Shown: piece after piece, positions 1-37,725 of the stretch
Layout: the number at the start of each line of letters is the position of its first letter
Numbering within the stretch: position 1 is the stretch's first letter
From: a virus
IMG/VR virus record: IMGVR_UViG_3300035698_009674
Span: 1 to 37,725 of that record
Strand: one strand, 5' to 3'
DNA: 37,725 nucleotides
Translations under genes and position numbers: made by a program
The notes under the pieces: generated by a model
Told to the model about the DNA's origin: nothing
What the model saw: only the letters and a program-made list of their open reading frames with translations
The model's database searches: none

Positions 1-936
1 CTTGACAATGGGGTTCCAGATCGCTGCACCTGTGGCAGCACTCTGGCACAGCCACACAATGTCCGTCACGCTATCAGTCCAAACCGAACCGATAGAGTAT
101 CCGTCGCCATCATCGTCTCCGACGGCAGGGGCTGTCGCTGCGACATTGTTCTTCGCAATCTGACCGACCCAGACTGCAGCTCCCGTGGTATTGTCGGTGC
201 AAAGATAAACACGATGCGCCGTAGTATCGAACCAGATGGATCCGACATCGTAACCAGCGGTATTATCGCTACCGACTACAGGGGCGGTCGCCGCAGCCAT
301 GTTGTTCAACTGATTCAACTCGCGCCAAACAGCTGCTCCCGCTGCAGGACTCGAACAACGGAAGACCTTGGGAGGGACGGCTGTGGTATTGATCCAAATG
401 GAACCAACAGCATAACCATCTGCCGTGTCATCTCCTACCACCGGATCCGCTGCACCAGCGAACATGTTCTTCACGATAGGATTCCAAACAGCGGCACCCG
501 TCGCTGCGCTCTGGCACAACCATACGATGCCCGTGACCGTATCGGTCCAGGTCGAACCTGCGGAGTAACCGTCGCCATCGTCGTCACCAACCCCCGGAGC
601 AGTTGCTGCAACGTTGGACTTGGCAAGCTGACCTACCCAGATGGCTGCACCTGTGGTGTTGTCTGTGCAGACATAGAATCGATGAGCCGTCGTGTCCAGC
701 CACACCGATCCGACATCGTAACCAGCAGTGTCATCACTGCCAACAACCGGAGCGGTCGCTGCGGCCATGTTGTTCAGATAACTGATCGGACGCCACACTG
801 CGGCAGCGAGCGTTGCGTCAGTACACCGGAACACCGTGGGTGGAACAGCCGTGGTGTTGGCCCAGATCGAACCTACCGCGTAACCATCACCCGTGTCCTC
901 GTTAACCGTGGGATCTACGGCTGCCACCGTTGCCAA
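1..936 (-). repeat. Two tandem 468-nt coding repeats
   Basis: Bases 936-469 and 468-1 (minus strand) encode two 156-residue super-units of the same protein. Each has three diverged sub-units. The copies align codon for codon without gaps, but many third positions differ, so the duplication is not recent. Confidence 0.8.
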
Positions 937-978
937 AGCCTGGGCCAGCATGCCTTTTTCAATGAGTTGTGCTTCCAT
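1..978 (-). CDS. Repeat-rich fibre or virion protein, partial (3' end outside window)
   Basis: The minus strand is open from an ATG at 978, with AGGAG eight bases upstream, through 326 codons to the window edge with no stop, so the C-terminus is missing. After a short leader (residues 1-14) the protein is made of about 51-54 residue units of the form DGYxxGSxWxDT...C...TGAAxW. Three unit types alternate in the order A-B-C, A-B-C, giving two super-units of 156 residues (tyrosines at 33 and 189 mark the period). Repeats of this kind occur in phage tail-fibre and other virion surface proteins; the exact role is not determined. It is the last gene seen in the late transcription unit, after another fibre-like protein and the endolysin. 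Plus-strand frames over it are only shadows. Confidence 0.85.
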   Translation of the reverse strand, partial: MEAQLIEKGMLAQALATVAAVDPTVNEDTGDGYAVGSIWANTTAVPPTVFRCTDATLAAAVWRPISYLNNMAAATAPVVGSDDTAGYDVGSVWLDTTAHRFYVCTDNTTGAAIWVGQLAKSNVAATAPGVGDDDGDGYSAGSTWTDTVTGIVWLCQSAATGAAVWNPIVKNMFAGAADPVVGDDTADGYAVGSIWINTTAVPPKVFRCSSPAAGAAVWRELNQLNNMAAATAPVVGSDNTAGYDVGSIWFDTTAHRVYLCTDNTTGAAVWVGQIAKNNVAATAPAVGDDDGDGYSIGSVWTDSVTDIVWLCQSAATGAAIWNPIVK

Positions 979-1032
979 GAGTCTACTCCTAATCGCACGA
1001 CGCTAAACGCCGTATTTTGTTAATCGAACTTC

Positions 1033-1767
1033 CTACGCGTTGATCTGTACCTCTATTGCACAAACCGTGTCGGCCATGGGAGTCGCGCCTACGCCAGGTA
1101 CATATGCCCGAACGACCCTGATCAGATCTCCTGCGGCGAACGTGTTTGCTGCGACATCTACCACTCCGGCCACCGGGGTGTCGATGGCGACGGTATCGTC
1201 GAGAGTAGCCAGACCCGTGAGGCATGACACGCCGCCGATCTCCACGTCGAAGGTCATCGATTCGCCTGCCGCTGCAACCGTTCCGTCTTCTACAGCAACT
1301 GCGCTAATCGATCCTGCAGTAATTGCACGGAAGAAACGCAACGTGTCACTCGCGGCAATGTGCTGCCATGATTCATGAACTCTACCAGCCGCTTCAAGAC
1401 TGTCCAGCGCATCACTGACCATTGCACCAGCCACACCAGAATCGTTGTCAACCTGAGAAGCGTCATAGTCGCTGGCTACGGCCACGACTGCACCCGTGCG
1501 CGTGAACACCGATGCGACGTTGTCCGTGTTGTCAACCTTCTGCCATGCGGTTCCGTCGAACAGTGCCCAGTCCCCGGCTACCCAGTCGGTTATCCCGTCC
1601 AGGTTCATGGCACCGGCAACAGAAACAATGTAGAATTGCCCCTTTGTTCCAGTCGCACTTACCAGAGCCGGAGTGTTCGTGTTCGCATTCCACACGCCCT
1701 CGTTGGAGAGCGCACCACCGAAGGGAACCCACGCGGTTCCGTTGTAGGCCTGGAGAATACCGGACAT
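1033..1767 (-). CDS. Fibre-like structural protein
   Basis: The protein starts with a segment around YNGTAWVPFGGAL, then has a TGTKGQFYIVSVAG motif, a GDWALFDGTAWQKVDNTD motif and a RTGAVVAVASDYDASQV motif. This series is common in phage tail-fibre and adsorption proteins, where it links the trimeric shaft to the tail. The C-terminal half is a beta-rich region of unknown fold. I chose the ATG at 1767 (AGGA just upstream). A GTG at 1788, directly after the previous stop, would add seven residues but has no clear ribosome-binding site. It lies between a small protein and the large repeat protein at the window edge, which fits a receptor-binding or fibre cassette. Confidence 0.7.
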   Translation of the reverse strand: MSGILQAYNGTAWVPFGGALSNEGVWNANTNTPALVSATGTKGQFYIVSVAGAMNLDGITDWVAGDWALFDGTAWQKVDNTDNVASVFTRTGAVVAVASDYDASQVDNDSGVAGAMVSDALDSLEAAGRVHESWQHIAASDTLRFFRAITAGSISAVAVEDGTVAAAGESMTFDVEIGGVSCLTGLATLDDTVAIDTPVAGVVDVAANTFAAGDLIRVVRAYVPGVGATPMADTVCAIEVQINA

Positions 1768-1788
1768 GTTCCTGAGACAACCAGACAC

Positions 1789-1956
1789 TTACCAAAGTGC
1801 CCAATCGGTAACAGCAACCACGTCCTCCAGAACAAGCGGACCACTATGCTTTACGGGATTGCTCGTCTCCCCGTAACTCCTAGTCACCTGTTCCAGAGTC
1901 GGAATAGCTCCATTGTTGCGAATCTCGTCTCCTGAAGGTCCTCTGTTGCTAGACAT
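1789..1956 (-). CDS. Small hypothetical protein (55 aa)
   Basis: The start ATG at 1956 overlaps the 3' end of the endolysin gene and has AAAGGA nine bases upstream. The longer frame back to 2040 would lie wholly inside the endolysin gene and is unlikely. The protein is polar with a hydrophobic C-terminus ending in DWALW. I do not recognise a family. Its place between endolysin and fibre-like gene suggests a virion or fibre-associated role, but nothing in the sequence proves it. Confidence 0.6.
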   Translation of the reverse strand: MSSNRGPSGDEIRNNGAIPTLEQVTRSYGETSNPVKHSGPLVLEDVVAVTDWALW

Positions 1957-2956
1957 TAGATTTTCCTTTCGTCTCCCCAATGAAATTTTCGAGGATGTAT
2001 CGCCCATCAGAGTGCGAGGCAAAGTCGCGATGTGCAACAACTCCAGAGCCTGGCCTCCCTTTGGGCTTTAGCGTCAATCCATCAATCCTTCTCTTCTTTT
2101 TATTCAACCCCTTGGTCGGGAACCGATACGGAACGCCTGTGATCTCGCAAAGCCATGGAACCAACAATCGAGCCGCCACCATCTGCGGAGCCGTAGGGAC
2201 AACATACTTCTTCGGCACCGACCTCAGACCTTTGCGATTGAGAATTCTCTGGATAGCCTTGTTGATTCCACCTTTCGTCTTCAGCGCTGGCACCCACGTC
2301 CACCATTTTCTAGGAATCGTGTTGTACCACACTGCCTTGTCAATTACATATATCGGATTGTACGGATCCACAATCTCCATCCCAAAACTCGTATCATTTA
2401 ACTGGTTGGCATGAATCATCCTGTCGCGCACGAGATCCCCATGGCATGACAGATGACCATTCGGTGCCAGAATAAGCTGCACACCATAACCCTTCTTCTT
2501 GAGAGTATCCGTGCAACCGTTCGCGGTATTCCCGCACGTCTCGTGCAGCACAAAATGAATCAAAGCTGCGGAACGTTGACGATGCTTGAAATGCACCTCA
2601 CCATCGTCCATGAAGTTACTGGCAATTAACCCCACCCTTAAGAACTCATCGGGAAGTCGCACGCGCTCACCGTTCACAACGATCGCATTCGAATATGTCT
2701 TTGCCCCCCTATTCTTCAGGGACTTCGTGGGCACCTCAACAGAGGTATTGTCCATTTCCCTTCTGATGTAGCTCTCGGTTGTCGCGCCAAATTTGCCATC
2801 AATAACGATCCTGTTCTCTGCTTGAAAAATCGCCGTCGCCCACACGAAGGATGACCCACCAATCTTACACCAGGGCCACACAAGGCTGCTGCGATCAAAA
2901 ACTCGTTTCGAATTGTAAACCACGGCATCTGAAACCTGTTTTTGAGTTAACATCAT
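1949..2956 (-). CDS. Endolysin: peptidoglycan-binding domain plus N-acetylmuramoyl-L-alanine amidase
   Basis: The 335-residue protein degrades cell-wall peptidoglycan at lysis by cutting the bond between muramic acid and L-alanine. Residues about 5-65 look like a peptidoglycan-binding domain (FQAENRIVIDGKFGATT). The amidase-2 type catalytic part starts near LIHFVLHET (H138) and continues with GYGVQLILAPNGH, MIHANQLND and FGMEIV. A late histidine motif, VVAHRDFASHSDGRY (H309 or H315), supplies the probable last zinc ligand. A long lysine-rich insert (about 205-300) separates these parts. The start overlaps the previous stop as ATGA. A holin-like protein lies about 2 kb upstream in the same transcript. 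Confidence 0.85.
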   Translation of the reverse strand: MMLTQKQVSDAVVYNSKRVFDRSSLVWPWCKIGGSSFVWATAIFQAENRIVIDGKFGATTESYIRREMDNTSVEVPTKSLKNRGAKTYSNAIVVNGERVRLPDEFLRVGLIASNFMDDGEVHFKHRQRSAALIHFVLHETCGNTANGCTDTLKKKGYGVQLILAPNGHLSCHGDLVRDRMIHANQLNDTSFGMEIVDPYNPIYVIDKAVWYNTIPRKWWTWVPALKTKGGINKAIQRILNRKGLRSVPKKYVVPTAPQMVAARLLVPWLCEITGVPYRFPTKGLNKKKRRIDGLTLKPKGRPGSGVVAHRDFASHSDGRYILENFIGETKGKSNV

Positions 2957-3441
2957 CCCACCATCAATCCCGCGCGCGATGCCCTGTCTCGCACTCTGCT
3001 TTTCTTTATCTTCTTGAACGTCCGATTCATTGAGGCCACCTTCGACGTCCCGTCAGCCGTCCACTGAATAGGATCCAGAGCAGACCGTAGCCTTCCCACG
3101 TTTGCATTCTCGGGATCCTCCACGGCACCCTTCAGAGTCACTTCCTTGCGGTACCAGAACCCGAACGCATGGCGCGTCCATTCGATCGTGAACTTGATAT
3201 CCTTCCCGCTCGCAGGGACGGTCACATAGATCCTTATCGCACCAATGTCCCGACGCTTCCTGCTGAGCAAAGTCGCAACAAGCATCATGGAGTACTCGGA
3301 CGTTCCCGTAGCCTTCGGAGACACCAGCTCCCTCTTGATCCTCCCCATCCGGAGGAGCAGATCACGCACCATCGCCATCCCCGTCTCGGCTGCTACGATC
3401 TGGGGAGAGACCTCTGGTGTTTTGGGAGCAGAATCAACCAT
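2953..3441 (-). CDS. Hypothetical protein (162 aa)
   Basis: The frame is open to 3549, but the previous gene ends at 3450 and the ATG at 3441 has GAGGGA at a good distance, so I take that start. The protein has a mixed alpha/beta look with a central EWTRHAFGFWYRKEV stretch, and a basic C-terminus rich in Lys and Arg (FKKIKKSRVRDRASR). No family is recognised. Its stop overlaps the endolysin start as ATGA, so the two are probably translationally coupled. A small virion or head-associated protein is possible. Confidence 0.65.
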   Translation of the reverse strand: MVDSAPKTPEVSPQIVAAETGMAMVRDLLLRMGRIKRELVSPKATGTSEYSMMLVATLLSRKRRDIGAIRIYVTVPASGKDIKFTIEWTRHAFGFWYRKEVTLKGAVEDPENANVGRLRSALDPIQWTADGTSKVASMNRTFKKIKKSRVRDRASRAGLMVG

Positions 3442-3449
3442 CATTCCCT

Positions 3450-3737
3450 CTACGGCAACACAGCTATTGTTTTGAATCCCAGTCCAGACGCCATCTTCAT
3501 GGCTTCCTTCTTGGCCTGCGCATATGGCATGGCCTGTGTACCCATCCACGTCTTATTTCTTTTGCTGTCATCAAGGTAATCGGTACTGTCGCCAGCGTTC
3601 GGACCAAATCCAAACAGCCACTGTCCACGACCCTTTGGCTTCCCATGAGATCTTTCATACGTCGAAGTATTGACAGAGACAGCCTCTCCAATTACCTCCG
3701 TGGACTTCTCGGACAATTCCTTGAGTAAACTCTTCAT
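3450..3737 (-). CDS. Small protein with putative capsid-targeting N-terminus (95 aa)
   Basis: The start follows the previous stop with no gap. The N-terminus, MKSLLKELSEKSTEVIGE, is an amphipathic helix of the type shared by several neighbours, and contains an I-G-E tripeptide at residues 16-18 that would fit a T4 gp21-type cleavage site. The body has a GRGQWLFGFGPNAG motif and an Ala/Met-rich C-terminal helix ending in FKTIAVLP. I know no function for it. By inference it could be an internal head protein delivered with the DNA, or a minor virion protein. Confidence 0.65.
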   Translation of the reverse strand: MKSLLKELSEKSTEVIGEAVSVNTSTYERSHGKPKGRGQWLFGFGPNAGDSTDYLDDSKRNKTWMGTQAMPYAQAKKEAMKMASGLGFKTIAVLP

Positions 3738-3992
3738 CTAATCCTCCACGCGATCCATCTTCGTGCCACACTTCGGACACTTCAATTCCATGCACGGCTT
3801 GCCCGTGTCATGCGACATCTTGTGCCCACACTTCGGACAGACACATTTCCCGTCTGGACCTTCGCCTTTGCCGCCCGGACCCTTGCCTTGACCACCCGGC
3901 GCGTCAGGATCCCTGCGACCCTCCCCTGGACCACCGCCAGCACCGAATCCTCGACCACGCAACCTGTCCAACTTTTCAAGTAACTCTCTCAT
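3738..3992 (-). CDS. Gly-rich small protein with C-terminal zinc ribbon (84 aa)
   Basis: It begins MRELLEKLDRL, similar to its neighbours, followed by a glycine/proline-rich linker (residues 14-48). The C-terminus holds paired cysteine motifs: C52-P-K-C55-G-H with H61, then C67, and C72-P-K-C75-G, the pattern of a zinc ribbon. Such ribbons usually bind nucleic acid or protein, but the target is unknown. The start has GGAGGTG upstream. Its ATG shares an A with the stop of a possible start-less small frame just upstream (TGATG). Confidence 0.75.
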   Translation of the reverse strand: MRELLEKLDRLRGRGFGAGGGPGEGRRDPDAPGGQGKGPGGKGEGPDGKCVCPKCGHKMSHDTGKPCMELKCPKCGTKMDRVED

Positions 3993-4090
3993 CAGTACAC
4001 CTCCATCAGTATTTCGTTCGATGTGATCTTTCCAAGGGCCGACGACAGTTTTACACTAACCTCTGCAGTCTGTCCTGTCTTGTCATTTAT
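3992..4090 (-). CDS. Possible 32-aa frame with non-standard AUA start
   Basis: The roughly 95 bases between two genes hold a frame that begins at an ATA codon (4090-4088), right after a GAGGAG sequence, and ends in TGA overlapping the next ATG as TGATG. That is the coupling used across this operon. The peptide, INDKTGQTAEVSVKLSSALG and on, has normal protein-like composition. No ATG, GTG or TTG opens it before the central region. AUA initiation is rare, and the spacing from GAGGAG is short, so this could be a decayed gene or simple spacer. Confidence 0.25.
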   Translation of the reverse strand: MNDKTGQTAEVSVKLSSALGKITSNEILMEVY

Positions 4091-4632
4091 AACTCCTCCA
4101 GAAGATCAATATAGACACGGTTGAAATCGCCATCCTTCTCCTTGGTCCCGCGCACCTTGAAACCAGCCTTCTTCGCCGCCTTCTCCATCTTGTCCACGGA
4201 GTCCGAGCTATACTTCGCCTTGCCGTAGACCTGGAATACGCCTGGGCTGCCCTTGGGAGCCGACGTGAACGCAAAGTCCTTCGTGGCCTTCCGCAGCATC
4301 TCGTTGCCGCGCTCCAGAGCTTCCGCCGACGATTTCTTCACAACCTTGGACTCGGAGATCGCCATCTTGGTTGGGAGAGATCTATACATTTTATTGGCAG
4401 CGGAGTACGCCCTGTCAATATGCTTCGCCAACTCGTCGAACTTCTCCTCGTTGACCTTCCTAAGACTGTCGCACGCCCCAGAGACGCCAGCCAAAATATC
4501 CGCAACCGACTTCATTCCACCCGAAATGTTCCCGCTGGAAAAGTGCTGAGCGGCCTTTTGAGCCGAAGATGGAACCTTATCCAGCTTCTTGGAGGCTTGC
4601 CCCGTTATCATTTTCTCCAGTAGCTGTCTCAT
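4087..4632 (-). CDS. Hypothetical alpha-helical protein (181 aa)
   Basis: The N-terminus MRQLLEKMITGQASKK matches the amphipathic start shared by several small neighbours. The middle is Ala/Ser/Lys-rich and strongly helical (residues about 20-125). The last 50 residues form a compact domain with GVFQVYGKAKYSS and a final VYIDLLEEL. The start overlaps the previous stop as ATGA (4629-4632), so it is coupled to the holin-like gene. No family is recognised. A head-internal or core protein is an inference from the N-terminus and neighbourhood. Confidence 0.7.
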   Translation of the reverse strand: MRQLLEKMITGQASKKLDKVPSSAQKAAQHFSSGNISGGMKSVADILAGVSGACDSLRKVNEEKFDELAKHIDRAYSAANKMYRSLPTKMAISESKVVKKSSAEALERGNEMLRKATKDFAFTSAPKGSPGVFQVYGKAKYSSDSVDKMEKAAKKAGFKVRGTKEKDGDFNRVYIDLLEEL

Positions 4633-4991
4633 CCGTTCAGCTCCTTCGGATTGTCAGCATCGTCCACCACAGACGTATCCTCCCAATCGGGACCATCGTC
4701 CTCGTCATCATGCACGTGAGGCTGCCCGTTGCCGTTCCTGACCCCCAGAGCGCCATGCACAGCCGCTGCGACATCCGCCCCCTGGGCTACCGCCCTCTCC
4801 GCTGCCTTCGCCGCTCCCTGCGCCCCGTGGTCGCTTATGCCTTGTCCCAGGATATACGTCCCCAGGATGCCCAGCGCGGCGTAGATCGTCTCCGCGCCGA
4901 CCGGCTTGCCAAGAACGTCGTTCACGATCATTCCCACCGCTGCGAGAACCGCGATGATCAGCTTCTTTGACTTCAAGCTATTCAGGTCCAT
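4629..4991 (-). CDS. Holin-like small membrane protein (120 aa)
   Basis: Residues about 11-28 (LIIAVLAAVGMIVNDVLG) and 35-53 (TIYAALGILGTYILGQG) are two hydrophobic segments after a short basic start (KSKK). They are followed by an Ala-rich region and a long acidic, His/Asp-rich tail. Two membrane segments, a small size and a charged C-terminus fit a class II-like holin, which would make membrane lesions for endolysin release. A virion membrane-contact protein is the alternative. The start has an AGGAGG ribosome site directly preceded by the 16-bp palindrome at 5003-5018. Confidence 0.55.
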   Translation of the reverse strand: MDLNSLKSKKLIIAVLAAVGMIVNDVLGKPVGAETIYAALGILGTYILGQGISDHGAQGAAKAAERAVAQGADVAAAVHGALGVRNGNGQPHVHDDEDDGPDWEDTSVVDDADNPKELNG

Positions 4992-5002
4992 CAGATCCTC
5001 CT

Positions 5003-5018
5003 GCGAACTGGAGTTCGC
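5003..5018. repeat. 16-bp palindrome, copy 1 (GCGAACTGGAGTTCGC)
   Basis: Intergenic, 12 bases upstream of the ATG at 4991 and immediately before its AGGAGG ribosome site. Perfect 7-bp arms around a GG centre. Flanks (gatcctcct before it on the plus strand) match copy 6 at 32138. Confidence 0.85.
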
Positions 5019-5031
5019 TCACTCAACCAGT

Positions 5032-5316
5032 CTATGACTTGCTTTTCTCTGCTGTCTTTTTCGCATCATTCAACATCGAAATCACCTGATCGAGATTTTT
5101 CATATTGAGATCATTCCCTGCCGAAATCTGCTTATGGATACTCTTGATCTCCCTCATCGCAAGTAACAGATTCTCAACACCCTTCGAGGATGCACGGTAG
5201 TACACGCCCTCATTCAGATCGCCATCAGATTCATCGGGCACGTCCTCGCCAAGGATCTTACCAGGATCCACGCCCGCATTCTGGAGCATTTCGGTCAGAA
5301 TTTTATTTTTGATCAT
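5032..5316 (-). CDS. Small protein with shared LTEML-NAGVDP N-terminus (94 aa)
   Basis: The first 23 residues (ILTEMLQNAGVDPGKILGE) closely match those of the gene directly upstream (5343-5669), while the rest differ. After an acidic stretch (DVPDESDGDLNEG) the C-terminal half is helical with lysine-rich ends. The L-G-E tripeptide at residues 22-24 could be a prohead-protease cleavage site, which would remove the shared segment. No family is recognised. Start chosen at ATG 5316 with AGGAG upstream. Confidence 0.7.
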   Translation of the reverse strand: MIKNKILTEMLQNAGVDPGKILGEDVPDESDGDLNEGVYYRASSKGVENLLLAMREIKSIHKQISAGNDLNMKNLDQVISMLNDAKKTAEKSKS

Positions 5317-5342
5317 CGCACATCTCCTATTTCATCACCCTC

Positions 5343-5669
5343 TCAACCGCTCTCACTGCGAGACCGCTGGACCTCCTTGCGCCACGCATCGCCTGCCTTG
5401 ACAAACGCATCGTAAGCCGCCTGGGTAGCCGAATCGAATTTCGCCGCTGTGTATCTCTTATCCTGATAAGCCTTGCCGTATCGCTTCTTGAGAGCTGCCT
5501 CGAAACGATCCTCAGCAGCCTTGGCCGCATGGTAGAACTTGAAGTCAACAGTCCCTTCTTCTACCGATTTTTCAGACGTAACCCCACCCCCATCAAGAAT
5601 ACGCACTGGATCCACACCAGCATTATTGAGCATCTCGGTGAGCAACTGTTTTTTCGTCTTGGCGATCAT
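5343..5669 (-). CDS. Small protein, N-terminal paralogue of the next gene (108 aa)
   Basis: The start (KKQLLTEMLNNAGVDPVRIL) is about 75 percent identical to that of the 5032-5316 protein over 20 residues. The body is a helical, Ala/Lys/Arg-rich domain (KAYQDKRYTAAKFDSATQAA). A V-T-S-E segment at about 30-33 follows the shared part. The ribosome site is GAGGAG. Shared leader with different bodies suggests a localisation or processing signal rather than a catalytic domain. Function not known. Confidence 0.7.
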   Translation of the reverse strand: MIAKTKKQLLTEMLNNAGVDPVRILDGGGVTSEKSVEEGTVDFKFYHAAKAAEDRFEAALKKRYGKAYQDKRYTAAKFDSATQAAYDAFVKAGDAWRKEVQRSRSESG

Positions 5670-5672
5670 GGT

Positions 5673-6092
5673 CTACTCCTCGTCCTCTCCGAGCATGGAG
5701 ACGTCTTTTTCAACCTTGTCCCAAGCCTTTTTCCAACGCTTGAACGCTTTCTGGATGTCGTTCATCGCCTTCTCTCCGACCTTCAGAGCGACCTTCACTT
5801 CGTTGTTTTCTGTAACATCCCCCCAGTAGCCCTCCAGCATCTTGAGATTATGTTTGGAGCTGGCATCAATGCGGTAGTTGTTCTTTTGGATCAGCTTGGC
5901 AACTACCTGCATGTTGCCCTTCTGAACAGCCGTCGATGACCCGTCTGACTCGGACAAAGTTTGATCTTCGTCCTCCTCATCAAGAAGCCGATTTGCCTCC
6001 GCCAATGGATCAGCAACGATCTCCACATCATCATCCTCGGACAGCACCTTCCCCTTGATAACATCTCCCAATTCTTCAACAAATTTCTTCAT
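5673..6092 (-). CDS. Acidic small protein, putative internal head protein (139 aa)
   Basis: I take the ATG at 6092, which has GGAG eight bases upstream; an ATG two codons earlier is poorly spaced. The N-terminus MKKFVEELGDVIKGKVLSE is amphipathic and ends with L-S-E, followed by a very acidic segment (DDDVE, LLDEEDEDQ). The C-terminal half is a charged helix (NDIQKAFKRWKKAWDKVEKD). The arrangement of targeting helix, [LIV]-x-E and acidic body recalls T4 internal or core proteins. This is an inference from pattern only. Confidence 0.65.
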   Translation of the reverse strand: MKKFVEELGDVIKGKVLSEDDDVEIVADPLAEANRLLDEEDEDQTLSESDGSSTAVQKGNMQVVAKLIQKNNYRIDASSKHNLKMLEGYWGDVTENNEVKVALKVGEKAMNDIQKAFKRWKKAWDKVEKDVSMLGEDEE

Positions 6093-6101
6093 GACCATCT
6101 C

Positions 6102-6692
6102 CTACAGTGGCGACAAGAGACTCAGTTCAGTCACTGCCCACGGCTGAATTTCAAGCTCTGCAATGCTGACCTCTGCGCTCATCGCATCGAAATCAGATCC
6201 TGCCTTATATCTCGTCGGAACACAATCCCATAACAGCCAGGCTTTTCCAGGAAGGAACGCGTATCCCTCCCACGCCTCAGACGGCAACTCATCAGCAAAC
6301 GACATCGGATTCGCCAGGCCAGACACCACGATGTCCCCCGCCACACTCTTGGCGCTTATGCTCGTGAAATGAATCAACAACAGATTTCTGTTCGTCATGT
6401 CATTTCCACGGATCGCGCGCATCATCCATTGCCACATCGTATCGTCAAAGCCACGCACCCCTCTCGTCAGGGTGATGGGAGCAACCCCACCGCCCGAATA
6501 CGCGGATCTCTTGTACATGGAGTTGAGCTGCTTGATCTCGTCTACTTCAGCGGTGTACTCAGGCGTGGTGATGGACTGAAATCCCAACAGGGGAGCACCC
6601 AAAACAAGAAACGGAAACGTCGTGCTTGGCACCATATCCAGAAGCCAGAAACGATGGTTCTGCATAAAATCCGCAAGACGATGACGAGACAT
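6102..6692 (-). CDS. Second tail-tube-like protein (gp19 family), 196 aa
   Basis: It shares the T4 gp19 tail-tube pattern with its upstream neighbour: an N-terminal basic helix then FQSITTPEYTAEVDEIKQ, a RGVRGFDDTMWQWM segment and a WDCVPTRYKAGSDFDAMS motif near the C-terminus with a strand rich end (AEVSIAELEIQPW). The upstream protein has the matching CVPTRAKPSGDFDSMSGEISLGEVDF. In the tail the tube forms the channel inside the sheath. A second paralogue could be a tube terminator, the baseplate-proximal tube ring, or a minor tube protein. Ribosome site GGGAGGAG lies upstream. Confidence 0.8.
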   Translation of the reverse strand: MSRHRLADFMQNHRFWLLDMVPSTTFPFLVLGAPLLGFQSITTPEYTAEVDEIKQLNSMYKRSAYSGGGVAPITLTRGVRGFDDTMWQWMMRAIRGNDMTNRNLLLIHFTSISAKSVAGDIVVSGLANPMSFADELPSEAWEGYAFLPGKAWLLWDCVPTRYKAGSDFDAMSAEVSIAELEIQPWAVTELSLLSPL

Positions 6693-6713
6693 TCAACGCT
6701 CTCCTCCCTCGGA

Positions 6714-7238
6714 CTACGACGTGAATGTTTCGAAGGACTCCATGGCAAAATCAACCTCTCCCAGGGAAATCTCTCCAGACATCGAATCGAAGTCTCCAGA
6801 GGGCTTCGCGCGCGTCGGGACACAGTTGTAACAGGCCACCCGACGAATGTCATCGCTGACCTCAGCCTGCGAAGCCGATCCCATCTCTGTCCTCTGGTAA
6901 TGATAAATCACGACGTTCGCGCGATACTCATCGCCATCCACTGAATCCTTGACCCAGTCATAGAACGTGGTATCCGCCTTTGCGACACCCTTCATGAGAG
7001 TACAATCCGAAACCGTGGGCGGTCCTGGATACTTTTGCGTCCACTTGAACGTGCCCTCACGATATTCGACTGGCTCGATGGTCAACTCTGGAATCGTGAC
7101 GCTCTGAAAACCAGCCTCACCGCCACCCTCAAAATCACCCTGACGGGCGAATTCCAAAGGATTTGACTCATCGGCCTTCGTCGCGATGACGTGAAAGCGA
7201 AATCCCTGCATAAGATCATCGACTGCTGCTCGTGTCAT
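6714..7238 (-). CDS. Tail tube protein (T4 gp19-like)
   Basis: The 174-residue length is close to T4 gp19 (163). Diagnostic segments are FQSVTIPELTIEPVEYREG, the TLMKGVAKADTTFYDWV helix and CVPTRAKPSGDFDSMSG. The protein polymerises into the inner tube of the contractile tail, through which DNA passes. It lies two genes downstream of the sheath gene, as expected for this module, but a homing endonuclease and an extra virion protein stand between them. A paralogue follows directly. The GGAGAAGG ribosome site is well placed. Confidence 0.85.
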   Translation of the reverse strand: MTRAAVDDLMQGFRFHVIATKADESNPLEFARQGDFEGGGEAGFQSVTIPELTIEPVEYREGTFKWTQKYPGPPTVSDCTLMKGVAKADTTFYDWVKDSVDGDEYRANVVIYHYQRTEMGSASQAEVSDDIRRVACYNCVPTRAKPSGDFDSMSGEISLGEVDFAMESFETFTS

Positions 7239-7257
7239 TTTCCTTCTCCTTCAGCCC

Positions 7258-8022
7258 CTATGACCGTTGCATGGTCGGGGGTCGATTTTCATTACCTATT
7301 GATCCTATTTTGCTCGGGAGTGGCTGTCCCCAACCCATGTTCATAACGATCGCAACACGACCAATCCGATTGTAATCGTACGTCGCCAGAGCGTTTACCG
7401 CGTTGAAATCGGCTGGAGTGGTGACGATTATCTCGGCCACACCCGTGGTGTAATTGATCGTTCCGGAGCCACCGCCACCGCCAGCCCCAGTAAGAACACC
7501 ATCTCCCGCTGCATCTGTAAACGTAACAGTCCCTGCCACTATCGATACCGAGGTGGGATCCACCAACCCATTCACCAGGGTAAGGTCATATTTCGATGTC
7601 ACTCCATCGCCGGTAACTCCAGTATCCTCTGCCACTATTGGAAGCACAGCATCAATCACCTGGTCAGACTTTACCCTGATCTTGAAAGACGGAGGAACCA
7701 AGATCCCACCGTTTGTCTGGACATAACTTCCACTGGCAACATTCGCAGTAGAGATCTGATACTCTGCATCGTCATCATCCACCAGATGAATCGATACGTT
7801 GGGAAGCGCTGCACAGACCAAACCCCAATGGATCTGCTCCACACGCATACCAACAACATCGGGAGCGGCAAACTCACCGCCAACCAACCCACCTGTCCAT
7901 TTCTGGATCCTGCCTCGGAAGAGTTCCTCCTCCGACGGGGTGCCATCTGAGACACTCCCGTCAAAGGAACCTCCGCTGTAGACTTCCTGGATGGCAATAA
8001 CTGGAATAACGCTCGTTGTCAT
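7258..8022 (-). CDS. Tail-associated protein sharing a beta domain with the sheath (254 aa)
   Basis: Residues about 143-217 carry the motif series DLTLVNGLVDPTSVSI, TFTDAAGDGVL, GTINYTTGVAEI and ATYDYNR. The same series occurs at residues 115-202 of the tail sheath. The N-terminal 140 residues have no family I recognise; a PSFKIRVKSDQVIDAVLP stretch looks like beta sandwich. The C-terminus ends in a Trp/Gly/Pro-rich tail. A virion decoration, tube-associated or baseplate role is likely from its position between sheath and tube genes. The start overlaps the homing endonuclease stop as ATGA. Confidence 0.65.
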   Translation of the reverse strand: MTTSVIPVIAIQEVYSGGSFDGSVSDGTPSEEELFRGRIQKWTGGLVGGEFAAPDVVGMRVEQIHWGLVCAALPNVSIHLVDDDDAEYQISTANVASGSYVQTNGGILVPPSFKIRVKSDQVIDAVLPIVAEDTGVTGDGVTSKYDLTLVNGLVDPTSVSIVAGTVTFTDAAGDGVLTGAGGGGGSGTINYTTGVAEIIVTTPADFNAVNALATYDYNRIGRVAIVMNMGWGQPLPSKIGSIGNENRPPTMQRS

Positions 8023-8780
8023 CGAATTCCCCTAACCAGCGACAAACGACCCAAGGCTCCTGTTTGAACCTCTCGCTGAAACAAAGACACCTTCTCCGCC
8101 ATTGGATGATCTATATACTCTTCGCCAACCAACCCCAGATGAACCATATCCATCGGCCCAATTATCTTGAGCGACTTCCCAGAATGCATTTCCACAAACT
8201 CACGCAACCTGTCCATCGTGCGATCATCCAACCAACCCTTGACCTCGTGATATTCGACAGCACCATCGATCCGAACCACAAAATCCGGAGTGTAACAACT
8301 GCATTTCCTCAACCCAAACTTGCAAGGCTCGTAATCCCACTCGTAATTCTGACCATCGAGCCATTGCGCATAAGCCAACTCCCATGTTGACTTGAAGATC
8401 CACACACGACCGTTGGCATCCATCCACTCTTCCGTCTTGAAACGCCCCCATCCAGTCCGAGACTTCACCCCAAACTCGTCAAGACATGACTCCACAATGG
8501 AATTGGAAACGCCGTACACCTTCTGCAAAGCCTCGAACGTTTCCCCCTTGGTATACCCCTCAGCAAGATCTCTACGCTGCTCTAGCGATAGCTTCTTGCG
8601 CTTGAACGATTTTCGCTTCGGCACACCAGCTCGGCGCAGAACTTTTGACACGGTCCCAGAGCCCACTCCTACCTCGGAGGCAATCTCGCGAGTTGTCTTT
8701 CCTTCATGATAAAGGGCTACCATCTGACCAACCACGTCAGGCAAAACTCTCGGGTATCGACCGTGCCAATTTCCTCTCAT
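8019..8780 (-). CDS. Free-standing homing endonuclease, HTH plus PD-(D/E)XK nuclease (253 aa)
   Basis: I start at the ATG at 8780 (AAGGAGAGG upstream); the longer frame to 9089 only overlaps the sheath gene. Residues about 15-50 contain a helix-turn-helix of resolvase type (TTREIASEVGVGSGTVSKVL) and a second similar segment follows (about 65-95). The C-terminal nuclease has the layout STWELAYAQWL, YEPCKFG, YTPDFVVRIDG, then YHEVKGW, giving catalytic D, E and K of the PD-(D/E)XK fold. Phage proteins of this architecture act as selfish homing nucleases that cut uninvaded relatives. It sits between the sheath gene and a tail gene and ends in an ATGA overlap, so it causes no break in the operon. 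Confidence 0.8.
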   Translation of the reverse strand: MRGNWHGRYPRVLPDVVGQMVALYHEGKTTREIASEVGVGSGTVSKVLRRAGVPKRKSFKRKKLSLEQRRDLAEGYTKGETFEALQKVYGVSNSIVESCLDEFGVKSRTGWGRFKTEEWMDANGRVWIFKSTWELAYAQWLDGQNYEWDYEPCKFGLRKCSCYTPDFVVRIDGAVEYHEVKGWLDDRTMDRLREFVEMHSGKSLKIIGPMDMVHLGLVGEEYIDHPMAEKVSLFQREVQTGALGRLSLVRGIR

Positions 8781-8799
8781 GCAGAACCTCTCCTTATCA

Positions 8800-11589
8800 C
8801 TATGCGGCCAAGGCCAATTGTTGAAAACGAAACACAATAAATTCTGCTGGCTTGTTTGGCGCAATGCCGACATCGCAGAATACGATTCCCTGATCCACAG
8901 TGTTCTGAGGATTGTTCGTCCTGTCACAGATGACGTAGAACGCATCGTCTGCAGAACTTCCAGCGAAGTATCCTGCCTGGTACAGACCGAGCAGGAAGTT
9001 GGTGATCTGGGTCCGAATCGCTGACCACAGAGCTGGTCCGTTGTTCTTGAAAACGTGAGAATGCGTCGCATTGAAGACCGACTTCTCAACCATCATGAAC
9101 AATCTCCGCATCTGAATGTACGGCCATTCTCCGCCTGCGATATCGAGGGACCGAGCGCCCCATACGCACCTGCCGGTATGCGGCCACTGCACGAGCGCAT
9201 TGATCTTCTCAGGATAGACCACACCAACCTGCGTCGGGGTGAGATCAAGTTCCAGCCCAACGGACCAGTTGATCTGACCATCCGCAGTTCCCGCAGGAGC
9301 CTTGCCGACGTTCTTCGTGATGTCTGTCCTTGCGTACACGCCCGCGACGTGACCGCCGCACGGAATGTCCGTGGCTACCTCTGTCACAGGATCCATGATC
9401 TTGATGTGCGGGTAGTACAGCGCTGCGTAGGAAGTGTACTTCTGCAGCTGGAACTTCTTCCAGTTGACCGCTTCCTGCGGGGAGAGGCCAGAAGGAACCG
9501 TCAGGATGACGAACTTGTCCTTCATCAACTCTGCGTACGTGATCAACGCATCGGCCACCGTGGTATCCGTCTGGAAATCAGAGGCAACGAGCTGCATCAG
9601 AGCATCCACCTTACCGAAGGCCCACAGACCCCTCTGATCGGCTGCCAGCGTCGCTCCGATTATATCGTTGGACGTGAGGGCCGAGCCATCGGTACCGCCA
9701 GCCAACTGGCCCACGATGCTTGTTGCAGGGTTCGTGTAGTAGGAGACTACCTGTGCCGATTCACCTCCTGGGCCTGACGCTGGGTATCCATCGATCGCCC
9801 ATGTGAGGATGAAAATGCCAGTGTCATAATCCAGCTCATTGGTACCACTGGCGTCCAGGATGAATTTCTGCGGGTACCCAACCTCCTGTGTCGTGCCAAC
9901 GGAAAGGTTCCCGTCGCCATCATCGACAATCCGTACGGGCTCGGAATATCCACATGCGAGATAAATGGCCGATGCCGCAGTGAAGGTCGGAGCGCCCGTG
10001 ATCCCCGCGAGGTTCAGCACGTCATTCGTCGGACCTGCCAAGTCGGCGATCTGACCCGTAACGTAATCGATGGTACCAACCTGTATTGCAGGACCAGCAC
10101 CATCAGGATGCATCAGTTTGCCTGTGCCGTCGTCCACGATGATCTGCTCACCACTCACAGAATCGATGATCGTGATCCGTACAGAGGAAGCGGTGATCGC
10201 CGCCGGAGTGGTGGTATTCCCTGGCGACACGATAGGTGCAATTGTTGCGGCAGGAGTCGGCCCTGTACCGATGTGGATCAACGAACGAATCTCGTACGTG
10301 TCTGCAGCGGTCCACTTGTTTGTCGTACCACCGACCAAAACACCAGTGATCGTCGTCGCCGTGTTCGCGGTGATGACCGTATGACTTTCGTCAGCCGTGT
10401 TGTAGAGCAACATTCCCACGAGCGCATTGACAACCCACGATGCCGTGGTGTCCGTCAGGAACGCTGCTGCAGCACTCGTGTCGTCTGTACCCGTGTCATA
10501 ACGAGCACCATCTTCGAACGAGAAATCAGCCGCAAAGGTCGTCGGGAAACAGCTGTTCGCCAGAACGTACTGCCATCCCTTGAACATGCCATCGTAAGTG
10601 TCGGGAACGCTCACCGAGGATGCATCGGAGTGTTGCATGGTGGCCGAGAAGTCCTCAGCGACGACAGACACGCCAGCCAGCGCCGACGGGTCCATCTCGT
10701 TACCATACTCAACAACCTCGATATACTCCGAGCCGCCCATGTCGGCATTCATCACCGTGGCTACGTAGTGAGGATCCGTGGTGGTCAAGAATACGAGATC
10801 GGAGAACTGCTCGATGGTTGCCCATGAGGAAACCCCCGTGACGCCAGCATCCGTGTCCTCCTGGACCAATACTGTGAAACGGGTGTACCGCGCCTCATCA
10901 TCCTCCAGGTAATCACTTGAGCCAGGGACAATCGACACCCTGTAATAATTGCCAGAAAGACCAGGCCATTTCATCTGGAAGCGGAAGACTGTGTAGTCAT
11001 ACACTCCCTCGATCAGATCGAGGGCACCCGCGTAATCAGCAGGATTGGTCAGAGTGATAGTGGCCTCTCCAGTTGCGTAGTCGATGAATCCGCTACCGCC
11101 AGCACCACCACCGGCTGTCTGGGACAGCACGCCATCCCCTGCAGCGTCAGTGAAGACGTTGTCAGTTACCGCGCCATTGAAGGTGATCTCGACAGTGGTA
11201 GGATCTGCGGGAGGATTGGACAGCTGCAACGTGTACAGACCGCTGGGCTCTACTGTATTCCCGAGATTGTCAGGAGTGGCAGCCGGAACGGAATACAGAA
11301 AATCCCAGTAGGCGTCGTCCGCATCGCTCGGAGCCGCACGCACGACATACAACTGCTGCCCGCTGTTCTGGAAGAAAGCGTACGCCTCGGTCGGCGTCAG
11401 CCCCTTCTCTGTAAAGGTACCAAACTTCGTCGAGAATTCCGGGAAGCTCGTCACCAGAATCGGATCGTCCACGGGACCTTTTGTGGTGAATCCTATCAAC
11501 CCCAGGTTGGATGTTGAAACACCAGCAATCGGGCCAGGACCCGCAGGGACTTCTTTGATGCGTATACCAGGATACGTGTATTCAGACAT
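8800..11589 (-). CDS. Tail sheath protein (929 aa, with inserted beta domains)
   Basis: The N-terminus (YTYPGIRIKEVPAGPGPIAG ... GLIGFTTKGP) and C-terminal core (TPTQVGVVYPEKINALVQ, GARSLD, WPYIQMRRLFMMVEKSV, ATHSHVFKNN, DQGIVFCDVGIAPNKPAEF) are typical of contractile sheath subunits, which surround the tail tube and contract at infection. It is longer than T4 gp18 (659 aa). The extra length lies in residues about 110-620, which hold three copies of a DDGxGxL...IDYxTG beta domain (about 115-202, 468-520, 548-600) and another surface-type domain (about 364-433). These probably decorate the tail surface. Start at ATG 11589 with TGGAGACAAGC upstream. Confidence 0.92.
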   Translation of the reverse strand: MSEYTYPGIRIKEVPAGPGPIAGVSTSNLGLIGFTTKGPVDDPILVTSFPEFSTKFGTFTEKGLTPTEAYAFFQNSGQQLYVVRAAPSDADDAYWDFLYSVPAATPDNLGNTVEPSGLYTLQLSNPPADPTTVEITFNGAVTDNVFTDAAGDGVLSQTAGGGAGGSGFIDYATGEATITLTNPADYAGALDLIEGVYDYTVFRFQMKWPGLSGNYYRVSIVPGSSDYLEDDEARYTRFTVLVQEDTDAGVTGVSSWATIEQFSDLVFLTTTDPHYVATVMNADMGGSEYIEVVEYGNEMDPSALAGVSVVAEDFSATMQHSDASSVSVPDTYDGMFKGWQYVLANSCFPTTFAADFSFEDGARYDTGTDDTSAAAAFLTDTTASWVVNALVGMLLYNTADESHTVITANTATTITGVLVGGTTNKWTAADTYEIRSLIHIGTGPTPAATIAPIVSPGNTTTPAAITASSVRITIIDSVSGEQIIVDDGTGKLMHPDGAGPAIQVGTIDYVTGQIADLAGPTNDVLNLAGITGAPTFTAASAIYLACGYSEPVRIVDDGDGNLSVGTTQEVGYPQKFILDASGTNELDYDTGIFILTWAIDGYPASGPGGESAQVVSYYTNPATSIVGQLAGGTDGSALTSNDIIGATLAADQRGLWAFGKVDALMQLVASDFQTDTTVADALITYAELMKDKFVILTVPSGLSPQEAVNWKKFQLQKYTSYAALYYPHIKIMDPVTEVATDIPCGGHVAGVYARTDITKNVGKAPAGTADGQINWSVGLELDLTPTQVGVVYPEKINALVQWPHTGRCVWGARSLDIAGGEWPYIQMRRLFMMVEKSVFNATHSHVFKNNGPALWSAIRTQITNFLLGLYQAGYFAGSSADDAFYVICDRTNNPQNTVDQGIVFCDVGIAPNKPAEFIVFRFQQLALAA

Positions 11590-11619
11590 TGCTTGTCTCC
11601 ATGTTGTCGGGCCGCCCTA

Positions 11620-12159
11620 TTAATTGCGGCGTTTTTTCTTTTTCTTCTTGGAGTCCACTGCGCCCCCTGTGTTTTCATCGGGGCTTTCGTCAGCATCAGA
11701 CAACACTTCAACACGATCAGCGTTTATAAAACCGCCGTCCCCCGGAAGAGGGATCGACGTTGGAGATTCGACAGGCGCATCCTCGGAGGGCTTACTGGCC
11801 TCCCTTTCCTTGTCCAGAGCCGTCAACTCGCCCTCTGTCATCTCGGGCGATCCCTTGGGCTTCTTCGGAGCCTGCCCCTTATCGGTAGTGACTCCCTTTT
11901 CTGCAATCTTTAAAGCCATCGCAGATTTCGGAGTAACCGCCCTGATGTCCGCCGCCGTCGTTGGCAACACATCAGCGATAGACTTTGCTCCTGCAGGTCG
12001 GCCTGTCCGACGAAGAAGCCCTTTCTTTTTCAGGGCCTGCACCTCTCGAAGGCCAGGCTCTAAAATCTCGACCTTGGAATGGGGCGGAACAGAAACAGAC
12101 AACCCCTTCTTCACCGGCATCGATTTGGGAACATTTCCCGAATAATAAAACCAAGGCAT
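11620..12159 (-). CDS. Hypothetical protein with poly-lysine C-terminus (179 aa)
   Basis: The N-terminal 60 residues form a small beta-rich domain (YYSGNVPKSM, VSVPPHSKVEIL) with a following RRTGRP motif. The rest is low-complexity and charged, ending in KKKKKKRRN. Proteins like this occur beside sheath genes in large myophages, but I cannot assign a role. A minor head-tail connector or tail-completion component is possible. The start has GAGGAGG upstream. Confidence 0.65.
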   Translation of the reverse strand: MPWFYYSGNVPKSMPVKKGLSVSVPPHSKVEILEPGLREVQALKKKGLLRRTGRPAGAKSIADVLPTTAADIRAVTPKSAMALKIAEKGVTTDKGQAPKKPKGSPEMTEGELTALDKEREASKPSEDAPVESPTSIPLPGDGGFINADRVEVLSDADESPDENTGGAVDSKKKKKKRRN

Positions 12160-12168
12160 GAGTCCTCC

Positions 12169-12894
12169 TCAGATCGCTCCGAGACCATCATTGATCTCAC
12201 TGATTTGTGCAGGCGTGAATTTAGCATAAGTGACACTGGGCTCGACCATCGCATGAAAAACACGATCATCATGGAGATCGATTTCCGCTCGAACCGTAAA
12301 TGAAATGCTGTAACTCACTGTCCTCTCCGCAATATCAGCTAACTCGGACGTGTTAGAAATTGAAACCTCTCCTGCATCATATTCTCGCACATCACTCTTG
12401 CTGTCAACTACTTTGAAAATAAACCACGGCGGAATAAAGTGCCGAAGAGCATAGTGCAACATCAACAGCGTCTCCTGCCTGCGCCTTCCCAGCACCATAC
12501 ACTCATACGTCATGTCAAATTGCGTGGCTCTCCACTGGTTATCATACTTGTCATAACCAACGGTTCCGTCGGGAAGTGTGATCTTGACTGCATCCTTGGA
12601 AGGCGCTCTCGCCACCCAGGAGTACCAAGGGTGCCGATCGAACGCTGGGGTCATATCGTTATGCCGAAACTGAAAACAAGGGAGCGTGAACGGCTGGTAG
12701 ACGTCCTCCGGATCCTGAAATTGACAAGGGACCTTGTCATCGATCGAGGAAAACCCAGACTTAAGGTTTGGGACCTCGCAAGCATAGATCGCTCGCGTCT
12801 CGCCATCCACGTCGTAATGCGCAATCTCGGCACCAAGGGTCTTCATGCAGCCCTCGTCCCAGTCTCGCTGGTTGACCGTGCCAAGTATGGTCAT
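12169..12894 (-). CDS. Putative neck or tail-terminator protein (241 aa)
   Basis: The sequence has aromatic, conserved-looking segments: CQFQDPEDVYQPFTLPCFQF, DMTPAFDRHPWYSWVARAP, DGTVGYDKYDNQWRATQFDM and FIPPWFIFKVVDS. A protein of this kind occurs between neck and sheath genes in related phages and is a plausible tail-completion or sheath-terminator ring protein (T4 gp3 or gp15 role). I cannot assign it to a named family with certainty. The ribosome site AGGTGG is directly preceded by palindrome copy 2. Confidence 0.65.
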   Translation of the reverse strand: MTILGTVNQRDWDEGCMKTLGAEIAHYDVDGETRAIYACEVPNLKSGFSSIDDKVPCQFQDPEDVYQPFTLPCFQFRHNDMTPAFDRHPWYSWVARAPSKDAVKITLPDGTVGYDKYDNQWRATQFDMTYECMVLGRRRQETLLMLHYALRHFIPPWFIFKVVDSKSDVREYDAGEVSISNTSELADIAERTVSYSISFTVRAEIDLHDDRVFHAMVEPSVTYAKFTPAQISEINDGLGAI

Positions 12895-12903
12895 GCGCCA
12901 CCT

Positions 12904-12919
12904 ACGAACTCAAGTTCGC
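12904..12919. repeat. 16-bp palindrome, copy 2 (ACGAACTCAAGTTCGC)
   Basis: Intergenic, 10 bases upstream of the ATG at 12894. One mismatch to the consensus GCGAACTNNAGTTCGC at the first base; centre is CA. Confidence 0.8.
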
Positions 12920-12921
12920 AA

Positions 12922-13173
12922 TCACTCTTCGGCGTCGCCTTTGCCCTCAGAGCCATCGCCATCCTGAGCATCGCCTCCGTCGCCATCATCCTCGCAGCCA
13001 TCGCAGTCATCAAGATCGATTGCCCCTGCCTCTGCTGCCTGGTTGATAATGTCAAGAGCCCCATCGATCGTCTCATCCTGATCGGCGATCTTTCTTTTCA
13101 GAAGCTCGTTCTCGACCCCCACGAGGGTCTGGTTCAAATCGGTCAACTTTTCACCTTTTTCAACTGTTGTCAT
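12922..13173 (-). CDS. Small protein with coiled coil and acidic tail (83 aa)
   Basis: Residues 5-45 form a likely helix (LNQTLVGVENELLKRKIADQ). The last 35 residues are almost all Asp, Gly and Glu, with a CDGC pair. No family is recognised. It sits among neck and tail-completion genes. Acidic low-complexity tails also occur on several other proteins of this window. Confidence 0.65.
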   Translation of the reverse strand: MTTVEKGEKLTDLNQTLVGVENELLKRKIADQDETIDGALDIINQAAEAGAIDLDDCDGCEDDGDGGDAQDGDGSEGKGDAEE

Positions 13174-13187
13174 CGCTCCACCTTCAG

Positions 13188-14060
13188 CTACCCTTTCGGG
13201 GCAAATGGGGCGAGAGTCCTCGCGAACTCCGACCCCTTGTTCAACTGCATGGCTGTAACATTCTCCACATTGTTTGGCAAATCGAAAGCACTCTCACGAC
13301 CAGTCTGGAGGTACTTTAAATATCGCCGCATCAAATCAGGCATCGCGTTCTTGATCTCCCGCAGCGCCGGTCTCCAGTGAGCAACCTGCTGCTCCCCGTC
13401 ATACCCGAACTCTGCACGGAGAATATTATAACCCACATCCTCATGCACTACAACACCCACTGCATTCGATGTCTTTTCGATGCTTACCTTCTGCGCGCCC
13501 GCGCGCCTGAGATCACTTTCAATCTGCCCCCTCCGCACGTAGATCCTGTCTGACAAAGCCTTCAACTCATCCTCTCGCGCATTCCTGGAGATCACCCGCG
13601 CGTGCAATTTCTCCGAAGGCACAGGGACCATGTGAGAAGGCCACGGGCCGTACGTCATCAGCACATTCACCCACTTGGGAGACTGATCCGTCGACTGAAA
13701 ATAAAGAGCCTTGCCATCCATGTTATCCACATCAAGCATAAGCTTCTGATTGTCGAAATAAATTGACACAGCATCCATGTCCGAAGAGGCCCCATCGACA
13801 ATCCCGATCCGAAGATTCTCGGCGTATGGAAACATATGCTTCCCTATCCGAACATCAGGAGCGCGGCGCTCCACCTCTCGGCGAACGAACGCAGCCATTG
13901 CCAAAAGGAACAGCATCCTCCCCCTCTCGATTCTCTTGGGCACATCTCGCGTCAGAGTATTCATCGTCTTCACAAAACTGTGCAGCCCATATATCGCAGG
14001 GATGGTAGACTCCATCGATAACTTTGGCTTTCGATATTTGTATCTCTTTGCCAACGACAT
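13188..14060 (-). CDS. Putative neck or tail-completion protein (290 aa)
   Basis: It begins with a basic stretch (AKRYKYRKPKL), then long helices (FVKTMNTLTRDVPKRIERG, MLFLLAMAAFVRREVERRAP) and a central beta region with a VLMTYGPWPSHMVPVP segment. The C-terminal part has GYNILRAEFGYDG and a helical MPDLMRRYLKYLQ. The layout is reminiscent of HK97 gp10-like tail-completion proteins, but I am not sure. The ATG at 14060 directly abuts AGGAG; a TTG two codons later (14054) is better spaced and may be the true start. Confidence 0.6.
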   Translation of the reverse strand: MSLAKRYKYRKPKLSMESTIPAIYGLHSFVKTMNTLTRDVPKRIERGRMLFLLAMAAFVRREVERRAPDVRIGKHMFPYAENLRIGIVDGASSDMDAVSIYFDNQKLMLDVDNMDGKALYFQSTDQSPKWVNVLMTYGPWPSHMVPVPSEKLHARVISRNAREDELKALSDRIYVRRGQIESDLRRAGAQKVSIEKTSNAVGVVVHEDVGYNILRAEFGYDGEQQVAHWRPALREIKNAMPDLMRRYLKYLQTGRESAFDLPNNVENVTAMQLNKGSEFARTLAPFAPKG

Positions 14061-14063
14061 CTC

Positions 14064-14372
14064 CTATTGAAACAGATCGGCAACCTTAAAGGTTGTCGTG
14101 TTTCCATGCCCACTCCATCCTGGAATTTCTATATACGCCTGCACTCGGTACTCTCCGACTTGATCGAAATCACCCGCGATCACTATGTATTTAATCTTCG
14201 TGGTTTCGTGCAAACTTCCAACCCACCGAACCTGTGTCCCGTCTGGCTTCGTCACGTCCAAGGCCACGAGCGTAGCCGTCGCAATATCGTTACAAACATC
14301 CACAACAATAGCCGTACCTATATCGCCAATGTAATAAATGTCAGGACCACTGCATGTGACATCGCAGCTCAT
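14064..14372 (-). CDS. Small Ig-like virion protein (102 aa)
   Basis: The protein is nearly all beta: YIGDIGTAIVVDVCNDIATA, VTKPDGTQVRW, then IAGDFDQVGEYRVQAYIEIP and a final TTFKVADLF. This matches small Ig-like or accessory proteins often found in phage neck and tail regions. It may be a decoration or adsorption-aid protein. Its ATG follows the previous stop without a gap (TGA ATG). Confidence 0.65.
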   Translation of the reverse strand: MSCDVTCSGPDIYYIGDIGTAIVVDVCNDIATATLVALDVTKPDGTQVRWVGSLHETTKIKYIVIAGDFDQVGEYRVQAYIEIPGWSGHGNTTTFKVADLFQ

Positions 14373-14555
14373 TCACTCTACCTCCAGATCTGTTTGCGAA
14401 GAAATGTCCATCTGCATCGACACCTTCGACGCCTCGTCAATTGCCATTGAAACGCGCGAGGATAGCACAACAGATTGCGCTATGCTGGACACCAACTCAG
14501 AATCGCCAACAAGGGCGGAGGCTGTGGGTGTCAGATCTGATCCGTCTCCTGACAT
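14373..14555 (-). CDS. Small Ser-rich protein (60 aa)
   Basis: The ATG at 14555 has GAGGTG six bases upstream, and the stop abuts the next start, so this is very likely a real gene. The product is Ser/Val/Met-rich and amphipathic (SELVSSIAQSVVLSSRVSMA) with an acidic C-terminus. No family is recognised. Confidence 0.65.
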   Translation of the reverse strand: MSGDGSDLTPTASALVGDSELVSSIAQSVVLSSRVSMAIDEASKVSMQMDISSQTDLEVE

Positions 14556-14572
14556 CTTAACACCTCATCAAA

Positions 14573-14962
14573 TCATCCAAGAGGTACCACCTGTTTTTCA
14601 AACGTCCTCTTGACCCCTGGATTGTTCAGCTGATCGCGCAAAAGATCCATGCACGTCTCGCCCGATCGTCTCTTTTTATTGCATACCCCGAGCATCCCCT
14701 TACCACCAATGTCGACAGCAGCATCGGGTGGCCCCCCGCAGATGTAACAGAAGCTCGCAAGCTTCCCCTTCATCGGCCCCTCGTATTCAGGAAACGCCAT
14801 CCCCTGCATCGGCCCACCACATGGCTTCGTGGCCTGGCATTGCCACGAACTGGAGTTCGCATCGTCATGCCCCCTGGCATTCCAGTATTTCAAGCACCAT
14901 GCGCATACCGCGCTCATGCCATGCATTTTTATCGCCCGATCAACTTGGTCAAATTCCAACAT
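14573..14962 (-). CDS. Cys-rich putative zinc-binding protein (129 aa)
   Basis: The true start is the ATG at 14962, one base after the previous stop; the longer frame back to 15061 overlaps that gene. Cysteines occur as C20-x2-C23, C42, C48, C72-x2-C75 (FCYICGGPP), C94 and C104, which suggests two zinc sites. Function is unknown; its place among neck genes could mean an assembly or structural role. A copy of the 16-bp palindrome (14845-14860) lies inside the gene and encodes A-N-S-S-S. Confidence 0.65.
   Translation of the reverse strand: MLEFDQVDRAIKMHGMSAVCAWCLKYWNARGHDDANSSSWQCQATKPCGGPMQGMAFPEYEGPMKGKLASFCYICGGPPDAAVDIGGKGMLGVCNKKRRSGETCMDLLRDQLNNPGVKRTFEKQVVPLG
14845..14860. repeat. 16-bp palindrome, copy 3 (ACGAACTGGAGTTCGC), inside a gene
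   Basis: Lies in the coding sequence of the Cys-rich protein. Identical to copies 1 and 4 except for the first base. Not near an in-frame start. Confidence 0.75.
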
Positions 14963-14963
14963 T

Positions 14964-15512
14964 TTACACTTTCCTATCAGGAGTAAACTGAGTACGCTTC
15001 CGCACCTCCAGCTTGAACCCCACGTAATTGGGGGAATCAAGAACATACCCACCTCGTCCAACTTTTACAACATCCCACCATTCCCCAAAAAGATAAATTA
15101 CATCCCCCTCCTTGGGCAACCTACCTTCGGCTATCGTCCCCTCCCATGCACACTCCCAGTGGTTACGAGAAATCTCTACGATCGCGTCGTACTCATACAC
15201 GAAGCCCTCGGTCCTTGCCGTGGGCTGCCTGTTGTCCGACTCCTGGTACTCTATCGCACAGGGGAACGAGACGGGCTCCTGTCCGCCTCCAGTATCAGGG
15301 TAGAAGTTCCATGCCTCCGTGGACACCGAAGGGCTTCCCTGGGCCGAGGAGCCCCCAAAGAGCGGATCGTTCGTGGGCTCTCCATACAGAGCATCCACAT
15401 TCTTGCCACGATTCAAAGAGTAAAACTCGCAGAGAGGCCCAGCCAGCTCGATACGTTCCTCTGCGAGCGATCTCAGATATGCAGCTTCTTCATCGAAATA
15501 AACTCGGGGCAT
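14964..15512 (-). CDS. Hypothetical head-tail connector region protein (182 aa)
   Basis: I start at the ATG at 15512 (MPRVYFDEEAAYLRSL), with GGGAG upstream around the previous stop; the frame to 15557 would overlap the upstream gene more. The C-terminal half is beta-rich with aromatic segments (YEYDAIVEISRNHW, LPKEGDVIYLFGEWW, YVLDSPNYVGFKL). It may be a neck protein that joins head to tail. No named family is recognised. Confidence 0.6.
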   Translation of the reverse strand: MPRVYFDEEAAYLRSLAEERIELAGPLCEFYSLNRGKNVDALYGEPTNDPLFGGSSAQGSPSVSTEAWNFYPDTGGGQEPVSFPCAIEYQESDNRQPTARTEGFVYEYDAIVEISRNHWECAWEGTIAEGRLPKEGDVIYLFGEWWDVVKVGRGGYVLDSPNYVGFKLEVRKRTQFTPDRKV

Positions 15513-15519
15513 AGACCAA

Positions 15520-16419
15520 TTACTCCCTGTCGCCCTCAACCAATCCCGCCATGTCATTGATCCAATCCACAGCCTCGATCATCCCGCGCAGATCATCATC
15601 ACTGATCTCCTCGTTCTTGATCCGCTTGCCCATGACCTTCGCGAGTCGGAATCCCATCCCCTTCTCACCGTCCCAGCAACGGACGTCCTTGCCCTTCTTG
15701 CGAGCGGCCCGCCCACACGGATGCTTGGTCGACGCAAAGTTGACTACCGTGTCACCCTTCTTCGACTTCTTAGCACCTGTATACTTGAGCTTCGTCTTAC
15801 CCACCGCAAAGGATCCTCCGCCCTCGCCATCGATATTTTTCGCGCTCGAAAACTTGCCAGTCTTAAAGTGGTGGAACGGGTTGCCCTTCGTGCGCCCCTT
15901 CGGAGCGCCAGACACCTTCGTTCTCTCGACAAGGATCAGGTCCAGATCGTGCACCAATGACTCCATCGCCTCGTCGTTCTCTTCCGTGTCATCGATGTAA
16001 TCATAGTACGCCAGCAAGGTCGCCTGGATGACCTCCGGCTTGTTGATCATGACGCTTGGCGCGATATGGATCGAGAACTGACGCTCGGAGATGTGCATCT
16101 TTACCTCTCCCGGTTCCAGGAGCCCCGTGTTGGTCACGAAGTCGTAAAGTATCTGAGCGTCCATCACGTTCTCGAAATTGAACGCGATCTCGGAATCTGA
16201 TTCCTTGCCCTGCCACGGATGAAGAGTCTTTTTGTCCTTCATGTCGACCAACGGAGTCAGCGTCATCGACTGAGCCAGGTTGTTCTCAATGAGCTGCTTC
16301 GCGCGCGCACGCAGGACAGTATCATCCCTCGGATCCAGACCCAGAAGCACACGCTCCTCATCGGTCAAAATCCCGTCGACCTTTTTGGCCATCTCCTTGA
16401 GTTCTTTCATGTCCAACAT
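15520..16419 (-). CDS. Hypothetical protein (299 aa)
   Basis: The N-terminus is helical (MLDMKELKEMAKKVDGIL). Residues about 70-150 include a FNFENVMDAQILYDFV segment and SERQFSIHIAPSVMIN, then an acidic patch. The middle is rich in Lys and Gly with HPCGRAARKKGKDVRCWDG. The C-terminus is acidic. The arrangement resembles no family I can name. The ribosome site AAGGAG lies directly after palindrome copy 4; the start is the ATG at 16419, or the ATG three codons later. Confidence 0.65.
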   Translation of the reverse strand: MLDMKELKEMAKKVDGILTDEERVLLGLDPRDDTVLRARAKQLIENNLAQSMTLTPLVDMKDKKTLHPWQGKESDSEIAFNFENVMDAQILYDFVTNTGLLEPGEVKMHISERQFSIHIAPSVMINKPEVIQATLLAYYDYIDDTEENDEAMESLVHDLDLILVERTKVSGAPKGRTKGNPFHHFKTGKFSSAKNIDGEGGGSFAVGKTKLKYTGAKKSKKGDTVVNFASTKHPCGRAARKKGKDVRCWDGEKGMGFRLAKVMGKRIKNEEISDDDLRGMIEAVDWINDMAGLVEGDRE

Positions 16420-16434
16420 TCGTATTTTCTCCTT

Positions 16435-16450
16435 GCGAACTGGAGTTCGC
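16435..16450. repeat. 16-bp palindrome, copy 4 (GCGAACTGGAGTTCGC)
   Basis: Intergenic and overlapping the last base of the upstream stop codon; its near edge is 16 bases upstream of the ATG at 16419. Identical in sequence to copy 1. Confidence 0.85.
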
Positions 16451-17169
16451 TACTCTGCAAAGAATCCAACAGGGGCCTGTAACTGCCTTGCTTTTTCTTC
16501 CATGTCCCCCTCGATCGCCTCGGCGTTCGCCCACATCGCATCACCGTCCATCGCGAACCCACCCATCGCCGACGGCTTCTCGGCGTACTTCATGCGAATA
16601 ACCGCCAGCATCTTCATCGCCATCGCCAGGGCATAATTGCGAAAAACTCGCACTTCATAATTGGTCATGTAATCCATCAACATCGTCGTTGAGATATAGG
16701 TAATCAAAACACGAGCGCCAGCGGATGGCCTCGGCGAAATAACCACAGATCGCTTCGCACGATCCCAATCCCAATCCTTATCAGAAGACACAATCTGCTT
16801 CGCCATCTCCCGATACTGCATATACTGCACCAGAGAAGATAGCCCCTCTCCACCACCCCCATAGATGAAGGTGTACGGATTGATGTCCACGTCGGCCCAG
16901 GAAAACAAATTAGTAAAGCTCTCCGTCGATGACTCAAAAACAACATCTACCACGGAATCAATGTCAGGAGCAATCAACGCCTCGGCGTACTCCGTCGAAT
17001 CGGTGAGCGTAAACAACACACTCTTGCACTGCCCCACCCACATTTGCCACCATTCCTTGGCGTCTCGAACCGCATCGTCAAGTTGCTCATCGGTCAATTC
17101 AACCTTGACGACACCCTTTCCGAGACGTCGACAAATCCACTCCTTGACCTGTGCTTCCGTGAATCGCAC
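16450..17169 (-). CDS. Putative neck protein (239 aa, GTG start)
   Basis: The start codon is GTG at 17169 with AGGAG six to seven bases upstream. N-terminal helices (ELTDEQLDDAVRDAKEWWQMW) are followed by a strand region (SVVDVVFES) and a helix-rich C-terminus with Met/Ala-rich NYALAMAMKMLAVIRMKYA. The helical DDA...WW pattern fits head-completion or adaptor proteins (the role of T4 gp13) found just after the capsid gene. This assignment rests on layout and position only. Confidence 0.6.
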   Translation of the reverse strand: MRFTEAQVKEWICRRLGKGVVKVELTDEQLDDAVRDAKEWWQMWVGQCKSVLFTLTDSTEYAEALIAPDIDSVVDVVFESSTESFTNLFSWADVDINPYTFIYGGGGEGLSSLVQYMQYREMAKQIVSSDKDWDWDRAKRSVVISPRPSAGARVLITYISTTMLMDYMTNYEVRVFRNYALAMAMKMLAVIRMKYAEKPSAMGGFAMDGDAMWANAEAIEGDMEEKARQLQAPVGFFAE

Positions 17170-17172
17170 GGG

Positions 17173-17883
17173 CTACTCCTTCTTCGTGGGCTTTTTACCC
17201 GTAAGAACCTCAAACAAGGCATCACTGATTTTCTGCACCAACCCGAAAACCTCAGTTTCTGCAATTCCCGTCCGCTTCAAAGCCTTGAGCGCCGCGTCAG
17301 AGCACTCTCTAATCACTCCATTCAGCTGCCCCTCGTCCATGTCCTTTGTCGAAATGATAGCCTGCTTGATGTCATCGGGCAACTGATCGGTATCAATAGC
17401 AGAGTCAGGGTCGGCGACGGCATCTTTCTTCTTCTCGTCGTCCTTCTTTCCTGGCTTTTCATCGTCCTTCTTGTCGCCAGAATCGCCACCCTTCTTCCCC
17501 TTCTCGCCGTCCTTGTCCTTGTAATCATCGTCGGTAGCTTTGGGATCGAGTGGCTTCGCCCCAGTCTCCCCAGGGGTCGGATCTCCCGCCTCTCCCATGT
17601 CGATCAGCTTCTTCTGCACCCTTGAGTCCAGAGACATATCGTTCAGCTGATCCTTCACCACCGTAGGGGGAGGCCCCTCCAGCGACGCAAAGAGATACAG
17701 ATTCTCTGCGTAAAACTTAGTGTCTCCGGTGGACTCCCGCACGATCAACCCGAACGGCATGACCGACATCACATGCCCAGTCGTAATGACGGAGCCCATT
17801 TTGGTCCTGACCTCGACACCCTCTTCGTCTCCAAATTTACCAGCAGGGATCGTGTTGTCCAACCGATTCTCGTGCTCCAACAT
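17173..17883 (-). CDS. Hypothetical protein with charged linker (236 aa)
   Basis: The N-terminal 85 residues form a small beta domain (VEVRTKMGSVITTGHVMSV, GLIVRESTGDTKFY). A long Lys/Asp/Gly linker follows (about 115-160, with repeated KKDDEK units), then a helical C-terminal domain (DIKQAIISTKDMDEGQL, VFGLVQKISDALFEVL). No family is recognised. AGGAGATATC lies upstream of the ATG. It lies next to the capsid gene region. Confidence 0.65.
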   Translation of the reverse strand: MLEHENRLDNTIPAGKFGDEEGVEVRTKMGSVITTGHVMSVMPFGLIVRESTGDTKFYAENLYLFASLEGPPPTVVKDQLNDMSLDSRVQKKLIDMGEAGDPTPGETGAKPLDPKATDDDYKDKDGEKGKKGGDSGDKKDDEKPGKKDDEKKKDAVADPDSAIDTDQLPDDIKQAIISTKDMDEGQLNGVIRECSDAALKALKRTGIAETEVFGLVQKISDALFEVLTGKKPTKKE

Positions 17884-17891
17884 GATATCTC

Positions 17892-18560
17892 CTAGCGATG
17901 CTTGTCATTGATGTGATCGATCATCCCGTTTTCTGTCTTGAGAATCTTCTTGTCTCCCGCTGCAAGACAAAGAAGACAACGGAATCGACCATCGTCCAAT
18001 TCCTCGTACTCGGGCTCTTCTTCCTCCTCGGGATCGTCGCCAGAAGGCTCGACGTCGCCCTCCTGCTCATCGTCGACCACTTCACCCTCTGGCTCCTCAC
18101 CCTCGGACTCATCGGGCTCCTCAACCGCCTCTGGATCGGCAGTCGCCAACTCCTCCTCGGTAGCTCCCTCGACAACCTCGACAACGGGCTCTTCGGCTGG
18201 CTCCTCTGGCTCATCGGGCTTATCAGATTTTTCAACCTCAACGGGCTCAACGGAAGTCTCGGGTATCTCCGGCTCCTCGGGTATCTCCGGGACTTCAGGT
18301 GTCTCTGGAACTTCAGGTGTCTCTGGAACTTCTTCCGCAACCTTCACAGCCTTGGGCTTTATTTCGACGATAAACCTGGCTTCAACCGTGGCGCTCATGT
18401 CGATGTTCTCGTCAACCTCTGTGATCTTGCCTGGGGTGAACGGGACCGTCACCAGCATCGTCACGTTGGGCTGTGTCCCCGGACGGACATCAAGCCGTGT
18501 TCCGATATGGGTACAGCGTTTGGTCTGCCGACGTGTCAGCATATATTTTTTTTTCAACAT
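17892..18560 (-). CDS. Pro/Glu-repeat protein with C-terminal zinc finger (222 aa)
   Basis: The start is the ATG at 18560 (AAGGAG upstream); the longer frame to 18623 would read through the terminator hairpin. Residues about 25-75 form a beta region (TRLDVRPGTQPNVTMLV). A Pro/Glu/Val low-complexity stretch follows with PEVPET repeats, then a Glu/Asp-rich region. The last 30 residues contain C-L-L-C and an H-x3-4-H spacing (MIDHINDKH), like a C2H2 finger. It may be a capsid accessory or surface protein; there is no direct proof. Confidence 0.7.
   Translation of the reverse strand: MLKKKYMLTRRQTKRCTHIGTRLDVRPGTQPNVTMLVTVPFTPGKITEVDENIDMSATVEARFIVEIKPKAVKVAEEVPETPEVPETPEVPEIPEEPEIPETSVEPVEVEKSDKPDEPEEPAEEPVVEVVEGATEEELATADPEAVEEPDESEGEEPEGEVVDDEQEGDVEPSGDDPEEEEEPEYEELDDGRFRCLLCLAAGDKKILKTENGMIDHINDKHR
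18256..18330 (-). repeat. Tandem 18-nt repeats encoding PEVPET-type units
   Basis: Two near-identical 18-base units (18291-18308 and 18309-18326) and diverged flanking copies encode the Pro-Glu-Val-Pro-Glu-Thr repeat. Such arrays change length by slippage. Confidence 0.7.
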
Positions 18561-18575
18561 GAAAAATTCTCCTTC

Positions 18576-18615
18576 AAAAAAAGAGGCCGAGCCGGTTACT
18601 ACCGACCCGGCCTCT
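18576..18615 (-). terminator. Intrinsic terminator after the major capsid gene
   Basis: On the minus strand an AGAGGCCG arm pairs with CGGCCTCT and the helix continues to about 15 pairs with two G-U wobbles, closed by an AGTA loop. Seven T residues follow directly. It lies 40 bases after the capsid stop and just before the next start, so it should end or weaken the capsid transcript. Confidence 0.85.
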
Positions 18616-18655
18616 GGGTTCATGCGCCTATCCGACGCCCTGTATCAACCCCTGA

Positions 18656-20275
18656 CTACAGGGTCGTGGTCACAGATGGCAATCCAGTTACCGTGATCAC
18701 GCCGTAGTACTCGTTACGCAACATGCGAGTGGCGTACCGAGTCCTCACGCCCTTACGGAACGTGAAGTCATTCGGGTCCAGGAAGGTCGGGGTGACCTGC
18801 AGCGGAATGTACGGAGCGTACACGTAGCCCGCGTCCAGGAAGCTGTTCCCCTTGAGTCCTACCAAGATCTGGTTGGGCTGCATGTAGGGGTCCTGGTAAA
18901 CGGCGTACTTGCGGAGCAGCGTACCGATCCGCATGATGCCGTAGTTCGCCATGACAGGGCCATAGCTCGGGGACTGCACGTTCGACTCGATGCTCGCGTA
19001 GTCACCGTGTGTGGACAGCTGGTCCAGCAACCCACCAACGTCAGGAGACACGACGATGAAATTGGCCGGTGCGCGGCCAGAGGTCGTGTGAATCTTCGAC
19101 GCTACTGCGCTGATCTGCGTGACCAAATGGCGGATGCTCTCCAGCTCTCCGGGGATGCCTGGAGCGTAGGTGTACGCGATCGAGTGCGCAGCACCATTGA
19201 TGAGGTCAGTGATGATCTCACGGTCCACTTCCAGCATCACCTCATTCGAGAAGGTGCTGACAAGCTCTGCCTCGGCGTCGATGCCGTGCAGGGAACGAAG
19301 GTCATCCACCGCTTCCACCGTCCAGCGAGCCTTGAGCTTACGGCTCTCAGCCTTGACGGTGTGCAGCGCGATATCCAAGCTGATGCTCGGAATCTCTGCG
19401 CCATCGGTGTACCCGACCAACTCCCAGTTCACGAAGTACTGGAAGTAAATGACGGTATTGGCCCAGAAGTCCGACGCGCCAGCCGCAGATCCGAGTGGCG
19501 TGATCGCCCAGTTGCCCGTGGCGACAGCGAACGTTCCGACGTCGTTGCCGTTGATGTCGTCGATCAGATGCCCTGCAGCGTCCAGCGTGGCCTCAACTTC
19601 TACCGCTACAAGAGCAGCGTCCGCATCGGCGATACGGTAGAACGCCTTCACGTAGAAGGTGCGCTGAGCGTCGACAGCGGGAGTCCTGATCGGATTCCAC
19701 TCTGTCACCGCGCAGTTTGCCGAGCCCTGGTTCAGGGTGGCCGAGGCCGCGCCAGTGTCTGTGCAGGCCGCGTCGTAATCTACAAACTCCGAACTGTAGT
19801 ACTTCGCGAAGTTCTGGTTGATGTTGTCATCTTCCGCCAGCGCACCCGTGTAAGCCATGTCGGTCGGATCGTCAGTGACGCCGCCCTGCGGAATCTTCGT
19901 TCCCTTGCGACCGTCGTACTTCTTCTCATAAAAGAAGATTCCACCGATCGGCTGGGTCATCGGCTGAACCGATACGAGCTGGTTGGCGATCAGGTTGGGG
20001 AACACCCTCCGCAGGATCGGGAACACGAACTTCGTGAACGAACCTGCATTGGTGCTCAGGGTATCCTCGTGGAAAGACTTGATGTGTTCCATCTCGTTTT
20101 CCAGGAGGATCGCTGTGGCCTTCTTGGTGTAGCCACGGTCATGCTTGACAGGGATCCCTTCAAGCAGCTCTCCCCACTTGCCAACGCATGCGGCGGAATA
20201 GCTCTCGTCGTGAATCGTCTTCGGGCCTGCCTGCTCCAGGAGAGCCCTTGCTTCTGTACTTTCGTTGTCCATCAT
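18656..20275 (-). CDS. Major capsid protein (T4 gp23-like)
   Basis: The 539 residues are close to T4 gp23 (521). The diagnostic N-terminal part includes FTKFVFPILRRVFPNL, NQLVSVQPMTQPIGGIFFYE and ESRKLKARWTVEAVDDLRSLHG. The later part has TSGRAPANFIVVSPDVGGLL and YAPYIPLQVTPTFLDPNDF. It builds the icosahedral head shell with an HK97-type fold. It follows the protease-scaffold gene, as in T4, and is followed by a strong terminator. The ribosome site AGGAG favours the second of two adjacent ATGs (20272). Proteolytic trimming by the upstream protease is likely but the site is not obvious. Confidence 0.93.
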   Translation of the reverse strand: MMDNESTEARALLEQAGPKTIHDESYSAACVGKWGELLEGIPVKHDRGYTKKATAILLENEMEHIKSFHEDTLSTNAGSFTKFVFPILRRVFPNLIANQLVSVQPMTQPIGGIFFYEKKYDGRKGTKIPQGGVTDDPTDMAYTGALAEDDNINQNFAKYYSSEFVDYDAACTDTGAASATLNQGSANCAVTEWNPIRTPAVDAQRTFYVKAFYRIADADAALVAVEVEATLDAAGHLIDDINGNDVGTFAVATGNWAITPLGSAAGASDFWANTVIYFQYFVNWELVGYTDGAEIPSISLDIALHTVKAESRKLKARWTVEAVDDLRSLHGIDAEAELVSTFSNEVMLEVDREIITDLINGAAHSIAYTYAPGIPGELESIRHLVTQISAVASKIHTTSGRAPANFIVVSPDVGGLLDQLSTHGDYASIESNVQSPSYGPVMANYGIMRIGTLLRKYAVYQDPYMQPNQILVGLKGNSFLDAGYVYAPYIPLQVTPTFLDPNDFTFRKGVRTRYATRMLRNEYYGVITVTGLPSVTTTL

Positions 20276-20301
20276 TTACTCCTCAGTCGTGGTTGTGACG
20301 G

Positions 20302-21939
20302 CTACTCGTTAATAAGTCCCGCCAATCGCTTCATGTAGCTCATGTCGTTACCCAGATCATCAGTCTTGCGACCCTTGACCCGAGCACCTTCATTGCCTTC
20401 ACTCAGCACTTCCTTCTCCTGCCGCTCACCCGTGCCACGCTGTAAATCTTTACGCGCTGCCGCGAGTCGCTGCTCGGAGACATCCCGAATTCCCTGCTCC
20501 ATCACCATCTTGTCAACCACGGCCTCGGAGGTAACGTCCTCCATGAGACCCAACAACTTTCTACCATTTGCCAATCCTACAACCTTGTCATGCTTGTAAG
20601 CCTCGATCTCGCTCTTATTCTGAGCCTCCTCGGATTCCTCCAGGGCTTTGGCGATATCTGTCTCGGCTTTTTTCGCACGGCTCTCAGCATCCTCTCGCTG
20701 AGCATCTGCCTCCATCCCAACATCTACAGCCTTCTTCAATTTAACGTTCAGCGATTCCACCCTCTCAGTGAGGAGGGACACCTTTTCGTTCATCGCCGCA
20801 TTCTGCTCTCGCAGCTCGGCCTCTTCCTTGGATACCATATCCTCGTCGGCCCGCTCGGGCAGATCCGAAAGGATCGCCGCAAGCTTCTCCTTGGCGTCGT
20901 CAACATCGGAGAACTTGTGTTTTGCCACCAGCTTCCTGATCGATTCCGCCATCGGATGACCGCCAATCTCGCGCTCGATGTATTCCATGCACTCGGCCTG
21001 CACCGCGCGCTCTTCGTTTTTCTCTGCCGCATCCTTGGCCTCGGATACCTCAAGGTCCTTTGCCTTGGCAGCATCCAACACCGCCTTCTCGTCCGCGTCT
21101 GCACGGAACGGAGCAACCATCTCCCAGATGGCTGCCAGCATCGCCTTTGATCCGCCAATCTCAGGATCGGATTCGAACTCCTCCCGCAGGTCACTCGCAA
21201 GCTCCTCCTTGGCCTCCAACAGGCTCTCTACAAGCTGCTTCTCGAAAGACTCGGACATTGCCTCGCGAACACGATCCTCGGCCTCCTTGACCGCCTCGTC
21301 GACGCCCTTGTTGACCTTGAGCTTCGCCTTCTCGATTGCATCCTCTTGCAAGGTGGCTGCAACCCCAGGGAACTCATTCAGGAACAACTGCGCGATGTCC
21401 GGCTGGTCACTGTCGACATCCTCTGTGAAGATGTTCGGGAACGCCGTCTTGATTGCAGGATCGGCAACGAAGTCCCAGGTCTTCAACACGAAGTCATCCT
21501 GGACAACCTCGCCCTCAACCTTGGAATCGGTCGATGTGCGCGTGGACCCATACCCCCGAGAAGAAATGCCGATCTGCACTTTCGACTCGATCAGGGCCTT
21601 GAGAGTCTTGCCCTCTGGGGTATTAAGGATCTCGCACTCGCCAACGATAATGCCATCCTTGATCTTGAGATTGGTGATGAGGTGCGAAACACGCTTCAGG
21701 GAAGTCTTGCCATCGGTCGGATGGTCCAGCTCCCCCAACACCCTTCGGTTTGAAAGATCCTCCGAAAGACGATCAATCTCGCGCGTCATCAACTCTTCCC
21801 TGTAGATACGACCGTTTTGAGTTGCCACACCAACCCGTCCAAACTCTCCACGTGCAAAGAGCTTTTTGACACCATCAGCACCTACCGCTTCGGTAAGTGT
21901 AAGATTCACAGGATTTGATTCGATCAACAGATTCGGCAT
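20302..21939 (-). CDS. Prohead protease fused to scaffold (gp21 plus gp22 type, 545 aa)
   Basis: Residues about 25-165 match the T4 gp21-type prohead protease: GEFGRVGVATQNGRIYREEL, then RRVLGELDHPTDG with the likely catalytic His at 73, and VQIGISSRGYGS with the likely nucleophile Ser at 126 or 127. From about 190 to the end the protein is a long Glu/Lys/Ala-rich coiled coil like scaffold protein gp22. One chain thus seems to supply core and protease. I start at the ATG at 21939 (GAGGGTG upstream). A TTG at 22089 would add 50 residues. It precedes the capsid gene. Confidence 0.85.
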   Translation of the reverse strand: MPNLLIESNPVNLTLTEAVGADGVKKLFARGEFGRVGVATQNGRIYREELMTREIDRLSEDLSNRRVLGELDHPTDGKTSLKRVSHLITNLKIKDGIIVGECEILNTPEGKTLKALIESKVQIGISSRGYGSTRTSTDSKVEGEVVQDDFVLKTWDFVADPAIKTAFPNIFTEDVDSDQPDIAQLFLNEFPGVAATLQEDAIEKAKLKVNKGVDEAVKEAEDRVREAMSESFEKQLVESLLEAKEELASDLREEFESDPEIGGSKAMLAAIWEMVAPFRADADEKAVLDAAKAKDLEVSEAKDAAEKNEERAVQAECMEYIEREIGGHPMAESIRKLVAKHKFSDVDDAKEKLAAILSDLPERADEDMVSKEEAELREQNAAMNEKVSLLTERVESLNVKLKKAVDVGMEADAQREDAESRAKKAETDIAKALEESEEAQNKSEIEAYKHDKVVGLANGRKLLGLMEDVTSEAVVDKMVMEQGIRDVSEQRLAAARKDLQRGTGERQEKEVLSEGNEGARVKGRKTDDLGNDMSYMKRLAGLINE

Positions 21940-22161
21940 TATATCACCCTCTTTTGCCAGTTTTGCCTCGCCACCGACGGATCGATGTTCGTGCAATTGG
22001 GTTCCGATCAAGTTTCCGCTTGGCTTCCGGGGAGACTCGTCTATCCGTCTTTTTCCCATCGGGCCTAGCGGATTTCTTGAGTGACTCAAAACCTACCAAC
22101 TCCTTACGCCCCGACGACGTCCCAGCGCGACGTCGCCACTTTGCCTCGCCGAGACGATTCG
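21940..22161 (-). other. 222-base gap with a basic open frame lacking a normal start
   Basis: One minus frame reads a very basic, protein-like stretch (ESLKKSARPDGKKTDRR, SPEAKRKLDRN) ending in TGA 4 bases before the protease ATG. Only CTG or badly spaced TTG codons could open it. A second frame gives the TTG-started extension of the protease. It could be leader sequence, a small basic gene, or a region reached by frameshift. Confidence 0.4.
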
Positions 22162-23181
22162 TCAGTTTCCCGACATGCCCTCGCCACCGATCTTGTCCAG
22201 GCTCTTATGGATCAGGGAGAGCACCGGCTTGATCTCTGCGATGAACTCGTCCTCGTCCATGACGTCCTCGTCCAGGCGTCCAGCCTCCCATGATGCAGAA
22301 ATATACTCATAGGATTCCTCAAGCACCCGAGTCACAGCCTCGTCCAGGAACTCCTCAGAGAGCAGCTCCAGAATGCCACCTATGCGATCGAGCATCTCGT
22401 CGCGCACGGTAACGCTCTCCATGTTGACATCCTCGACGAGAGATGCCAGCTCCACTGCGAATGTGGACTCTTCCCCTTCGCGACGTGCGGCCCAACGGGA
22501 CGACTTGCGACCGGAAGTCTTGCCCTTGCCCGACTTCGACCAGCGACCCTTTTTGCGCTTCTCCTTGGAGAGCTTGCCAGCACCACCCGCTGCTTTCGCT
22601 GCACGAATGCACCTGCGACCGCTGGGGTCCTTGGAGTCTTTCCTTGTGCCGGGAGGACACTGGAAGGAAGCCTTCTTCGACATGCTGCCCGCTCTCGAAC
22701 GGCGAGTTTTCTTCGCAACAGCCTCGGCAACCAGGAAGTCGACAACTTCCTCGGCACGCTCCTTCAACTCATCGGAAGCATCACCGGGAAGACTCTTCTC
22801 CTTGAGGCCGTCCAGGATTTCCTCGACATCCTCAACCTCCAGGTTTTCAAACTGAAGATCCATGACCGCGTCGAACAGCTCGGCGTTGACGGAGGGAGCG
22901 TTCAAAGGATCGACACCCTCATCCGCACCATCACCGTCGCCCTCGCCATCCTCGTCGTCCTCTTTGCCCTTGGCCTCGTATCCACACTTCGGGCACTTTC
23001 CATCCTTCATCTTGGTTTTGCACTTCGGGCAAAGAGCATCCTCTTCGGCCAACGCAGCACCATCGTCGTCCTCGGTCATTGGCAACCCACCAAGAACCGC
23101 CTGCTCTGCCATGTTGAATCCAGTAAGCCCAAGCCCCTTCATGTCTTCTTCCAGGGAGGTCTTGACGTTTCGTTTTACCAT
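22162..23181 (-). CDS. Putative prohead core protein with zinc ribbon (339 aa)
   Basis: The N-terminus MVKRNVKTSLEEDMKGLGL is amphipathic. Residues 51-66 hold a zinc ribbon (C51-P-K-C54, C63-P-K-C66) followed by an acidic stretch. A basic centre contains a CPPGTRKDSKDPSGRRC motif and many Lys/Ser/Gly. The C-terminal 100 residues are helical. It occupies the place of the small prohead core genes 67/68 between portal and protease in T4, so a core or DNA-binding internal head protein is plausible; no homology to those is visible. GAGGAG lies upstream of the ATG. Confidence 0.65.
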   Translation of the reverse strand: MVKRNVKTSLEEDMKGLGLTGFNMAEQAVLGGLPMTEDDDGAALAEEDALCPKCKTKMKDGKCPKCGYEAKGKEDDEDGEGDGDGADEGVDPLNAPSVNAELFDAVMDLQFENLEVEDVEEILDGLKEKSLPGDASDELKERAEEVVDFLVAEAVAKKTRRSRAGSMSKKASFQCPPGTRKDSKDPSGRRCIRAAKAAGGAGKLSKEKRKKGRWSKSGKGKTSGRKSSRWAARREGEESTFAVELASLVEDVNMESVTVRDEMLDRIGGILELLSEEFLDEAVTRVLEESYEYISASWEAGRLDEDVMDEDEFIAEIKPVLSLIHKSLDKIGGEGMSGN

Positions 23182-23185
23182 TTTC

Positions 23186-24049
23186 CTACTCCTCGCTGTT
23201 GTTGTGCTGTGACCGGGTTTTTATGTACGCCGTCACAACAGCCATTGTTTTTGCTCGCTCAGCCAGCCTGTCATGTGCTTCCGCCATACGCCCGACATCT
23301 TCGGTTCGCATCAACTTTTCGGCCTTGCTGAGCAAGCCACCTATGGCCTGCGCTTCAACTTTCAACGATTCGCAGATAGCACGAAAAAACTCATCTCGAT
23401 CTTGATCAAACACCATCTGAGAGCATTCGTCAACCATCTCCGTTACAAGGCTGGTGACGAGAGTCAACGCTTCACGCAATTCTTTCTCGAATTTGTAAAC
23501 TTTAGATGATGCTATTTTTGCAAACTTTGTGGTGGAGAAAAGAGCCTCAATCTCGCGGATATTCCCATACATAGCGGTTCGGACCTTCTCCTGGTTCGCC
23601 TCGTACATGTTGAACCACACGGAAGATTCGATGGCCTCATCAATCTGCCCGATAATATCCGACACCCAATAAATCTCATCCCTGGACAGAAGCTGCGTAA
23701 CCTCGCGAACTTGAGTTCGCGGTACTTTTTTACCCGATACCATGGATTCCACGATCGATTTCAGACCACCCGCGACGAAACACGGGATGTTCTCATCCTC
23801 AATAACCGGAATTTCCTTCGTCGGTTTTGCGGTGACGCCGGTCACCTCGCCACCCTCTACGGTGTACTTTATTTTAAGCACCTGCCCATCGCCATCTACA
23901 GCGTAGGCATGGCCTGGGTGCGTAGCGAGAACGCGAACGGGGGAATCCCCAAAATGCTCAGCGATCGCGCCTTTTACAACCAACGCCTGGTGTTCCAAGC
24001 TGCCTGTGAATTTCTTATCGATTGCAGAACCTTGGATATACATCATCAA
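23186..24049 (-). CDS. Hypothetical protein of the head module (287 aa)
   Basis: An N-terminal beta region (VRVLATHPGHAYAVDGDGQV, IKYTVEGGEVTGV) is followed by a long helical part (about 120-280) with KFEKELREALTLVTSLV and SLKVEAQAIGGLLSKAEKL. It lies between portal and core/protease genes, so a portal-associated or core function is plausible. Three ATGs in a row open it; the middle one (24046) is best spaced from AGGGG. Palindrome copy 5 lies inside. Confidence 0.65.
   Translation of the reverse strand: MMMYIQGSAIDKKFTGSLEHQALVVKGAIAEHFGDSPVRVLATHPGHAYAVDGDGQVLKIKYTVEGGEVTGVTAKPTKEIPVIEDENIPCFVAGGLKSIVESMVSGKKVPRTQVREVTQLLSRDEIYWVSDIIGQIDEAIESSVWFNMYEANQEKVRTAMYGNIREIEALFSTTKFAKIASSKVYKFEKELREALTLVTSLVTEMVDECSQMVFDQDRDEFFRAICESLKVEAQAIGGLLSKAEKLMRTEDVGRMAEAHDRLAERAKTMAVVTAYIKTRSQHNNSEE
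23705..23720. repeat. 16-bp palindrome, copy 5 (GCGAACTTGAGTTCGC), inside a gene
   Basis: A perfect palindrome in the coding sequence of the 287-residue protein, encoding R-T-Q-V-R. This is a different reading frame from that of copies 3 and 7. Confidence 0.8.
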
Positions 24050-24052
24050 CCC

Positions 24053-25741
24053 CTATCCCGAGATAACCCGTTTCCTGATGGTCTTATTCAATTTGGCCAT
24101 CTTGGACTCAAGCCTCTCAAATCTTTTTACCACCTCTGGAAGAGTTTTACTAGTTTCTTCGAACACCTTCTTCAAACCAATCAGCTCATCGCTCATATCG
24201 GACTCTCCCATCGGGGGAGGCTCATCTCCAATTTGTGGCATCTCCTGCAACTCAGGATACATCCGCATAATATCCGCCTGAGTACCCGCATCTCTCTTCG
24301 CTTCCTCGTCACCCTCTTCAGTCTTGTCACGCCAGATAAAGGCTGCGTCATCCTCGGTGAAGTGGAAGATATGCTTCAACACCCACGGCTTGCTTGTCCA
24401 CTCTGCCATCGACGACGCCAGCGCCGCCTGCGCGTTCATCACCTCGATCTGCTGCATCTCAAAGATTGCGCTCGGCACGGACATTTTGATCTGCCAGGCA
24501 ACGGAATCTGGATCGATGTTTAACGCCGCCAGGTGAATGCGGACCACCTTCCGCACTCCCATTATAAACTCGCGCTGCACCCTCATGCATGAGCGAGCAA
24601 ATCTCACATCCGCCTGCGACAATGAGCTGCTTGTTTCTTCAGCACTTTCCCCAAGCCCGAGATAGCTCTTGGGCACCTTGACGGCAGCGATCAACTTCTT
24701 CTGGAAGTACTCGACGTCGTCCATCATCTGAACATCAGGTCCCGCGATAACCTCTATCCGCGTGGACTCCTTGCCGCCCCTTGTCGGGATCCAGAAGTCC
24801 TCTGCGGGGTTCAGCGGATTGTATTTAAAGTCGAGCTTGCCAGTCGCGGGATCGATTAATTTCTTTTTCTTGAATCCACGCTTCACTTTTTTGACAAGAG
24901 CCATCGCCTCCTTGGGAGGCAAGTCACCAGTGTCGACGTAGAATGCATACCGCCCAGGAGCCCGCGTCAGCTTCTGCACCAGGGCAGTGTCCTCCATCAT
25001 CTGCAAGCGCTTCCAGACCCAGCGAGCAGAATCGAGCACGCTGTACCCGTACTGCGCGCGCATCATCTTCGAGCGCAATCGCCAATGCACCACCTGCCAA
25101 GGATGGAAGAAGACCAGCTTGGCGCGCCGACCTGCCTCCTCAGCATCGGGCAGGCGACTCTTTGACATCGCCTCAACGACAGCCTTGCGGTTGAATCCGA
25201 ACGCACCAGTAATGTCCTGCACGAACCCGATCAACGATCCCTTCTCATCTACAATGCGACGCATCGTCGCAACAGGTAACCAGTTCAGACCAACGACACC
25301 GATCTCATTAACAAGAATCTCCGCGAAGCAATTGCCGTACTTGCACATCGTCCGAACGGCAACCCAAATGTCTTCCTCGATCCTGACACGACGATGAAGG
25401 CAATCGTCAATGACGTCGCGGATTACCCTGTCCTGGGAAATCCCCCAGATCGTCTTACCGTGGATGCTGTCAGGGATGGTGCTGTCGTCTGCGAAAATAT
25501 CCAGAGCCGCGCTCGTCTCGATATAATCGTCCATGTTTTCATAATCGGCATAACGAAGCATGAGGTCGTTATCGATAGAGAGCATCTCGCTCAAGTCCGA
25601 ATAACCACTACCCCCACCCTCGTCCCACGGAGACCCTGTCGACGTTGGTGCTGCTCCCGCAGAAGTACCACGGGCCTCATCAGCGACCTTGCTTTCCTTG
25701 TCGCGACCAACAAAAGTTTTTATCCAGTCACGCCATGCCAT
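24053..25741 (-). CDS. Portal protein (T4 gp20-like)
   Basis: At 562 residues it is close to T4 gp20 (524). Motifs are LMLRYADYENMDDYIETSAA, FADDSTIPD, FKYNPLNPAEDFWIPTRGG, VQMMDDVEYFQKKLIAAVKVP and SYLGLGESAEETSSSLSQADV, all typical of myovirus portals. The dodecameric ring forms the DNA entry vertex of the head and docks the terminase. It directly follows the large terminase with a 3-base gap. The C-terminus is charged and helical. Confidence 0.9.
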   Translation of the reverse strand: MAWRDWIKTFVGRDKESKVADEARGTSAGAAPTSTGSPWDEGGGSGYSDLSEMLSIDNDLMLRYADYENMDDYIETSAALDIFADDSTIPDSIHGKTIWGISQDRVIRDVIDDCLHRRVRIEEDIWVAVRTMCKYGNCFAEILVNEIGVVGLNWLPVATMRRIVDEKGSLIGFVQDITGAFGFNRKAVVEAMSKSRLPDAEEAGRRAKLVFFHPWQVVHWRLRSKMMRAQYGYSVLDSARWVWKRLQMMEDTALVQKLTRAPGRYAFYVDTGDLPPKEAMALVKKVKRGFKKKKLIDPATGKLDFKYNPLNPAEDFWIPTRGGKESTRIEVIAGPDVQMMDDVEYFQKKLIAAVKVPKSYLGLGESAEETSSSLSQADVRFARSCMRVQREFIMGVRKVVRIHLAALNIDPDSVAWQIKMSVPSAIFEMQQIEVMNAQAALASSMAEWTSKPWVLKHIFHFTEDDAAFIWRDKTEEGDEEAKRDAGTQADIMRMYPELQEMPQIGDEPPPMGESDMSDELIGLKKVFEETSKTLPEVVKRFERLESKMAKLNKTIRKRVISG

Positions 25742-25744
25742 GCG

Positions 25745-27793
25745 TTAGTCTCCAAACAAAATGGGCATAAAGTCCAAGTCGTCCATCGCCTCTTCCGCCA
25801 TCTCCATCGCGTCATCAATGTCAATCTGCGATGTTGGAATCAAAGGGCTCACCCATTCATGTTCATGCCTACCCTTTTTGGGGGTATCAGATCCAAGGCC
25901 AATTGGCAAGCGAGCTGATCCCTGCAATAAACCATACACCACTCCAGCCATCGCGTCACTAATATCCTTACTTCCAGCCTGGAGATGGTCAATCTTGCCC
26001 TTGATGCGATCATACTCAAGAGCCTTCAGCTCCTCGATGAAAGGCTCATATTTGTGGTACCGAATCCGATCCTCGTAAATGGCGCTCTTCAACTCATCGT
26101 ACGGATCGGTCTTTTCATCCATGGAGATCAACTCGCAGTGGATCCCCCGGCGCTTCACCTGCTGATGCATCTCCACATACTGATACTTGTCCGTACTGAA
26201 CCCCATAAAATTATATCCGTGGGCCTGCAGCTCATAAACAAGCCTCCGAATATCAGGCATGTAAATCTGCTCTCCACGGGGCGGGTTAATCCGCAAAACA
26301 ATATCGATGTGATAAAACGGAGCGTAGTCAGTATAGCGAACCCCCTCCGACCGTCTCACCACCTCCACCCACCGCGCGACATGCCCTACAGCAAACCCAG
26401 TGGCATCCCCAGACGTCGAGGTGTCGATGTGGCACCAACGCAGCTTGTTGGGGTTAACCACGGGAATGAACCCATCCTCCGTGTACCCGCCAGGGATGCG
26501 CCGCTCGAACTTCTTGCACATCGTCCCCCACTTGAATCCCCCAGGGCCACCAGAGGTCCATTCCCCCAGCGTAAAAGCATGCGGAATGTTCTCGTCTGCA
26601 CACTTATCCACAGCGTCCACCCTCTGGATGAACGCAGAGATCGCCTGCGTGGAGATGCCCGCAATATCACGAAGGGCGTTCTCAAGATCGGTCTCAAAGT
26701 CAGCAAGGAATTCGATCGGAACATCAATGAGCCAAGCATCATTCTCTTCGAGGTATTTATCGGTGACAAGATCGTAGTCCTCTTCCACTAAAATCCGTGC
26801 CTTGATAGAAGAGGCGGAGCAGATAACCCAGAACTTCTCGCCGCAGAAATCTGTTTCAGGCTTCGCCGTCCATGGGGTATGATCGCGCACAAATACCTGC
26901 GGGTCATTCATGCTCTCTCGGATCTTACGCTCGGTAAAACTCTCCAGCGTAGCCGCCGACGAAGCAAGGATCACCATCCCAGGAAAATCACCGCCAGCCT
27001 TCTGGAACCTCGATTTGATACGACGCAAAATGCTCCTGTACACCTTCTCCACAGGATCGAAATGCGCCATCGTCTTGCGCTGCCCAATTGCCGTCGTGAT
27101 CTGCTGGGCCTTGCGCACGGGTGGGAAGTTTGTCTCGTCAAGTCCGCAACAGAAAATGTTACTACCGAGGATCCTTTCAGATCCGTAAGACCCAACTATC
27201 ACCCTGATATTGTTAGGGAAAACCGTATTCTCTTTTGAAATCCTCGGCGCAAACTTCTCCATGAAATACGCAGACTCACGGATCTTGTCATCCACTGCTG
27301 TCTTCATGATTTCCCGCGCCAAAATCAAGTTCTTGGAGATAAGGGGAATCACCATCTCAGTGCCCGACGAAAGACCGAACGTCTTCTGGGGATTCACGAG
27401 GCATGACAATTCATACAAGACCCTGCACACCGCAATGGACAGACAAAAGGTCTTCCCCACTCCGATGGCTCCTGTCGTCACAAACTCCCGATACGGAAAC
27501 TCGAAAAGATCGATCATGTCCTTCCGTAGCTCTGGGTACAACGTCGAGCATGATTCGCCCAGGTAGTACGGATCCTCGATGAACTGCTCCATCGTCACGG
27601 GCTGCGTGTGATACCGATGTTCGAGGATCGTCTCCGTCACAGCAGTCTGCTCAGCAGGATCAGCATCGATCATCCCAAAGAACAACTCCTGCTCCTGTGG
27701 GGTCAAAGTAGAAACAAGATCCCCCGTTCTCATTTCAATTTCATCGGAGGTAAGAACCGACTTCTTGCGGCCATGCTTATTGGTAATAATCAA
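25745..27793 (-). CDS. Terminase large subunit
   Basis: The 682-residue packaging motor has an N-terminal ATPase with Walker A TGAIGVGKT (107-115), a hydrophobic Walker B IFCCGLDE ending in D219-E220, and an LASSAA coupling motif near 277. The C-terminal nuclease shows the acidic triad HIDTSTSGDATG (D457), GFSTDKY (D535) and KDISDAMAG (D613). It cuts concatemeric DNA and drives it through the portal encoded next. The start overlaps the previous stop as ATGA. Confidence 0.93.
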   Translation of the reverse strand: MIITNKHGRKKSVLTSDEIEMRTGDLVSTLTPQEQELFFGMIDADPAEQTAVTETILEHRYHTQPVTMEQFIEDPYYLGESCSTLYPELRKDMIDLFEFPYREFVTTGAIGVGKTFCLSIAVCRVLYELSCLVNPQKTFGLSSGTEMVIPLISKNLILAREIMKTAVDDKIRESAYFMEKFAPRISKENTVFPNNIRVIVGSYGSERILGSNIFCCGLDETNFPPVRKAQQITTAIGQRKTMAHFDPVEKVYRSILRRIKSRFQKAGGDFPGMVILASSAATLESFTERKIRESMNDPQVFVRDHTPWTAKPETDFCGEKFWVICSASSIKARILVEEDYDLVTDKYLEENDAWLIDVPIEFLADFETDLENALRDIAGISTQAISAFIQRVDAVDKCADENIPHAFTLGEWTSGGPGGFKWGTMCKKFERRIPGGYTEDGFIPVVNPNKLRWCHIDTSTSGDATGFAVGHVARWVEVVRRSEGVRYTDYAPFYHIDIVLRINPPRGEQIYMPDIRRLVYELQAHGYNFMGFSTDKYQYVEMHQQVKRRGIHCELISMDEKTDPYDELKSAIYEDRIRYHKYEPFIEELKALEYDRIKGKIDHLQAGSKDISDAMAGVVYGLLQGSARLPIGLGSDTPKKGRHEHEWVSPLIPTSQIDIDDAMEMAEEAMDDLDFMPILFGD

Positions 27794-28830
27794 GGCTTGC
27801 CTTTGCCCTTATTCCTTGACGACCATCGCTGCTCCGTGTTCCCACGAACGCTTGGCTTTATAGGACCAGGAGGAAACTTCCCCTCTCTCTTGCGAGCAGG
27901 CTCCAGCTCAGGGTTTTCTGGAGGATCTTTTCTCGGCAACAAAGAATCCTCCGTCTCTGGCTCGGGCTCATCGTCGGGATCGAGAGCCTCCACCCTTTCA
28001 TCGTACTCATCCTCCATGTCATCGGCAGGCTGCCCTAAATTCTCGCCCTTGGGCATGAAGCCCGCGTCCTGCCCCGCGCCCTCCTCGTCGACGGGCACCT
28101 CCCCCAACTCCTCCCCGTCGGGCACGTCATCGCCGTCCTGGGCCTCGTATTCGACATCCACGATTCCGGACCTCTCCTCATCGGACAGATCCATACGATC
28201 CGCAACGTCCATGGGGGATCCATCCAGGTCGCGCAGATTCCCAGCCCGACGGATTGCATTGAGCGCAGCAAGCACGCGCCCGCGAGACACCGGATCGTTG
28301 AACGCCTTGGCAGCGCCCTCCCCGTACTTGTTCTTGATGTATTCGATCCGCTCGGCAGAAACAGTAATGGTCCCCAAGTCTCGCGACCCCACGAGCCCCA
28401 GATCCATCTTGATGCCGTGCATCCTCATAATGATATCGCGCATCGACTTATCGATCTTGTCCACCTGCGGATCGATCGTGTCAGTCATCCTCTCCTTCGC
28501 GTGCGCCACATCAAATCGGTACTGCATCGCAAGGTACTGATCCTCCAGGCGCTCCAACTCCCGCATTTTGTCAGCGAATTTTCTCTCAGCATCGATGAAC
28601 ACACGGGGCAACGTCGAACGCACCAAGCCGCCCTCTCGCAAATCCTGCCTGTACAGCTTCAATGATTCGATCAAGGACGTTCGTTTGATATCGCGATACT
28701 CGCGCATCCTGTCTTGGATGTAAGTCGCCACTGCAGCTGGGGGGTATCCCGCATATAGCATTTCCTGGACCTGATCGAAACACTTCAGCGTTTTGATCTT
28801 TACGAACTTTTTAATCGCCGCCTTAGCCAT
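27790..28830 (-). CDS. Possible terminase small subunit (346 aa)
   Basis: The N-terminal half is helical, with a segment (VQEMLYAGYPPAAVATYIQD) that could be a helix-turn-helix, then a charged helix (ERKFADKMRELERLEDQYLA). The C-terminal 150 residues are acidic and Pro-rich, ending in a basic tail (RWSSRNKGKGKP). Its position immediately before the large terminase, with an ATGA overlap, and a DNA-binding-like start make a small terminase the best guess. No sequence family confirms this. Confidence 0.5.
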   Translation of the reverse strand: MAKAAIKKFVKIKTLKCFDQVQEMLYAGYPPAAVATYIQDRMREYRDIKRTSLIESLKLYRQDLREGGLVRSTLPRVFIDAERKFADKMRELERLEDQYLAMQYRFDVAHAKERMTDTIDPQVDKIDKSMRDIIMRMHGIKMDLGLVGSRDLGTITVSAERIEYIKNKYGEGAAKAFNDPVSRGRVLAALNAIRRAGNLRDLDGSPMDVADRMDLSDEERSGIVDVEYEAQDGDDVPDGEELGEVPVDEEGAGQDAGFMPKGENLGQPADDMEDEYDERVEALDPDDEPEPETEDSLLPRKDPPENPELEPARKREGKFPPGPIKPSVRGNTEQRWSSRNKGKGKP

Positions 28831-31741
28831 CTTTCAACTTCCCACTAAAAGCACCTAACAACTGTCTGCGATTATTCTTCTTCCGTGGCAACACCCGCAG
28901 CCGCTCTCCCTTTACCCTATCTGGTTTGAGCTTTTTTTTCAAACTCTGCCTTTCCTCCTCCTTTAATTTACTGACAAGCAGATCGATTCGCTTGGTGGCT
29001 CGCTTCTCTGACGCCTGCTTTTCCTCGTAACTCTCGGGCTCATCTCCCATCAGCCCAACAAACTGCCCTGTCTTCACCCCGAGAACATCAAGCATTGCCT
29101 CGTCATGACCTACGCTGGCCACGCAGTAATAACTCGGGACGTCTGGCAACGCATCATCCACACCGATCCTGGAGATCCTCGTCTCGCACTGGCTGTTTCC
29201 AGTTATGGAAACTTTTCCATTTCTCCTAACGACAAGAGTCCCCATATCATTACTCAAACACCACACACGCTCTCCAGGGAGGATAGAACTATCAACCCTG
29301 AACGCATTCTCCCGCATGGGACTATCCTGTAAATACGCATCATCTCGATCGCTAATATGAATGTCATAGGCGAGCCGCCCAGCAGATGTCCTCGACTTTC
29401 TTGTTGATATATTTGCAGAGAACCCCCTTCGCACGCACAAGGATTGGAGCCTCTCAAGCATCGTAAGGTTTATGCTTGTTATCTTTCTGACGCTTGAATT
29501 CCATTTCTTTTTTGTCCCGTCCCCGAGCCATATGCCATGAATAAGACAATCCAATTGCTCCCTTGTGCAATCCTCCAACAATGGACTGAGATCCTTGTCG
29601 ATATACTCCTCGACATCCTTCCATCCCTTCATGGGCTTTAAATGATCCAGCCTACTCCTTCTCCGTCCTTGCGGAATCCCGTACCAGTACATCCCTCGAA
29701 CTTCATTCACCCACCATTGAACACCAGCACCATTCAAGACAGCGACGATATCTTTATTCCAAGGCTGATGTTTCGCTTGGTAAATCGTAAGCTGCTTTCC
29801 GTTAAAACTGCCATCGCTCACAAAAAGACCAATCAAGCGAAGCTCATCATCGGAAAGATCCACCCCAATTGCACTCTGGAACCCACAGACAGGAATATAC
29901 CGCCTCTTCACACCAGACAAGTTCTCGGCTGTATCCACCCACCATTCTGACCTCCTCGTCCCTCGCATTGTTCTCCTGTTACTACGACAAACCATCCTGT
30001 GATCACCAGTCACGAGCAAGTCTACCGTCTTCGTCTTTACCCTGTACATCTTCTCGTCACGGCCAAGGACGCGATCCACTTTCCCCTTAGCAACAACCCA
30101 TTCCACACCTCCGCTTGCTACGTCAAAACCAGCAACGGGATCCCCAATGCCAACACCATCAACCCCCACAAACCCATCCCTTGTCAAAACTTCTGTTTTA
30201 ACGTCAAAACAATGTATTGCAGGACTCCAGTCCAGCTCCCCAAACACACACATCGTAGCGCGGTGTTGCAACCCATCCAGACCCGACGCCGAGCGTAAAC
30301 TCAAAAGGCCCAGATCCGTTTCTCCATCCATATACCTCCGCAAACTATTATCCTTCTGGTTTGTCGTCTGCTTGCCGGTGAAGATCGCGGGCTTATATTC
30401 GCTGAGCCGATCCTGGTAAATATTATGGACAGCATGATGCCACGCATACACCAACGGTCGCTCCCCAGCCTCAATCAAACTGGCTGCAAACTCGGCAACA
30501 TAGCCAGCCTTTGCAAGCCCCGCAGCTTGCCGAGACTCCTGATCGATCGCCCTCGCCAGCTGCCCTTTGATGTGAAAACTGGCACCCTCGTACTCCTTTG
30601 CCTTGCTACGGACAGCACCTATGAGCCTGTCATACAGCAGCTCATCGTAGTGCAGATCCTCCACCTTGCGCACCACCTTGGGCAGATCTATCGACACCTC
30701 ATCGTCGGTGGCCCTCCTCCTCAAGAGCAATCCCTCCCGCGACAGGTGCCCGTTCAGTGCCTTCGGATCAGCAACGATCCTCTCCCCGTACCCCATGCAC
30801 CACTCGCGCGTGAACGCCTCCTCCGAGCCCAGGGAGTGGAAATCGATCGCGTTCATCACCGACCAGATCTCTTTCCCGTATCCATAGACGGGCGTCCCCG
30901 ACAACCCCCACACGTTGGAAGAGGTTTCCGATATCAACGATGCCGCAGAATACTTCCCAGTGCCCGTGTGCCGAAGCTCTTGAACCTCATCATACAGGAT
31001 GGTTTTGAATTGACGCTTCAGGAGGTACTTTTGCCACCACGCAATCAACCCGTAATGAATGATCACAAACGGCGTGGTGGGGATCCTATAAGGAGTCCGC
31101 GTCTTCAGTATCGGAGCAAGGGCCTCCCCGCGCTTTGTCGCCAGCTCAAACGGCGTCATGTCCCGCTGCCCCTTCAGGCCGGGAAGATCAAACAGCATCC
31201 CAATCATCCTCTGCCACTGCTTTTGGACATGGGTTTGACACACGATCAGCACGGGGTATTCGTTTGCCGTGGCAGCCGCCGCAAGACCGCTCCACGTCTT
31301 TCCGAGCCCCATCCCGTCCCCAAGCACACACCTGCGATTGGACGTCATGAAGGTTACCGCAGACTCCTGGAACGGAAACAGCTTCCCCAGGAAATCAGCA
31401 GGGGGCTGCGTGCGCCGACGATCAGCCCCCGACATACGACTATTGATCTGCTCGACCGCAGATCTGCGCGCCTCGTCCAACACCCCCTTGCACTGCTTCA
31501 CGTTCACAGGAAAACGCATCAGCAGCCAGTTCAGATCTGCCACCTCACGACGGGTGTTATGAAACTCCAAAAAACCACCACCCCCACGAGTCACCTGCGC
31601 GCCTGGAAAGATCCTTTTCGCATACTCCAACAGGAGGGGTTCCCCGCTGAGTTTGAACATGCCCGTCTTGTTGTGATAGGTCAGGCTCCCATAGACATGA
31701 CCCTCCAGGCTTGGCTTTTTCAGATAGTCAGGAATGATCAT
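28823..31741 (-). CDS. SNF2-type DNA helicase precursor interrupted by an intein (972 aa; 633 after splicing)
   Basis: The start is the ATG at 31741, overlapping the previous stop as ATGA. Motif order is that of SF2/SNF2 helicases: Walker A GDGMGLGKT (141-149), TILYDEVQE with the DExx box at 251-254, GLSGTPVYG (motif III), SLRSASGLDGLQ (motif V), and motif VI split by the intein: H510, then after splicing SQCETRISRIG. Phage proteins of this type remodel DNA in replication or recombination (T4 UvsW is a functional parallel). It directly follows a PD-(D/E)XK nuclease gene, which may be its partner. The C-terminus is Lys/Arg-rich. Confidence 0.9.
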   Translation of the reverse strand: MIIPDYLKKPSLEGHVYGSLTYHNKTGMFKLSGEPLLLEYAKRIFPGAQVTRGGGGFLEFHNTRREVADLNWLLMRFPVNVKQCKGVLDEARRSAVEQINSRMSGADRRRTQPPADFLGKLFPFQESAVTFMTSNRRCVLGDGMGLGKTWSGLAAAATANEYPVLIVCQTHVQKQWQRMIGMLFDLPGLKGQRDMTPFELATKRGEALAPILKTRTPYRIPTTPFVIIHYGLIAWWQKYLLKRQFKTILYDEVQELRHTGTGKYSAASLISETSSNVWGLSGTPVYGYGKEIWSVMNAIDFHSLGSEEAFTREWCMGYGERIVADPKALNGHLSREGLLLRRRATDDEVSIDLPKVVRKVEDLHYDELLYDRLIGAVRSKAKEYEGASFHIKGQLARAIDQESRQAAGLAKAGYVAEFAASLIEAGERPLVYAWHHAVHNIYQDRLSEYKPAIFTGKQTTNQKDNSLRRYMDGETDLGLLSLRSASGLDGLQHRATMCVFGELDWSPAIHCFDVKTEVLTRDGFVGVDGVGIGDPVAGFDVASGGVEWVVAKGKVDRVLGRDEKMYRVKTKTVDLLVTGDHRMVCRSNRRTMRGTRRSEWWVDTAENLSGVKRRYIPVCGFQSAIGVDLSDDELRLIGLFVSDGSFNGKQLTIYQAKHQPWNKDIVAVLNGAGVQWWVNEVRGMYWYGIPQGRRRSRLDHLKPMKGWKDVEEYIDKDLSPLLEDCTREQLDCLIHGIWLGDGTKKKWNSSVRKITSINLTMLERLQSLCVRRGFSANISTRKSRTSAGRLAYDIHISDRDDAYLQDSPMRENAFRVDSSILPGERVWCLSNDMGTLVVRRNGKVSITGNSQCETRISRIGVDDALPDVPSYYCVASVGHDEAMLDVLGVKTGQFVGLMGDEPESYEEKQASEKRATKRIDLLVSKLKEEERQSLKKKLKPDRVKGERLRVLPRKKNNRRQLLGAFSGKLKDG
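29195..30211 (-). other. Intein with LAGLIDADG homing endonuclease (339 aa), inserted in helicase motif VI
   Basis: It begins with Cys at precursor residue 511 (CFDVKTEVLTRDG, block A), has the TGDH block B at intein residues 68-71, and ends VRRNGKVSITGN with Ser as the first extein residue. The usual penultimate His is Gly, as in some active inteins. Two LAGLIDADG motifs, LIGLFVSDGS (D133) and LIHGIWLGDGT (D231), both keep the acidic residue, so endonuclease activity is plausible. Removal restores a continuous helicase motif VI. Confidence 0.9.
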
Positions 31742-32127
31742 GTGGTCAGCCCCCAGTTCTTGGAGAGCGCCACGTACTTGACTGGCTTCCCATGCGCCTC
31801 GCCGATATGATGAACCAAGCCCCTCTCGCTCACCAGCACGACAGCCTTCACCTTCTCCCCAGATGCATATCGCTGAACCTGCGCCGCGACCGTCCTCGTG
31901 TTCGGCTTCCCTTTTTTGACCTCGATCACGATCCCACCCTCCACCAGGAAATCCACACGACACCTTGGAGCAACTACTACCTCCAGCTCAAACGAAATGC
32001 CAGCCCCATCCAGCACCTTGCGGATCTCGTCAACAACATCCGATTCCAATCGCACGGGAGGAAGGTGGATGCTACGGACAGCCGCCAGCACCGAATCCAA
32101 GAGAGAAAGCTCGGGTTGCTGATCCAT
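31738..32127 (-). CDS. PD-(D/E)XK nuclease (129 aa)
   Basis: A helix with a conserved Glu (VVDEIRKVLDGAGI) is followed by CRVDFLVEGGIVIEVKKGKP, which gives the D...E-x-K catalytic pattern. The rest (QVQRYASGEKVKAVVLV) fits the fold. Small nucleases of this kind often stand beside SNF2 helicases in phage genomes; here the stop overlaps the helicase start as ATGA. It may act in DNA processing or as a junction or nick nuclease. The ribosome site AGGAGG is directly preceded by palindrome copy 6. Confidence 0.8.
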   Translation of the reverse strand: MDQQPELSLLDSVLAAVRSIHLPPVRLESDVVDEIRKVLDGAGISFELEVVVAPRCRVDFLVEGGIVIEVKKGKPNTRTVAAQVQRYASGEKVKAVVLVSERGLVHHIGEAHGKPVKYVALSKNWGLTT

Positions 32128-32137
32128 CGATCCTCCT

Positions 32138-32153
32138 GCGAACTGCAGTTCGC
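32138..32153. repeat. 16-bp palindrome, copy 6 (GCGAACTGCAGTTCGC)
   Basis: Intergenic, 11 bases upstream of the ATG at 32127 and directly before AGGAGG. Perfect palindrome, including its central GC. Its gatcctcct flank is shared with copy 1. Confidence 0.85.
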
Positions 32154-32154
32154 C

Positions 32155-32619
32155 TCATCTCTCCAACGTTGGCAATTTGCTGTGATTAACAGCGATAAAT
32201 TTCCGAAGTGCTCCCGTCCTCAAAGGAACCGAACAGCTTGGGCAAGGATCTCCCACTCCTAAATCGCCAGGATTCTTAGGATCAACCTTGCAATTCGGAC
32301 ACACAACCTCGTACACGGCAGCGAACGCACCATGCCCTGTCCGCTCGTCGATCCCGAAAATGCCATTCAACACGCCGAGGAATCCCACAGCGTAGATGTC
32401 ACGACCCCCCACCTCCACAGGCTCGTCCTCCTCATACACGTCGTGGACAGATCCTGGATGACGCACCATCCCACACTGGATCTCTGGGTCCTTCGCCAAG
32501 ACCTCATTGCACTCGACCTTGGCCTCCCGCAACGCAGCCATCGCCTTCGGGTCGGCCTCCAGCGCACGATTAAGCACCTTCAGCACGTCGAATATGTTTA
32601 CATTTTCACGGATTGACAT
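32155..32619 (-). CDS. Hypothetical protein with C-terminal zinc ribbon (154 aa)
   Basis: An N-terminal helical part (FDVLKVLNRALEADPKAMAAL) is followed by a YAVGFLGVLNGIFGID segment. The C-terminal part has paired cysteines, C-P-N-C and C-P-S-C, about 20 residues apart, forming a zinc ribbon. Function is unknown. It lies three bases after the previous gene and upstream of the nuclease-helicase pair. Confidence 0.7.
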   Translation of the reverse strand: MSIRENVNIFDVLKVLNRALEADPKAMAALREAKVECNEVLAKDPEIQCGMVRHPGSVHDVYEEDEPVEVGGRDIYAVGFLGVLNGIFGIDERTGHGAFAAVYEVVCPNCKVDPKNPGDLGVGDPCPSCSVPLRTGALRKFIAVNHSKLPTLER

Positions 32620-32622
32620 CTG

Positions 32623-33219
32623 CTACCGCCTATCTGTCAGGTTGGGACCAACCTTATGCTCTTCCTCAGCGGTCTCCCTCGCGACAACAGGCATATCCAT
32701 CAGCTCATTCACGCGCTCATTCATCTCGGGAGAATTACTCCCCATCTCAAGAAGCTCCCTCTTCAGACCATCCCTCTGCATGATAACCTCTGCGAGCTTC
32801 AGCCCCGTGGACTCCTGAAGAGCCATCCTGTGAGTGATATTGTGAGCCCGAACTATTCGCAACTCATCATCAACCATATCCAACCTCTGCCGCAGCATCT
32901 CGTTATCCTTGCCGACAGCCGAAGCCTCACTTGCCAGACGAACGAACTCCTCCCTGCCGATGTACACACTGCCGCCAGACCCAAACCGTGCGTCCATCAG
33001 CACCGTCACGAGGGTCGACATGCCGATCTGCTTACGCTTGAACTCATGCACCTCGTCTTCCATCCGCTTATGAAGCTCTCGGATCTCCATCAAAAAACGA
33101 TCCTTCTCATGCTTCCATTCGAGCCGCTCCTGCACCTGTCCAAGCAGAACCTTGTCAGAAAGATTCGAACCCACCGCCCCATCATCCTTGCTGACATCCT
33201 GATCTTTTTCTTCGCTCAT
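32623..33219 (-). CDS. Coiled-coil protein (198 aa)
   Basis: The start is the ATG at 33219, overlapping the previous stop as ATGA; the frame to 33273 reads into that gene. After an acidic start the sequence is dominated by heptad-like helices (ERLEWKHEKDRFLMEIREL, NEMLRQRLDMVDDELRIVR, RDGLKRELLEMG). No family is recognised; it might be a scaffold or partner in DNA metabolism. Confidence 0.65.
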   Translation of the reverse strand: MSEEKDQDVSKDDGAVGSNLSDKVLLGQVQERLEWKHEKDRFLMEIRELHKRMEDEVHEFKRKQIGMSTLVTVLMDARFGSGGSVYIGREEFVRLASEASAVGKDNEMLRQRLDMVDDELRIVRAHNITHRMALQESTGLKLAEVIMQRDGLKRELLEMGSNSPEMNERVNELMDMPVVARETAEEEHKVGPNLTDRR

Positions 33220-33746
33220 TTTTCCATCCTTTTCTTTAGCGTCTGGATGCGAATCCACGCATCCCTGTTCCATTTTGCATCGGCGAGCGCATGGTGCGCA
33301 GCGTGGGGTTCAGGAGGAAGCGCGGACCTCTTCAGCCCCAAACCCACCATCTCCTGCTTGATGTCCAATGTGTTCATCGGCATCCCCTCTGGCAGATCGA
33401 TCATCCGTCCAAAGATCCAGCACAACAGCACATGATCGTAGGCTGAGTAATACCCCCACAGCTCAACAGGATCGGCTTTTGACGGCTTCAAATACTCAAG
33501 CAGCTTATCCCTCAACTCATCCCGATGGAACGCCTGTACGCCAGGGTGAGGCCCGAAGTCCCAGACAGGAGGCATCTTGGACAGCACGTTCTGCTTCACC
33601 CAATCATTTGCCCTGTCGATGTTCGCATCCAGGCTGATCGCGTAGAAGGAACTATCCGCCGACTCGTCGATCACACCGATCGATATCAAGTCCAGGAAAC
33701 CAGGCTCCTCCATAAACTCGCAGTCATAGAAAAATCGTCTAGCCAT
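33216..33746 (-). CDS. DEDDh 3'-5' exonuclease (176 aa)
   Basis: The DEDD motifs are visible: FFYDCEF (D8, E10), YYSAYDHVLL (D104) and HHALADA (H151, D156). The size and a sequence style with a short insertion between motifs resemble the Rv2179c-like exoribonuclease family of phages. It would remove nucleotides from 3' ends of RNA or DNA. I start at the ATG at 33746, overlapping the stop of the tiny upstream gene. Confidence 0.8.
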   Translation of the reverse strand: MARRFFYDCEFMEEPGFLDLISIGVIDESADSSFYAISLDANIDRANDWVKQNVLSKMPPVWDFGPHPGVQAFHRDELRDKLLEYLKPSKADPVELWGYYSAYDHVLLCWIFGRMIDLPEGMPMNTLDIKQEMVGLGLKRSALPPEPHAAHHALADAKWNRDAWIRIQTLKKRMEK

Positions 33747-33918
33747 GAACACCCACCCTTCCCATCACAAAAGCGATCGTCGCGATCTTCGCAACACACT
33801 CATCGCATTCATAGATCACATCACCGCTCAGCGTCTCCCTCGTGCGATCCGTCTCGTTTGAACACCTCACGGATTTCATCGTCTCCGGATCGAGCCATGT
33901 CTTTTGACACCTTGCCAC
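33739..33918 (-). CDS. Tiny zinc-ribbon-like protein, GTG start (59 aa)
   Basis: A GTG at 33918, one base after the previous stop and four bases after GAGGAG, opens a 59-residue frame ending at 33739 in an overlap with the exonuclease start. Cysteines at 4, 19, 38 and 41 (with C-D-E-C) suggest one zinc site. A later in-frame ATG (33879) with CGGAG upstream is a possible alternative start. A copy of the palindrome lies 19 bases upstream, as at four other starts. Confidence 0.6.
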   Translation of the reverse strand: MARCQKTWLDPETMKSVRCSNETDRTRETLSGDVIYECDECVAKIATIAFVMGRVGVHG

Positions 33919-33919
33919 G

Positions 33920-34441
33920 CTACTCCTCTTCTTCCTGCGAACCGGAGTTCGTGCCGTCCAACGATTCGATCAGCTGAACCCCATGCGCCGTGTTTATGAA
34001 TATATTCAGCAGTTGATGACCAATCCCGAACCGAACCTTGTTGACGCGGAGACTATCAAAAATATCACCATCCGCATGTCTCTTGCACGCCGCCATCCAA
34101 TCACAAACCATCTCAACCACGGAAAATAGATCCATATTCTCCATCTCTTCCCCGTGCTCGGGGTGATGATCATTGTGCGCGTAGTGATGATGGAGGGCCT
34201 CCCCCAGCTCCTTCAACGCCGCCTTGTACTCATCGGATCCGTAGGTCATATCACGCAGCTTCGGAGTCATGCGAATGAAGATCTCGCGCTCTGGACTCTC
34301 CAGCTTCGATGCATCGTGGATCATCGCTCTGCGCATCAGCTCCTGCGCAAACAGGATCATGTTGCGCGCGACCTCCTGCTGATGCTTGCGGGTTTCATTT
34401 TCAAAAAACAGTTCTTCTCGGTCCATTTCTTCAGCATCCAT
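33920..34441 (-). CDS. DUF5662-like phage protein (173 aa)
   Basis: The sequence has an H42-D43 pair in MIHDASKLESPE, a LGEALHHHYAHNDHHPEH segment, and MVCDWMAACKRH. This pattern matches the DUF5662 phage proteins, which look like small HD-type metal-binding helical proteins. Their substrate is not known. The start is the ATG at 34441. The gene is preceded by a G-rich, T-tract-bearing gap. Palindrome copy 7 lies near its 3' end. Confidence 0.75.
   Translation of the reverse strand: MDAEEMDREELFFENETRKHQQEVARNMILFAQELMRRAMIHDASKLESPEREIFIRMTPKLRDMTYGSDEYKAALKELGEALHHHYAHNDHHPEHGEEMENMDLFSVVEMVCDWMAACKRHADGDIFDSLRVNKVRFGIGHQLLNIFINTAHGVQLIESLDGTNSGSQEEEE
33937..33952. repeat. 16-bp palindrome, copy 7 (GCGAACCGGAGTTCGT), inside a gene end
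   Basis: Two changes from the consensus (C for T at position 7 and a final T). It encodes T-N-S-G-S near the C-terminus of the DUF5662-like protein and lies 19 bases upstream of the GTG of the tiny zinc-ribbon gene. Confidence 0.7.
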
Positions 34442-34466
34442 CTTTCAACCTTTCAACAACAGTTAC

Positions 34467-34502
34467 AAAAAACTACCCCTCCCCACTATCCCTCCATCCC
34501 CC
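34467..34502 (-). promoter_or_regulatory. G-quadruplex motif followed by a T-tract
   Basis: The minus strand has runs G5-N5-G3-N5-G4-N1-G4 (34502-34476), meeting the usual quadruplex formula, then TA-G and six T residues. It fills most of the 62-base gap between two genes. It could slow or stop transcription or affect translation of the next gene. No hairpin terminator is visible here. Confidence 0.5.
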
Positions 34503-34503
34503 T

Positions 34504-34683
34504 TTAATGTTTTTTATCGACGCGCAACCTGTAATCATTCTCATCAATAGCAACAGCGATATCCTTCAGGGTATCAACATCACAATGAAGATTCGCATTA
34601 TAAAGAAGAAGCTTCTTCTCTATATCTATTAAATCATCCACCCTCTTCCTCTGAATATCATAAACTTCTTGCAACTTTCCCAT
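34504..34683 (-). CDS. Small coiled-coil protein (59 aa)
   Basis: The ATG at 34683 has GAGGAGG in the end of the upstream gene. The product is helical (QEVYDIQRKRVDDLIDIEKKLL) with a basic C-terminus. No family is recognised. The frame to 34722 would overlap the upstream gene. Confidence 0.6.
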   Translation of the reverse strand: MGKLQEVYDIQRKRVDDLIDIEKKLLLYNANLHCDVDTLKDIAVAIDENDYRLRVDKKH

Positions 34684-34687
34684 CCTG

Positions 34688-35056
34688 TCAGCCCTCCTCG
34701 TTCGTCCCAACATTCTGATCATTGCGAGCCATCACGTCCAGCACGATCAAATCCAGATACTTCACGTCGCTGATCTGACGAACGTACTGCTGGTACGCTT
34801 TCATCTGCTTGCGCCCATAATTATCCACGGTCACCTTGATGCAAGCGTACGGCCTTCCGTCGTCGGGATCCCATTCGATCACCACCTCCGACACTCCGAC
34901 CACCTCGAAGTTCTTTATCACCGCATCAATATGCGCATCGATCGCGCAACCCCAATCCTGGACGTTGGCCATCACCTTACGGTTCTCCTTCAGCTCACGC
35001 CGCAACTCGTCATTCCTCAGCTCCATAGCACCTGTCAACTCTTCAACTGTGATCAT
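34688..35056 (-). CDS. Hypothetical protein (122 aa)
   Basis: An N-terminal coiled coil (MELRNDELRRELKENRKVMA) is followed by an alpha/beta part (VVIEWDPDDGRPYACIKVTV, YLDLIVLDVMA). AGGAGG precedes the ATG. No family is recognised. Confidence 0.65.
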   Translation of the reverse strand: MITVEELTGAMELRNDELRRELKENRKVMANVQDWGCAIDAHIDAVIKNFEVVGVSEVVIEWDPDDGRPYACIKVTVDNYGRKQMKAYQQYVRQISDVKYLDLIVLDVMARNDQNVGTNEEG

Positions 35057-35071
35057 CTCATCCTCCTTGTT

Positions 35072-36007
35072 TTATTTTCGTCTCCAGCCAGCACGATGTG
35101 CAATAACAATAACCTCGCAAAGCATCCGCGCAGCATCCCCAGTGAGAGCCGTCACGTTGTCATCCGTCGAGTGGTAAATGTTTTCCTTGGCCCCCATGTC
35201 CTCAACTGCAAAGTGCCAGTCCCCGAGCAGCTCCGCACCACACGCCTCGCACCTATCGCCGCCACCCGCGTTCTCGTGCTGACACGAATCGCAATCGCTA
35301 AAGCCCATGCCCTCCACGTGGCCCATGTACTTATCTGTGGTCTGGAATAAGCAATCGTTTTCAGGATCGCCCTCCCACTTGAACTTGCCACCAGGACCGT
35401 TGAGCTTCTCCTCTGCGATTAATTTCTCGACCAACCGCCACGCCTCTACCGCCATCGCAACCACCGCCCTATCGGCAAACATCTCGATGAGGCTTTTTTC
35501 TGGCGACATGGACAAAAACTCAAACGTCACCTTGTGCTCATTCTTCCACCAGCACCCATTGTGCTCGTCAAACATCCACCCGCAAAACGACAATGAGCGC
35601 ATAAGGCACTCATGAAATGTCGGCACTGGCAACCTATACACGAAGGCCGCGATCTTCCTGGCCTGCATCGCGGCCACGCTTCCCACTGTGATCCCCACCT
35701 CACCCTTCTTCTTTGCCTCCCCCAACACGTCCATGATCATCATCGGGAAATTTGCCACATCCGCACACTCACGGATCGCCTTGTCCGCAGCCTGGTTAAA
35801 ATCGGATTCGTTACATTGTTTGCAATCGACAAGAATGGGAAGCAACTCCTCCATCTCATCTCGAATTCGATAGAACAACGCCTCGGGCTCATCACCTATC
35901 CATCCACGCTCCCCACGCTCCTCGTCGTGCTCTCGAAGCTTCTCCTCCATCACCAATGCCAAACGAATGATCGGGGCGCGGACATCGTCGATCGTCAACT
36001 CCTTCAT
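35072..36007 (-). CDS. MazG-like nucleotide pyrophosphohydrolase with zinc-ribbon tail (311 aa)
   Basis: Residues about 40-95 show the all-alpha NTP pyrophosphohydrolase signature: E51-M-E-E54 in FYRIRDEMEELLP, and E80-C-A-D83 in IRECADVANFP, 25 residues apart, as expected for the ExxE...ExxD metal site. Phage MazG-like enzymes hydrolyse (d)NTPs or alarmones. The remaining two thirds are unusual for the family: a mixed domain and a C-D-S-C ... C-E-A-C ribbon near 235-258. The start overlaps the previous stop as ATGA. Confidence 0.7.
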   Translation of the reverse strand: MKELTIDDVRAPIIRLALVMEEKLREHDEERGERGWIGDEPEALFYRIRDEMEELLPILVDCKQCNESDFNQAADKAIRECADVANFPMMIMDVLGEAKKKGEVGITVGSVAAMQARKIAAFVYRLPVPTFHECLMRSLSFCGWMFDEHNGCWWKNEHKVTFEFLSMSPEKSLIEMFADRAVVAMAVEAWRLVEKLIAEEKLNGPGGKFKWEGDPENDCLFQTTDKYMGHVEGMGFSDCDSCQHENAGGGDRCEACGAELLGDWHFAVEDMGAKENIYHSTDDNVTALTGDAARMLCEVIVIAHRAGWRRK

Positions 36008-36327
36008 CTCTTCACCTTTTCTTTCGCATATCGAATGCGAGATTTAATTCTCTTCTCTTCAGCTGACAACTTTTCAATCCGACAATCAAGATCCCTCACC
36101 GTCTCACGACGATAATGGAGCTGCCGTTCCTTCATCGCATATTGCAGCAGCACTTCTATTGGGTCCAGTACTTTCTTGCAATCCCTGCATTCTATCTGAC
36201 GCAGATCGGGATCGAGAATCACCCGCAAGTGCTTACACCCACAAAACACCCGCTCCTTGATGCCCAGATTTATAGCCCCAAAATCTGGCTCTACGAGATC
36301 GCCACCCTTCTCCTCTTCGTCGTTCAT
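36004..36327 (-). CDS. Zinc-ribbon and coiled-coil protein (107 aa)
   Basis: Residues 29-50 hold C-G-C-K-H ... C-R-D-C, a ribbon-like zinc site, and the C-terminal 45 residues are a charged coiled coil (HYRRETVRDLDCRIEKLSAEEK-like). The ATG at 36327 shares an A with the stop of the tiny upstream gene. Function is unknown. Confidence 0.65.
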   Translation of the reverse strand: MNDEEEKGGDLVEPDFGAINLGIKERVFCGCKHLRVILDPDLRQIECRDCKKVLDPIEVLLQYAMKERQLHYRRETVRDLDCRIEKLSAEEKRIKSRIRYAKEKVKR

Positions 36328-36431
36328 CATTCCTTGTCCATCACTACGCCGGTCGCTCTCACGCACGCACCACAGTAGGTCGTCCCCTCGTCAGAGGAAA
36401 CCACCTCCCTGATGTGGTGGCCGCACCCCAT
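36327..36431 (-). CDS. Tiny Cys/His protein (34 aa)
   Basis: An ATG at 36431 opens MGCGHHIREVVSSDEGTTYC and ends at TGA sharing its A with the next ATG. It has C3-x-H5-H6 and C20-x2-C23, enough for one zinc ion. The gap would otherwise be 140 bases in a region with almost none. A GTG at 36464 could extend it by 11 residues, as GAGGTG there may act as ribosome site instead. Confidence 0.6.
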   Translation of the reverse strand: MGCGHHIREVVSSDEGTTYCGACVRATGVVMDKE

Positions 36432-36467
36432 GATGATATCGGAGCCCAGTCGTTTCCTGGGCACCTC

Positions 36468-36728
36468 CTAGCACTCCATGTTGATCCCGCCCTCCTCCAA
36501 TAGAGAATCAAGAGAAGACCCAACGCGAGAATTCCCCGCCAAGTAACTCATCAGGAAACCGCTCGTGTCTGTTATGGTGAGATGGCAGACGGACGGATCG
36601 TGATCGTCGGCATACGCCTCGATCTTGAAATCTGGCATCGGTACGACGAGATCCCCATCTTCGAACGCCCGCCTTATCCGATCCATAAGCACCTGCTTGA
36701 CATCGTCCCAGCATCTCATTTCGCTCAT
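36468..36728 (-). CDS. Hypothetical protein (86 aa)
   Basis: A small alpha/beta protein (KQVLMDRIRRAFEDGDL, DFKIEAYADDHDPSVCHLTI) whose start overlaps the previous stop as ATGA. No family is recognised. Confidence 0.65.
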   Translation of the reverse strand: MSEMRCWDDVKQVLMDRIRRAFEDGDLVVPMPDFKIEAYADDHDPSVCHLTITDTSGFLMSYLAGNSRVGSSLDSLLEEGGINMEC

Positions 36729-37279
36729 CTCCGTGCCCCCCGATCTATCGGCTCAGGCTTCTTCGGCAACTCCTCTACGGGCTCATACGTCATCTCGAAG
36801 ATGTCTGGCTTGCAAGGATATCGCTCATTTTTGACGTCCGTGATGATCCAGTCGCCAGGACAAACGGTGTGCCCACCTTCGAGCGTATCGATCCATCCGT
36901 GGGCGTGCATCGTGAACCTGCAATGCTCACACACACGCGCCCCGTCCAGATCCGGGGTGCGGTAGTACCGAACTACCTTGCCCTCGAACAACTCGCCGTC
37001 AGGCATTCCTTGGAGCTGAACAGATTCATCAGCGGGGTGATCTCCGTTCTTGAACCACTGATGCGCCTCGATCTCCACTGGTTTCTTTCTAAATTTCGAC
37101 GTCTCACCCCCCCCTGCAACACGTGCTCGGGGAACCGTCAGAGGACCGGCGTCTCGACTTGCTTCGAGATTGGTCTTCAACACAACAATCTCATCAAGAC
37201 ATTCTCTCACTACCTCACCCCCAGGATCGGGCAACAAAAAAGATGCCAACCTCATTTCCTTGATCTTTGCAGAGTCCAT
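36725..37279 (-). CDS. Phage protein with KFRKKPVEIEA motif (184 aa)
   Basis: The ATG at 37279 shares an A with the previous stop. After about 55 residues comes KFRKKPVEIEAHQW, then a C-terminal CPGDWIITDVKNERYPCKP and DIFEMTYEPV. This is a widespread phage family of unknown function, usually shorter; the N-terminal part with EVVRECLDEIVVLKTNL is extra. Confidence 0.7.
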   Translation of the reverse strand: MDSAKIKEMRLASFLLPDPGGEVVRECLDEIVVLKTNLEASRDAGPLTVPRARVAGGGETSKFRKKPVEIEAHQWFKNGDHPADESVQLQGMPDGELFEGKVVRYYRTPDLDGARVCEHCRFTMHAHGWIDTLEGGHTVCPGDWIITDVKNERYPCKPDIFEMTYEPVEELPKKPEPIDRGARR

Positions 37280-37695
37280 CAGGACACGTACTGAGCGAAC
37301 CGTTTCGCCGCGAGCTTTGCCTGGGCCAGCGTCTTGATCTTGACCTTGCCGCACTTCACGAACGGAGTATTCTCGCTCTTGATCCACTTCTCCGCGAACA
37401 GCATGTCACCAATGCCGAAGCCTACGACCGCACGATGGCTCCACCCATACCACTTCTTCTCCCCCTCGTTGAATCCGATGGAGCAGCAGTTACCATCGCC
37501 CGCAAGCTGCACCTGTCGAATTCCCATCTTTTTACACAGGATCCGCGCCATCCTGGCGTCGCCCATGTACTGACCGTTGTAGTCGGAGTAACAGGATACT
37601 ATCTCGAAGTCCTTGCACCCGTGATCCCTCCCCTCGATCAGCTCCTTGCAGTAGAAATATCCAGGGTAGTGGCGCTGAAATAGCACCTTCTTCAT
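37279..37695 (-). CDS. Hypothetical phage protein, start uncertain (138 aa or longer)
   Basis: The sequence KKWYGWSHRAVVGFGIGD and the C-terminal KIKTLAQAKLAAKRFAQYVS match a type of small phage protein of unknown function. The ATG at 37695 has only a weak ribosome site, and the frame stays open and protein-like (DKTEIKRING) to the window edge at 37725, so the true start may lie outside. In another frame a TGA overlapping this ATG could instead be the stop of an upstream gene. Confidence 0.6.
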   Translation of the reverse strand: MKKVLFQRHYPGYFYCKELIEGRDHGCKDFEIVSCYSDYNGQYMGDARMARILCKKMGIRQVQLAGDGNCCSIGFNEGEKKWYGWSHRAVVGFGIGDMLFAEKWIKSENTPFVKCGKVKIKTLAQAKLAAKRFAQYVS

Positions 37696-37725
37696 TCCGT
37701 TGATTCGCTTGATTTCCGTCTTGTC

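Follow-up and report, generated by a model that had tools for sequence, protein, structure and literature searches.

The window analysed here, a 37.7-kb phage fragment from IMG/VR (37 725 nt in full), carries a T4-like head and tail module on its minus strand. Terminase, portal, sheath, two tail tubes and endolysin were assigned on this strand by reading, and for the tail genes and endolysin the assignments are also backed by gene order kept in relatives. Between the second tail tube gene and the endolysin lie six small genes (3450–6092), all on the minus strand and each with a good ribosome-binding site, where the first-pass annotation had placed them. They are arranged around a holin gene (4629–4991, minus; phrog_9987, E = 2e-12). 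The endolysin-like gene (1949–2956, minus), assigned by reading and conserved in position among relatives, lies 3′ of the cluster.

No known phage gave a DNA-level match to the first 12 kb of the window, and its capsid protein shares only about 25–37% identity with those of the listed isolates; Rhodothermus phage RM378 and Microcystis phage Mel-JY01 are among the nearest. About two dozen uncultured related contigs were found, the longest of 195 kb; a search of genome contigs for a host yielded no relative there. Genes were predicted with a simple gene caller and some starts are wrong, so the leaders described below are probably undercounted.

Elsewhere in the module, a free-standing endonuclease-like gene, possibly a homing endonuclease on reading, lies at 8019–8780 (minus) between the tail sheath (8800–11589, minus) and the gene for a 254-aa protein (7258–8022, minus). 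The sheath and this adjacent protein share a repeated segment, and residues 145–231 of the latter are about 40–47% identical to the relatives’ sheaths. From reading, a helicase-like gene at 28823–31741 (minus) seems to bear an intein (CFDVKTEVLTRDGF ... SITGNSQ). In two relatives a gene is split by approximately 1 kb, probably through an intron or intein insertion: the second tail tube gene in G003 (L007:15129–16700) and the capsid gene in G016 (L054, L055).

The first-pass annotation had noticed a common N-terminus among the six proteins. We scored window genes with a position-specific matrix trained on 77 leaders from relatives, with window sequences left out; all six ranked among the eight best-scoring of the 49 window genes (P = 2e-6), confirming the resemblance. 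Each leader scored P < 0.01, four of them only moderately (P 0.004–0.009). Two leader classes are present, M[KR]xLIE and [LI][LI]xE[MN][LV]xNAGxDP (NAG class).

The 139-aa protein at 5673–6092 (minus; P = 0.009) starts MKKFVEELGDVIKGKVLSE; its leader and linker (residues 1–19, 6036–6092, minus) end in a predicted cut after LSE19. Residues 2–42 alone match the relatives L018 and L024, and the site equivalent to LSE is LNE in L023. Both NAG-class leaders follow: residues 1–25 (5595–5669, minus) of a 108-aa protein starting MIAKTKKQLLTEMLNNAGVDP (5343–5669, minus; P = 0.009), and residues 1–24 (5245–5316, minus), ending in LGE, of a 94-aa protein starting MIKNKILTEMLQNAGVDPGKILGE (5032–5316, minus; P = 0.006). 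The former has homologues with the same leader class in L123, L023 and L024, while for the latter it is the N-terminus alone that is common to L003, L005 and L017. Two of the 108-aa protein’s homologues (L123:2992–3492 and L024:4507–5061) extend further at the C-terminus: a junction, VEE↓D or IEE↓A (↓ marks a putative cut), leads into an additional domain, which might be cut off as a second protein.

The strongest matrix scores (P = 3e-5 each) belong to a 181-aa protein starting MRQLLEKM (4087–4632, minus; leader MRQLLEKMI, 4606–4632, minus) and an 84-aa protein starting MRELLEKL (3738–3992, minus; leader MRELLEKLD, 3966–3992, minus). The 84-aa protein contains a Gly/Pro-rich stretch and two CPKCG zinc-ribbon-like motifs, for which zinc-ribbon matches were weak and all below cut-off; paired zinc-ribbon-type CPKC motifs occur in both this cargo and a presumed prohead core protein (22162–23181, minus). 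The sixth, a 95-aa protein starting MKSLLKELSEKSTEVIGE (3450–3737, minus; P = 0.004), has its leader and linker at residues 1–18 (3684–3737, minus), with a predicted cut at IGE↓A. It has four leader-bearing homologues. A search of viral contigs for further relatives found none, and its model matched nothing at E ≤ 0.001 in libraries of solved and viral structures.

AlphaFold models, built from very shallow alignments, predict that a short helix at the N-terminus leads through a low-confidence linker to a folded body. For the 95-aa protein, residues 1–17 are low-confidence or disordered and the fold begins at about residue 20; the IGE site ends at residue 18. In the 108-aa protein a helix (residues 6–16) is followed by a weak linker (26–38) and a body modelled as a helical hairpin. 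The annotation had described all of these starts as amphipathic, which holds for four of the six (moment 0.50–0.81, counted from M1) but not for the two NAG-class leaders. The [LIV]-x-E sites that it had proposed for several of them are present in three proteins (LSE in 5673–6092, LGE in 5032–5316 and IGE in 3450–3737). In the other three, the sole [LI]xE of 4087–4632 and of 3738–3992 is the LLE inside the leader, and 5343–5669 has LTE within the leader, ILD after it and no other such site.

The same slot in relatives holds up to about a dozen small genes, many with M-[KR]-x-[LI]-[ILVF]-E starts and differing bodies; L010 and L013 are among the few without such a set. Across eight relatives, M-[KR]-x-[LI]-[IL]-E occurs at 77 of 1461 gene starts versus 17 of 7626 internal windows (P = 1.7e-45). 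These relatives do not represent independent samples, and our P values assume independence between genes; permutation and shuffle controls offset this in part. The leader lies mostly at residue 2 or residues 4–5, with the consensus M-R-[EKD]-L-I-E-[RK]-L, and the tagged starts are strongly amphipathic (moment 0.55 vs 0.29, P = 7e-30). Scanning T4 (2/246), RM378 (1/139) and Mel-JY01 (1/209) gave background only. Long contigs carry about 5–20 leader genes each, a number that varies between relatives.

That the bodies are unrelated, as first suggested from the window, is clear from the larger set: 126 leader-bearing proteins, a set with six capsid proteins and some false positives in it, group into 90 sequence families, of which 68 have a single member. 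We considered whether the similar starts are simply remnants of duplication, or of recombination at shared 5′ ends, with no role in targeting. Some carriers are indeed true homologues of one another, and carriers are adjacent beyond chance (nine adjacent pairs in G020 against a permutation mean of 0.9). However, synonymous codons in the leader are fully diversified: their entropy equals background, and 42 LIE cores are encoded by 20 different 9-mers. Selection therefore acts on the peptide rather than the DNA, and the codon result speaks against the leader having been copied recently. The leaders are also kept, on unrelated bodies, across phages whose capsid proteins are 55–82% identical. An origin without targeting was thus already disfavoured, and we regard it as very improbable.

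The leader moves between bodies. In L023, the neighbouring genes 10796–11140 and 11159–11452 share a common body (55% identity over 87 residues) under leaders of different classes. Apparently leaderless KTSC homologues proved to be start-codon miscalls, the leader being present in three phages, and were dropped as evidence of bodies with and without it. A single open frame in G012 (L080:8828–9340, minus) comprises a leader-bearing body, an internal MTKMQSLIRRLEEATGK leader and a body of the 3450–3737 family; it could be a two-cargo fusion or two overlapping starts.

The position of the cluster beside holin and endolysin genes, in the window and in relatives, could mean that the amphipathic start serves as a signal for the membrane or for lysis. 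Yet the holin and endolysin themselves lack the leader, gp21-type sites follow it, and further leader clusters lie far from lysis genes (G010 at 150–153 kb, G011 at 35–39 kb and G020 at 142–147 kb), so we give this explanation very little weight.

Those sites emerge most clearly in the relatives, where [LI]xE[ASG] occurs 21 times within residues 9–40 of the 77 leader proteins, a significant excess over the 6.0 ± 2.4 in shuffled sequences, and shows no enrichment at residues 51–82. The [LI]-x-E site between leader and body is enriched 2.7-fold in the relatives’ carriers. [LIVM]xK was rejected as a site: it is enriched in carriers, but equally so far from the leader, reflecting composition. Homologues whose linkers differ in length still have the predicted site where the body begins (the 3450–3737 family shows IGE↓A, LDE↓A and LAE↓S, another family LEE↓AS, LEE↓AS and LDE↓AS). 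The residue after LIE in the leader is often basic, unlike T4.

The gp21-like protease noted at 20302–21939 (minus) was corroborated by matches to PF03420 (E = 1.1e-12) and phrog_207 (E = 1.7e-40). It is an S77 prohead protease with a long C-terminal extension, and presumably serves as both cutting enzyme and core protein. Its own N-terminus bears LIE7 and LTE17↓A, and the relatives’ proteases have a conserved N-terminal LIE followed by LxE (mostly LTE) before A, S or G. The gp23-type major capsid protein (18656–20275, minus; PF07068, E = 3e-69) has an N-terminal EARALLEQAG and a propeptide (20099–20275, minus) with a predicted cut at LLE59↓N. A site [LIM][LM]E↓N is present in seven of seven complete homologues, a count read from an alignment in which two sequences are cut at tile ends; 38 residues separate it from the conserved PNLIA end, against 43 in T4 gp23. 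An apparent recoding in a relative was discarded, since the TGA flagged in its capsid gene falls upstream of the true start. The predicted sites in leader proteins, protease and capsid protein fit one cleavage specificity.

Within a phage, the capsid protein and the protease have N-termini similar to the leader. This raises the possibility that leader-bearing proteins, though targeted to the prohead core, serve assembly there (as core filler, in size determination or in DNA condensation) and are degraded or kept in the head rather than injected, as with T4 gp67, gp68 and gp22. The T4 core proteins gp67 (MEGLIEAIK) and gp22 (MLKEQLIAEA) also have similar starts. Essential core parts would be expected to be conserved, whereas 68 of the 90 families are singletons and gene number varies among relatives; we consider a purely structural role unlikely.

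Most cargo bodies matched nothing, and PADLOC and NCBIfam scans of the carriers returned scattered weak matches only. The bodies that did match, all in relatives, comprise KTSC, DUF2958, DUF3175 and part of Tad6 (PF25188), a type I Thoeris inhibitor. The leader-tagged Tad6 protein (G011:193860–194147) scores above the PF25188 cut-off but spans only positions 66–145 of 145, lacking the first half of the domain. Full-length homologues without an evident leader occur in G010 and near the end of the window (37279–37695, minus; E = 3.4e-37, positions 6–145, 122.6 bits against a cut-off of 27). Because of the T4 precedent and this one tagged partial domain in a relative, an injected anti-defence function for the cargo is likely, at about even odds.

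The leader is real, selected as protein, mobile between bodies, clustered and followed by gp21-type sites. Our preferred explanation, to which we assign a probability of about 0.7, is that it is a lineage-specific capsid-targeting sequence on a large set of probably injected, perhaps anti-defence cargo. The T4-style targeting proposed in the first-pass annotation is supported by comparative evidence at the sequence level: the leader is conserved as protein, swaps bodies, lies near the endolysin, precedes gp21-type sites and resembles capsid and protease N-termini. We infer that its amphipathic helix (M-[KR]-x-[LI]-[IL]-E or LLxEMLxNAGxDP) would bind the assembling prohead core, where the target is probably the scaffold-like extension of the protease polypeptide, and so carry unrelated small proteins into the head. 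During maturation the S77 protease would cut after [LI]-x-E, either in the linker or inside the leader. The freed bodies would remain with the packaged DNA, be injected together with it and be the first to act in the newly entered cell, with host defences as their most likely target.

A broader proposal, which we see as evenly poised, is that this uncultured T4-like lineage possesses an open-ended injection platform, with two interchangeable leaders delivering about 5–20 cargos per genome as a hyper-variable first wave of anti-defence proteins. If true, this arsenal could be mined simply from gene starts. Injected proteins act before phage gene expression, making them candidate blockers of early defences, but their orphan bodies leave most of them unrecognisable; with a leader that can be read from the sequence, dozens of hypothetical proteins become testable as injected effectors. 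The system may also provide a second leader/protease pair, beside that of T4, for loading phage heads with proteins.

Targeting, cleavage and injected inhibitors all have a precedent in T4 (PMC9026906, PMC12373910). The T4 protease gp21 has the specificity L/I-x-E, ten IPIII residues suffice for packaging, and within the IPIII leader residues 4 and 7 serve targeting and 8 and 10 processing (PMC9026906). Ip1, Ip2 and Ip3 have only the leader in common and each inhibits a different GmrSD enzyme; discovery of internal proteins through their leader is already an established idea for T-even phages (PMC12373910). The T4 starts are MKTFKEF...ITE↓A for IPI, MKTYQEFIAE↓A for IPII and IPIII, and MELITELFDE for Alt. 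A small frame called in T4 (NC_000866 18966–19130, minus) starts MKTFKEFIKED, much like the T4 capsid-targeting leader.

The window and its relatives share with T4 IPI, IPII, IPIII and Alt the layout of a helix, a linker and a body, with an [LI]xE site between leader and body predicted in three of the six window proteins. In both, a short basic or amphipathic leader with a conserved E6 precedes mutually unrelated bodies, variable gene clusters lie beside lysis genes (ipII and ipIII adjoin lysozyme e) and the same phage encodes a prohead protease of the gp21 (S77) family. However, the leader here is M[KR]xLIE rather than MKT[FY]xEF, and its class occurs in T4 only at background; a second, NAG-class leader exists; long contigs have about 5–20 carriers against three IPs; and the bodies are not homologous to IPs, with no IP family among the Pfam or PHROG matches of window proteins or carriers. 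The system appears to work in a T4-like way, yet by homology is not of the T4 family. T4 Alt, gp67, gp22 and gp21 (MNEPQLLIET) also have [LI]xE-type starts, but they are single conserved genes with no variable cargo set, and their bodies are not homologous to those here. In phiKZ, 201phi2-1 and SPN3US, a diverged gp21-like protease cuts many head proteins C-terminal to a glutamate, and these enter along with the DNA (PMC9026906); there the propeptides are long and the proteins large. Capsid-targeting labels are known from T4, while the leader described here differs and marks far more proteins.
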